Origin: Comamonadaceae bacterium | GTDB lineage: Bacteria; Pseudomonadota; Gammaproteobacteria; Burkholderiales; Burkholderiaceae_C | Length of the DNA stretch: 44,165 bases | Assembly: GCA_947454355.1 (NCBI GenBank) | Contig: CANGKR010000003.1 | Span: 1-44,165, forward strand | Direction of reading: 5' to 3' | Shown: positions 1 through 44,165 of the stretch, piece by piece | How the letters are laid out: the number at the start of each line of letters is the position of its first letter | Position numbering within the stretch: the first letter of the stretch is position 1 | The notes under the pieces: generated by a model | What the model saw: the letters and a program-made list of their open reading frames with translations, nothing else | The model's database searches: none | Told to the model about the DNA's origin: nothing | Position numbers and translations under genes: made by a program

Positions 1-628
1 CACGCACTTCGCGCAGATAGTCAGCACGCATCGGGTTGATGCCGCCTTCACCCTGGATGGTTTCAAAGAACACGGCCACCACATCGGGGTCGTTGAGGGT
101 GGCTTTTTTCAGCGCTTCGATGTCGTTGAGCGGTACGCGCACGAAACCTTCGAGCATGGGGCCAAAGCCCTGCTGCAGTTTCACATTGGCGGTAGCGCTC
201 AATGTGGCAATGCTTCGGCCGTGGAAGGCTTTTTCATAAACCACGATTTTGGGGTTGGTGATGCCCTTGTCGTGACCGAACTTGCGCGCCAGTTTGATGG
301 CCGCTTCGTTGGCTTCCAGACCCGAGTTGCAAAAGAAAACATTCGTCATGCCCGACAACTCGACCAATTTGGCAGCGAGTTTTTCGGCATCGGGCACATG
401 GAAGTAATTGCAGGTGTGGATGATCTTGCTGATCTGGTCTTGCAAGGCGGGCGCGAATTCGGGGTGGTTATGACCCAATGTGTTCACGGCGATGCCGGCC
501 AGCGCGTCCAGGTATTCTTTGCCATTGATGTCCCAGACTCGGCAGCCTTGACCACGACTCAAAGCGATGGGCAAACGCCCATAGGTGTTCATGGTGTGTG
601 GAGAGGCGGCTTCAATGAAAGCGGACAT
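1..628 (-). CDS. argD: acetylornithine aminotransferase, 5' part (C-terminus off the window)
   Basis: PLP-dependent class III aminotransferase that makes N-acetylornithine in arginine synthesis; it often also works as succinyldiaminopimelate aminotransferase. About 209 N-terminal residues are present, reading MSAFIEAASPHTMNTYGRLP, then GLEANEAAIKLAR and KAFHGRS (the PLP-site region of this family) and FFETIQGEGGI. The PLP lysine lies beyond the window edge. The ATG at 628 is preceded by GAGGAG at normal spacing. A terminator-like hairpin with eight Ts sits directly upstream of the ribosome-binding site. The gene is divergent from a DUF3579 gene, a pairing often seen near arginine genes in Burkholderiales (family knowledge). 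The gabT/ornithine aminotransferase family is the alternative, but the N-terminal sequence fits ArgD well. Confidence 0.93.
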   Translation of the reverse strand, partial: MSAFIEAASPHTMNTYGRLPIALSRGQGCRVWDINGKEYLDALAGIAVNTLGHNHPEFAPALQDQISKIIHTCNYFHVPDAEKLAAKLVELSGMTNVFFCNSGLEANEAAIKLARKFGHDKGITNPKIVVYEKAFHGRSIATLSATANVKLQQGFGPMLEGFVRVPLNDIEALKKATLNDPDVVAVFFETIQGEGGINPMRADYLREVR

Positions 629-643
629 GCGGATGGACTCCTC

Positions 644-672
644 AAAAAAAACAGGCCCCAACGGGGCCGCTG
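644..672 (-). terminator. terminator-like hairpin with T8 tract in the argD leader
   Basis: Read on the minus strand, GGCCCC and GGGGCC form a 6-bp GC stem around a 3-base loop, with CAG/CTG able to extend the base. Eight Ts follow (644-651), and the argD GAGGAG starts right after. The shape is that of an intrinsic terminator but it lies upstream of a start codon, so it could be a leader attenuator, or end transcripts reading leftward out of the 240-base intergenic region. A good minus-strand -10 (TAAAAT, plus-strand 680-685) lies so close that transcripts starting there would begin almost at the hairpin, which argues against attenuation of that promoter. Confidence 0.5.
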
Positions 673-868
673 AAAAGAGATTTTAGAGGTAAATCGTCTG
701 GGGTTCGACACCGAATTGCAACACAACGCAGACCCGCCAGCAGCGCCTCAGGGCTGTCCGAAGGCAGGGAAAATCGCCCTTCAAGTCTTCTATAAGATAC
801 AATTATGGTGCGATGCAGCAACAGGCGATCCTTGCTTCTGCGTCTTGAATTGAAAGCCCCTCTACCCG

Positions 869-1189
869 ATGGTCCCCACCTCCTCCCAAGAAGTCTTTAT
901 CCAGGGCGTTACCCTAGAAGGTAAGACCTTCCGTCCCAGCGATTGGGCCGAGCGATTGGCCGGAGTGATGAGCCCCTTTCGCCCGGGAGGGGCACAACCG
1001 GGGAGCCATTTGAGTTATTCCCCTTGGTGCATTCCCACCACCATGGCGGGCGTCAAATGTGTGGTGGTACACCGTGATCTGCGCGACCACGAACCCATGG
1101 CCTGGGACTTTGTGATGAACTTTGCCAAAGACAACCGCTTGCAAGTGGCCGAAGTCTGTTTACTGCCCGATCCTCCCAGAGCGGCTTGA
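869..1189 (+). CDS. DUF3579 domain protein
   Basis: Protein of 106 residues matching the DUF3579 family of betaproteobacteria, of unknown function. It has the typical central stretch SPWCIPTTMAGVKCVVVHRDL and the acidic/aromatic block MAWDFVMNFAKDN. No signal peptide or membrane segment, so it should be cytosolic. The family is often next to arginine-synthesis genes, and here it is divergent from argD, so a link to arginine metabolism is plausible but only contextual. The ATG at 869 lacks a clear Shine-Dalgarno. Upstream, TATAAG (791-796) and TACAAT (798-803) are possible -10 elements without a convincing -35. Confidence 0.8.
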   Translation: MVPTSSQEVFIQGVTLEGKTFRPSDWAERLAGVMSPFRPGGAQPGSHLSYSPWCIPTTMAGVKCVVVHRDLRDHEPMAWDFVMNFAKDNRLQVAEVCLLPDPPRAA

Positions 1190-1229
1190 GACCAGCAGCG
1201 ATCAACTTCATTTAAATCTTAGCGCTCCA

Positions 1230-1245
1230 CCCATTGCACAATGGG
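1230..1245. terminator. perfect inverted repeat between convergent genes, possible weak terminator
   Basis: CCCATTG and CAATGGG form a 7-bp stem around a 2-base centre in the 93-base gap between the converging DUF3579 and TctC genes. The position suits a bidirectional terminator, but neither side has a T tract and the loop is very tight, so the role is doubtful. Confidence 0.25.
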
Positions 1246-1282
1246 CTGATCATTGCCGGTGCGGATGGCACAGGCTTGCATT

Positions 1283-2242
1283 TCAGTCCACTTTGGCGCC
1301 TGAGGCTTCGATCAATTTGCTCCACATCGGTGCTTCACGCTGGTTTTGCTGGCGGAACTCGTTGGGGGAATTATTGGGCAGCGGGTCCATGCCCTGCGTT
1401 GCCAATTTCTCTCGGATGTCGGGGCGTTTGAGCACTTTGACGGCTGCCTCGAAAATCTTTTTCACATCATCTGGTGGTGTCTTCATCGGCGCATATAAAC
1501 CGAAGGAAAAACTGATGTTGTAGTCTGGCAAGCCCGCTTCTTTCATGCCCATGATGTTGGGGATCGCAGCAGAGCGCTCTTGTGTCGTGATGGCCAAGGG
1601 TCGGATGCGCCCACCTCGCACCTGTGGCAGGACCACGGGCGAGGTACCAAAGATGACTTGAGTGTCACCAGCAATCAAGGACTGCACCGCGGGTGCACCG
1701 CCTTTGAAGGGGATGTGCAGCATGTCGGTTTCAGCCACGCTATTGAACAAAATGCCCGCCAGGTGCGGGGCCGAGCCATTGCCACTCGAGCCGAAGTTGA
1801 GCTTATCGGGGTTCTTTTTGGCGTAGGCAATCAATTCCTTGATGTTGTTGACCGGCAAGCTGCTGTTGACCGCAATCACCATCGGGCCGTTGCCCAGTAA
1901 AGTGATGGGCTGGAAGTCCTTTTCAATGTCGTAAGGCAATTTTTTATACAGAGCCTTGTTGATGTAAGGGTTGCTGCCCACCAACAGGGTGTAGCCGTCG
2001 GCAGGGGACTTGTTGACCACTTCGCTGGCCAGATTACCCGCTGCACCGGGCCGGTTGTCAATGACAGCAGTCTGCCCCAGTTCGGCCGCAATGGCTTCAC
2101 CGATGGTGCGTGTGACAAAGTCCCCTGAACCCCCTGGGGGGTAGCCCACCACGAACTTGATGGGTTTGTTCGGATAGGGTTGGGCTGTAGCCGAGCCCAT
2201 GACCAAACTGAGTGCGATGAGCCAGCCAGAACGAGTGCGCAT
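1283..2242 (-). CDS. TctC/Bug family periplasmic solute-binding protein
   Basis: Periplasmic substrate-binding protein of the tripartite tricarboxylate transporter (Bug) family; these bind carboxylates and related small acids. It has 319 residues with a signal peptide ending near SATAQ, then the family pattern PNKPIKFVVGYPPGGSGDFVTR (ligand loop), ADGYTLLVGSN and IPFKGGAPAVQSLIAGDTQV. The start at 2242 has GGAGA about 8 bases upstream. It is the last gene of a leftward operon behind a crotonase-family gene (17-base gap) and a CoA-transferase, so it probably binds the acid that operon consumes. No TctA or TctB membrane gene is nearby; orphan Bug proteins are common in Burkholderiales. Confidence 0.92.
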   Translation of the reverse strand: MRTRSGWLIALSLVMGSATAQPYPNKPIKFVVGYPPGGSGDFVTRTIGEAIAAELGQTAVIDNRPGAAGNLASEVVNKSPADGYTLLVGSNPYINKALYKKLPYDIEKDFQPITLLGNGPMVIAVNSSLPVNNIKELIAYAKKNPDKLNFGSSGNGSAPHLAGILFNSVAETDMLHIPFKGGAPAVQSLIAGDTQVIFGTSPVVLPQVRGGRIRPLAITTQERSAAIPNIMGMKEAGLPDYNISFSFGLYAPMKTPPDDVKKIFEAAVKVLKRPDIREKLATQGMDPLPNNSPNEFRQQNQREAPMWSKLIEASGAKVD

Positions 2243-2259
2243 GGGAAGTCTCCTACAGC

Positions 2260-3060
2260 CTATTGGCCTTTGAATTGTGGGGTGCGTTTTTCAGTGAAAG
2301 CCTTGCGGCCTTCTTTGTAGTCTTCGCTGGTAAAGCAGGCGTCGACCATGGCTTTGACGGTGGCCAGGTCGCGATCGTCGGGGTTCTTGCGCAGTTCCAG
2401 TAAAGACCGTTTGGCCGCCGCCAAGGTCAGAGGTGCGTTTTCGCAAACCATTTGCACATAGGCGCTGACCACTTCTTCAAAGGTCTCCACAGGGGCTACC
2501 TGTTTGAGCAGGCCGATGCGCAAGGCCTCATCGGCACCAAAGATACGGGCGCTGAAAAACAAGTCAGCGGTGTTGGCCGTGCCCACCACTTCGGTGAAGC
2601 GCTTGACGCCATCGTAGGCATAGCCCAAGCCAAGCCGGCCGGCCGGCATGCGGAACTTGCCATCACTGCTGGCCATGCGCACATCGCAGTTCAAAGCCAG
2701 GCCCAGACCACCACCAATGCAAATGCCACGGATCTTGGCCAAGGTGGGCTTGGGGCAGTCAAGTACCGAGGCGTAGCCCGCTTGCGTAGCCTCGTTGTAA
2801 TGGGTGCTGGCATCGCCGTTGCGGTGAGTGTTGAATTGCGAAATGTCGGCACCCGATACAAAGGCCTTCTCGCCGGCGCCCTGCAGCACAATCAAACGCA
2901 CCTGCGGGTTGTCCACCAGCGCCTGCATGGCCAGGGGAAGGGCGCACCACATGTCGTAGTTCACCGCATTGAATTTGCTGGGGTTATTGAAAGTCACATA
3001 GCCCACATGGCCTTCGACATGGTGGTCCAGTCGGCCAATGGTTCCAGGGGTTTCGCTCAT
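2260..3060 (-). CDS. enoyl-CoA hydratase/isomerase (crotonase) family protein lacking both usual catalytic glutamates
   Basis: Crotonase-fold protein of 266 residues. The CoA/oxyanion loops are visible as FVSGADISQF (about 68-76) and GICIGGGLGLALNCD (about 112-125). The two glutamates that hydrate enoyl-CoA in classical members (GGxxE and PE; rat Glu144 and Glu164) are Gly120 and Ala140 here (GGGLG and RMPAGRLG). Simple hydration is therefore unlikely; members with other active sites act as isomerases, dehydratases, hydrolases or lyases. Its start is 2 bases after the stop of the upstream CoA-transferase, so the two are probably coupled and the product of one may feed the other. Exact reaction unknown. 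Confidence 0.88.
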   Translation of the reverse strand: MSETPGTIGRLDHHVEGHVGYVTFNNPSKFNAVNYDMWCALPLAMQALVDNPQVRLIVLQGAGEKAFVSGADISQFNTHRNGDASTHYNEATQAGYASVLDCPKPTLAKIRGICIGGGLGLALNCDVRMASSDGKFRMPAGRLGLGYAYDGVKRFTEVVGTANTADLFFSARIFGADEALRIGLLKQVAPVETFEEVVSAYVQMVCENAPLTLAAAKRSLLELRKNPDDRDLATVKAMVDACFTSEDYKEGRKAFTEKRTPQFKGQ

Positions 3061-3062
3061 GG

Positions 3063-4265
3063 TCAGATCACTTTCTTTAATTTGAATTGCGCAATGGCTT
3101 CGGGCGTGTAGCCCAACTCGGTCAGGATGTCGTCGTTGTCTTCGCCCAGATCACGCTGAGTGAAACTCACCGCACTGGGTGTGCGAGACAAGGTAAAGGG
3201 TTGTGCCACCACGCGGATGTCGCCGCGTCGAGGGTGCTTCAAGGGTGCGGCGGCTTTCAAGTGCTGGACCTGTGGGTCTTCAAACACCTGCTGCATGTTG
3301 TAGATGGGACCGCACGGCACGCCAGCTTGGTTGAGCGCTTCCACCCAGTGCGCGGTGGGCTGCTGGGCAAACGCGGCATTGAGTTCGGCATTCAAAAATT
3401 CGCGGTCTTTCAATCGTCCGGGGTTTTGTTGGTAGCGCGGTTCATCGCGCAGGTCCAGGCGCTGAATCACTTCGCACAGGGCGCGGTACTGGTTGGTGCC
3501 CGAGGCCCCGATGTTGAAATACCCGTCGCTCGATCGGAAGGTGCCCATGGGCGTCGCAAACGGGTGGTCGTTACCGCTTTGCTCGGGGACCTCGCCATCG
3601 ATCAAATAGCGGGCTGCTTGAAAATCGCACAAGCTGATCATCGATTGCAAAAGGTTCGACTGCACCCACTGTCCCCGACCCGAGCTTTCCCGCTCGAGCA
3701 GCGCGATCAAAATACCCGTGGCGGCAAACACGCCCGCGCCGGAATCGGCGATCGCAATGCCTGCACGCACTGGGCCTTGCCCGGGCATGCCTGTGACCGA
3801 CATCATGCCGCCCATGCCTTGGGCAATCTGGTCAAAGCCAGGGCGTTTGCGATAGGGTCCGTCTTCGCCAAAGCCGGAGATGCTGGCCAACACAACGCGA
3901 GGGTTGATGGCGGCCAGTGTGTCGTAGTCAATGCCTAAACGGAACTTCACATCCGGGCGGTAGTTCTCCACCACCACATCGGCTTCTTTCACCAGCTTGT
4001 AAAAAATCTCGCGTGCTTCAGGTTCTTTGAGGTTCAGGGTGATGCCGCGTTTGTTGCGGTGCAAATTGAGCATGTCATAGGTTTCGCGGCCCCCTAAGGC
4101 ACCTTCGTTGGGGTCCAGTCCTGCCGGGGATTCGATGCGAATGACTTCGGCACCAAAGTCCGCCAAAGTTCGGACACAGGTCGGGCCGGAGCGGATGCGG
4201 GTGAGGTCCAGCACTTTGAAACGTTTCAAGGCGAGTGAGTCGGAACTTCTGGGTTGCATGGGCAT
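3063..4265 (-). CDS. class III CoA-transferase (CaiB/BaiF family)
   Basis: CoA-transferase of 400 residues that would move CoA from a donor thioester such as succinyl-CoA onto a carboxylic acid. The N-terminal VLDLTRIRSGPTCVRTLADFGAEVIRIE is the CoA-binding start of the family; LHRNKRGITLNLK follows; Asp145 in RPGFDQIAQGMGG aligns with the catalytic aspartate. First gene of the leftward operon, behind a sigma70-like promoter (4312-4340) overlapped by a palindromic word also found before the rightward CoA-transferase operon. The ATG at 4265 is taken as start; an ATG two codons later is equally possible. Confidence 0.93.
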   Translation of the reverse strand: MPMQPRSSDSLALKRFKVLDLTRIRSGPTCVRTLADFGAEVIRIESPAGLDPNEGALGGRETYDMLNLHRNKRGITLNLKEPEAREIFYKLVKEADVVVENYRPDVKFRLGIDYDTLAAINPRVVLASISGFGEDGPYRKRPGFDQIAQGMGGMMSVTGMPGQGPVRAGIAIADSGAGVFAATGILIALLERESSGRGQWVQSNLLQSMISLCDFQAARYLIDGEVPEQSGNDHPFATPMGTFRSSDGYFNIGASGTNQYRALCEVIQRLDLRDEPRYQQNPGRLKDREFLNAELNAAFAQQPTAHWVEALNQAGVPCGPIYNMQQVFEDPQVQHLKAAAPLKHPRRGDIRVVAQPFTLSRTPSAVSFTQRDLGEDNDDILTELGYTPEAIAQFKLKKVI

Positions 4266-4304
4266 TGTCCTGGCGGTGAAATGGCGTTAAGCTGGCATTG
4301 AATA

Positions 4305-4340
4305 TGTACGGACAATAAAGCCCGCCGTCATCAAAGTCAA
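4305..4340 (-). promoter_or_regulatory. sigma70-like promoter with probable GntR operator
   Basis: On the minus strand, TTGACT (4335-4340) and TATTGT (4312-4317) are separated by exactly 17 bases. The imperfect palindrome TGTCCGTACA (4305-4314) covers the second half of the -10. The same 10-mer, in the same orientation to transcription and followed by a similar AT-rich tail ending in TTCAA, lies at 5988-5997 in front of the other CoA-transferase operon. The likely ligand is the GntR protein encoded between them; overlap with the -10 fits repression. Confidence 0.7.
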
Positions 4341-4392
4341 TCGACTTGCACTCACATCAGGGTAAGTCATCACCGTCAAGGACCTGGTCACC

Positions 4393-5187
4393 ATGCCATC
4401 GCATCTGTACATCATCACCGGAGCTTCCAAAGGCCTGGGTCTTGAAATGGCGCTAGCGCTTCTGTCGCCTCGTAACCAACTGCTGTGCATCTCCCGAACG
4501 GCATCACCTGCCTTGACCGAAGCGGCTCAAAAGGCCGGTGCGTCGCTTGAGCAGTGGTGCGAGAATCTGGCCGATCCCGCGCCTGTGGCGGACCGTTTGG
4601 CGAGCTGGTTACCAATGCAAACGGAGCAGACTTGGGCCAGTGCCACTTTGATCAACAACGCCGGAACGCTGGGGGCGATGGCGCCATTGCAGACCATCTC
4701 GCAGGCGGTGATCACCCAGGCCATCACGGTGGACTTGATCGCACCGCTGCAATTGATGAGGACTTTTTTAGGCGCCACTCGCGAGGGTTGGGGTCAGGTG
4801 CGGATCCTGAACATTTCATCCGGCATGAGCCAGAGGGCCATGGCCGGTGCGGCCCTTTATGGTGCGTCCAAAGCGGGACTGGACCATCTGAGCCGATGTG
4901 TGGCGCTGGACGAAGCGCGTCGCAGCTCGGGTGCGCAGATTGTGTCACTGGCACCGGGTGTGATCGACACTGACATGCAGCAAGAACTGCGCAATGGCGA
5001 TGCATTGTTTCCCGATCGCGAGCGCTACATCCAGATGCAAGCCACCGGTGCTTTGACGCCTGCCCCAGACACCGCTCGGCAAGTGCTGGCCTATTTGCAT
5101 CACCCTTTGTATGGCAGCGAGCCGGTGGTCAACCTGGTTCAGTTGCGCAAAGATCTGGACCTGTCAACGCCGGGCGCTGCGGCTTGA
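4393..5187 (+). CDS. short-chain dehydrogenase/reductase
   Basis: NAD(P)-dependent oxidoreductase of 264 residues with a complete classical SDR set: TGASKGLG cofactor loop (9-16), NNAG (88-91), catalytic Ser142/143 in NISSG, and Tyr156/Lys160 in YGASK. The overall pattern resembles sepiapterin/benzil-reductase-like SDRs, but the substrate cannot be read from sequence. It is divergent from the leftward CoA-transferase operon and convergent with the GntR gene, overlapping it by 24 bases at the 3' ends. Its place inside the island suggests it reduces or oxidises a hydroxy/oxo intermediate of the same substrate (inference). No separate convincing promoter was seen in 4341-4392. Confidence 0.9.
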   Translation: MPSHLYIITGASKGLGLEMALALLSPRNQLLCISRTASPALTEAAQKAGASLEQWCENLADPAPVADRLASWLPMQTEQTWASATLINNAGTLGAMAPLQTISQAVITQAITVDLIAPLQLMRTFLGATREGWGQVRILNISSGMSQRAMAGAALYGASKAGLDHLSRCVALDEARRSSGAQIVSLAPGVIDTDMQQELRNGDALFPDRERYIQMQATGALTPAPDTARQVLAYLHHPLYGSEPVVNLVQLRKDLDLSTPGAAA

Positions 5188-5937
5188 TGTTGTAGCCGTT
5201 TTTGAAGCCAATTGCCACGAGGTGTTGAGGCGGAACCGGCTGGCTGCATACAGGTTGGAGGACACGGCCAAGAGCCGACCGCTGGCGTCCAGGTAGGCGC
5301 GTCGCATGTGCAGAGCGGGACTGTTTTTCGGCACGTCCAGCAGTTTTGCGGCTTTGAGTGGCATCAGCGTGGCTTCGATGTCTTGCTTGACCTGGCCTAT
5401 CGGTTGGCGGTGGTCTTCTTCCAGCATTTTGAAAATGCTCTTGTGTTGACCGTGCAATTGGCTCGCGATCGCTGCAAATTCGGGCCGCAAGTAAATCTGC
5501 GTGTATGAAATGGCGGTTGCGTCAGTCAGTGTCAAGCGCAGAGTGGTCAGTACGGTCCAAGCGGCATCCCGCTGGCCATCCAGGCTTTGTGCCAAGGCCA
5601 GGTCGGCCAAGACTTCGCGCTGCTCCAGCACCTGCAAACGGGTGGATTCGGTGTATTTGAACAATTCGTCCACCGTGCCCAGGGCGGCAATGTAGGGCGC
5701 CGATGCCGTTTTGGCGCAGACCACCGTACCAAAACCAGCACGCTTGGCGATCAGTCCGCGCTCGGCCAGGGTGCGTGTGGCTTCACGCACTGTGTGGCGA
5801 CTGACTTGGTAAGTCTGGCCCAATTGTTCTTCGGTCGGAAACACGCTGCCCACCGGGTAAATCCCTTTGGCAATGTCCTGCTCCAGACGTTCACGCAACT
5901 GCAAGTAACGAGGTTTGGCGTCATGAGTTTTCGGCAT
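5164..5937 (-). CDS. GntR family regulator, HutC subfamily (UTRA effector domain)
   Basis: Transcription factor of 257 residues. The N-terminal winged helix (about 10-75) carries the family signature FPTEEQLGQTYQVSRHTVREA; a C-terminal UTRA ligand domain (about 95-240) includes QIYLRPEFAAIA and ALHMRRAYLDASGR. It lies between two CoA-transferase operons and is divergent from the rightward one. TGTCCGTACA at both operon promoters is the obvious operator candidate, and the site at 5988-5997 is close enough to its own start that autoregulation is possible. HutC-type regulators usually repress until a pathway metabolite binds the UTRA domain (family knowledge). The last 24 bases overlap the end of the SDR gene. 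Confidence 0.93.
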   Translation of the reverse strand: MPKTHDAKPRYLQLRERLEQDIAKGIYPVGSVFPTEEQLGQTYQVSRHTVREATRTLAERGLIAKRAGFGTVVCAKTASAPYIAALGTVDELFKYTESTRLQVLEQREVLADLALAQSLDGQRDAAWTVLTTLRLTLTDATAISYTQIYLRPEFAAIASQLHGQHKSIFKMLEEDHRQPIGQVKQDIEATLMPLKAAKLLDVPKNSPALHMRRAYLDASGRLLAVSSNLYAASRFRLNTSWQLASKTATTSSRSARR

Positions 5938-5959
5938 GAGCGCAGTTTACGGGCATTGG

Positions 5960-5997
5960 TTGACATTGTCATCCGCTGAGATCAGAATGTCCGTACA
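5960..5997 (+). promoter_or_regulatory. sigma70-like promoter with probable GntR operator for the seven-gene operon
   Basis: A perfect TTGACA (5960-5965), a 17-base spacer and CAGAAT (5983-5988) form a rightward promoter. TGTCCGTACA (5988-5997) starts on the last base of the -10 and covers the expected start point. It repeats the word at 4305-4314. The leader to the ATG at 6019 would be only about 25 bases. Confidence 0.7.
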
Positions 5998-6018
5998 TTT
6001 CAATTGCTGTGTTTGGCC

Positions 6019-7185
6019 ATGCCCTCAACTTCTTCCCCGCGCGATGTTCGACCTTTTGAAGGCTTGGTGGTTGTCGAGCTCGGGCACAGCGTGGCCGCAC
6101 CTTTTGCCGCTCACATTCTGAGCGAGTTGGGCGCCCGGGTCATCAAGATCGAAAAGCAGGATGGCGACGATGCCCGCAAATGGGGACCACCTTTTTGGGA
6201 AGGGGCCTCAGCCTTTTTTCAAGCGCTCAACCGTAACAAGTCGTCGGTGGTCTGCAATTTCCATGACCCTGCCCATGTCGAAGCGGTGCAAACCCTGATT
6301 CAGAACGAAGCCGATGTGGTGCTGCAAAACCTCAGGCCCGGACAAGTCGAGAAAATCGGCATCGACGGCCCCAGTCTGTGCGCACGTAAGCCCAGTTTGA
6401 TTTACTGCAACCTCGGCGCCTTTGGCAGCGAAGGCCCGCTCAAGGACCGCCCGGGGTACGACCCCTTGATGCAAGCTTTCGGCGGCATCATGAGCACGAC
6501 AGGCGAAGAGGGCCGCCCCTCAGTGCGCGTGGGCGCCTCCATCGTGGACATGGGCACGGGCATGTGGTCCATCATCGGCATCCTCACTGCCTTGTATGAG
6601 CGGCAGCAAACCGGTCGGGGTCGGGTGCTGGATGTTTCTTTGTTCGAGACCGCGACCTCTTGGGTCTCGCTGCTGGCCGCGCAATACCTGGCCAGCGGCC
6701 AACTGGCCGGCAAGCAGGGTTCGGGCGCCCCGGGGATCGTGCCCTACAAGGCTTATGCCACCCGCGATGGCGAAATCGTGGTGGCCGCGGGCAGTGATGG
6801 TTTGTTCAAACGCCTGGCCCCAGCGGTAGGTCACCCCGAATGGCTGGACGATCCGCGCTACGCCGATAACCCCAGTCGTGTGGCGCACCAGGCCGAGCTT
6901 TACGGCCAGCTCGATGCCATCATGTACACGCAAGACACTGCCACCTGGGTGAGTCGTCTGGAGGCCGCCGGCATCCCCTGTTCAGCCGTGCAAAACATGG
7001 CCCAGATGGTGGCGCATCCCCAGACACAAGCCCTGGGCTTGATCCAGGACGTGCCCGGAACCGGTATGCGCTTTTTTGGATTGCCCTTGCGCTTTGATGG
7101 CGAGCGCCCACGCTCGCACCTGCCGCCGCCCAAATTGGGCGAGCATCAACACCTGATTTTCAAAGACGGAGACACCCTGCCATGA
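6019..7185 (+). CDS. class III CoA-transferase (CaiB/BaiF family)
   Basis: Second CoA-transferase of the island, 388 residues from the ATG at 6019. It carries FEGLVVVELGHSVAAPFAAH at the N-terminus, LNRNKSSVVCN, and Asp148 in DRPGYDPLMQAFGGIMS at the catalytic position. A TTG at 6004 would extend it by 5 codons but lies almost at the predicted transcription start, so the ATG is preferred, though neither has a clear ribosome-binding site. It heads a seven-gene rightward operon and overlaps the next gene by 4 bases (ATGA). By context it charges the pathway acid with CoA; the human relative SUGCT uses glutarate and hydroxymethylglutarate, so a dicarboxylate substrate is reasonable. Confidence 0.93.
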   Translation: MPSTSSPRDVRPFEGLVVVELGHSVAAPFAAHILSELGARVIKIEKQDGDDARKWGPPFWEGASAFFQALNRNKSSVVCNFHDPAHVEAVQTLIQNEADVVLQNLRPGQVEKIGIDGPSLCARKPSLIYCNLGAFGSEGPLKDRPGYDPLMQAFGGIMSTTGEEGRPSVRVGASIVDMGTGMWSIIGILTALYERQQTGRGRVLDVSLFETATSWVSLLAAQYLASGQLAGKQGSGAPGIVPYKAYATRDGEIVVAAGSDGLFKRLAPAVGHPEWLDDPRYADNPSRVAHQAELYGQLDAIMYTQDTATWVSRLEAAGIPCSAVQNMAQMVAHPQTQALGLIQDVPGTGMRFFGLPLRFDGERPRSHLPPPKLGEHQHLIFKDGDTLP

Positions 7186-7979
7186 ACTGGCCCGCTTACG
7201 AGACTTTATTGACCGAGATGGTGGATGCGCATGTGCTGTTGATCACCATCAACCGCCCTCAAGTGGGCAATGCCTTGAACACCCAAATGGGCAGGGATTT
7301 TTTGGACCTGTGGACCCGCCTGACTGAAGACCCAGGCGATGTGCGCTGCATCGTGTTGACCGGCGCTGGCGAGAAAATATTTTGTGCAGGCGGCGACCTC
7401 AAAGAGCGCAATGGCATGACCAAAGACCAGTGGATCAAACAGCACCAGTTGTTTGAACGCATGTACTGGGCACTGACCGATTTGCCGATCCCGGTAATTG
7501 CAGCGGTCAATGGCCATGCCTATGCCGGTGGCTTTGAGACTGTGTTGTCATGTGATTTTGCCTACGCCTCCACCGCCGCACGTTTTGCGCTGACCGAAGT
7601 GACCTTGGGCATCATGCCTGGCGCTGGTGGCACTCAAAACCTGCCGCGTGCCATTGGCGAACGCAAAGCCAAAGAAATGCTCATGACGGGTCAGCCCATC
7701 AATGCGCAAAAGGCGCTGGAGTGGGGCATCTTCAATGCCATCGCCGAGCCCTCTGAGGTGCTGCCCATGGCGCTGCAAACAGCGAAAACCATTGCTGGCA
7801 ATGCACCCTTGTCGGTGCGGCAGATCAAAAAGTCGGTGCGCTATGGCCACCAAATGGAATTGCGCACAGCCTTTCGTTTTGAGGTCGAGGCCTACAACCA
7901 TTTGGTCGAAACCGAAGACCGCTACGAAGGCGTTTTGGCCTTTAATGAAAAACGAAAAGCTGTTTTCAAAGGCCGTTGA
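7182..7979 (+). CDS. enoyl-CoA hydratase, canonical active site
   Basis: Crotonase-family protein of 265 residues with a full catalytic set: oxyanion loop FCAGGDLKER (67-76), Glu119 in YAGGFETVLSCD and Glu139 in LTEVTLGIMPGAGGTQ, matching rat Glu144 and Glu164. It should add water to a 2-enoyl-CoA, making a 3-hydroxyacyl-CoA. Coupled by ATGA overlap to the CoA-transferase and followed by an HMG-CoA-lyase family gene, so a methylglutaconyl-CoA hydratase role is attractive (inference). Contrast the other crotonase at 2260-3060, which lacks both glutamates. Confidence 0.93.
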   Translation: MNWPAYETLLTEMVDAHVLLITINRPQVGNALNTQMGRDFLDLWTRLTEDPGDVRCIVLTGAGEKIFCAGGDLKERNGMTKDQWIKQHQLFERMYWALTDLPIPVIAAVNGHAYAGGFETVLSCDFAYASTAARFALTEVTLGIMPGAGGTQNLPRAIGERKAKEMLMTGQPINAQKALEWGIFNAIAEPSEVLPMALQTAKTIAGNAPLSVRQIKKSVRYGHQMELRTAFRFEVEAYNHLVETEDRYEGVLAFNEKRKAVFKGR

Positions 7980-8008
7980 TTGCGGCCCCTTTCTATCAGG
8001 AGAATTCC

Positions 8009-8959
8009 ATGCAAGATGTGTACGTTCGAGAAGTGGGTTTGCGCGATGGTCTGCAAATTCATCCGGTCTTCATGCCCACGGACACCAAGTTGGCCTGGAT
8101 CCGGGCTGAGGCTCAGGCCGGTGTGTCCGAGATCGAGGTGACTTCATACGTGCCGGCCAAAGTGGTGCCGCAATTTGTGGACGCTGAAACCGTGACAGTC
8201 GAGGCCTTGAAGATCCCCAAGTTGACCGTGTCGGCGCTGATTCCCAATTACCGGGGCGCCGAGCGCGGCATCGAGCTAGGTGCGCACAAACTCAATTTCG
8301 TGATGTCGGTCAGCAAAACCCACAATTTGAAAAACGTGCGGCGAGAACGCGAAGAATCGCTGGCCGATTTTGTCCGCATTGTCGAGTTGGTGCGTGCACA
8401 ACCTGCGGACCGCAGGCCTACCATCGTGGGCGGTTTGGCCACATCGTTTGGTTGTTCTTATGAAGGACGTGTGCCGGTGGCCGATGTCGTGAAATACGCG
8501 GTCGCATTCGCTGAAGCCGGCGCCCAGGAAATTGTGGTGCCCGACACTGTAGGCTATGCCGACCCACAACAAGTGCGTACGGTCTTTAAGGCCGTGATGG
8601 ATGCGGTGGGCCCCATTCCAGTGGCGGCGCATTTTCACGATACGCGCGGCATTGGCCTGGCCAATGTGACGGCTGCGCTCGAATGCGGTGTGCGCCGTTT
8701 TGATGCGTCTCTGGCCGGAATGGGTGGCTGTCCCTTCGCGCCCGGCGCTACCGGCAACATCGTCATGGATGACCTGTGCTTCATGCTCGAATCCATGGGG
8801 ATGAAAACAGGGGTGGACTTGGCGCAGTTGCTGGCGATTCGCGAGATGGTTCGCGAAGCCTTGCCTGACATCGAGATGCACGGCGCTTTGGCCCGTGCTG
8901 GCTTGCCTAAACACTTTGACAAACCCGGTCGCCGTCAGGTCGAGGCCGAGTTGGTTTGA
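8009..8959 (+). CDS. hydroxymethylglutaryl-CoA lyase family protein
   Basis: TIM-barrel lyase of 316 residues from the ATG at 8009, which has AGGAGA 7 bases upstream; an in-frame start further upstream has no such support. Features of HMG-CoA lyase are present: VREVGLRDGLQ at the N-terminus (metal/catalytic Asp13), HFHDTRGIGLAN with the metal-binding histidines, and Cys241 in GMGGCPFAPGATGN. The family splits 3-hydroxy-3-methylglutaryl-CoA, or near analogues, into acetyl-CoA (or propionyl-CoA) plus an oxo-acid. Fourth chemical step of the proposed pathway after activation, oxidation and hydration. The exact chain length of the substrate cannot be read from sequence. Confidence 0.92.
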   Translation: MQDVYVREVGLRDGLQIHPVFMPTDTKLAWIRAEAQAGVSEIEVTSYVPAKVVPQFVDAETVTVEALKIPKLTVSALIPNYRGAERGIELGAHKLNFVMSVSKTHNLKNVRREREESLADFVRIVELVRAQPADRRPTIVGGLATSFGCSYEGRVPVADVVKYAVAFAEAGAQEIVVPDTVGYADPQQVRTVFKAVMDAVGPIPVAAHFHDTRGIGLANVTAALECGVRRFDASLAGMGGCPFAPGATGNIVMDDLCFMLESMGMKTGVDLAQLLAIREMVREALPDIEMHGALARAGLPKHFDKPGRRQVEAELV

Positions 8960-8975
8960 CATCCGAAAGATCACC

Positions 8976-10157
8976 ATGCATTCCACTGAAGACGTCCATA
9001 TCACCTTGGGGCAGGACTTCCTCGAAATCCGCGAGAGCATTCGCAAAATTTGCGCGGGCTTTCCGGGCGCCTATTGGCGCGACCTGGAGGAGCGCGTGGC
9101 CTACCCGACCGAGTTCGTCAACGCGCTGACTGAAGCGGGCTATTTGGCCGCCTTGATCCCTGAGGAATATGGCGGCGCAGGTTTGCCCTTGCGTGCAGCG
9201 GCGGTCATCCTCGAAGAAATTCACGCAGCCGGCTGTAATGCCGGTGCATGCCATGCTCAGATGTACATCATGGGCACCCTGCTGCGACACGGTTCGCCCG
9301 CGCAAAAAGCGCAGTACCTCCCGCAAATCGCTTCGGGTGCCTTGCGCTTGCAGGCCTTTGGCGTGACCGAGCCCACCTCGGGCACCGACACCACCAAACT
9401 CAAGACCCGTGCGGTCCGTCAAGGTGATCACTACGTCGTGCACGGTCAAAAAGTCTGGACCTCACGCGCCTTGCACTCCGACATGATGCTTTTGCTGGCG
9501 CGCACCACGCCGCTGGATCAGGTCAGTAAAAAAACCGAAGGCCTGTCGGTGTTTTTGGTCGATATCCGCGAAGCCTTAGGCCATGGCCTGACGATCAAGC
9601 CCATCAAGGCCATGATCAACCACCATGCGACGGAAGTCTTTTTCGATGGCATGAAAGTGCCCGCTGCCAACCTCATTGGTGAAGAGGGTAAAGGCTTCAA
9701 ATACATCCTGGACGGCATGAATGCCGAGCGCATTTTGGTGTCTTCAGAGTCGATTGGCGATGCCCGCTGGTTCGTCAAAACCGCAGTCAACTACGCCAAG
9801 GAGCGTGTGGTGTTCGACCGGCCGATCGGACAGAACCAGGCGATTGCATTTCCGATTGCCCGTGCACACGCCGAGACCGAAGCCGCCGATTTGCTGTTGC
9901 GCAAAGCCAGCGCTTTGTTTGCAGCAGGACAAGCCTGCGCCCCAGAGGTCAACATGGCCAAGCTGTTGGCCTCCGAAGCTGCTTGGCACGCCGCCGAAGC
10001 CTGCTTGCAAACCCACGGTGGATTTGGTTATGCCCGCGAATACGACGTAGAGCGTAAATGGCGCGAAACCCGCTTGATGCAGATCGCCCCCATCTCCACC
10101 AACCTGGTGCTGTCTTACGTGGCCGAGCATGTGCTGGGCCTGCCCCGTTCATTCTGA
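8976..10157 (+). CDS. acyl-CoA dehydrogenase
   Basis: FAD enzyme of 394 residues from the ATG at 8976, 16 bases after the lyase stop; longer in-frame starts lie inside the lyase gene and add unrelated sequence. Visible motifs: FGVTEPTSGTDTT (FAD/substrate), YVVHGQKVWTSRA, RPIGQNQAIAFPIA and LQTHGGFGYAREYDVER. The usual catalytic Glu in the C-terminal YEGT loop is absent (QIAPISTN instead). Glu251 in MNAERILV aligns with the alternative base used by isovaleryl-CoA and long-chain acyl-CoA dehydrogenases. That would fit a branched substrate, so it probably introduces the 2,3 double bond for the enoyl-CoA hydratase of this operon. Confidence 0.92.
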   Translation: MHSTEDVHITLGQDFLEIRESIRKICAGFPGAYWRDLEERVAYPTEFVNALTEAGYLAALIPEEYGGAGLPLRAAAVILEEIHAAGCNAGACHAQMYIMGTLLRHGSPAQKAQYLPQIASGALRLQAFGVTEPTSGTDTTKLKTRAVRQGDHYVVHGQKVWTSRALHSDMMLLLARTTPLDQVSKKTEGLSVFLVDIREALGHGLTIKPIKAMINHHATEVFFDGMKVPAANLIGEEGKGFKYILDGMNAERILVSSESIGDARWFVKTAVNYAKERVVFDRPIGQNQAIAFPIARAHAETEAADLLLRKASALFAAGQACAPEVNMAKLLASEAAWHAAEACLQTHGGFGYAREYDVERKWRETRLMQIAPISTNLVLSYVAEHVLGLPRSF

Positions 10158-10169
10158 AAGGTACAGGCC

Positions 10170-11522
10170 ATGACCGGTTTGACCGCTGCGCTGGCTCAAT
10201 TTGCGAGCCAGCCGAATTTTGCCCCCTTGCCCGCACGCGCGGTCGAGATCGTGCAGTCGGGATTCATCGACACCATCGGCACCATGCTGGCGGGTCGTGA
10301 AGAGCCCGTTGTGCGCATCGCGCTGTCGATGGTCGCTGACAAGCAATCCACCGTGCGTGAAGCCTCCCTGCTCTTGGGCCCAGCGCTAGCCAGTGCCAGC
10401 GATGCGGCTTTGGTCAATGCCACAGCAGGACATGCCCTGGATTTTGACGACGTGGCCTTGGGTGGTCACCCCAGCACGGTGTTGGTGCCGGCAGTGCTGG
10501 CGGCCGGTCAGCATGTGGGAGCCACGGGTGATCAGGTCTTGCGAGCATATTTGATCGGTTACGAAGTCTGGGCTGAGTTGTTTGTGCGTGAAAAAGACGC
10601 GTATCACCTCAAAGGCTGGCACCCCACCGCCGTCTTGGGCACCGTGGGCGCCAGCGCAGCTGTGGCCCATCTTTATGGCATGTCAGCAGCGCAGTGTCAG
10701 CATGTGATCGCCTTGGCCGCCAGCATGTCCAGTGGCTTGGTGGCCAATTTCGGCACCATGACCAAACCCCTGCATGCCGGGCGCGCTGCCGCCTGCGCCA
10801 TCGAAGCTGTGCGTTGGGTGCACAAAGGTCTGACCGCCGCCCCCGATGCCTTAGAGCATGCGGCCGGTTACCTCTCGGCCTTGTCACCACATGGTGAGGT
10901 GGACCGCACATCAGCGGTGGGTGATTTGGGTCAGCGTTTTCGGATTCTGGATTCGGGCTTATCGATCAAAAAATACCCAACCTGTTACGCCACCCACCGT
11001 GTGATCGATGGCGTGTTGGACCTGTGTGCCCAGCACCGCGTTCGTTTGCAGGACGTAGCCGAGGTGCATACCCACATTGGTTTTGCGCAAGCCTCGATGC
11101 TGCGCAACCACCAGCCGCAAACTGGCTTGGAAGCTAAGTTCAGCATGGAGTTTGCCGTGGCGGCTTCTCTGGTGCGCGGCAAGGTGGGCTTGACCGAATT
11201 GAACGACGACTTTGTGCAGGAAGCTGCGGTCAAAGACACCATGAGCAAAGTCAAAATCAGCACAGTGGATACACAGTGCAGCATCGAGCCGGTGTTTGCC
11301 ATGCACGATCGCGTGCAGCTGCAATTGCACAACGGCACGCTGCTCGATTCGGGCGACATCCGCTTTGCTCGAGGCAATGCCATGCTGCCCTTGCGTGATG
11401 CCGACTTGCAAGCCAAGTTCATGGACTGTGTGCAAGGCGCCCCCTTGGATGGCGCGTTACTGTTCAGTCAACTCTCACACCTGTCGGCTCAAGCCGATGT
11501 GCGTTTTGCCCCCAACCATTGA
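10170..11522 (+). CDS. MmgE/PrpD family protein
   Basis: Protein of 450 residues of the family that holds 2-methylcitrate dehydratase (PrpD), cis-aconitate decarboxylase and many uncharacterised members acting on polycarboxylates. Diagnostic blocks: FIDTIGTMLAGREEPVV, NATAGHALDFDDVALGGHPS (about 86-105), GWHPTAVLGTVGASAAVA, KPLHAGRAAACAIEA and KKYPTCYATHRVIDG. It starts 12 bases after the acyl-CoA dehydrogenase stop with AAGG upstream, inside the operon. It may dehydrate, isomerise or decarboxylate the branched acid before CoA activation. No prpB or prpC is nearby, so a plain methylcitrate cycle is unlikely. Confidence 0.92.
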   Translation: MTGLTAALAQFASQPNFAPLPARAVEIVQSGFIDTIGTMLAGREEPVVRIALSMVADKQSTVREASLLLGPALASASDAALVNATAGHALDFDDVALGGHPSTVLVPAVLAAGQHVGATGDQVLRAYLIGYEVWAELFVREKDAYHLKGWHPTAVLGTVGASAAVAHLYGMSAAQCQHVIALAASMSSGLVANFGTMTKPLHAGRAAACAIEAVRWVHKGLTAAPDALEHAAGYLSALSPHGEVDRTSAVGDLGQRFRILDSGLSIKKYPTCYATHRVIDGVLDLCAQHRVRLQDVAEVHTHIGFAQASMLRNHQPQTGLEAKFSMEFAVAASLVRGKVGLTELNDDFVQEAAVKDTMSKVKISTVDTQCSIEPVFAMHDRVQLQLHNGTLLDSGDIRFARGNAMLPLRDADLQAKFMDCVQGAPLDGALLFSQLSHLSAQADVRFAPNH

Positions 11523-11535
11523 AACAGGAGAAATT

Positions 11536-12498
11536 ATGAAAAAAATCCTTACGGCTTTATTGCTCGGCTGTGTGACTTGGGTCAGTCTGGCGCAAAGTGC
11601 CTATCCCACCAAGCCGGTCAAGGTCATCGTGCCTTTTCCGGTGGGACAAGCCACCGATGTGATCGCCCGAATCTTGTCTCAGGAATTCACAGAGACGCTG
11701 GGGCAAAGTTTTTATATAGACAACAAAGGGGGCGCTGCAGCCATTGTGGGCATGGAGGCAGCGAAAGCCTCTGCTCCTGATGGGTATTCGCTGCTCATGG
11801 CCTCCAGTGGCCCCTTGACCATCAACCCGGCTTTATATTCAAAATTGACCTACGACACCTTGCGCGACTTCCAGCCCATCGGCACCGCGGTGATCGTGCC
11901 GCAGTTCTTGGTCGTCAACAAAGACTTCCCGGCCAACAACCTCAAGGAGTTGATTGCCTACGTCAAGCAAAACCCCGGCAAGACCAATTACGGCTCAGGT
12001 GGCAGCGGCTTGACCAACCACTTGACCATGGAAATGCTCAAAAGCCAGACCGGCATGCAAATCACCCATGTGCCCTACAAAGGTGCCGCCGCGGCATTGA
12101 CAGGTTTGATTGGGGGCGAGATCAACATGATGTTCGAGTCCGGTCCGCCCGTCATCCCGCACATCAAAAGCGGCAAACTGAAAGTCATTGCCGTGGGCAG
12201 CAAAAAACGCTCAGTGTCCATGCCTGACGTGCTGACTGTGGCTGAAGCCGGCGTGCCCGGTTTTGCCGCGCAGACCTGGGCAGCCTTGTTGGCACCTGCG
12301 CAAACCCCTAAGGCCATCATCACCAAGATGAATGCGGAGTTGAATCTGGCTTTGCAAAAGCCCGCCATCAAAGAACGCTTGATGACCTTGGGTGCCGAAA
12401 CCTTTGAGGGCACGCCCGAGCAGGCAGTGGAGCACATTAAGTTTGAATTGGCCAATTGGGCAGCCGCTGTCAAAGCTTCTGGCGCCAAAGCCGATTGA
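11536..12498 (+). CDS. TctC/Bug family periplasmic solute-binding protein
   Basis: Binding protein of 320 residues from the ATG at 11536, which has CAGGAGAAATT upstream; in-frame extension into the MmgE/PrpD gene is spurious. A signal peptide ends near SLAQS. Family blocks: YPTKPVKVIVPFPVGQATDV, APDGYSLLMASSG and HVPYKGAAAALTGLIGGEI. The usual PPGG of the ligand loop is PVGQ here, a possible ligand-specificity change. It sits 13 bases after the MmgE/PrpD gene and 8 before the ligase gene, so it should capture the acid used by this operon. Orphan: no TctA/TctB. Confidence 0.92.
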   Translation: MKKILTALLLGCVTWVSLAQSAYPTKPVKVIVPFPVGQATDVIARILSQEFTETLGQSFYIDNKGGAAAIVGMEAAKASAPDGYSLLMASSGPLTINPALYSKLTYDTLRDFQPIGTAVIVPQFLVVNKDFPANNLKELIAYVKQNPGKTNYGSGGSGLTNHLTMEMLKSQTGMQITHVPYKGAAAALTGLIGGEINMMFESGPPVIPHIKSGKLKVIAVGSKKRSVSMPDVLTVAEAGVPGFAAQTWAALLAPAQTPKAIITKMNAELNLALQKPAIKERLMTLGAETFEGTPEQAVEHIKFELANWAAAVKASGAKAD

Positions 12499-12506
12499 GC
12501 GAATCC

Positions 12507-14057
12507 ATGACCACGGTCGCTTGGTCAGACCAATTGCAGGTCTTAGCGGCCCGCATGGGTCAGCACGTAGCCGTCAGTGATGGGCAAGGCCAGCAGCTGA
12601 GCTATCGACAACTGAATCAGCTAGCACATCAGCTGGCCCATGCTCTGTTAAAGCGCAGGCTGACATCGGGTCAAGCGATTGGTGTGTGGTTGCCTAATTC
12701 TCTGGATGCTGTGTGTTGTGCTTATGGCATTCGTTTGATGGGCGCAGCGGAGACGCCTTTGTCCTGGTCCCTTACCGATGACGAGCTCTCCTGGTGTAGC
12801 GGTCTGGCGCAAGTGCAGTGTGTGATTACCCGCGCCGACCGAGCAGATCGGGTACGAGCTTGCGGTCGGGTACCGGTCCTGGTGGATGAGTTGCTGGGGC
12901 TGGAGATGTCATGGGGCCCGTCAGCGACTGCGAGTGAATTCCGGGTTCCCGCTTTACCACCGGTGAACAGCGCCCATACGGGTCGCATCCTCTTCACCTC
13001 AGGCACCACCGGTAAACCCAAGGGTGTCATTTACACCCACGGTGCGCGTTGGATCGGCGAGCAAATGCTCAAAGCAGCAATGCCCATGGTGCCCAGCGTG
13101 GACGATACTTTGTTGCTCATGACCCCCTTTGTGCATGGCGCTTCGCTCTTGACCTTTGCATGGTGTGATCTCGGCGGTCAGGTGTTGTTGCATGACGGTG
13201 TGGACATGGCACGGATCGAGCCGCTCTTGCAGCAGGGTGATGTGCAAGCTGTATTTGCACCGCCCACAGTGTTGGCCAAAATCACTCAAGCCATGGCGGG
13301 CCAGCGGGTGGAGGGCGTGCGCTGCGTGTTCACGGGCACGCAGGCCATGACCGCGAATCTCTACCAGGCGACCAGTGCGTTGTTCGGCCCGGTGGTTCGC
13401 ATCACTTACGGTAAATCAGAATGCGTCAACCCCATCACTGTGTTGAGTCCATCGCAAACCCATGAGTACTTCACCCAAGCCTATCAGGCACCGGGCGCTT
13501 GTGTGGGTTGGCCCGTGCCCGGGGTGGAACTGCGCATCCAAGCGCCACAGGACAACGCTGAGGACGATCAAGGCGAGGTGTATTTGCGTGCACCTCAGTT
13601 GTGTGCAGGGTTGATCTACCCCGATGGGATGGTGGGTCATGAAGACGGTTGGCATGCCACCGGAGACCTGGGTTATTTTGATGAAGCTGGCCGCTTGGTC
13701 CTGACAGGCCGCGTGGCCGATGTGATCAAGACCGGTGGCTACCGCGTCAATCCCGACGAAATCGAAGCCTTGCAGTCAGGCGGTAGTTTGTACAGTGCCT
13801 TGTGCGTGACCTCTGTACCGTCTGATTATTGGGGAGAGGTGATCATTGCCGTGGCGCAAGATGTGCAGCCCGGATGGGCAGACGAGGCACGCGAACGCGT
13901 GGCCGCCTTGTCCAAATACAAACAACCCCGTGTGTATGTGAGTTTGCCCAGCTTACCCCGCACTGCCCAAGGTAAAGTGAGTCGTCGCCAAGTGGCTCAA
14001 GCTGTCTTACAAAGCCACCAATGGGTGGACGGACCTTACCCGACGATGTTGCCCTAA
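12507..14057 (+). CDS. AMP-forming acyl-CoA synthetase/ligase (ANL family)
   Basis: ANL enzyme of 516 residues that would adenylate a carboxylic acid and join it to CoA. Motifs: phosphate loop LFTSGTTGKPKG (about 162-173), YGKSEC in the A5 position (usual YGxTE has Ser for Thr), GWHATGDLGYFDEAGRLVLTGR (A7/A8 hinge), and catalytic Lys490 in AQGKVSRR. The start at 12507 follows the TctC stop by 8 bases; upstream in-frame codons lie inside TctC. Last gene of the rightward operon. Having both a CoA-transferase and an ATP-dependent ligase suggests either two acids, or a primer activation that the transferase then spreads to new substrate. Confidence 0.92.
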   Translation: MTTVAWSDQLQVLAARMGQHVAVSDGQGQQLSYRQLNQLAHQLAHALLKRRLTSGQAIGVWLPNSLDAVCCAYGIRLMGAAETPLSWSLTDDELSWCSGLAQVQCVITRADRADRVRACGRVPVLVDELLGLEMSWGPSATASEFRVPALPPVNSAHTGRILFTSGTTGKPKGVIYTHGARWIGEQMLKAAMPMVPSVDDTLLLMTPFVHGASLLTFAWCDLGGQVLLHDGVDMARIEPLLQQGDVQAVFAPPTVLAKITQAMAGQRVEGVRCVFTGTQAMTANLYQATSALFGPVVRITYGKSECVNPITVLSPSQTHEYFTQAYQAPGACVGWPVPGVELRIQAPQDNAEDDQGEVYLRAPQLCAGLIYPDGMVGHEDGWHATGDLGYFDEAGRLVLTGRVADVIKTGGYRVNPDEIEALQSGGSLYSALCVTSVPSDYWGEVIIAVAQDVQPGWADEARERVAALSKYKQPRVYVSLPSLPRTAQGKVSRRQVAQAVLQSHQWVDGPYPTMLP

Positions 14058-14086
14058 GCCAGTGTCATTGAACCGGCGCGCAAGGT

Positions 14087-15889
14087 TCAGGTCAAGGCCG
14101 CATCGGCATAGTTGCCTGGAAGCGGCCGAGAGGATGAGTTCTGCGGAAATCCTTGTGCAATGACTTGACTCAAACGCTGCAGCACCGAAACGCCCCCAGT
14201 GGCGGCTACTTTTTCTGGTGTCAGGATCGAGGCATCCGAACTTGCAATGTGGACGGCCAAGTTCAATTCGCCTGAGCCAGCATGCAATTGCTGGAGTTGT
14301 TGGTCCACTTCAGCATTGCGTTGCTTCAACGCGAGCAGACGTTCATGCAGACTGACTGTGTTGTCATTGCTCTGGGAGCCTGGCAACCGGTTTTGGAGCC
14401 GGTTCTTTTGCATGGCACGTTCACGGAAAGAAATCTCACCACGCGCCATGGTGGTCAGCCCACCTTTGCCGGCCATCTCATTGAGGTTCATGTCTGAATT
14501 GGCGCCGCTTTGGAATTCCGACTCCAGACCCATACGTTCACTCTGAGCCGCAAGCTCTTGAGGATTGTGTCCAATACCCCATTCCCTGGAGGCGCTGGCG
14601 AGCTCGCTGTGATCTGAATCGTTCAAACGTTGAATGTTGGTATTCAAGTTCAATGAACTGTCAACATACTGAATATTCTGATCCAGGTGCTGTTGACCAT
14701 CCACAAATTGGATGTTTTCTGACTGATGCTTTTGGCTGTTCACAAATTGGATGTTGTCTTCCACTGCAGCCGAGCCGGCACTGACTTTTTGGATGTTTTG
14801 ACGGTTGTTGGCGTTGTCCGTCATGGTGTGGACATTGTCTTGGCCCCCCGCGTTCTGTGTGACACTGGTGATGTTGTCTTCCAAAGTCCTGTGGATGACG
14901 CTGCCGATTTGCTCACCTTCGCCGGCATGCGCGGCATTGAATGCCGCTTGACTGGCCTGGTATTGGGAAGAACGAAAGACATGGGCTGCCGAACTGTCTG
15001 CAAAGTCGGCCAAGTTGAAAGACTTCACATTTTTGATGTGCAGAGTCTCATAGTAGCTGCGGAATGTTTTTTCGCTGTAGCCCAAAGCCGTCAGCATACC
15101 TGAGAACAGTTTTTTCTCGGCTGCATCAACGACACCATCAGACAGCAGGGTGTCGCACACATTGGTGAGAATCATCAATTTGACATCGGCATTCAGCGTG
15201 GGTGCAATGTCTTTCAAGAATTGTCCGCTTTTGACCTTAACCACATATTTCAGCGCCACCGACTGCAGACCATCGAATTCACCGATGGCCGCTTGCAAGC
15301 GGCCAATTTCTTCGGTGCCGATGTTGCCGTCTGCAGCCATCATGTACACAATGCAAGCGGCCATTGCCAGATGGTTGCTGAAAGGTCCTTTGCCTTGAGG
15401 ATGCATCGCAGCGGCGAGGTTGTAGCGACCCAGTACCGACTTGTTGTTCTTGATTTGAATTGTTTTCAAGTGGGAATCGAAAGTGGCTTCGTCAAAGCCG
15501 AAGGCCTCGCAGAATCTCGAAAACAAAATCAGTTCGGCGTCATCAGCCTGGCCATCTGCCAAAAAGCTGTCGCAGACGTTGGTCAAAATACACAATTTGT
15601 CCAAACTGCTCAGGCTGTCTGCGGCCTCTTTCAAAAATGTGTCCAGTGGCACTGACTGCACGTAACTGGCGGCGCAAGCGAGTAACTCATCGTTGCCACC
15701 CAACACCGATTGCAGTTGACTGCTCTCAGAGTCTTTGATGACGCCGTCAGATGTCATCATGTACATCAGGGCTGCAGCCAAAACCAAAGAAGGCGTCAAA
15801 TCCATGTGTTCAAAATGGATCTGAGTCGACAAGTCCTTGTCGCCTTTGAATTGATTCAGAATTTGAAGGTGTGTGGTGTTGGAGGTCAT
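14087..15889 (-). CDS. uncharacterised protein with two TerB-like domains and seven NIQ-type repeats
   Basis: About 600 residues, not recognised as a named family. Residues about 34-147 and 173-287 are related helical domains (compare LCILTNVCDSFLADGQ with LMILTNVCDTLLSDGV and LMYMMTSDGVI with IVYMMAADGNI), each resembling the acidic, metal-binding TerB/DUF533 fold. Residues 338-424 hold seven degenerate 13-17-residue repeats centred on D-N-I-Q-x-V. The C-terminal third is polar, with a coiled-coil-like stretch (LHERLLALKQRNAEVDQQLQ). No signal peptide or membrane segment. Start unsure: ATG at 15889 has GAGG too close; a GTG at 15910 adds 7 residues. It lies downstream of the two-component pair in the same direction, 130 bases away with a long inverted repeat between. 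Possibly a stress or scaffold protein controlled by that TCS. Confidence 0.75.
   Translation of the reverse strand: MTSNTTHLQILNQFKGDKDLSTQIHFEHMDLTPSLVLAAALMYMMTSDGVIKDSESSQLQSVLGGNDELLACAASYVQSVPLDTFLKEAADSLSSLDKLCILTNVCDSFLADGQADDAELILFSRFCEAFGFDEATFDSHLKTIQIKNNKSVLGRYNLAAAMHPQGKGPFSNHLAMAACIVYMMAADGNIGTEEIGRLQAAIGEFDGLQSVALKYVVKVKSGQFLKDIAPTLNADVKLMILTNVCDTLLSDGVVDAAEKKLFSGMLTALGYSEKTFRSYYETLHIKNVKSFNLADFADSSAAHVFRSSQYQASQAAFNAAHAGEGEQIGSVIHRTLEDNITSVTQNAGGQDNVHTMTDNANNRQNIQKVSAGSAAVEDNIQFVNSQKHQSENIQFVDGQQHLDQNIQYVDSSLNLNTNIQRLNDSDHSELASASREWGIGHNPQELAAQSERMGLESEFQSGANSDMNLNEMAGKGGLTTMARGEISFRERAMQKNRLQNRLPGSQSNDNTVSLHERLLALKQRNAEVDQQLQQLHAGSGELNLAVHIASSDASILTPEKVAATGGVSVLQRLSQVIAQGFPQNSSSRPLPGNYADAALT
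14618..14881 (-). repeat. coding repeat: about seven copies of a 13-17-residue NIQ unit
   Basis: Successive units begin DNITSV, DNVHTM, QNIQKV, DNIQFV, ENIQFV, QNIQYV and TNIQRL, each followed by a polar Asn/Gln/Ser-rich spacer. At DNA level, CACAAATTGGATGTT occurs twice (near 14702 and 14739, plus-strand reading), so at least two units are recent copies. Regular I-x-V spacing suggests a small solenoid or beta-roll, or a binding array; this is inference. Confidence 0.8.
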
Positions 15890-15944
15890 GTCCTCAAGGT
15901 AACCAAACACAGCCCGTTAGAGAGTGACGTTCATGTCATGTGAG

Positions 15945-15992
15945 CTCATTTTAGAAAAATGTCATTCTCCTACGGAGCTTTTCAAAAATGAG
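15945..15992. promoter_or_regulatory. long interrupted inverted repeat upstream of the TerB-repeat gene
   Basis: CTCATTTT (15945-15952) pairs with AAAATGAG (15985-15992); after one unpaired base on each side a further A/T-rich 5-bp block pairs, and inside lies a small CTCC/GGAG hairpin. The total span is 48 bases, centred about 80 bases before the TerB-like gene. There is no T tract on either strand, so it is not a simple terminator. It could be an operator for a dimeric regulator or an mRNA leader structure. Confidence 0.45.
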
Positions 15993-16019
15993 ATTCTGCC
16001 CATCCATCTGTTAAAGCCG

Positions 16020-17453
16020 TCATCCTTGATTTTTGGATGACGAACTCGTCATGTGACTGACGGATCGTTTATACAAGGGGGCTTGCAGCTTGACGATGAC
16101 GGTCTGTTGCGGGGTGGGTTCAATGGTCAAGCTGCCATGGTGCAGCGAGGCGATTTCTTTGCAAATACTCAGACCCAAGCCCATGCCATCGATGGCCCGG
16201 TTATGCGAAGAGTCACCTCGGTAAAAACGGTCGAAGGCTTTTTCTTTCAAGTCATCCGGGATGTTGGATGCTGAGTTCTCTATCTCCAATGTCATCACAT
16301 CGCCTGAACGGTGCAAATGGAATTTGATCCATCCTTGCGGCTTGTTGTATTTGATGGCATTGGCGTACAAGTTATGAACCAATTGTTCCACGAGTGAACG
16401 GTCACACCGCCACACCACGTAAGGCTCAATTTCGGATTCCACCTGAATTTCCGGGTGATAGTGAGTGGATTCTTCTGTCAGGTTTTGCACAAATGCACTG
16501 AATTCAAAGTCACTCAGGTCATGCCCCAGCATATTGGCATCGGCTTTGGACAGCAGCAATAATTTTTCACTGATGCCAATCACACGTTCAATTTCGTCAG
16601 CCATGCTTCGCAATCGCACTTGAATGCGAGAACCCGTTGGCGCATCCGCAATCAATTCTTCTGCATGCCCACGCAAAATGGCCAGGGGGGTGCGCAATTC
16701 ATGGGCTGCATCAGAAGAAAATCGTTTGGCCTTGGTGAAGCTCTCATTGAGACGCTTCAGCAGTTGGTTGTAGACCTCGACAAAATCATCGAACTCCCGA
16801 TAGGGTGAACTGATGTTTTCTGATTCAGATAAATTTTCGGGTTTCAAATTTTGCAGAGAACGCTTCAAGTTGTTCAAAGGCACTACCGTGTTGTTGGCCA
16901 GCAAGTGCGCCATCAACAACACACACAAAACAAGCACGGGCACCATGATCGGTAATTGATTGTCTCTGACCGCATACAGCTTGCCCAAGACCCTTTGAAG
17001 CGACTGCTCGCTCATCATGATGTTGATCGCCGGATTGGTCTTGAGTTGGGCCACATGCCATAGCTGACCTTGCAGCGGGTGGATGACCATTTGCACTCGC
17101 GAGCTCTGGCTGATATTGGGGCTTAACCACAGCTGTGGGTCAGATTTCAGCAAAGCGCAGTAACTGTTTTGAGAGCCTATCCCCGTCGCATGCCCATTCA
17201 GGCAAAGCGAGATCTCGCCTGAAAAGCGATTGAAGAGGTAGTTTTTAAAAATGGGGGTGTTGCATGCCATGAAGGCATCGGTGTCATAAGCGAGATGCTC
17301 GCAACGCAACAGGCTGTACTCCATGTCAGCATGCAGCTCGGTAATCATCTGTTGCCCTGAGCGGTATTGCGCGAAGGATCGGCTCAAAAACACCACCACG
17401 CACGTCATCACCAAAATGGTGACGAAGTGTTTGAACTTGAGGGATCTACCCAT
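16020..17453 (-). CDS. membrane sensor histidine kinase with four periplasmic cysteines
   Basis: Histidine kinase of 477 residues. TM1 about 9-24; periplasmic sensor about 29-166; TM2 about 168-187; a linker/HAMP-like region; H-box with His251 in SSDAAHELRTPLAI; N-box NLYANAIKYN; F/G1 KAFDRFYRGDSS; G2 GMGLGLSICK. The sensor holds Cys51, Cys64, Cys84 and Cys99, enough for two disulfides or a metal/redox site. No known sensor family was recognised. It starts 8 bases after the OmpR-type regulator stop, so the two are one operon. The kinase core resembles EnvZ/CusS-type enzymes, but sensor sequence and neighbours (TerB-like, FlaG-like) do not identify the signal. Confidence 0.92.
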   Translation of the reverse strand: MGRSLKFKHFVTILVMTCVVVFLSRSFAQYRSGQQMITELHADMEYSLLRCEHLAYDTDAFMACNTPIFKNYLFNRFSGEISLCLNGHATGIGSQNSYCALLKSDPQLWLSPNISQSSRVQMVIHPLQGQLWHVAQLKTNPAINIMMSEQSLQRVLGKLYAVRDNQLPIMVPVLVLCVLLMAHLLANNTVVPLNNLKRSLQNLKPENLSESENISSPYREFDDFVEVYNQLLKRLNESFTKAKRFSSDAAHELRTPLAILRGHAEELIADAPTGSRIQVRLRSMADEIERVIGISEKLLLLSKADANMLGHDLSDFEFSAFVQNLTEESTHYHPEIQVESEIEPYVVWRCDRSLVEQLVHNLYANAIKYNKPQGWIKFHLHRSGDVMTLEIENSASNIPDDLKEKAFDRFYRGDSSHNRAIDGMGLGLSICKEIASLHHGSLTIEPTPQQTVIVKLQAPLYKRSVSHMTSSSSKNQG

Positions 17454-17461
17454 GCGAGGCC

Positions 17462-18166
17462 TTAAGCTCTGACGCGGTAGCCAACGCCCCGCACCGACTC
17501 CACGGGCCCATAGTGCTCGTTGTCCGCATTATTGAGTTTGCGTTTGATACGTTGCACGCAAACATCCACCACATTGGTCTCGGGATCAAAATGGATGTCC
17601 CAGACATTCTTGAGAATTTGCTGGCGCGAATAAATATGCCCAGGCGTTTGCATCAAGTACTGCAGCAAGCTGAATTCACGCTGGCTGAGCACCGCATCCC
17701 GGTCGTACCACTTGGCTTTGCGGGTGACCAAGTCCAACTCCAGTTGCCCGGTTTTCAAGTGTTGAACTGGGGCGTCTTTCTGCATGCGCCCCAAAATGAC
17801 CTTCATTTTCGCCACCAGTTCTTCGACAAAGAAGGGCTTGGGCATGTAGTCGTCCGCACCGGTTTCAAACCCCAGCAATCGGTCACCCAAGTCGGCCTTG
17901 GCACTCAAAATGATCACTGGCGTGGTGTTGCTGTCTTGACGCAGTTGCTGCAGCAACTCCAGGCCATTGAGTTTGGGCAACATGATGTCCAGCAGGACCA
18001 GGTCGTAATCGTTTTTGAAAATGCTTTTCAAGCCGCTCACGCCGTCGAGCATGTGCTCGACTTGGTAGCCTGCTTTTTTCAGACCGCGGATGACAAAATC
18101 GGCGATTTTCTCTTCATCTTCCACCAACAAAATTTTGGGTCCAACGGCTGAGGCTGAAGTGAGCAT
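17462..18166 (-). CDS. OmpR/PhoB family response regulator
   Basis: Response regulator of 234 residues. Receiver domain about 10-125 with acidic pocket VEDEEK (16-19 region), phospho-acceptor Asp60 in LVLLDIMLPKLNG and Lys110 in YMPKPF. The DNA-binding winged helix (about 140-232) ends with VDVCVQRIKRKL and VESVRGVGYRVR, typical of OmpR types. The ATG at 18166 has AGGA 8 bases upstream; the in-frame ATG at 18199 adds 11 residues but has no such site and lies in a repeated TTTCCGTCAT word. Partner of the adjacent histidine kinase. Confidence 0.93.
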   Translation of the reverse strand: MLTSASAVGPKILLVEDEEKIADFVIRGLKKAGYQVEHMLDGVSGLKSIFKNDYDLVLLDIMLPKLNGLELLQQLRQDSNTTPVIILSAKADLGDRLLGFETGADDYMPKPFFVEELVAKMKVILGRMQKDAPVQHLKTGQLELDLVTRKAKWYDRDAVLSQREFSLLQYLMQTPGHIYSRQQILKNVWDIHFDPETNVVDVCVQRIKRKLNNADNEHYGPVESVRGVGYRVRA

Positions 18167-18189
18167 GGCGCTTGTCCTGAAGGGTGATC

Positions 18190-18258
18190 TTTCCGTCATT
18201 TAGATTCTAAGTTTGAACGCCGTCTGAGTGGGTGCTTATCCCATTACATTTCCGTCAT
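18190..18258. promoter_or_regulatory. direct repeat TTTCCGTCAT x2 between the response regulator and the FlaG-like gene
   Basis: Exact 10-mers TTTCCGTCAT at 18190-18199 and 18249-18258, 59 bases apart, in the divergent intergenic region. This is where an autoregulating OmpR-type protein would bind, although OmpR sites are usually pairs spaced about 10-11 bases. Candidate response-regulator box only. Confidence 0.35.
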
Positions 18259-18342
18259 CAGGGCCGTATTCCGGCCTGCAGCACTTATCCCTGGCGATGG
18301 GCTGTCGATACCCCAGTATCAAAGTCAATTGCTGGATTTACC

Positions 18343-18681
18343 ATGTCATCGATTTCACTTATACATTCAACTTACAAGCTGTCGGACGGGGGTAATTACC
18401 CCCTGGAGCTTCGCCCGCCTGCGCCAGAGTCCAAAGCCCCCGAGCCGCCAACGGCATCTGGCAGATCCACGCCACAAGAGATGCCACGGACTGCTCTGGC
18501 TGCGGCACCCGCAACTGTGGACATGCGTTATGAGTTCAATGCCGTGAGCCAGACTTGGATGCTGGCCATGACGGACGTCCGTTCGGGTGATGTAGTGCGG
18601 CAGATTTCGCTCAAGAATTTTTCAAGAGGCTTGCCCAGCAGCGGGCAAACTGCGGGCCATTGGATCGACAAGGCCGTATGA
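18343..18681 (+). CDS. small FlaG-like protein
   Basis: Protein of 112 residues from the ATG at 18343; the reading frame stays open to 18232, but that extension is low-complexity and lies in the regulatory region. The C-terminal half fits the FlaG pattern: RYEFNAVSQTWMLAMTD then SGDVVRQIS, like the family's F-x-x-D...V-x-V-x-D...TGEVIRQIP. The N-terminal half is Pro/Ala-rich and probably disordered. FlaG proteins are normally encoded with flagellin and affect filament length; no flagellar gene is present here, so this is a stray or repurposed member. It is divergent from the two-component genes and may be one of their targets. Convergent with iorB, 18-base gap. Confidence 0.6.
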   Translation: MSSISLIHSTYKLSDGGNYPLELRPPAPESKAPEPPTASGRSTPQEMPRTALAAAPATVDMRYEFNAVSQTWMLAMTDVRSGDVVRQISLKNFSRGLPSSGQTAGHWIDKAV

Positions 18682-18699
18682 CACAGCGCCTTGGTCAGC

Positions 18700-20289
18700 T
18701 CATGCTTGGTGTGAAGGCGGTTTGCGCATCCACCGGATGGGTTGCTCGCGCACGGGTCTGGCCAAAGCGCCTTGGGCGCGCAGTTGACTGTCTAGCGCCT
18801 GACCTGCATCGTCTTGCAATGCGGCTTGCCGCCACAAGGACACACTGCTCGCGCTTTGAGGCACCGTAGTGTTCAGGGCTTGAGCCAGGATGTGCAGCAA
18901 ATTGTGTTTGCCTCGCTCATTGGTACTGCCATACCCCTTGATCAATTGTCCGCAACGCGCCAACTCCAGCCCCAACTCAGCGCTGTGCTGCAGACCTTGA
19001 ATCACTTCATCCAACCATTGAGTGATCAGTGATTGCTCCAGTGCATAGCGCGAACCCCAGGGCCTCAAGACGCGGCAAGCGGCCAAGGTGCGCAGGGCCA
19101 ACATGCCAAATACGGAGTGCGTGCCGATCTTCAAAGGCAAGGCCCAAGGGGCCAGGCCACGCGCAATGCGCGACTGTTCCCAGCGCATTAATGCCTGCGC
19201 CCAGCGCGTGGGCACCAGGGCGGCAAATTCCGGTACGCCGGGTTTGAAATGGTCAAACACTTTGAGCAGATCACCCTCTTGGGTTTTGACCTCGCCCTGC
19301 ACGCGCTGCCAACGGCTTTGCCGGCTTTTCAGATCGGCCACGCGCACGATGTCGTCAAACGCCATCCACAGAGCCAACCAGCGGGCCGTTTCGTGGGTGC
19401 ATGCTGCGGCTTGTAAGCCTGCAGGGTCGGCTTGTTGTTCGGCTTGCCACACAGTACGCAGTCTCGCTAGGTACAGTTGTCCGTATGCAGCATCCTGATA
19501 CGACACGCAACGCGCATGACCCAACAACACCCGCTCTCGGATCGCGGGGGGGAACATGTGTATGTCTGAGGCCGGTAAGTTGGAAGCAGGCGTTTGCAAT
19601 TCGTCATCGGCCAACCATTGCGCGACTTGGCGAGCCATGAGCTCCTGATCGGCCATGTGCTCAAAGCCCAGAGCAAAGCCGCGCAAGCTGGCGGCTGCGC
19701 TGGCACCGCCGCTGTGCTGGATGACTTGTTCAAAAATCTCTCGGCCCCACGGCAGCACGCCGCTGGCGGCAATCGCGCCCAGCATCACTGCACTGACCAC
19801 GGTGCCGGCCTGTCGCGTCAAAGCGGCCATGTCCATCACATGGTGGCGCAGGCTGTGTTGACGCACCAGTTGGAGCAGGGCTTCGGTGTCGCTTCGGCCA
19901 TCGCCCATTTGCATTTTTTCTTGGGTCGTCAAAATCCGCGCCGAAGACGTGATGATGCGCGTGACGGCCGGGCTGCTCATGCCGTTGCCAATTTGACGAG
20001 CTGTTTCTAAGAGTTCGCTGGAGACCAGCAAATCCAGGCGACCGGGCAGGGGGGTCAGGCCCAGCACTGGCTGGCGGCCTTGCAGCTGTGCCAAGGGCGT
20101 CGGGAAAAATTCAAGGTAATAGGTGGTCGCGCCTGTGCGCTGCGCCACACCCGGAATTGAAGTGGCTTGCGCCGGGAAGCCGGCAGCACGTGCGGCGTCG
20201 ATCAGCCATTCAGACAGGACGCCGCCACCTTCGCCACCCAGGGCGCACAGCAAGACGGTCAGGGGTTGGGTCGTGTTCATGGTCATCAT
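18700..20289 (-). CDS. iorB: indolepyruvate oxidoreductase subunit beta with long C-terminal extension
   Basis: About 529 residues. The N-terminal 200 residues form the gamma-type pyruvate:ferredoxin oxidoreductase domain that binds the thiamine half-reaction partner (LLCALGGEGGGVLSEWL, SIPGVAQRTGATTYYLE). The remaining 300 or so match the DUF6537-type extension of betaproteobacterial versions and make it much longer than archaeal IorB (about 200). It completes IorA for oxidative decarboxylation of aryl-pyruvates (from Trp, Phe, Tyr) to aryl-acetyl-CoA. The start at 20289 overlaps the iorA stop as ATGA; an ATG at 20280 is equally possible. The reading frame runs open to 20757 but that part overlaps iorA and is spurious. 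Confidence 0.9.
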   Translation of the reverse strand: MMTMNTTQPLTVLLCALGGEGGGVLSEWLIDAARAAGFPAQATSIPGVAQRTGATTYYLEFFPTPLAQLQGRQPVLGLTPLPGRLDLLVSSELLETARQIGNGMSSPAVTRIITSSARILTTQEKMQMGDGRSDTEALLQLVRQHSLRHHVMDMAALTRQAGTVVSAVMLGAIAASGVLPWGREIFEQVIQHSGGASAAASLRGFALGFEHMADQELMARQVAQWLADDELQTPASNLPASDIHMFPPAIRERVLLGHARCVSYQDAAYGQLYLARLRTVWQAEQQADPAGLQAAACTHETARWLALWMAFDDIVRVADLKSRQSRWQRVQGEVKTQEGDLLKVFDHFKPGVPEFAALVPTRWAQALMRWEQSRIARGLAPWALPLKIGTHSVFGMLALRTLAACRVLRPWGSRYALEQSLITQWLDEVIQGLQHSAELGLELARCGQLIKGYGSTNERGKHNLLHILAQALNTTVPQSASSVSLWRQAALQDDAGQALDSQLRAQGALARPVREQPIRWMRKPPSHQA

Positions 20290-22439
20290 GCGGGTGAAAG
20301 TGCACGCACCAACACAGAGCGCAAGCTGTGCACCAGTCGTTCGTGCCAGCGTGGGTTTTGCACGACTTCTGCGCGGTAAAAAGAGGGGCACAGCGTGGCC
20401 GCATGCGCGTTGGCTCCGCACAGGCCGCAACCGACACAACCGTCGATCACCGTGGCTACCGGGTCCACCTTTAAGGGGTCGGGGTTGTCTTTGAGCGTCA
20501 AGGTCGGACAGCCTGACAGGCGGATGCAGGCATGGTCGCCGTTGCATACATCTTCGTCCACGCCGTATTTCACGCGCACCACGCGTTCGCCTTTTTTCAG
20601 CAAACCGGCCAGCCAGGGCTTGATGCGACGTTGCCGCTCGAGTTGGCATTCGCCTTCCGCGATGATGACTTTCAAACCATTGAAGGGCGAGGTCAAGGCC
20701 TCTTCCAATGTGCTGCGCATGCGGGCTACGTCGTAACTCTCTACCGTGCGAAGCCATTGCAGGCCCAGGCCGCGCAAGGCGTTTTCAATGGTCTGATTGG
20801 TGTGCACCAGGCTGTCGGTTTTGTTGCGTGCGCCTTGTTTGGCGCCATCGGACGGGGTGGACAAAATGTCCTGCGTGCCGGTGGCCGATGTGTAGCCGTT
20901 TTTGAAAATCAAGAGTACCGCATCGTCGCCATTGAACAAGGCCGACTGAACGCCCGTGAGCAGGCCGTTGTGCCAAAAGCCGCCATCACCCATGATGGAG
21001 AGCACACGCCGGTTCATGTGCGGCGACACGCCCGCACGGCTGGCCAAGCTCATGCCATAGCCCAGAATGGTGTGGCCGGTCGAAAACGGCTCGAAGGTAC
21101 CTAAAGCGTGGCAGCCGATGTCGGCCGACACGTGCACTGGCCCCACAGTGCTTTGCGCCAGTTGCAGGGCGGAAAACACTGGACGTTCAGGGCAACCGAT
21201 GCAAAAACCTGGCGGCCGCAGCGGTAGAGGCTGTTCCAATGTTTTGGCTACCGCTTGTCGACGTGCTTGGTTGCCTTGCAGCCATTGGCCGACAGCCTGA
21301 ATGTCCAGTTGCGGCAACACCTGAGCCAGCCACAAGGACAAGCCGGTGGTGATGGCTTCGGCAGTGTATTCACCGCCCATGGGCAGCATGTCTTTGCCAT
21401 TCAATTCTGTGTTGATGTGGCGACGGCGCAGCAAGGTGGCGATTTCTTGCTCGATGTATTCAGGCTGACCTTCCTCGACCACCATCACTGCGCGTTTGCC
21501 CGCACAAAATTCGGCAATCTGCTCCGGCACCAAGGGGCAGGTGACGTTCAGGATCAAGGTCGGGATGGCCAACTCGCCAAACGCATCGGCCAGGCCAAAG
21601 GCTTGCAATGAGCGCACCAGTGTGTTGAACAGACCGCCTTGTACGATCAGCCCCAGGTCTTGGTGAGTTCCGACTCGCAATTCGTTCAAGCCATGCGCCA
21701 CGATGTAGTCTCGCGCGGCAGGCAAGCGCTCTTCGTGCTTGAGTTTTTCGTGCCGGAAAGTGACCGGCGGGTGCGCCAGTTTGGCGTAGTTGAAGACCGC
21801 TGGCTCGGACATCAGATGGCGTGTGGAAATCGCAGGCGGCCGATTGTCCTTGGCGACAAAACTGCCACGCACATGGCAAGCCCGGATGCGCAACTCCATC
21901 AGCGCAGGCATGTTGCTGGCTTCACTCAATGCGAAGCCGTGTTCCACCATGTCCACCATGCGGCTCAAATCGGGGCGAGGGTCGAGCAAGATCATGCCGG
22001 ATTTCAGGGCATAGGCATGGGTTCGCTCCTGGATGACGCTGGCGCCCTCTCCATAGTCTTCACCGACCACCACCAGCACACCGCCCAGCACGCCAGGCGA
22101 CGAAAGGTTAGACAGCGCATCGGCCGCCACGTTAGTGCCGACAATCGACTTCCAGGTCACCGCACCGCGCAGCGGGTAGTGAATCGAGGCCCCCAGCATG
22201 GCCGCGGCCGAGGCTTCGTTGGAGCAGGCTTCCACATGCACGCCCAACTCGTCCATATAGCCCTTGGCTTGCACCAGCACGTCCATCAAATGCGAGACGG
22301 GAGCGCCCTGGTAGCCGCCCACATAGGCCACACCCGATTGGAGTAAGGCCTTGGTGATGGCCAGGATGCCCTCGCCGTGAAAGACCTCGCCTTGGCCCAT
22401 GCGCAGGGACTCGATTTCCTGACTGAATGAAACTTCCAT
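20286..22439 (-). CDS. iorA: indolepyruvate oxidoreductase subunit alpha
   Basis: Protein of 717 residues. The N-terminal pyrimidine-binding domain includes GGYQGAPVSHLMD and VEACSNEASAAAM; the TPP diphosphate domain has GDGGFWHNG near residue 483 and NGYTSATGTQD; the C-terminal ferredoxin-like region has a modified first cluster motif (CNGDHACIRLSGCP, about 628-640) and CVGCGLCG...CP (about 663-685). Together with IorB it converts indolepyruvate-type 2-oxo acids plus CoA to acyl-CoA, passing electrons to ferredoxin or another acceptor. It starts 11 bases after the M20 peptidase stop in the same direction. The first cysteine motif differs from C-x2-C-x2-C, which may alter or remove one 4Fe-4S cluster, a variation known in this family. 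Confidence 0.93.
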   Translation of the reverse strand: MEVSFSQEIESLRMGQGEVFHGEGILAITKALLQSGVAYVGGYQGAPVSHLMDVLVQAKGYMDELGVHVEACSNEASAAAMLGASIHYPLRGAVTWKSIVGTNVAADALSNLSSPGVLGGVLVVVGEDYGEGASVIQERTHAYALKSGMILLDPRPDLSRMVDMVEHGFALSEASNMPALMELRIRACHVRGSFVAKDNRPPAISTRHLMSEPAVFNYAKLAHPPVTFRHEKLKHEERLPAARDYIVAHGLNELRVGTHQDLGLIVQGGLFNTLVRSLQAFGLADAFGELAIPTLILNVTCPLVPEQIAEFCAGKRAVMVVEEGQPEYIEQEIATLLRRRHINTELNGKDMLPMGGEYTAEAITTGLSLWLAQVLPQLDIQAVGQWLQGNQARRQAVAKTLEQPLPLRPPGFCIGCPERPVFSALQLAQSTVGPVHVSADIGCHALGTFEPFSTGHTILGYGMSLASRAGVSPHMNRRVLSIMGDGGFWHNGLLTGVQSALFNGDDAVLLIFKNGYTSATGTQDILSTPSDGAKQGARNKTDSLVHTNQTIENALRGLGLQWLRTVESYDVARMRSTLEEALTSPFNGLKVIIAEGECQLERQRRIKPWLAGLLKKGERVVRVKYGVDEDVCNGDHACIRLSGCPTLTLKDNPDPLKVDPVATVIDGCVGCGLCGANAHAATLCPSFYRAEVVQNPRWHERLVHSLRSVLVRALSPA

Positions 22440-22450
22440 GAGGGGTGCCT

Positions 22451-23752
22451 TCAGCGGACCTGGCCGCGAGAAAAGTCCATGATCAATCGACTGGCTAAAT
22501 ACAAGCGCGGCTCGATGGAGTCAATGAGGATGTATTCATCGTCATTGGAATGCGCCCCGAAGCTGAGCAAGCCAAAACGTTCGAGTACCGGGTTGCGGGT
22601 TTTCAGGGCGGCAAAGGCCGCGTCAGTGCCGCCTCCTGCCACGCTGTCCAGCACTTGCAGCTTGCGATCGATTTCGCTGTAGATTTTTTGCGCATGCTGA
22701 CCGACCACCATTTGAGCCGGATTGAGTTCCAGCGGTGGGCGCCGTTGCTCGAAATTCATGGCCACTTGGGTGCCTGGGATCAGCTGGTTTTGTAGGGTTT
22801 GGCGGATGCGCGTCTCAAGCCCAGCATAGTCTTCCAGACGCTCGACCCGTACATCGGCCGCAGCCTGAGCCTGGGCTGGAATCACATTGCGGTTGGTGCC
22901 GCCCGAGATCATGGTCCAGTTCATCTTGACCCCTTTGGACGGGTCTGAGAAATTGCGGGTTTGCAAGAGCTGATGAGACAGCTCGTAAATTGCGTTCAGT
23001 CCCCGCTCGGGGGCACTGCCCGCGTGCGAGGCTTTGCCCGTGACCTTGAGTGTGACTGCGGCAATACCGGCTGTGGCCAGCGACAGATGGTCTTGGCTGA
23101 CCGGCGAGCCTTCGTGCGACATCGTCAAATCATGTTCCGCACCCAATTGGGTCAGCGTGCCCCGAGAGGCGGGTGAGCTGATTTCTTCGTCGCCGTTGAT
23201 CAATACGGTCAACTGTCCGTAGTCCTTGAACTGCATGTTTTGCAAGATGGCCAAGGTGTGCAAGATCACCGCAATGCCGGCCTTGTCATCTCCGATGCCC
23301 AGACCATAAGCCTTGTTGCCATCAATGCGAAAGGGTTGCTTGGCGCCCATGCCTTTGAGGTAGACCGTGTCCATGTGGGCGATGAGCAAAATCTTTTTCG
23401 TGCCTGTGCCCCTGAACGTGGCTTTGACCATGCGCCCGACCTTCACAGGGGTGTCGTGCATGCGGTAGGTCTCGGCGGGGGGCTCGATGAACTCCGCCGT
23501 GCCGCCCAAGGCTTGCAGCCTGTCGTGAATCAGTTGCGAAATCTGGTCCAGCCCAGCGCGGTCACCGCTGCCCGACTCGATGGCCACCAGATCGCGCAGC
23601 GTGTTCAAAAGGGGCTGCTTTTGGCTTTGAACTTGGGCCCACACGGTCGCATCGGGCGCTGCGGAGGCGGGGATGCCAAAGCCCATCAGGGCTGCAAAAG
23701 CCCAAGCTGAGCAGGTACGCAAGAGCGGGAATGAGCGGGTGGGCAGGGTCAT
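22451..23752 (-). CDS. exported M20 family metallopeptidase (glutamate carboxypeptidase-like)
   Basis: Zinc hydrolase of 433 residues with a signal peptide (AFAALMGFGIPASAAP). Metal ligands of the CPG2/M20 family appear in order: His and Asp in LIAHMDTVY, bridging Asp in GIGDDKAGIA, Glu pair in INGDEEISSPASRG, and a late His in SFGAHSNDDEY; the usual Asp after the dimerisation insert region is replaced by Glu in SHEGSP. It would release C-terminal Glu/Asp or an amino acid from small conjugates in the periplasm. First gene of the iorAB operon, suggesting it frees aromatic amino acids whose 2-oxo acids IorAB consumes (inference). ATG at 23752 chosen because the signal peptide begins there; the frame is open to 23986. 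Confidence 0.9.
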   Translation of the reverse strand: MTLPTRSFPLLRTCSAWAFAALMGFGIPASAAPDATVWAQVQSQKQPLLNTLRDLVAIESGSGDRAGLDQISQLIHDRLQALGGTAEFIEPPAETYRMHDTPVKVGRMVKATFRGTGTKKILLIAHMDTVYLKGMGAKQPFRIDGNKAYGLGIGDDKAGIAVILHTLAILQNMQFKDYGQLTVLINGDEEISSPASRGTLTQLGAEHDLTMSHEGSPVSQDHLSLATAGIAAVTLKVTGKASHAGSAPERGLNAIYELSHQLLQTRNFSDPSKGVKMNWTMISGGTNRNVIPAQAQAAADVRVERLEDYAGLETRIRQTLQNQLIPGTQVAMNFEQRRPPLELNPAQMVVGQHAQKIYSEIDRKLQVLDSVAGGGTDAAFAALKTRNPVLERFGLLSFGAHSNDDEYILIDSIEPRLYLASRLIMDFSRGQVR

Positions 23753-23897
23753 GGCAGTGGGATGTGAAGTCACAATGTGTCTGAGTTTGTCACAGATGGG
23801 CGCGGGCAGGAGTTGCCTGTGAGACCCGTTCACTGGGCGGCGGCATGTGTTCCAGGCTGCCGCGCAGGCTTGCCATTCCACAGAAAGCCCAAAATCC

Positions 23898-23933
23898 AGT
23901 TCCAAATTAAGTTCAAAATTAAGTTCCAATAGA
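23898..23933 (+). repeat. three tandem 12-bp repeats before slyX
   Basis: Units AGTTCCAAATTA (23898-23909), AGTTCAAAATTA (23910-23921) and AGTTCCAATAGA (23922-23933, decayed end). They end 3 bases before the slyX ATG. A 12-base period keeps the reading frame, and if translation began at the in-frame GTG at 23847 they would encode a Ser-Ser-Lys-Leu repeat. Much more AT-rich than the surroundings. Confidence 0.85.
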
Positions 23934-23936
23934 GGC

Positions 23937-24155
23937 ATGCAGACAGAATCCCCCATTGAAGAACGCCTGATGGCGCTGGAAATCAAGTCCAGTTACGCCG
24001 AAGATTTGCTGGAACAGCTCAATCAACTGGTTTACCAGCAGCAATTGAGTATCGATGCGCTCTTGGCCGAGGTGAGCCAATTGCGCCGCCAGATGCCCGA
24101 AGGTGGCCCCTCCACCGAGCGCAATTTGCGTGATGAATTGCCACCGCACTACTGA
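23937..24155 (+). CDS. slyX: SlyX family coiled-coil protein
   Basis: Protein of 72 residues with the SlyX pattern: IEERLMALEIKSSYAEDLLEQLNQLVYQQQ heptads (about 6-45), then a short tail ending LPPHY as in most SlyX proteins. Small cytosolic coiled coil of unknown role. The ATG at 23937 gives normal SlyX length; GAGG lies only one base before it, and an in-frame GTG at 23847 would add 30 residues including the 12-bp repeat. Its end overlaps or adjoins the next gene. Confidence 0.88.
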   Translation: MQTESPIEERLMALEIKSSYAEDLLEQLNQLVYQQQLSIDALLAEVSQLRRQMPEGGPSTERNLRDELPPHY

Positions 24156-25248
24156 GCCCGTTGTGCACGGGTCTTTGACTCCTTTGACCTTGTCCAGCCT
24201 GCAAGCGCGTTTGCAGTCACTGGGCGCCAGGCCCCAGCACATGGCACGCATCCAGCGGCTTTGGGCGCAGGCCCTGCCGCAAGACAGTGGCAGGCGCCAG
24301 CTTGACAGTTTCATGCCGGCCGCGGTGCGTCAAGCTTTGCCCGCACTTGCGCACGAGCTGGCGCAATTGACCCGACTGGTTTCAGAACACCCGGGGCAGG
24401 ACGGGTCTTCGCGGTTGCTGGTCGCTTTGCAAGACGGTCAAACCATTGAAAGCGTGCTGCTGCCTCGCGGCGGGCTGTGTGTGTCCAGCCAAGTAGGCTG
24501 TGCGGTAGGTTGTGTGTTTTGCATGACCGGGAAAACCGGCTTGATCCGTCAGCTGACCGATGCCGAGATCGTAGCCCAGGTGGCCCTGGCGCGCCAATTT
24601 CGTCCTGTGAACAAAGTGGTGTTCATGGGCATGGGCGAGCCCGCCCACAACCTGGACGCGGTGATGCAGGCCATCGAGCTCTTGGGCATCCAGGGCAACA
24701 TCGGCCACAAACAACTGGTGTTCTCGACCGTGGGCGACGAGCGGGTCTTTGCCCGCTTGGGCACAGGCCGGGTGAAACCGGCGCTGGCACTGTCTTTGCA
24801 CAGCACCCGAGCCGAACTGCGTGCGCAACTCTTGCCCAAGGCGCCGCGTATTTCGCCCGAAGATTTAGTGGACATGGGCGAAGCCTATGCCCGCGCTACA
24901 GGCTACCCCATTCAATACCAATGGACTTTGATGGATGGCATTAACGACAGCGAAGAAGAGATAGAAGGCATCGTGCGATTGCTCAAGGGCAAATACGCTT
25001 TGATGAACATGATCCCCTACAACGCGGTCGATGGTTTGCCTTACCAACGGCCATCATGGGAGCGAGCGGCGCAGATCGCCCGCACTTTGCACCAGCGCGG
25101 CATCTTGACCAAACTTCGCCAATCCGCCGGGCAGGATGTGCAGGGCGGTTGCGGCCAGTTGCGTGCACGTGCCCTGCAAGGTACAGCGGTGAACGTGGCG
25201 CCCTTGATTTATCAGCCTCAGCCGGCGAAGAAAGTGACCCATGCGTGA
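24133..25248 (+). CDS. RlmN-like radical SAM methyltransferase, atypical
   Basis: About 371 residues of the RlmN/Cfr family, which methylates C2 (or C8) of adenosine in RNA. Radical SAM cysteines are Cys123, Cys127 and Cys130 (CAVGCVFC). The substrate-cysteine pair is kept: Cys116 in LCVSSQVGC and the C-terminal Cys in QDVQGGCGQL. The block just before it is VLLPRGGLC where E. coli RlmN has VYIPEDDRATLC, so the conserved Glu105 that deprotonates the methylated adenosine is missing and three residues are deleted. The true housekeeping rlmN is probably elsewhere. The start is unclear: ATG 24133 overlaps slyX by 23 bases, GTG 24163 follows its stop. The 3' end overlaps the AtuA gene by 8 bases. 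Confidence 0.82.
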   Translation: MNCHRTTEPVVHGSLTPLTLSSLQARLQSLGARPQHMARIQRLWAQALPQDSGRRQLDSFMPAAVRQALPALAHELAQLTRLVSEHPGQDGSSRLLVALQDGQTIESVLLPRGGLCVSSQVGCAVGCVFCMTGKTGLIRQLTDAEIVAQVALARQFRPVNKVVFMGMGEPAHNLDAVMQAIELLGIQGNIGHKQLVFSTVGDERVFARLGTGRVKPALALSLHSTRAELRAQLLPKAPRISPEDLVDMGEAYARATGYPIQYQWTLMDGINDSEEEIEGIVRLLKGKYALMNMIPYNAVDGLPYQRPSWERAAQIARTLHQRGILTKLRQSAGQDVQGGCGQLRARALQGTAVNVAPLIYQPQPAKKVTHA

Positions 25249-26611
25249 TTTTTATCACCCCGAGCATGTCTTGCGTATCGGTTGCGGTGCCGGCTTTTCA
25301 GGTGACCGCACCGACGCGGGTGCCCCGGTGGTGCAGGACTTGATTCAAGGCTTACAGACCTTGGGCGGCTCGGCTGTGTTGATTTTCGAGACCCTGGCCG
25401 AACGCACCCTGGCCTTGGCGCAACTGGCGCGGGTGGCCAACCCTCAAGCGGGTTACGAGCCCTTGCTTTGCGAGTATTTGCGTCCAGTATTGGCCGATTG
25501 TTTGCAGCATGGCATTCGCATCGTCAGCAATTTCGGTGCAGCACATCCGCAAGCCGCTGCGGCCGCCATCATGGCTTTGGCCGAGCAGTTGCAGTTGCGT
25601 GTGCCGCGTATTGCTGTGGTCTTGGGAGACGATGTGCGCCACCACCCAACTGTGATGGAGCTGGCCTTGCCTCATGCCGTTGTCAGCGCGAATGCCTATT
25701 TGGGCGCCAAGTCGATTGCTCAGGCCTTGAACCAGGGTGCCGAGATCGTGGTCTGTGGCCGCGTGGCTGATCCAGCCCTGACGCTGGGGCCAGCGTGGGC
25801 CCACTATGGTTGGGCTGACGACAACTGGGACGCGCTGGCGGGCGCCACCATGGCGGGCCACTTGCTGGAATGCGGTGCGCAAGTCACCGGTGGCTATTAC
25901 GCTGACCCCGGTTACAAGGATGTGCCCGATCTGGCGCATGCGGGCTTTCCCATCGCTCGCATCGAGGCCGATGGACGCTGCACTTTGAGCAAGCCAGCAG
26001 GCACGGGCGGCTGCATCGACGAGCACACCGTCAAAGAACAGCTGCTTTATGAAATCGACAATCCAGCGGCCTACATCACACCCGATGTGGTGGCCGACAT
26101 CACCTCTGCGCAGGTCACTCGCCTATCGCCTGATGTGGTCCAGTTGTCGGGTGTGAAAGGCCATCCCCGGCCCCCTCATCTCAAGGTCAATGTGTTCCAT
26201 GAGCATGGCTGGCTAGCCGAGGCCGAAATTTCCTACGCCGGACCGCGTGCCGAGGCTCGGGCCCGTTTGGCGGCCGAGATCGTTCAAGCCCGATTGCCGC
26301 AACTGAACTTGCGAGTTGATTGGATTGGTGTTTGCAGCGTGTGGGCTGATGACGCGGGCCGCACCTTGGCTACTTTGCCCGACCAAGGACACAACGATGT
26401 GCGCTTGCGCCTGTCCACTTCGCATACCGATAAAGGGCAGGCCGAATTGCTGCTGCGCGAAGTCAATGCCCTTTATACCTGCGGCCCGGCAGGCGGTGGT
26501 GGCGTGCGCACTGCCTTGCGAGCGCGTCTGGGCTTGGTGTCATGCCTGGTGTCACAGACAAGCGTGCAGAGCCGCGTACAGATGTGGCCAAGCGACAGGA
26601 GCTCCGAATGA
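25241..26611 (+). CDS. AtuA family protein (DUF1446)
   Basis: Protein of 456 residues of the acyclic-terpene-utilisation AtuA/DUF1446 family. Clear blocks: LRIGCGAGFSGDRTDAG at the N-terminus, VSNFGAAHPQAAAAAI, IVVCGRVADPALTLGP, HLLECGAQVTGGYYADPGYKD and the glycine-rich GPAGGGGVRTALRAR near the C-terminus. The family's biochemical role is not established; it is needed for terpene catabolism in Pseudomonas and occurs in many CoA-dependent acid pathways. Overlaps the RlmN-like gene by 8 bases and the following small gene by 4 (ATGA), so they are one transcript. The C-terminal domain of longer AtuA proteins is here a separate gene. Confidence 0.92.
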   Translation: MRDFYHPEHVLRIGCGAGFSGDRTDAGAPVVQDLIQGLQTLGGSAVLIFETLAERTLALAQLARVANPQAGYEPLLCEYLRPVLADCLQHGIRIVSNFGAAHPQAAAAAIMALAEQLQLRVPRIAVVLGDDVRHHPTVMELALPHAVVSANAYLGAKSIAQALNQGAEIVVCGRVADPALTLGPAWAHYGWADDNWDALAGATMAGHLLECGAQVTGGYYADPGYKDVPDLAHAGFPIARIEADGRCTLSKPAGTGGCIDEHTVKEQLLYEIDNPAAYITPDVVADITSAQVTRLSPDVVQLSGVKGHPRPPHLKVNVFHEHGWLAEAEISYAGPRAEARARLAAEIVQARLPQLNLRVDWIGVCSVWADDAGRTLATLPDQGHNDVRLRLSTSHTDKGQAELLLREVNALYTCGPAGGGGVRTALRARLGLVSCLVSQTSVQSRVQMWPSDRSSE

Positions 26612-26976
26612 AAGACACAATCACCGTGACTCTGGACCGACTGGCGCATGGTCGCACGGGAGACAAAGGCAATCGCTCGAACATCAGCGTGATCGCTTGG
26701 CGTGAAGAATTCTGGCCTGTGCTGGTGTCGCAAGTGACCGAGGCTCGGGTGGCTGAACTCTTCCAAGCACGGCAGCCTACTCAAGTTCAGCGCTACCTGC
26801 TGCCCCAGTTGCAGGCCATGAATTGGGTCATTGACGGCGTGCTGGACGGCGGCGTCAACAGCGCTTTGAATCTGGACAGCCATGGCAAGTCGCTCAGCTT
26901 CATGCTGATGGCCTTGCCCGTCGAGATTCCCCAGATCTGGGTGCCCAGCTTGGCTGGGCCGCCTCTCAGGCCTTGA
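26608..26976 (+). CDS. AtuA-like C-terminal domain protein
   Basis: Protein of 122 residues equal to the small C-terminal domain found fused to AtuA in other bacteria. The hallmark RLAHGRTGDKGNRSNISVIA lies at about 11-30, followed by LPQLQAMNWVIDGVLDGGVNSALNLDSHGK. The start overlaps the AtuA stop by 4 bases, so the two products are probably made in equal amounts and associate. The 3' end overlaps the converging monooxygenase gene by 11 bases. Confidence 0.92.
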   Translation: MKDTITVTLDRLAHGRTGDKGNRSNISVIAWREEFWPVLVSQVTEARVAELFQARQPTQVQRYLLPQLQAMNWVIDGVLDGGVNSALNLDSHGKSLSFMLMALPVEIPQIWVPSLAGPPLRP

Positions 26977-28189
26977 GCGCGAAGCCGGCGATCTGCTTGT
27001 AGTTCTCGGAGATCTGGCGCAGTTCTTCTTGGCTGATCAGGTCGTCGATGTGCTTGAAGGGTTGGCCATGGCTCAATTCGTCGGCCTTCATGATGATGAA
27101 GTCCGGCGGCATCGTGCGATTGGTTTGCACCACCTTGGCGGTGGTGGGCAGGCGCATCGATTCGTATTGCTGCAGCGCTTGCAGGGGCGATTCGTTTTGC
27201 ACCAAGCAGTCCGCCAGAGTGCGGGCATCGATCAGTGCTTGCGCTGAACCGTTTGAACCGCGGGGGTACATGGGGTGAGCGGCGTCCCCCATCAAGGTCA
27301 CGCGGCCTTGGGTCCAGAAGGGCAGGGCGTCCTTGTCGACCATCGGGTACTCGAGGACTTTTTCAGAATTCAAGATCATGGCCGGCACATCGAGGAAGGG
27401 AAATTTCCAGTCTTTGTAGATGTCGGCGCACACCTGCACATCACCGGGCTTGTTCCAGTCGTTCATTGCGGCATCGGGGCGCTGCAATTCGGCCACCCAA
27501 TTGACCAGCTGGTTGCCCTGGCCGTCCACATTGTCTTGAATCGGGTAGATGACCATCTTGCCGTGCTCCACGGTGCCGATGCGCAAGTACGATTTGCCGG
27601 TCAGGATGGGCTTATGGATGCTCACGCCGCGCCAGGTATTGATGCCGCCAAAACACACTTTGTCGTGGGGGTGCATCTGCTTGCGGACAGTCGAATTGAC
27701 GCCATCACAGGCCACCACCAGTTCACTGCGCACTTGGCGACGGCTGCCGTCGGCCAGATCGAAGTTCAAGGTCACGCCAGTGTCGTCTTGTGTGAAGCCA
27801 GTGCAGCGGTGCCCGGTGTGCACGCGATCAGCGCCCAAACGGCGCACCGCCTCATCGAACAAAATGCGGTGCAGCTTGCCGCGGTGGATGCCTATTTCGG
27901 GTAAGGCATAACCGGCATGGCGGCCACGTGCTTCGCGGTACACGTACTGACCGTGACGGGTGTAGAACACGCTCTCCAGATTTTCAATACCCAGTGCTTC
28001 GATCTGCGCCTGCACGCCCACAGCGGCCAGCTCTTTCATGGCATGCGGCAAGAGCGTGATGCCCACACCGATTTCCTTGACCTCGGGTACGCCTTCAAAG
28101 ACCTCGCAATCGATGCCTTTTTGTTGTAAACCCAGCGCGAAACTCAGGCCGGCAATGCCGCCGCCAATGATGGAAATACGCATCTTCAT
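26966..28189 (-). CDS. FAD-dependent aromatic-ring monooxygenase
   Basis: Flavoprotein of 407 residues of the salicylate/3-hydroxybenzoate hydroxylase class: IIGGGIAGLSFALGLQQKG (dinucleotide fold), VVACDGVNSTVRK (the DG motif for FAD and NADPH), and GDAAHPMYPRGSNGSAQALIDA (second FAD motif). It hydroxylates an aromatic acid with NAD(P)H and O2; the substrate is not readable. It overlaps the upstream TctC gene by 4 bases (ATGA), so the binding protein probably supplies its aromatic substrate. Convergent with the AtuA pair. Confidence 0.9.
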   Translation of the reverse strand: MKMRISIIGGGIAGLSFALGLQQKGIDCEVFEGVPEVKEIGVGITLLPHAMKELAAVGVQAQIEALGIENLESVFYTRHGQYVYREARGRHAGYALPEIGIHRGKLHRILFDEAVRRLGADRVHTGHRCTGFTQDDTGVTLNFDLADGSRRQVRSELVVACDGVNSTVRKQMHPHDKVCFGGINTWRGVSIHKPILTGKSYLRIGTVEHGKMVIYPIQDNVDGQGNQLVNWVAELQRPDAAMNDWNKPGDVQVCADIYKDWKFPFLDVPAMILNSEKVLEYPMVDKDALPFWTQGRVTLMGDAAHPMYPRGSNGSAQALIDARTLADCLVQNESPLQALQQYESMRLPTTAKVVQTNRTMPPDFIIMKADELSHGQPFKHIDDLISQEELRQISENYKQIAGFALKA

Positions 28190-29163
28190 TCTGCCTTGAT
28201 GTTTTGTGTTTTGATCAACTGCGCCCAGCGGATCGCGTCTTTCTCGACGACCCGGGCAAACTCCTCAGGGGTGCTGCCACTGGGGTCCATGCCTTGACCT
28301 TGAAAGGCTTTTTGAACGTCTTCGGTTTTCAGGAGTTGGTTCACCTCGCGGTTGAAAAGTGCCACGATGTCGGCCGGCGTGCCTTTGGGCGCGAAGATAC
28401 CAAACCACATGTCGACGTTGACTTTGCCTGCTTTGGACTCCGCCAGCGTGGGCACGTCGGGCAACAAGGGATGGCGTTTTTCACTGCCAATGCCCAAGGC
28501 CAGCAACCGGCCTGAGCGGATGTGCGGCAAGGCCACGTGGATAGGCAAGAACATGGCATCGACTTGACCGCCCAGCAGGTCGGTCACCGCAGGGCCATTG
28601 CCCCGATAGGGTATGTGCGTCAAGAAGACATGGGCGGTGTTTTTCAACAGCTCCATGGACAAATGGTGTGGTGTGCCCACACCGGGCGAAGCGTAGTTGA
28701 TACGCCCCGGCTGGCGCTTGGCGGCATCCACCAGATCGAGTGCGGTTTTGTAGCCCGACTTGGGGTGGGTGACCAAGAGCAACTGTCCCCAGCTGGTCAG
28801 GGTCACTGGGCTCAGGTCTTTGACCGGATCAAAGCTCAGGCCGGGGTATAGGCTGGGGTTCATGACCAGGGTGTTCACACTCACCAGCAAGGTGTTGCCA
28901 TCGGGGGCTGCGCGAACGACTGCTTCGGTGCCGATGTTGCCCGACGCGCCCACGCGGTTGTCCACCACCACAGGGCGGTTTAAGCGCAGGGCCAGCTTGG
29001 GGCCTACGGTGCGTGCGATCAAGTCGATGCCCGTGCCGGGTGAAAACGGCACGATCAGTTTGATCGGTGTCCCCTGCGGGGTGGGTGTTTGCGCCACGGC
29101 CAAGCCAGCCAAACAAAACAGGCTGACCAAACAGCTGCGCCCTAAATTCGAAAAAGAAATCAT
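28186..29163 (-). CDS. TctC/Bug family periplasmic solute-binding protein
   Basis: About 325 residues with a signal peptide (MISFSNLGRS start, cleavage near AVAQT) and family blocks IKLIVPFSPGTGIDLIAR, APDGNTLLVSVN and IPYRGNGPAVTDLLGGQVD. The ligand loop reads SPGTG instead of PPGG. ATG 29163 is preferred since AAAGG lies 8 bases upstream; ATGs at 29169 and 29190 are in frame but poorly placed. Coupled by ATGA to the FAD monooxygenase, hinting at an aromatic ligand. Confidence 0.9.
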   Translation of the reverse strand: MISFSNLGRSCLVSLFCLAGLAVAQTPTPQGTPIKLIVPFSPGTGIDLIARTVGPKLALRLNRPVVVDNRVGASGNIGTEAVVRAAPDGNTLLVSVNTLVMNPSLYPGLSFDPVKDLSPVTLTSWGQLLLVTHPKSGYKTALDLVDAAKRQPGRINYASPGVGTPHHLSMELLKNTAHVFLTHIPYRGNGPAVTDLLGGQVDAMFLPIHVALPHIRSGRLLALGIGSEKRHPLLPDVPTLAESKAGKVNVDMWFGIFAPKGTPADIVALFNREVNQLLKTEDVQKAFQGQGMDPSGSTPEEFARVVEKDAIRWAQLIKTQNIKAE

Positions 29164-29254
29164 GACCATTGCCTTTGCATTGCTGAACACGGATTATTCC
29201 ATCGAGACCCGATCGTCGTCGCCCAAAGTCCCATAACCGGCCTCTCACTCCGCT

Positions 29255-29800
29255 TCAAGGCTGGTGGGCCACCCAGATCAAACGATCAAAAGGCAGGCTC
29301 CAACCAAGGGCTTTGTCACGCAACTGGGTTTTGACCGCCGGGTCCAAGTGGGGAGTACGCGACAATATCCAGAGGTAATCCCGGTCGGGGCCGACCACCA
29401 TGGACCAACGGTACTCGGGGTCTAAGGCGACCACATGATAGCCGCCATAAAACGGGCCAAAAAAAGATACCTTGAGTGAGGCCTGCTGAGGCTCACCGAT
29501 GAAGACAGCTTTGCCGATGGCTTGGCGCCAATCGTTTTTTTTCATGTCAAAGCCGCGGTTGAGCACTTGCACGCTGCCGTCGGCTTGCAAGGTGTAGTGC
29601 GCGGTGACGTCCCGCATGTCGCGCTCAAAGGCATGGTCAAGCCGGGCGACTTCAAACCAAGTGCCTTGGTAGCGCAGTACATCAAAAGGTGCGATCGGCT
29701 GGAGCCCTGCCGGGGGTGCTGTGGCACAGCCCGCCAGCAACCATGTCCCAACGCAAAACAAAGCCCAACGAAGACAGCGTTGAAAAAGTTGCAGATTCAT
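29255..29800 (-). CDS. blc: outer-membrane lipocalin (Blc family)
   Basis: Lipoprotein of 181 residues. Signal peptide ends in lipobox LLAGC with Cys25. Lipocalin motif 1 is YQGTWFEVARLDHAFERD; later blocks are NRGFD, KVSFFGPFYGGYHVVALDPEYRWSMVVGPDRDYLWILSR, typical of Blc/apolipoprotein-D-like bacterial lipocalins that bind lipids at the outer membrane. The ATG at 29800 overlaps the EamA gene stop by 4 bases; longer in-frame starts are inside that gene. The family's usual link is to membrane stress and lysophospholipid handling. Confidence 0.92.
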   Translation of the reverse strand: MNLQLFQRCLRWALFCVGTWLLAGCATAPPAGLQPIAPFDVLRYQGTWFEVARLDHAFERDMRDVTAHYTLQADGSVQVLNRGFDMKKNDWRQAIGKAVFIGEPQQASLKVSFFGPFYGGYHVVALDPEYRWSMVVGPDRDYLWILSRTPHLDPAVKTQLRDKALGWSLPFDRLIWVAHQP

Positions 29801-30705
29801 GCGTGGGCTTTCCGTGTAGGCAAATGCAGCAGGCCGCTGGCCAGTCCCGTGCCGATGACGATGACCAAGCCGCAGCCTAACATCCATGGGGTGATGTGCT
29901 CTGACAGGAGCAGCACGCCGTAAGCGATGGCAAAGACGGGCACTAAAAAAGTCACCGTCAAAGCGCGAGCCGGTCCGGTGCGTTCAATCAGCCTGAAATA
30001 CAAAATATAGGCCACGCCTGTACATACCACTCCCACCACGGCCAACGAAACCCAGGCTTGCAGGCTGGGCACATGGTCAGGCCAGGACCACAACGCTGGC
30101 AAGAACAGCGCCAGGCTTGCACCGATCTGGCTGCCAGTGGCGGTGGCCAAAGGCGGCACATGGGGAATGAAGCGTTTCGCAAAATTGGCCGACAATCCGT
30201 AACTCAACGTGGCCAGCAAGCAAGCCGCGACGGACCACAAGGGCGAAATTCCAGAGGATTCGGGTTTGAAACTGGCCTCGCCTCCCGCGAGCAAAAGTAC
30301 GCCCACAAAGCCGACCGCCAAACCCGCTGCACGGGACAGGGTGGGTTTGTCACCCAACCAGATCCAAGCCACCATGGCGCCAAACAAAGGGACGGTCGCG
30401 TTCAAGATAGAAGACAGTCCGGTGGTGATGTGCTGCACCGCAAAGCAATACAGCGCAAAGGGCAGTGCCGAATTGAACACTCCCACCAGTAACACCGGCT
30501 TCCAGTGGACGCGCAACACCGGCACTTGGCCTTTGAGCCACAACAAGGGCAGCAAAAACACAGCGGCTATGGCTACGCGAAGACCGGCAGTGAGTAAGGC
30601 ACCAAACTCCACGGCTGCGGTGCGCATGAACAAGAAAGACGACCCCCAGATCATGGCCAGGATCAGGAATTCCAACTTCCAGCGTTGATCTGTGGATGCA
30701 CTCAC
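29797..30705 (-). CDS. EamA family (DMT superfamily) permease
   Basis: Inner-membrane transporter of about 302 residues with ten predicted helices in two EamA repeats, e.g. LEFLILAMIWGSSFLFMRTA at the start and ITTGLSSILNATVPLFGAMVAW in the first half. The likely role is metabolite efflux; substrate unknown. GTG at 30705 chosen: it lies 7 bases after the ogt stop and precedes the first helix by a short polar lead; the frame is open to 30789 inside ogt. Confidence 0.88.
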   Translation of the reverse strand: MSASTDQRWKLEFLILAMIWGSSFLFMRTAAVEFGALLTAGLRVAIAAVFLLPLLWLKGQVPVLRVHWKPVLLVGVFNSALPFALYCFAVQHITTGLSSILNATVPLFGAMVAWIWLGDKPTLSRAAGLAVGFVGVLLLAGGEASFKPESSGISPLWSVAACLLATLSYGLSANFAKRFIPHVPPLATATGSQIGASLALFLPALWSWPDHVPSLQAWVSLAVVGVVCTGVAYILYFRLIERTGPARALTVTFLVPVFAIAYGVLLLSEHITPWMLGCGLVIVIGTGLASGLLHLPTRKAHA

Positions 30706-30712
30706 TTGGGTT

Positions 30713-31240
30713 TCAGGCCGCCAGGGGTAAACAAGGCAGGGCGTTCTCCAGCGCGAGCAACTCGGCCTTACGCCATAAGCCACCTGCATAGCCGGTCAAT
30801 TGACCGCTGGCACCCACCACCCGATGGCAGGGCACGATCAAGCTGATCGGGTTGCGCCCCACCGCCGCACCTAAAGCGCGCACCGCAGCAGGCTTACCCA
30901 GGGCTTGGGCCACTTGGCCATAACTTTGGGTCTGCCCGGCCGGTATGTGCAGCAAGGCACGCCACACCGATTGCTGGAAGTCTGTGCCACTGCTCAGGTC
31001 CAGCGGGACGGCAAAGGGCGCATCCAAGGCATGTGCATCGCCTGCCCAATAGGCTTGAAGTCTGTCAATGCTGTTTTGAATAAATGCATTGTGGGCATCG
31101 GGTCTCCACAACTGCATGTCCGGCAGGTGGCTTTGCCCTTCAAAGAACACGCCCGACAAGCCGGACGGACTGGCCGAGAGGGTGATCAGGCCCAATGGGC
31201 TGGCCCAGGTGTGGCAGACGGTTTGAGGATGAAAGTGCAT
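30713..31240 (-). CDS. ogt: methylated-DNA--protein-cysteine methyltransferase
   Basis: DNA repair protein of 175 residues that removes O6-alkyl groups from guanine in a suicide reaction. Acceptor Cys138 lies in IVPCHRVVGASGQLTGYAGG; the helix-turn-helix part has GQTQSYGQVAQALGKPAAVRALGAAVGRNP. ATG at 31240 gives normal Ogt length; the frame is open to 31564 but overlaps the MFS gene. It sits inside a transporter operon with no evident functional link. Confidence 0.93.
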   Translation of the reverse strand: MHFHPQTVCHTWASPLGLITLSASPSGLSGVFFEGQSHLPDMQLWRPDAHNAFIQNSIDRLQAYWAGDAHALDAPFAVPLDLSSGTDFQQSVWRALLHIPAGQTQSYGQVAQALGKPAAVRALGAAVGRNPISLIVPCHRVVGASGQLTGYAGGLWRKAELLALENALPCLPLAA

Positions 31241-31263
31241 GGGCGGCTTTCCGTGCGACAGGT

Positions 31264-32466
31264 TCAAGGGTTGGGCCGACTCTGAGTGGTAGGCGTGCGT
31301 TGACTCCAGAATAACAAAAGTCCACTCACGCTGGCCACCACCATCAAGCTCGTGAAGCCTGCGCGGTAAGTGCCAAAACCTGTCGACAGGGCGCCAAAAA
31401 TCGGCGGGCCGATCACCACTCCCAAAAAGGTGAAGGCCAATGTCCCGCCCGTGGCCAGGCTGGCCATGCCGGGCGGGGCGCGGCGAGCCACCTCTGCCAG
31501 GTACACGCCATTCCAGCCGATGGCCGAAGCGCCAAAGGTCACCAAAATCACCATCACCAGCCACTGCGAAGTGTCTTGGGTCAAGGTGGTGGTGGCCAAG
31601 GCGCCGAGGGCCATCAGGCCCGCCAGCAGCAAGAGCATGCGGCGTGCGCCCAGCCAGCGGTCTGCCACATAGCCCCAGGCGATTCGCCCAGCCATCCCGC
31701 CCAGTTGCGTGGCTGACAAGGCCAAACCCGCCGCGATCAGGGCGTAGCTCAGGTCGTCATGCAAAAAGGTCACCAAATAGGTCGTGAGCGAGAGTTGCAC
31801 CATCGAAAACATGAAGGAACAAGCCGCCATGGTGTACAAACTGCGGTGCGAGAGCACCAAGCGCAGGGGCTGTATCCAGCTACCCCAGCGCATGGGCAGA
31901 TCCGATTGCCGGTCGTTGTCGAGCTCGGCGCGCAGGCTTTGCGCCATCGCTGCGCAAGCCACACAGACCGCCGCCACTACGGCCAAACTGGCGTGCCAGT
32001 TGAGCACCAACAACAGCGGCGGCACCAAAGCGCCGGCCAGCAAACTGCCCAAAGGTACACCTGTTTGTTTGAGCGAGAACACCAAAGACATTTGGTGCTT
32101 GGGAGTGGTTCGGGCCAGCAGGTGGGAACTCGCTGGGGTGATCGGCCCGTAGCCCAACCCGATCAAGACCGCGCCCAGACCCATGGCCGGAAACCAAGGT
32201 ACAGCGCACAAGAGCAAACCCGCCGCACACGACATCAAACCCCATTGGCTCACGCGGATGGCACCCCATCGGTTGACAGTGGCGCCACCCATCAGGCTGG
32301 CCACCATGGCGCCGGCATAGGTCATGGACACATAAATGCCCACCAAGGCGGGCGAAACTTGCAGGTCTTGCGCAACCACCGGAGCCATCACGGGCAAGGT
32401 CAGCAGGGCCATTGAGACCATGGCTTGGATCACCAGGGTCAACAGCAGCGGGAGCCAGTTGTTCAA
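31264..32466 (-). CDS. MFS transporter
   Basis: Major facilitator permease of 400 residues, about 12 hydrophobic helices. Family marks: the loop between helices 2 and 3 reads GGATVNRWGAIRVS, and helix 5 region has LKQTGVPLGSLLAGAL, as in CynX/NarK-like carboxylate or anion transporters. TTG at 32466 overlaps the upstream TctC stop (TTGA), which argues for coupled translation; an ATG at 32421 is the alternative but would cut the first helix. Being next to TctC and a CMD-family enzyme, it may import a related acid. Confidence 0.88.
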   Translation of the reverse strand: MNNWLPLLLTLVIQAMVSMALLTLPVMAPVVAQDLQVSPALVGIYVSMTYAGAMVASLMGGATVNRWGAIRVSQWGLMSCAAGLLLCAVPWFPAMGLGAVLIGLGYGPITPASSHLLARTTPKHQMSLVFSLKQTGVPLGSLLAGALVPPLLLVLNWHASLAVVAAVCVACAAMAQSLRAELDNDRQSDLPMRWGSWIQPLRLVLSHRSLYTMAACSFMFSMVQLSLTTYLVTFLHDDLSYALIAAGLALSATQLGGMAGRIAWGYVADRWLGARRMLLLLAGLMALGALATTTLTQDTSQWLVMVILVTFGASAIGWNGVYLAEVARRAPPGMASLATGGTLAFTFLGVVIGPPIFGALSTGFGTYRAGFTSLMVVASVSGLLLFWSQRTPTTQSRPNP

Positions 32467-33446
32467 TTCGCTTTGACCCCTGCTTTGGTCAACAGGCTGC
32501 CCAGGGTGTCGATCTCGTATTTCAGGTGCGCGCGCAAGGCTTCAGGCCGGGCTTGATCGGGATTCACGGCTGAGATGCCCATGCTGTCCAGTCGCTGACG
32601 GACATCGGGATCGGCGACGGATTTTTGCAAGGCTAAGGTCAATTGGTCCATCACCGGTTTGGGCACGCCCTTGGGGGCATACAGACCGAAAGAAATGTTG
32701 ATGTCTAAACCCTGCACGCCAGCTTCAGTGATGGCGGGCACATCGGGCAGACCACTCAAACGCGATTTACCTGCGGCCGCATAGGCCTTGATTTTGCCGG
32801 CCTTCACGGGCGGCACTGTGCCCGAGGTCTGGTCACACAAGACATCCACCTGTCCGCCCATCAGGTCGGTCAGGGCTGGACCTGTGCCCTTGTAGGGGAT
32901 TTCGTTCAACTTCACATTCAGGGCGCTCATCATCATCAAGCCGCACAGATGCGAGGCTGAGCCCACACCCGCATGGGCCAGGCTGATTTTGGGGCCGTTG
33001 GCTTTGAGGTAGCTCACAAACTCGTTCAGGTCCTTGGCGGGAAAGTCATTGCGGGTGACGATCACCATCGGGCCGTTGGTGGCCCGGCCGATGGGATCGA
33101 AATCATCCACTGGGTGGTAGCTCAGATTTTTGTACATCGCCGTGTTGGTCGCGTGGCTGACGTGGATCATCAGCAAGGTGTAGCCATCCGGTTTGGCGCG
33201 GGCCACCTTGGCGGTGCCGATCGAGCCGGAGGCCCCCGCGGTGTTGTCCACCACGATCTGTTGGCCCAGCTGTTTTTGCATGGCACCTGCAAATACGCGG
33301 GTGATGGTGTCGCCCGGGCCGCCTGGGGCGTAGGGCATCATCATGGTGATGGGTCTGTCGGGGTAGGTTTGGGCTGTTGCTGTCACAGCGCTGAAACACA
33401 ACATTGCAGCGGCCAGAGCGCGAAAACGGTTTGTCTGAAATTTCAC
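32463..33446 (-). CDS. TctC/Bug family periplasmic solute-binding protein
   Basis: Binding protein of 327 residues. GTG at 33446 is chosen because AGGAGA lies 5 bases upstream and the signal peptide (FRALAAAMLCFSAVTATAQ) begins there; a longer frame to 33524 overlaps the CMD gene. Family blocks YPDRPITMMMPYAPGGPGDT, KPDGYTLLMIHVS and IPYKGTGPALTDLMGGQVD are intact, including a normal PGG ligand loop. It overlaps the MFS gene by 4 bases and follows the CMD-family gene by 16, so all three likely serve one substrate. Confidence 0.92.
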   Translation of the reverse strand: MKFQTNRFRALAAAMLCFSAVTATAQTYPDRPITMMMPYAPGGPGDTITRVFAGAMQKQLGQQIVVDNTAGASGSIGTAKVARAKPDGYTLLMIHVSHATNTAMYKNLSYHPVDDFDPIGRATNGPMVIVTRNDFPAKDLNEFVSYLKANGPKISLAHAGVGSASHLCGLMMMSALNVKLNEIPYKGTGPALTDLMGGQVDVLCDQTSGTVPPVKAGKIKAYAAAGKSRLSGLPDVPAITEAGVQGLDINISFGLYAPKGVPKPVMDQLTLALQKSVADPDVRQRLDSMGISAVNPDQARPEALRAHLKYEIDTLGSLLTKAGVKAN

Positions 33447-33462
33447 AGTTGTCTCCTGTAAG

Positions 33463-34053
33463 TCAAGCCAACAAGCGTTGGCGGATTTCTGTCGGGTCCA
33501 TGACCACCAGCGGTTCGGCACCACCTTGCGGGATGCCGACCTGGGTGGCGTTCAGCAGCATCGAGACCATCACATAAGTGCCCGACAGCACAGTCAGGTC
33601 GATCATCGCTTGCTCGCCCATCTGGGTCACTGCTTCGTGCCACAAGGCATCGGGCACCCGGTGGTTCAGTGACAACTGCACGCAATAGTCGTAGACCAGT
33701 CGTTCGTCGGCTTGCATGTGTTGCGGCCGCTGGCAGTTTTGCAGGTCGCGCATCACCGCGTCAGACAGACCGGCTTTGCGGGCAATGGGTTCATGCGCCC
33801 ACCATTCGAACTGGGCGTTGGAGATACGCGCCTGGATCAGGATGGCGAACTCGTTCAATCGCTTGTTGACGGAGGTTTTGAAGCGCAAATAGTCCAGATG
33901 ATCAAAGCAGCGCCGAGCCATTTCAGGGCTGCGCAGCAAGGCGTTATAGGGACCGCCCAAAGCGGCGCTGGAGATTTTGAGGATGTCATCGGCCAGCGGT
34001 CGTACCGTTTCAGGCAAATCCGCATAGGCGAGCTGGGTCAGTCGTTCGGTCAT
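33463..34053 (-). CDS. carboxymuconolactone decarboxylase family protein
   Basis: All-helical protein of 196 residues of the AhpD/CMD family: RLNEFAILIQARISNAQFEWWAHEPIARKAGLSD is the diagnostic block. It has no CxxC pair, so it is not an AhpD-type peroxidase; members of this subgroup are mostly uncharacterised, some acting as decarboxylases or lactone hydrolases on aromatic-derived acids. First gene of a leftward operon; AAGGA precedes the ATG at 34053. A minus-strand promoter GGGACA (-35), 16 bases, TATAAG is plausible directly upstream. Confidence 0.88.
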   Translation of the reverse strand: MTERLTQLAYADLPETVRPLADDILKISSAALGGPYNALLRSPEMARRCFDHLDYLRFKTSVNKRLNEFAILIQARISNAQFEWWAHEPIARKAGLSDAVMRDLQNCQRPQHMQADERLVYDYCVQLSLNHRVPDALWHEAVTQMGEQAMIDLTVLSGTYVMVSMLLNATQVGIPQGGAEPLVVMDPTEIRQRLLA

Positions 34054-34103
34054 CGTCAGTCCTTAGGGGGGGCTTATACAATCCAAGCTTCCATTGTCCC
34101 TCA

Positions 34104-34123
34104 GCCAGCGCGGCGGCGCTGGC
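34104..34123. promoter_or_regulatory. perfect inverted repeat in the leader of the phosphomannomutase gene
   Basis: GCCAGCGC and GCGCTGGC form an 8-bp GC stem around GGCG, in the 101-base region between divergent operons. It ends 31 bases before the ATG at 34155; a TTTTT run and the GAGG ribosome site follow, so it lies in the leader if transcription starts upstream. It might be a leader hairpin or an operator. Confidence 0.35.
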
Positions 34124-34154
34124 CTGTTGGCGACGGCATCTTTTTGAGGTCTGC

Positions 34155-35558
34155 ATGCAAGTCACCCCCAGTATTTTCAAAGCCTACGATATCCGTGGGA
34201 TTGTGCCCTCCACCATCCACGAAGCCATGGCTGAAGGCCTGGGTAAAGCCTTTGGCACCCAAGCCCGTGCAGAAGGGCAAACCGTTGTGGCCGTGGGGCG
34301 TGACGGCCGTTTGAGTGGTCCGGCTTTGTCGGCTGCTTTGGTTCGCGGTTTGGCGGCGGCTGGTGTCGAAGTCATCGATCTGGGCATGTGCACCACGCCC
34401 ATGCTGTACTTTGCAGCGCACACAGTGTGCGCCAGCGGCATCATGGTCACGGGCAGCCACAACCCCAAGGACTACAACGGCTTCAAGATGGTTATGGCGG
34501 GCCGAGCCATTTATGGTGACGAAATCCAGGCCCTGCGCCAGATGATGCAAGACGAGAGTTGGTTGCTGCAAGCAGGTGGTCAGGTCCGCAGCTTGGATGT
34601 GCTGCCGGCTTACCAAGAACGCATTGTGGGTGGCATCCATCTGGCACGGCCAATGAAGATCGTGGTCGACTCAGGCAACGGTGTGGCCGGAGCCTCTGCG
34701 CCGGGCATCTTTCGGGCGCTGGGTTGTGAAGTCATTGAATTGTTCAGCGAGGTCGATGGCCATTTTCCGAATCATCACCCCGACCCAAGCAAACCCGAAA
34801 ACCTGAACGACCTGATCCAGGCGCTGCAAACTACGGGTGCTGAAATGGGCTTGGCCTTTGATGGCGACGGAGATCGCCTGGGCATCGTCACCCGTGATGG
34901 GCAGAACATTTACCCTGATCGCCAGATGCAGTTGTTTGCCCAGGACGTGCTGCGTCGTGTGCCGGGCGGCACGATCTTGTTTGACGTGAAATGCTCGCAG
35001 CGCTTGGCGCCCGCCATCACGCAATCGGGTGGCCAGCCTTTGATGTACAAAACCGGCCATTCGCTGATCAAAGCCAAAATGAAAGCCATCGAAGCCGCAG
35101 GCGGCCAAGCTCCGCTGGGCGGTGAGATGAGTGGGCACATTTTCTTCAAGGAGCGTTGGTACGGTTTCGATGACGGCACCTATGCCGGCTGCCGGATGCT
35201 GGAAATTTTGAGTCAGTCGCCCGATGGCAATGCCGTCTTGCACGCCTTGCCCACCAGCTTCAGCACGCCCGAGTTGAACGTTCCTTGTGCGGAGGGCGAG
35301 CCCCATACCGTGACCCAACAGTTGTTGGACGTGGCAGCGGCCAGCTTCAGCGCACCCGCGCAGGTCTCCAGCATCGACGGGTTGCGGGTCGACTGGCCTG
35401 ACGGTTTCGGTTTGATCCGTGCCTCCAACACCACCCCCGTGTTGGTCTTGCGTTTTGAAGGGCACACGCCTGAGGCTTTGCACCGCATCGAAAGCGCCAT
35501 GTTGGCCTTGCTGCGCACCGTCAAGCCCGATGCGCAATTGGCTGCATCCGCGCACTGA
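34155..35558 (+). CDS. phosphomannomutase/phosphoglucomutase
   Basis: Alpha-D-phosphohexomutase of 467 residues (AlgC/ManB type), interconverting mannose- or glucose-6-phosphate and the 1-phosphates for LPS, exopolysaccharide and glycogen precursors. N-terminal IFKAYDIRGIVP; phosphoserine Ser101 in IMVTGSHNPKDYNG; metal loop FDGDGDRLGIV; sugar loop GGEMSGHIFF; C-terminal phosphate-binding region IRASNTTPVLVLRFEG. The GAGG site precedes the ATG. It is followed 6 bases later by waaA, a sensible envelope-building pair. Confidence 0.93.
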   Translation: MQVTPSIFKAYDIRGIVPSTIHEAMAEGLGKAFGTQARAEGQTVVAVGRDGRLSGPALSAALVRGLAAAGVEVIDLGMCTTPMLYFAAHTVCASGIMVTGSHNPKDYNGFKMVMAGRAIYGDEIQALRQMMQDESWLLQAGGQVRSLDVLPAYQERIVGGIHLARPMKIVVDSGNGVAGASAPGIFRALGCEVIELFSEVDGHFPNHHPDPSKPENLNDLIQALQTTGAEMGLAFDGDGDRLGIVTRDGQNIYPDRQMQLFAQDVLRRVPGGTILFDVKCSQRLAPAITQSGGQPLMYKTGHSLIKAKMKAIEAAGGQAPLGGEMSGHIFFKERWYGFDDGTYAGCRMLEILSQSPDGNAVLHALPTSFSTPELNVPCAEGEPHTVTQQLLDVAAASFSAPAQVSSIDGLRVDWPDGFGLIRASNTTPVLVLRFEGHTPEALHRIESAMLALLRTVKPDAQLAASAH

Positions 35559-35564
35559 GATCAC

Positions 35565-36830
35565 ATGGACTGGCTCCAGCAGGTTTACAACGCGGCCCTT
35601 TGGGCTGCACAGCCTCTGCTGCGAAGCAAACTCGCACGCCGAGCGGTGGCCGAACCCCTGTATGGGCAAGCCATTCCTGAACGTTTTGGGCATTACATCC
35701 AGCCCGCCGAGGCTGAGCGCGAATTGGTGTGGGTGCATGCGGTCTCTTTGGGCGAAACCCGAGCCGCCCAGGTGCTGATTGACGCCTTGCGGAAAGCCTT
35801 GCCCGGCATGCGTCTATTGATCACCAGCGGCACTGCGACGGGCCGTACCCAAGCCGCTGCGTACTTGCAAGCGGGCGATGTGCAGGTGTGGCAACCGTGG
35901 GACACGCCCGACGCGGTGGGCCGATTTTTAAAGCACTTCCAGCCGCGAGTGGGGGTACTGATAGAAACCGAAGTCTGGCCCAACTTGGTCTTGCAATGCC
36001 AAGCACAGGGTGTGCCGTTGGCATTGGCCAATGCCCGTATGAGTGAAAAGTCCACTCGCCAAGCCTTGCGCTGGCAAGCCTTGATGCAGCCTGTGTTTGC
36101 GGCCCTGTCCGCGGTGTGGCCGCAGACCGAGCATGATGCATCGCGCTTGCTGCAACTCGGTGTACGGTCCAGCATGGTCTTAGGCAACCTCAAATTCGAC
36201 GCTCAACCGGATGCGCAGCAATGCGCCCAAGGCCAGGCCTGGCGACAAATCCAGAGCCGTCCGGTGGCCATGTTGGCCAGTTCGCGCGAGGGCGAAGAAG
36301 CGGCTTGGTTGGCGGCATGGCAGGCAGTCTCAAGGTCAGACCCTGACGTGCAGTGGCTTATCGTGCCTCGTCATCCGCAGCGGGTTAACGAGGTCGAGGC
36401 CTTGCTGCAAGCCCAAGGGCTGCATGTCTCTCGGCGCAGTCAATGGTCGGATGCGCCAGAGCCCTCCGATGTATGGCTTGGTGATTCGTTGGGTGAAATG
36501 GCGCTGTACTACAGCCTGTCCGACGTGGCCTTGCTGGGCGGCAGCTTTGGGCCGTGGGGTGGTCAGAACCTGATCGAAGCCGCCGCCTGTGCTTGTCCAG
36601 TCATCATGGGGCCGCACACCTATAACTTCACCCAGGCAGCGGAGATGGCTGAGCAAGCCGGTGCAGCGCTGCGTGTCCATGACATGGGTGAGGCCTTGAA
36701 GCTGGGGCGGCACCTGCTGCAAGACCGGGCTGGGCAAACAGTGGCCTCAAAAGCCGCCCATCAGTTTGCTCAAGCACATCAAGGCGCAGCGCAGCGCACC
36801 GCCCAAGCGGTGCGCGATTTGATCGTGTGA
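35565..36830 (+). CDS. waaA: 3-deoxy-D-manno-octulosonic acid (Kdo) transferase
   Basis: Glycosyltransferase family 30 enzyme of 421 residues that adds Kdo from CMP-Kdo to lipid IVA in the inner membrane. N-terminal membrane-associated helix (WLQQVYNAALWAAQPLL); catalytic region VHAVSLGETRAA (Glu in the position of the general base); SSREGEEAAWL; and the C-terminal CMP-Kdo site WLGDSLGEMALYYSLSDVALLGGSF with GGQNLIEAAACACPVIMGPHTYNF. Probably cotranscribed with the phosphohexomutase gene. Its 3' end carries a 9-bp hairpin and it converges on the tolC-type gene with only 3 bases between. Confidence 0.95.
   Translation: MDWLQQVYNAALWAAQPLLRSKLARRAVAEPLYGQAIPERFGHYIQPAEAERELVWVHAVSLGETRAAQVLIDALRKALPGMRLLITSGTATGRTQAAAYLQAGDVQVWQPWDTPDAVGRFLKHFQPRVGVLIETEVWPNLVLQCQAQGVPLALANARMSEKSTRQALRWQALMQPVFAALSAVWPQTEHDASRLLQLGVRSSMVLGNLKFDAQPDAQQCAQGQAWRQIQSRPVAMLASSREGEEAAWLAAWQAVSRSDPDVQWLIVPRHPQRVNEVEALLQAQGLHVSRRSQWSDAPEPSDVWLGDSLGEMALYYSLSDVALLGGSFGPWGGQNLIEAAACACPVIMGPHTYNFTQAAEMAEQAGAALRVHDMGEALKLGRHLLQDRAGQTVASKAAHQFAQAHQGAAQRTAQAVRDLIV
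36794..36815. terminator. hairpin in the last codons of waaA, possible terminator for converging genes
   Basis: GCGCACCGC and GCGGTGCGC form a perfect 9-bp stem with a CCAA loop; GATTTGAT follows rightward. It lies inside waaA coding sequence 15 bases before the stop. Because waaA and the tolC-type gene end 3 bases apart, no other terminator is available between them. The T tract is weak, so efficiency is doubtful. Confidence 0.4.
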
Positions 36831-36833
36831 GGT

Positions 36834-38168
36834 TCAGGGCGCGAGCAGGGCGTTGACGGCTTGCAAGTCGTCGGCCTTCAAGCTGCCGTTGGCTTGCCGC
36901 AGTTTGAGCTGACCGACCAACACGTCGTAACGCGCTTTGGCCAGATCGCGTTTGGTTTGGTACAGCTGGCTTTGGCTGTTGAGCACGTCGATGTTGATGC
37001 GCACACCCACCTTGTAGCCCAACATGTTGGCGTCCAAGGCGCTCTGGCTGGAAGCTTCCGCTGCAGCCAAGGCATTGACCTGACCCAGACCAGATTGGAG
37101 ACCCAAGTAGGCGGTACGCGTGGCTTGCGCAACAGTGCGCTCGGCGGTGTCCACATCGGCGCGGGCTTTGTCTTCCAGCGCGACAGTTTCTTTGATCCGG
37201 TTTTGCGTGGCGAAACCCGCGAACAAAGGCACGTTCAAGCTCAAATTCATACTGGTGGCATTGGTGTCCACCTGGGTGGAGGTGTAGCCATCTTTGTAAC
37301 GCGTGGGTGCGTAACCGATGCTCAGGTCCAGCGTGGGTTTGTGTCCGGCCTGCGCCTTTTCAATTTCAAACTTGGCGATGTCCAAGGCCACACGAGCTTG
37401 AGCAATAGTGGGGTGCAATTCGGCCGACTGCATCACCCAGGTGTTGATGTCAGCAGGTTGCGGGGCTTGAAGTTGAACGGGCAAGAGCAAGCTCTTGGGT
37501 TCAGTATTGCTATTGCCTACCAGCAAATCGAGGGCCATTTTTTTGACGCGCAAATCGTTGTCAGCTGCAATTTCCTGGGCGAGCACCAAGTCGTAGCGGG
37601 CTTGCGCTTCGCGCGTGTCAGTGATGGTTGAAGTACCCACTTCAAAATTGCGCTTGGCAGCGGCCAATTGTTCGGCTACCGCTGTTTTTTGGGCTTGCAC
37701 AAAAGCCAGGCTGTCACGCGAAGCCAGCACATCGAAGTAAGCCTGGCTGACGCGGACAATCAGGTCTTGTTCAGCGGCTTTCAGTTGTGCCGAGGCCAGC
37801 TCCGCTTGTTTGAGGCCTTGGCGGTAAGTGGCCAAGTTGGCGGGGCGGTACAAGGGCTGCACTGCGCTCAAGTTGGCACTCAGGCTGCTGAAGGACTTGC
37901 TTTGACCAGCCAGGGCACCCGACAAAAGGTCTACTGTGGTTTTGTTGGCCGTGGTGGACAAGCCAGCGGTGGGCAAAAGGGCTGCGATAGCCTGGTCCGC
38001 TTTGGCCAGGTTGGCGGTGTACTGCGATTGCGCCGATTTGTAGGCGGCGTCGTAGCCTTTGGCAGCATCGAACAGTGTGACCAGGTTTTGAGCAGGCGTC
38101 GACACGCTGAATAGCGCGGTCAGCAGTCCGGCCAAGCTCATGGAAACAGGAGATAAACGCAAATTCAT
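36834..38168 (-). CDS. tolC: TolC family outer-membrane efflux protein
   Basis: Outer-membrane factor of 444 residues with a signal peptide (GLLTALFSVSTPAQ) and two tandem OEP repeats, each with long alpha-helical heptads (e.g. DLIVRVSQAYFDVLASRDSLAFVQAQK and the matching YKVGVRINIDVLNSQSQLYQTKRDL). It forms the exit duct for tripartite pumps and type I secretion. The ATG at 38168 is chosen because the signal peptide begins there and GAAAG lies 8 bases upstream. It is 41 bases downstream of a rhodanese gene and at the end of the RND locus, so it is the likely partner of the AcrAB-like proteins at 39253-43569. Confidence 0.93.
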   Translation of the reverse strand: MNLRLSPVSMSLAGLLTALFSVSTPAQNLVTLFDAAKGYDAAYKSAQSQYTANLAKADQAIAALLPTAGLSTTANKTTVDLLSGALAGQSKSFSSLSANLSAVQPLYRPANLATYRQGLKQAELASAQLKAAEQDLIVRVSQAYFDVLASRDSLAFVQAQKTAVAEQLAAAKRNFEVGTSTITDTREAQARYDLVLAQEIAADNDLRVKKMALDLLVGNSNTEPKSLLLPVQLQAPQPADINTWVMQSAELHPTIAQARVALDIAKFEIEKAQAGHKPTLDLSIGYAPTRYKDGYTSTQVDTNATSMNLSLNVPLFAGFATQNRIKETVALEDKARADVDTAERTVAQATRTAYLGLQSGLGQVNALAAAEASSQSALDANMLGYKVGVRINIDVLNSQSQLYQTKRDLAKARYDVLVGQLKLRQANGSLKADDLQAVNALLAP

Positions 38169-38209
38169 ATAGGTCTTTCGAGAGAAATAGGCGTATGGCT
38201 GAAGAGCCA

Positions 38210-38542
38210 TCAATACACCGGAATACTGGGATCTACCTGGGTGGCCCAGGCGTGAATGCCTCCGGCCACGTTGATGACCTCGTAGCCGTGTTGAGCCAAG
38301 AAAGCAGCCACTTGCATGCTGCGGCCACCGTGATGGCACAAACAGGCAATGGGTCGAGCGGTGTCCAGCTCATCCAGCCGCGCGGGAATCGACTGCATGG
38401 GCATGTGCACCAATTCTAGGTTGGCGAGCGAGACGCTGGCAGTCTGGCATTCCCAGCCTTCGCGGACATCGAGCAGAACGGGTTGACGCGCCGCGTGGAC
38501 GTTAGCCCATTCGCTCAATTGTGCAGGCGTGATGTTTTGCAT
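38210..38542 (-). CDS. rhodanese-like sulfurtransferase
   Basis: Single-domain rhodanese of 110 residues (GlpE-like size), cytosolic. The active-site loop is CLCHHGGRSM with the catalytic Cys at its second cysteine; VLLDVREGWEC and VINVAGGIHAWA are the other family blocks. It carries sulfur from a donor to an acceptor. It lies 6 bases after the Pcm-like gene and before tolC in the same direction, an arrangement common in Comamonadaceae without a known shared role. Confidence 0.92.
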   Translation of the reverse strand: MQNITPAQLSEWANVHAARQPVLLDVREGWECQTASVSLANLELVHMPMQSIPARLDELDTARPIACLCHHGGRSMQVAAFLAQHGYEVINVAGGIHAWATQVDPSIPVY

Positions 38543-38548
38543 GGTCGG

Positions 38549-39214
38549 TCAGAAGCTGAAAGCGGAATGCTCCGCGAAGTGCACCAGACGCGGCGCGACG
38601 GTGTCCCAAGGCTGGGCCGTGGTCCAAGCAGTTTCGCTGTTGCGGGTAATCAAGGTGGCGCGCATGACCGGCTCGTCACCCACGATGGCGGCCAGGCGGC
38701 CGCCGATTTTCATTTGGGCGAGCAGGGCTTGAGGCACTTCGGCCACCGAGCCGCTGAGCACGATCACATCAAAGGGGCCGTCTGCGGCTGCACCCGAGGT
38801 GCCATCGGTCGTGCGTACCTCCACGTTGTGCACACCCGCAGCTGCCAAGTTTTGCCGAGCTTGTGCGGCCAAGGTGGGTTCAATTTCGAGGCTCAAAACG
38901 TGGGCGGCGCAATGGGCCAACAAGGCGGTCATGTAGCCAGAGCCGGTGCCGATTTCCAGCACTTTTTCGTGTTTGAGCACCGTCAGATCCTGCAAGAGGC
39001 GCGCTTCCAAGCGAGGGGCGAGCATGGATTGGCCACGTGCGCCGCCTTCGCGCAAAGGCAGTTCCATGTCCACAAAGGCCAAGGCTTGCAGGCCTTGAGG
39101 CACAAACTGTTCGCGTTTGACAACCGACAACAGATTCAACACCTCACCGTCCAGGACTTCCCAGGGGCGGATTTGCTGTTCGATCATGTTGAAACGGGCT
39201 TGTTCGAGGTCCAT
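38549..39214 (-). CDS. pcm: protein-L-isoaspartate O-methyltransferase family protein
   Basis: SAM methyltransferase of 221 residues that would repair isoaspartate in damaged proteins. Blocks: NMIEQQIRPWEVLD at the N-terminus (a shortened version of the Pcm lead), PLREGGARGQSMLAPR, SAM loop VLEIGTGSGYMTALLA and a late IGGRLAAIVG. Compared with E. coli Pcm the substrate loop lacks the usual S-QP-Y pattern, so the family label is surer than the activity. ATG at 39214 has GGAG 6 bases upstream; the frame is open to 39316 inside the RND gene. Gap to the RND gene 38 bases. Confidence 0.85.
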   Translation of the reverse strand: MDLEQARFNMIEQQIRPWEVLDGEVLNLLSVVKREQFVPQGLQALAFVDMELPLREGGARGQSMLAPRLEARLLQDLTVLKHEKVLEIGTGSGYMTALLAHCAAHVLSLEIEPTLAAQARQNLAAAGVHNVEVRTTDGTSGAAADGPFDVIVLSGSVAEVPQALLAQMKIGGRLAAIVGDEPVMRATLITRNSETAWTTAQPWDTVAPRLVHFAEHSAFSF

Positions 39215-39252
39215 CGTGACTCCAGAGGGTAATTTCAGTGAATATTCGGATT

Positions 39253-42200
39253 TTAAAGGTCTGGGCCTTGTGAAGACTGACGGGCAGGGGCGAACCCCGC
39301 TTTTTGGCGCAACCATTGCGCCAAGTCATCCATGTAGCCATACATGACGGGCACCACGACCAGTGTCAACAGCGAGGAAGTGATCACTCCGCCGATCACG
39401 GCCTGGCCCATGGGTGCGCGTTGTTCAGAGCCTTCAGTGAGGGCAAAGGCCAGCGGGATCATGCCGAATACCATCGCCAAAGTGGTCATCAAGATGGGAC
39501 GCAAGCGCACTTTGGCCGCCATCAACAGGGCTTGGTTGCGCTCCATGCCTTCTTCGCGGGCGCGGATCGCAAAGTCCACCAACAAAATGGCGTTTTTGGT
39601 GACCAGGCCCATGAGCATCACCACGCCGATGACCGAGAACATCGACAGCGACGAGCGAAAGGCCATCAAAGCCAATACCACGCCGATCAGGGTCAAGGGC
39701 AATGAGGTCATCAGCGCCACCGGTTGGAAAAAGCTCTTGAACTGGCTGGCCAAGATCATGTAGATGAAGATGATGGCCATCACCAAGGCCGACAAGGCAT
39801 AGGCAAAAGATTCGTTCATGCTCTTGGTGGAACCACCAAACTGGAAGCGGTAGCCGGCGGGCAGGGGCAGAGCTTCCATGATTTTTTTGATCTCAGCCGA
39901 GACCTCGCCTGCAGTGCGGCCATAGGCGTTGGCGTTGATGGACACTTCACGCATCAAGTCGCGCCGGTTGATTTGGTTGGAGCCAGTGGTCTCGGTGACC
40001 TTGGCCACCTGCCCCAAACGCACTTGGCGCTGGCTGCCGTCGGCGGGGTTGACCACGGAGAAGGGCAAACGCTCCAAATCTTGCGGGGTGTTGCGTGCCG
40101 AGGGGTCTAGGCGCACATTGACGTCGTAGGTCTGGTCGTCGGGTGCACGCCAATTGCCCACGATTTGTCCCGCCACCAGGGTGCGCAAGGGGCCTGCCAA
40201 TTGCTGCACGCCCAAGCCCACATCAGCCGCCGCATCGCGCAGCACCTCAATGCCGATCGTGGGCTTGTTGGCCTTGACGCTCGAGTCCAGGTCCACCAGG
40301 CCGGGGACGGTGCGCAGTTTCTCCAAGGCCATCAGGGTCAAGCGCTCGAGTTCATGCTGGTCTGCGCCGAGGATGGAAAACTCAATTTGCTTGTTGCCGC
40401 CGACCGAGTCGGTTGTGCCAATGTGGGTGACGGTGATGCCCGAGACCTGTAGTAATCGCTCTCGCAGCTTGGCAGAAATCTGGTCCACGCTGCGTTGGCG
40501 GTCTTTGCGGTCCTTGAACCGGATGCCCATGTTCACATTGTTTTTACCCAAGGCATTGCCGGTGTTGATGGTCACCACCGTGTAGCGGACTTCGGGAAAT
40601 TCGCGCACGATGGTTTCCACTTGCCGTGCTTTGGCGGTGGTCGACTGCAAGGAAGAACCGACGGGTGTTTGGAAGGTGATGCTCGCTTCAGAAAAATCGG
40701 CCTTGGGTACAAATTCGGTGCCCAAAAGGGGCACCAGCACCACGCTCAAAATGAAAACACCCAGCGCCGAAACCACCGTGGCGCGGGGGTGATGCAAGGC
40801 CCAAGCCAAGATGTTTTGATAAGACTGCGACAAGCGCTCGGTGAGCACATCAAACGCATGCGTGACCCGGCCGATGGTTTTGTCATAGACACTGACCGCT
40901 ACAAACTTGCCGTGGGTGTGGATGCTCGGGTCGTGCCACAGGCTTGAGAGCATGGGGTCAAGGGTAAAGCTCACGAACATCGAAATGCTGACCGCCGCCA
41001 CGATGGTGATGCCGAATTCGTGAAAAAACTGGCCGATGATGCCTTGCATGAAACCGATGGGTAAAAACACCGCCACGATGGACAAGGTGGTGGCCAGCAC
41101 CGCCAAACCAATTTCCTGGGTACCGTCCATCGCCGATTGAAAGGCCGATTTGCCCATTTGCAGATGGCGCACGATGTTCTCGCGCACCACGATGGCGTCG
41201 TCGATCAGCAAGCCCACGCACAAAGACAGGGCCATCAAAGTGATCATGTTGATGGTGAAGCCGAACAAGTCCATGAACAAGAAGGTGCCAATGATCGAGA
41301 TGGGCAAGGTCAAGCCGGTGATGACCGTGGAGCGCCAGGAGTTGAGGAACAAAAACACGATCAGCACAGTGAGCAAAGCGCCTTCGATCAAGGTGCGGCG
41401 AACGTTCTCCACGCCCACTCGAATCGAGCGCGAGTTGTCGGTCACCTGCTCGAGACGGATGCCGGGCGGCAATTGGGTTTGCATGTCCTTGATCGCGCGA
41501 ACCAAGCCATCGACAACTTCGATGGTGTTTTCATCCTGAGACTTTTGGACAGTCAACAGCAAGGTGCGCTCGCCATTGAACATGGCCATGTTTTCGAGTT
41601 CTTGCGCGCCGTCTTTGACCGTCGCCACTTGCGACAAGCGCACCGAGGTGTTGCCTTTGCGGGCCACGATGATGTTGCCGAAATCTTCGGGCCGCACCAT
41701 GCGCGACTGCACCTGCACCACGCGCTCTTGCGCAGCAGATTTGAGCGTGCCTACCGGTGCGTCCTGGTTTTCGTTGCGCACTGCATTGACCACTTGGTCG
41801 GCGCTCACGCCCAAGGCCTCCATGGCCTCGGGGCGCAGGTAGAGGTTCAACTCGCGGCGGCTGCCGCCCACCACGGTGACCGAGCCAACGCCGTTCACGT
41901 TTTCGAGTTTCTTTTTGAGCACTTGCTCCGACCAATTGGTCAACTCGACGAGGCTGGGTGCTTGACCGTGGGTTGCGGCTTGCGGAATCACCGCAACCGA
42001 CCACACCGCCCGGCTGGACGGGTCAAAGCGCAGAACGCGAGGCTCCTTGACTTCGGTGCGCAGCAGAGGCTTGACCGATGCGACTTTCTCGCGCACATCC
42101 TCGGCGGCTTTGCGGCTGTTGGTGTTCAGATCAAACTCCATCACCACCACCGATTGGCCTTCGTAAGTGCGCGAGGTCAGGGCGCTGATGCCGGCGATCG

Positions 42201-42417
42201 AGTTGACGCCTTCTTCAATTTTTTTGGTGACCTCGCTCTCGACAATCTCAGGGCTGGCGCCGGGGTACTCGGTCAAGACCACCACCACCGGAAAGTCGAT
42301 GTTCGGGAACTGGTCGACCTTCAGGCGCTGCAAGGAAAACAAACCCAGCACCACGATGGCGAGCATCATCATGGTCGCAAAGACCGGATTTTTCAGACTG
42401 ACGCGGGTGAACCACAT
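39253..42417 (-). CDS. RND multidrug efflux pump, inner-membrane subunit (HAE1 family)
   Basis: Proton-driven exporter of 1054 residues with 12 membrane helices and two large periplasmic loops. N-terminal [29 protein letters not shown]4 relay pair Asp-Asp in [13 protein letters not shown] near residue 405; second-half [14 protein letters not shown]. Sequence is closer to MdtBC/OqxB-like hydrophobic-and-amphiphilic exporters than to heavy-metal types, since the CusA signature residues are not seen. It follows the adaptor gene by 3 bases and assembles with it and a TolC-type duct. Confidence 0.95.
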
Positions 42418-42420
42418 GAC

Positions 42421-43569
42421 TCAAGGCTTCACGGCGGTGAACTTGACCAAGGTGCCTTCGCGCACCGCGCCAGCATTGGAGGTGAGCAAAACCACGCCTT
42501 CGGGCAAGGGCGTGCCCATGCCGATCACGGCGACCATCTCCTGCCCATCGACCTGGCCGCGTGCGCCCAAGGTCACGGCCAAATGCCGCACCTGACCCTT
42601 GTCGATCCATTGCACATAGGGCTGGGGTTTGTCGGTGCGCACACTGGTCACAGGCGCAGCCAAGGCTTGCACCTGGGTGGTGGCCAATTGACCTTGTACA
42701 AACAAACCTTGGCGTAAGCTGGGGTGCGCTTGCAGACCCAAATAGACCAGCACGCTGCGGCTGCCCGCCTGCGTGCTCGGGTTGATACGCAGCACACGGG
42801 CTGTCACGGCTTGCGTGCTGCCTTCCAGGTTCAAGCGGGCGGTTTGACCCAACTGCACTTGCACCGCGTCCTGCGGTGGGATGGCGGCTTCAACTTCGAG
42901 TTGGCTCAGGTCCACAATTTCCAGAATGCGGGCATCGGGCGCCACGCGCTCGCCGGGCTGGGCCAAGCGCTGCGAGACTTTGCCCGTCAGGGGAGCCTTC
43001 AACACAGAGTCGTCCATCGCCTTGCGGGCCACGTCCAGACCCGCCACCGCTGCCAAGTGGCTGGCTTTGGCGCCATTCAGATTCGACAAAGACGTGTCCA
43101 GCGCGGTTTTGGAAATAAAACCCTGTTCCACCAGTGCCTGGTTGTTGTCGAATTGTTTTTGCGCGACTTCCACTTGAGCCATGGCGGCATCGACCTGCCG
43201 CTGGGCTTGACGTTGGCGGGCTGCATATTCGGTAGGGTCGACGCGGGCCACGACTTGACCTTGCTGGACGCTGTCGCCTTCACGCAGGCGCAAGTCCATC
43301 AGTTCCCCGGCCACACGGGCTTTGACCACCGCAGAGTTCACGGCTCGCAAACTGCCCGAGACGGGCAGGTTTTGCTCCAGCATCAGGGTGCGCAGGGTGT
43401 AGACATCGGTGGGTGCCAACTCCAGGGTTTGCGCCACCGTTTTGGCGGCCTCGGCGGTGGCCGCCGCGGCTTGTGCCGTGGCTTTTCGCTGGCCCACCCA
43501 TTTGTACCCACCGAAACCGGCACCCGCCAGGACCAGCAGAATCACCGCATAACGTAAAGACTTTTTCAT
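42421..43569 (-). CDS. RND efflux periplasmic adaptor (membrane fusion protein)
   Basis: AcrA-type adaptor of 382 residues. N-terminal membrane anchor YAVILLVLAGAGFGGYKWVG with no lipobox cysteine, so anchored by a helix and not a lipid. Lipoyl halves VKARVAGELMDLRLREGDSVQQGQVVARVD and VLKAPLTGKVSQRLAQPGERV flank a coiled-coil hairpin rich in Ala/Gln; then beta-barrel and membrane-proximal domains. It overlaps the tetR stop by 4 bases (ATGA), so regulator, adaptor and pump are one operon. Confidence 0.94.
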   Translation of the reverse strand: MKKSLRYAVILLVLAGAGFGGYKWVGQRKATAQAAAATAEAAKTVAQTLELAPTDVYTLRTLMLEQNLPVSGSLRAVNSAVVKARVAGELMDLRLREGDSVQQGQVVARVDPTEYAARQRQAQRQVDAAMAQVEVAQKQFDNNQALVEQGFISKTALDTSLSNLNGAKASHLAAVAGLDVARKAMDDSVLKAPLTGKVSQRLAQPGERVAPDARILEIVDLSQLEVEAAIPPQDAVQVQLGQTARLNLEGSTQAVTARVLRINPSTQAGSRSVLVYLGLQAHPSLRQGLFVQGQLATTQVQALAAPVTSVRTDKPQPYVQWIDKGQVRHLAVTLGARGQVDGQEMVAVIGMGTPLPEGVVLLTSNAGAVREGTLVKFTAVKP

Positions 43570-44165
43570 AGGGATTTGTCGGGGGTCAGGCCACGCACCA
43601 ACAGGCTGGCGTGGTGGCGAATGAAAGTTTCAGCGTCCATGGCTTGCAAGGCCGAGCTGCATGCACCGGTCGCGTGCTTTTCCATGACCAAAAAAATCAG
43701 GGGCGCCATGACAGAGTAAATGGTGTTGGGCAGGTCGGTGTGGCGGAATTCGCCGCGGTCGATGCCCCGTTGAAGCACATAGCGCACCAAGGCCTGTGCC
43801 GGCAGGATCACATTGGCGCGAAAGAATTCGGCCAAGGCCGGAAAGTTACCGGCCTCGCTCATCATCAGCTTGGAGATGCCCGAGGCTTTGGTGGCGCCGT
43901 AACGTCGCCACCATTCGAGCATCATCCATTCGAGTAACTCGGCGCTGGTGCCTTGGAAATGTTCAGCCTCGGTGATGCCCTCGGCTACAGGTCGGGCCAC
44001 GTTTTCCATGACCACAGCTTTGAACAATTCTTCTTTGCTCGGGAAATACAAAAACAAGGTGCCTTTGGACACGCCTGCGCGGGCGGCGACTTCTTCAGAG
44101 CGGGTCGCGGCGAAGCCTTTTTCGACAAACAGATCCAGCGCCGCTTCCAGCAGTTCGCCGGGGCG
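43566..44165 (-). CDS. TetR family regulator, N-terminus off the window
   Basis: About 199 residues are present and the frame is open to the window edge. The helix-turn-helix is visible as FVEKGFAATRSEEVAARAGVSKGTLFLYFPSKEELF; an internal ATG at 44072 falls within it and is not the true start. The C-terminal ligand domain follows. Cotranscribed with the RND adaptor and pump genes, so it is probably their local repressor, induced by pump substrates. The operator would lie beyond the window. Confidence 0.93.
   Translation of the reverse strand, partial: RPGELLEAALDLFVEKGFAATRSEEVAARAGVSKGTLFLYFPSKEELFKAVVMENVARPVAEGITEAEHFQGTSAELLEWMMLEWWRRYGATKASGISKLMMSEAGNFPALAEFFRANVILPAQALVRYVLQRGIDRGEFRHTDLPNTIYSVMAPLIFLVMEKHATGACSSALQAMDAETFIRHHASLLVRGLTPDKSL

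What the first reader, a model, noticed from the sequence alone, without database searches (positions are those of the whole stretch)
4305..5997. One operator word overlaps or abuts the -10 of two operons flanking a GntR gene
TGTCCGTACA occurs at 4305-4314 (read leftward) and 5988-5997 (read rightward). In each place it overlaps the end of a -10 element that stands exactly 17 bases from a TTGACT/TTGACA, is in the same orientation relative to transcription, and is followed by a similar tail ending TTCAA. I noticed no third copy. The HutC-type GntR gene between them is the natural ligand. This ties two physically separate CoA-transferase operons into one regulon.
Basis: partly seen in the sequence, partly recalled or inferred. 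Interest (0 to 1): 0.7.

Follow-up and report, generated by a model that had tools for sequence, protein, structure and literature searches.

The report
One repressor box, two operon promoters
A short mirror-symmetric DNA word sits on the start signals of two gene sets, probably for breaking down an organic acid, on either side of a repressor gene; comparison with related bacteria says the repressor very probably switches both sets off together, a well-supported but ordinary kind of control.

Summary
Confirmed and extended. TGTCCGTACA is at 4305-4314(-) and 5988-5997(+), the only exact copies in the window, each overlapping the -10 of a TTGACW-N17 promoter. It is one form of a palindrome, TGTMCGKACA. 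Counting the window, nine fetched loci carry this GntR gene; the palindrome is kept in 9 of 9 at each of the two places and no stretch of region A, and only one of region B, is better conserved. Seven relatives carry a further copy at a TctC/SDR promoter. The core GTMCGKAC has the GT-N4-AC spacing published for HutC-type GntR operators, with CG instead of TA in the centre. In 90 genomes of the genus the GntR gene and CaiB_L occur in the same nine. In five genomes without it, the orthologous TctC/SDR promoter carries another palindrome just after the -10, and a 38-40% identical GntR/UTRA gene follows SDR. Best reading: this GntR/UTRA protein is a repressor occupying -10/+1 of both CoA-transferase operons. 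Binding, sign of control, effector and substrate are untested. New member of a known kind.

The parts
4305..4314 (-). operator B, TGTCCGTACA, in front of the CaiB_L operon
   Evidence: exact match; palindrome in 9 of 9 loci
5988..5997 (+). operator A, TGTCCGTACA, between gntR and the CaiB_R operon
   Evidence: exact match; palindrome in 9 of 9 loci
4335..4340 (-). -35 TTGACT of the CaiB_L promoter
   Evidence: TTGACA or TTGACT in 9 of 9
4312..4317 (-). -10 TATTGT of the CaiB_L promoter, shares 3 bases with operator B
5960..5965 (+). -35 TTGACA of the CaiB_R promoter
   Evidence: TTGACA in 8 of 9, ATGACA only 15 bases before the operator in L012
5983..5988 (+). -10 CAGAAT of the CaiB_R promoter, shares 1 base with operator A
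5164..5937 (-). gntR1: GntR winged helix + UTRA (HutC-type) regulator, 257 aa
   Evidence: Pfam PF00392 and PF07702 above cut-off
3063..4265 (-). CaiB_L, family III CoA-transferase, first gene of the left operon
   Evidence: Pfam PF02515
2260..3060 (-). ECH_L, enoyl-CoA hydratase/isomerase family
   Evidence: Pfam PF00378
1283..2242 (-). TctC_L, binding protein of tripartite tricarboxylate transporters
   Evidence: Pfam PF03401
4393..5187 (+). SDR, short-chain dehydrogenase, divergent from CaiB_L and convergent with gntR1
   Evidence: Pfam PF00106
6022..7185 (+). CaiB_R, family III CoA-transferase, first gene of the right operon
   Evidence: Pfam PF02515
7182..7979 (+). ECH_R, enoyl-CoA hydratase family
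   Evidence: Pfam
7976..8959 (+). HMG-CoA-lyase-like protein
   Evidence: PF00682; NF004283 above cut-off
8895..10157 (+). acyl-CoA dehydrogenase; orthologue alignments in the cluster begin at residue 23-33, so the true start is probably about 70-100 bases downstream
   Evidence: Pfam; alignment starts
10170..11522 (+). MmgE/PrpD family protein
   Evidence: Pfam
11545..12495 (+). TctC-type binding protein
   Evidence: Pfam
12456..14057 (+). AMP-binding acyl-CoA ligase-like protein, probable end of the right operon
   Evidence: Pfam
4351..4368 (-). second conserved element GAYTTACCCTKANGTGAG upstream of the CaiB_L -35; factor unknown
   Evidence: exact in the window and in 7 of 8 other loci, L009 differing at its 3' end

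Best explanation
The GntR/UTRA protein encoded at 5164-5937 (GntR1) is a dimeric repressor of the HutC type. It binds the palindrome TGTMCGKACA (here TGTCCGTACA) that overlaps the -10 and the probable transcription start of the CaiB_L operon (leftward) and the CaiB_R operon (rightward), so RNA polymerase cannot use either promoter. A small acid or acyl-CoA binding the UTRA domain would release it and turn on both operons together. Operator A also lies 50 bases in front of gntR1 and may give autoregulation. Shown here: sequence anatomy, conservation, co-occurrence and motif fit. Inferred: binding, repression rather than activation, effector and substrate. The enzyme set (CoA-transferase, acyl-CoA dehydrogenase, hydratase, HMG-CoA-lyase-like enzyme) would suit a branched dicarboxylic acid; that is a guess from the families.
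For: (1) Palindrome at the same place in 9 of 9 loci for A and 9 of 9 for B; mean pairwise identity of its 10 columns 0.956 vs 0.481 for the rest in A, 0.944 vs 0.553 in B. (2) Variation respects the symmetry: TGTCCGTACA, its reverse complement, or TGTCCGGACA. (3) A further promoter, TctC2/SDR2, has the word in 7 of 7 SDR2 orthologues of GntR1 genomes, five inside the cluster, one 44 kb away on the same contig and one on another contig. (4) GntR1 in 9 of 90 genomes of the genus, CaiB_L orthologues (86-89%) in the same nine, CaiB_R orthologues (81-85%) in eight of them. CaiB_L paralogues (52-57%) of 19 other genomes: palindrome in 0 of 19 loci, 17 of which hold at least 200 upstream bases. (5) TGTMCGKACA: 55 sites in the nine genomes against 114 for the reversed word; 23 of 55 are in this cluster; one genome has only 3 in 3.0 Mb, all here. 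(6) GT-N4-AC spacing and M/K positions equal the HutC consensus GTMTAKAC (PMC4494728, sections read); the recognition helix has Arg and His at positions 38 and 39 as AraR does (table, alignment), and the AraR consensus core is GTaCGTAc (PMC4218819, passage). (7) Five genomes lacking GntR1 have at the orthologous TctC2/SDR2 promoter another palindrome and another GntR/UTRA gene after SDR2.
Against: No binding or expression data exist. All nine GntR1 genomes are of one genus, so shared ancestry contributes to the conservation; no tree correction was made. The centre is CG, not the TA of the HutC consensus. In L012 the right operon is absent and the spacer and -10 beside operator A are gone, though the operator remains. 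The gntR1 promoter is unclear: the weak leftward candidate (ATGACA-17-TAAACT, 5972-5944) would put operator A upstream of its -35. Two of seven GntR1 genomes with the luciferase-like gene lack the word there.
Confidence: 0.85

Rival explanations
1. The word is the operator of another regulator encoded elsewhere, and gntR1 is a bystander.
For: No direct binding evidence; copies also stand in front of genes outside the cluster.
Against: gntR1 is adjacent to the sites in all nine loci, the core has HutC spacing, and genomes with a different GntR beside the SDR2 module have a different palindrome there.
Confidence: 0.07
2. GntR1 acts as an activator or dual regulator rather than a simple repressor.
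For: A second conserved element upstream of the CaiB_L -35 (4351-4368) suggests that more than one factor acts on this promoter.
Against: Operators overlapping the -10 and the start site are in a blocking position; an activator would normally sit upstream of the -35 (general knowledge).
Confidence: 0.06
3. The shared 10-mer is chance plus shared ancestry of promoters, with no regulator.
For: Such 10-mers recur a few times per genome: 4 exact copies in 2.69 Mb, and several palindromes of relatives lie inside coding sequence.
Against: Kept as a palindrome at 25 promoter places (9 A, 9 B, 7 C) in otherwise diverged intergenic DNA; absent from 19 of 19 CaiB_L paralogue loci.
Confidence: 0.02

Closest known systems
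HutC subfamily of GntR regulators (HutC, NagR/YvoA, DasR, PhnF)
   Same: GntR winged helix plus UTRA domain; operator GT-M-NN-K-AC with 4-base spacing as in the published consensus NyGTMTAKACNy (PMC4494728); solved relatives by sequence include YvoA/NagR and DasR.
   Different: Centre CG instead of TA; NCBIfam equivalogs for PhnF (95.8 of 156.8 bits) and HutC (90.9 of 220) are not reached; the targets are CoA-transferase/TctC operons.
AraR of Bacillus subtilis
   Same: Consensus At(T/A)tGTaCGTAcaa(A/T)T (PMC4218819, passage) has the same GT-N-CG-N-AC core; His at position 39 in both (table; alignment).
   Different: GntR1 has a UTRA sensor domain; AraR is listed as a separate minor subfamily (PMC4494728, passage), its sensor being LacI-like (recalled). 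No membership is claimed.
GntR2 of relatives (L148-L152, L002)
   Same: GntR + UTRA (four of the six sequences scanned), 37-40% identical to GntR1, next to SDR2 or TctC, palindrome at the -10 of the TctC promoter.
   Different: Another palindrome, CGGACGTCCG (CGGACGACCG in L148), one base after a TAACAT -10; never in the same genome as GntR1 among 90.

Membership tests
GntR family, HutC subfamily | N-terminal GntR winged helix and C-terminal UTRA domain | tested here: met
   PF00392 59.4 bits (cut-off 27), PF07702 70.2 bits (cut-off 23.8)
GntR family, HutC subfamily | palindromic operator with GT and AC 4 bases apart | tested here: met
   GTMCGKAC at 25 of 25 promoter places examined (9 A, 9 B, 7 C) against the consensus quoted in PMC4494728; that GntR1 binds them is inferred
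GntR family, HutC subfamily | TA in the centre of the operator (a consensus, with published exceptions) | tested here: not met
   CG in all 25; the paper correlates HTH position 39 with the central pair, and it is His in all 13 GntR1/GntR2 sequences aligned (numbering is my assignment)
GntR family, HutC subfamily | ligand-controlled DNA binding by the protein | not testable with these tools
   needs EMSA or footprinting
PhnF and HutC equivalogs | score above the NCBIfam cut-off | tested here: not met
   95.8 vs 156.8 and 90.9 vs 220 bits
AraR subfamily | LacI-like sugar-binding C-terminal domain (recalled) | tested here: not met
   the C-terminal domain is UTRA

The most novel reading that the evidence does not exclude
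Regulator replacement at an orthologous promoter: in this genus the TctC2/SDR2 promoter is held either by GntR1 (palindrome TGTCCGTACA, regulator encoded in the CoA-transferase cluster, which in two genomes does not contain the module) or by the 38-40% identical GntR2 (palindrome around CGGACGTCCG, regulator encoded right after SDR2), never both. If true, one promoter has exchanged operator and repressor together while keeping the blocking position at the -10, and GntR1 has grown from a local into a scattered regulon (luciferase-like, TRAP-transporter and ligase genes), using a CG-centred HutC operator read by His39.
Probability: 0.55. Interest if true: 0.5.

Novelty: new member of a known kind. 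Interest (0 to 1): 0.4.

Why it matters
It gives an uncharacterised GntR regulator of Comamonadaceae a concrete operator, targets and a testable logic, and ties two CoA-transferase operons into one pathway, a lead to the unknown substrate. The GntR1/GntR2 pair is a natural experiment on how a repressor and its operator change together.

Tried and rejected
Tail ending TTCAA as part of the signal: rejected, not conserved. 'Same orientation' as evidence: rejected, the site is a palindrome. Counting all 55 palindromes as regulon members: rejected. Seven are the start codon region (ATGTCCGGACAC or a close form) of a Lon gene, all seven Lon by Pfam. Thirteen were left unassigned; 11 of these lie inside an ORF of at least 200 aa. 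DctQ sites: 3 of 7 GntR1 genomes, 0 of 22 others, one truncated locus of 30 dropped; ligase sites: 2 of 7 and 0 of 4. Both are kept only as weak candidates. Luciferase-like gene: of 35 matches 30 loci were fetched; six with 61-65% identity and one without upstream DNA (L133) were dropped, leaving 5 of 7 GntR1 genomes and 0 of 16 others (Fisher p 0.0006, not corrected for kinship); 11 of the 16 have a different upstream context, so the fair comparison is 5 of 7 vs 0 of 5. The luciferase rows used a start 45 residues too far upstream and are superseded. CaiB_R paralogues (58-60%): 1 of 5 loci holds the palindrome, and that one (L110) is the TctC2/SDR2 site of its genome. Distant homologues L003-L005 (38-39%): no exact word and no such palindrome seen by eye. 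One search printed '5 of 106 windows better' for region A; that was a rounding effect, and one search finds none better.

Literature: searches for TGTCCGGACA (18 papers), TGTCCGTACA (22, 20 listed), Limnohabitans with GntR (0), HutC-subfamily operator terms (8), and three combinations of GntR, HutC, CoA-transferase/CaiB, TctC and regulon terms (1; 44 with 15 listed; 2) showed no paper on this regulon in the listings seen. Papers beyond the listings, supplements and RegPrecise itself were not seen.

Full report
OBSERVATION. The word TGTCCGTACA occurs at 4305-4314 on the minus strand and 5988-5997 on the plus strand and nowhere else exactly in the window. Read in the direction of its operon, each copy overlaps the end of a -10 hexamer (TATTGT 4317-4312; CAGAAT 5983-5988) that stands 17 bases from TTGACT (4340-4335) or TTGACA (5960-5965). 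A consensus promoter scan of 4200-6100 found three sites against a mean of 0.5 in shuffles; two are these. The sites lie 39 bases before CaiB_L and 78 before the divergent SDR gene, and 50 before gntR and 24 before CaiB_R. The window's genome holds four exact copies in 2.69 Mb. Looser matches are no more common than chance: 25 with up to two mismatches against 25.7 expected.

NEIGHBOURHOOD. Left, leftward: CaiB-type CoA-transferase, enoyl-CoA hydratase, TctC. Then SDR rightward, converging on gntR (GntR + UTRA, 257 aa) leftward. Right, rightward: a second CoA-transferase, enoyl-CoA hydratase, HMG-CoA-lyase-like, acyl-CoA dehydrogenase, MmgE/PrpD, TctC and an AMP-binding ligase. One operator lies in each of the two divergent intergenic regions that flank the SDR-gntR pair.

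CONSERVATION. One scan of the genome collection gave eight loci with a 71-81% identical GntR; their records are titled Comamonadaceae (six), uncultured Burkholderiales (one) and Limnohabitans (one). Seven keep the arrangement; L012 has neither the right operon nor SDR. With the window, TGTMCGKACA is present in 9 of 9 gntR/CaiB_R regions (A) and 9 of 9 CaiB_L promoters (B). In A it is TGTCCGTACA in eight and its reverse complement in L007; in B it is TGTCCGTACA in five and the perfect palindrome TGTCCGGACA in four. Mean pairwise identity of the ten columns against the remaining columns is 0.956 vs 0.481 in A, 0.944 vs 0.553 in B and 1.000 vs 0.531 in C (the seven TctC2/SDR2 sites below). No 10-column window of A scores higher than the site; in B one does, in a separate upstream element, and in C none. 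From the -35 to the site it is 28 bases in A (8 of 9) and 26-27 in B and C. In L012 a 13-base gap in the alignment takes out the spacer and -10 of region A, leaving ATGACA 15 bases before an intact operator. Survival of operator A there without the right operon is what autoregulation of gntR would predict, but one case proves little.

FURTHER PROMOTER. Five relatives have a third copy inside the fetched cluster, between a TctC gene and an SDR gene (SDR2). In two others the module lies elsewhere, 44 kb away on the same contig (G406) or on another contig (G399), with the same promoter anatomy. In all, 7 of 7 SDR2 orthologues (84-100%) in GntR1 genomes have the word at -60 or -61. The other two GntR1 genomes, the window's (85% complete) and that of L012, have no SDR2 match at E <= 1e-90, with 29 of 44 first-look candidates scored in each.

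REGULATOR AND OPERATOR. In 90 genomes of the genus GntR1 is found in nine, CaiB_L orthologues of 86-89% in the same nine and CaiB_R orthologues of 81-85% in eight of these. In 399 genomes of the family only four others passed E <= 1e-40, at 37-39% identity. CaiB_L paralogues of 52-57% in 19 other genomes have the palindrome in 0 of 19 fetched loci, 17 of which hold at least 200 upstream bases. Five genomes without GntR1 hold SDR2 at 73-77%. There the TctC promoter is TTGACW-N18-TAACAT followed one base later by CGGACGTCCG (CGGACGACCG in one), and the gene after SDR2 is another GntR protein, 38-40% identical to GntR1, with a UTRA domain in the three of the five scanned. That second regulator is in exactly those five of 90 genomes and never with GntR1. 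A member outside the genus (L002) has the same palindrome beside TctC and its own GntR/UTRA gene. The two kinds of site share the string GTCCG, so the two specificities may overlap.

WIDER REGULON. TGTMCGKACA has 55 sites in the nine GntR1 genomes; the reversed control word has 114, with the caveat that reversal turns CG into GC. Of the 55, 23 are in the cluster, 2 at the moved TctC2/SDR2 module, 5 before a luciferase-like gene, 7 at the start codon of Lon and so probably coding, 3 before DctQ, 2 before a ligase, and 13 unassigned. The luciferase-like promoter has the word in 5 of 7 GntR1 genomes and 0 of 16 others, of which only 5 have a comparable upstream region. DctQ: 3 of 7 and 0 of 22. 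Ligase: 2 of 7 and 0 of 4. These extra members are candidates, not conclusions; the counts are not corrected for kinship.

PROTEIN SIDE. All nine GntR1 sequences have SRHTVREA as recognition helix, and so do the four GntR2 sequences aligned. In the numbering of Suvorova et al. (PMC4494728; abstract, sections 5, 11, 15 and 16 and further passages seen) this puts Arg at 38 and His at 39, my assignment from the alignment. Their HutC consensus is GTMTAKAC with position 39 correlated with the central pair, and in the YtrA subfamily His39 goes with G/C. AraR has His there and a GTaCGTAc core (PMC4218819, passages). The CG centre seen here fits that pattern. Position 28 is not Arg in any of the nine, which agrees with T rather than G before GT, since the paper links Arg28 to G. 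NagR (PMC4333415, passages), of the same subfamily, blocks transcription from its operators and is released by effectors. [quoted passage not shown] operator A (50 bases from gntR, 24 from CaiB_R) fits.

MECHANISM. Most likely a dimer of GntR1 sits on -10/+1 of both promoters and blocks polymerase until a pathway metabolite binds the UTRA domain. Anatomy, conservation and co-occurrence are shown; binding, sign of control, effector and substrate are inferred.

VERDICT. The finding is real and its interpretation stands, with the tail dropped and a further promoter added from relatives. It is a new member of a known kind. The regulator exchange at the TctC2/SDR2 promoter is the part with most interest.

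Noticed in passing
window 4351-4368 (-): A second conserved element, GAYTTACCCTKANGTGAG, upstream of the CaiB_L -35; kept in L012 although SDR is gone there, so it probably serves CaiB_L. With up to 2 mismatches there are 15 matches in six genomes, six of them at this promoter; the reversed control has 4.
   Followed up: partly
L148-L152, L002: A different GntR/UTRA gene (GntR2) beside SDR2 or TctC with its own palindrome one base after the -10; mutually exclusive with GntR1 in 90 genomes.
   Followed up: partly
L113 (genome G483): Genome without a detected GntR1 (81% complete) whose luciferase-like promoter has CGTCCGTTTA where close relatives have TGTCCGTACA, as if the operator were decaying.
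   Followed up: no
L012 2241-2250: Right operon absent and a 13-base gap removes its spacer and -10, yet operator A remains and now overlaps CATAAT read toward gntR (by eye).
   Followed up: partly
L014 3528 and L015 3471 (window's genome, contigs C30 and C101): The two other exact copies in the genome, before a TRAP-transporter DctQ gene and an acyl-CoA ligase gene; a palindrome is found there in two, and in one, of the other GntR1 genomes.
   Followed up: partly
window 5944-5972 (-): Weak leftward promoter candidate ATGACA-17-TAAACT that would start transcription almost at the gntR ATG.
   Followed up: no
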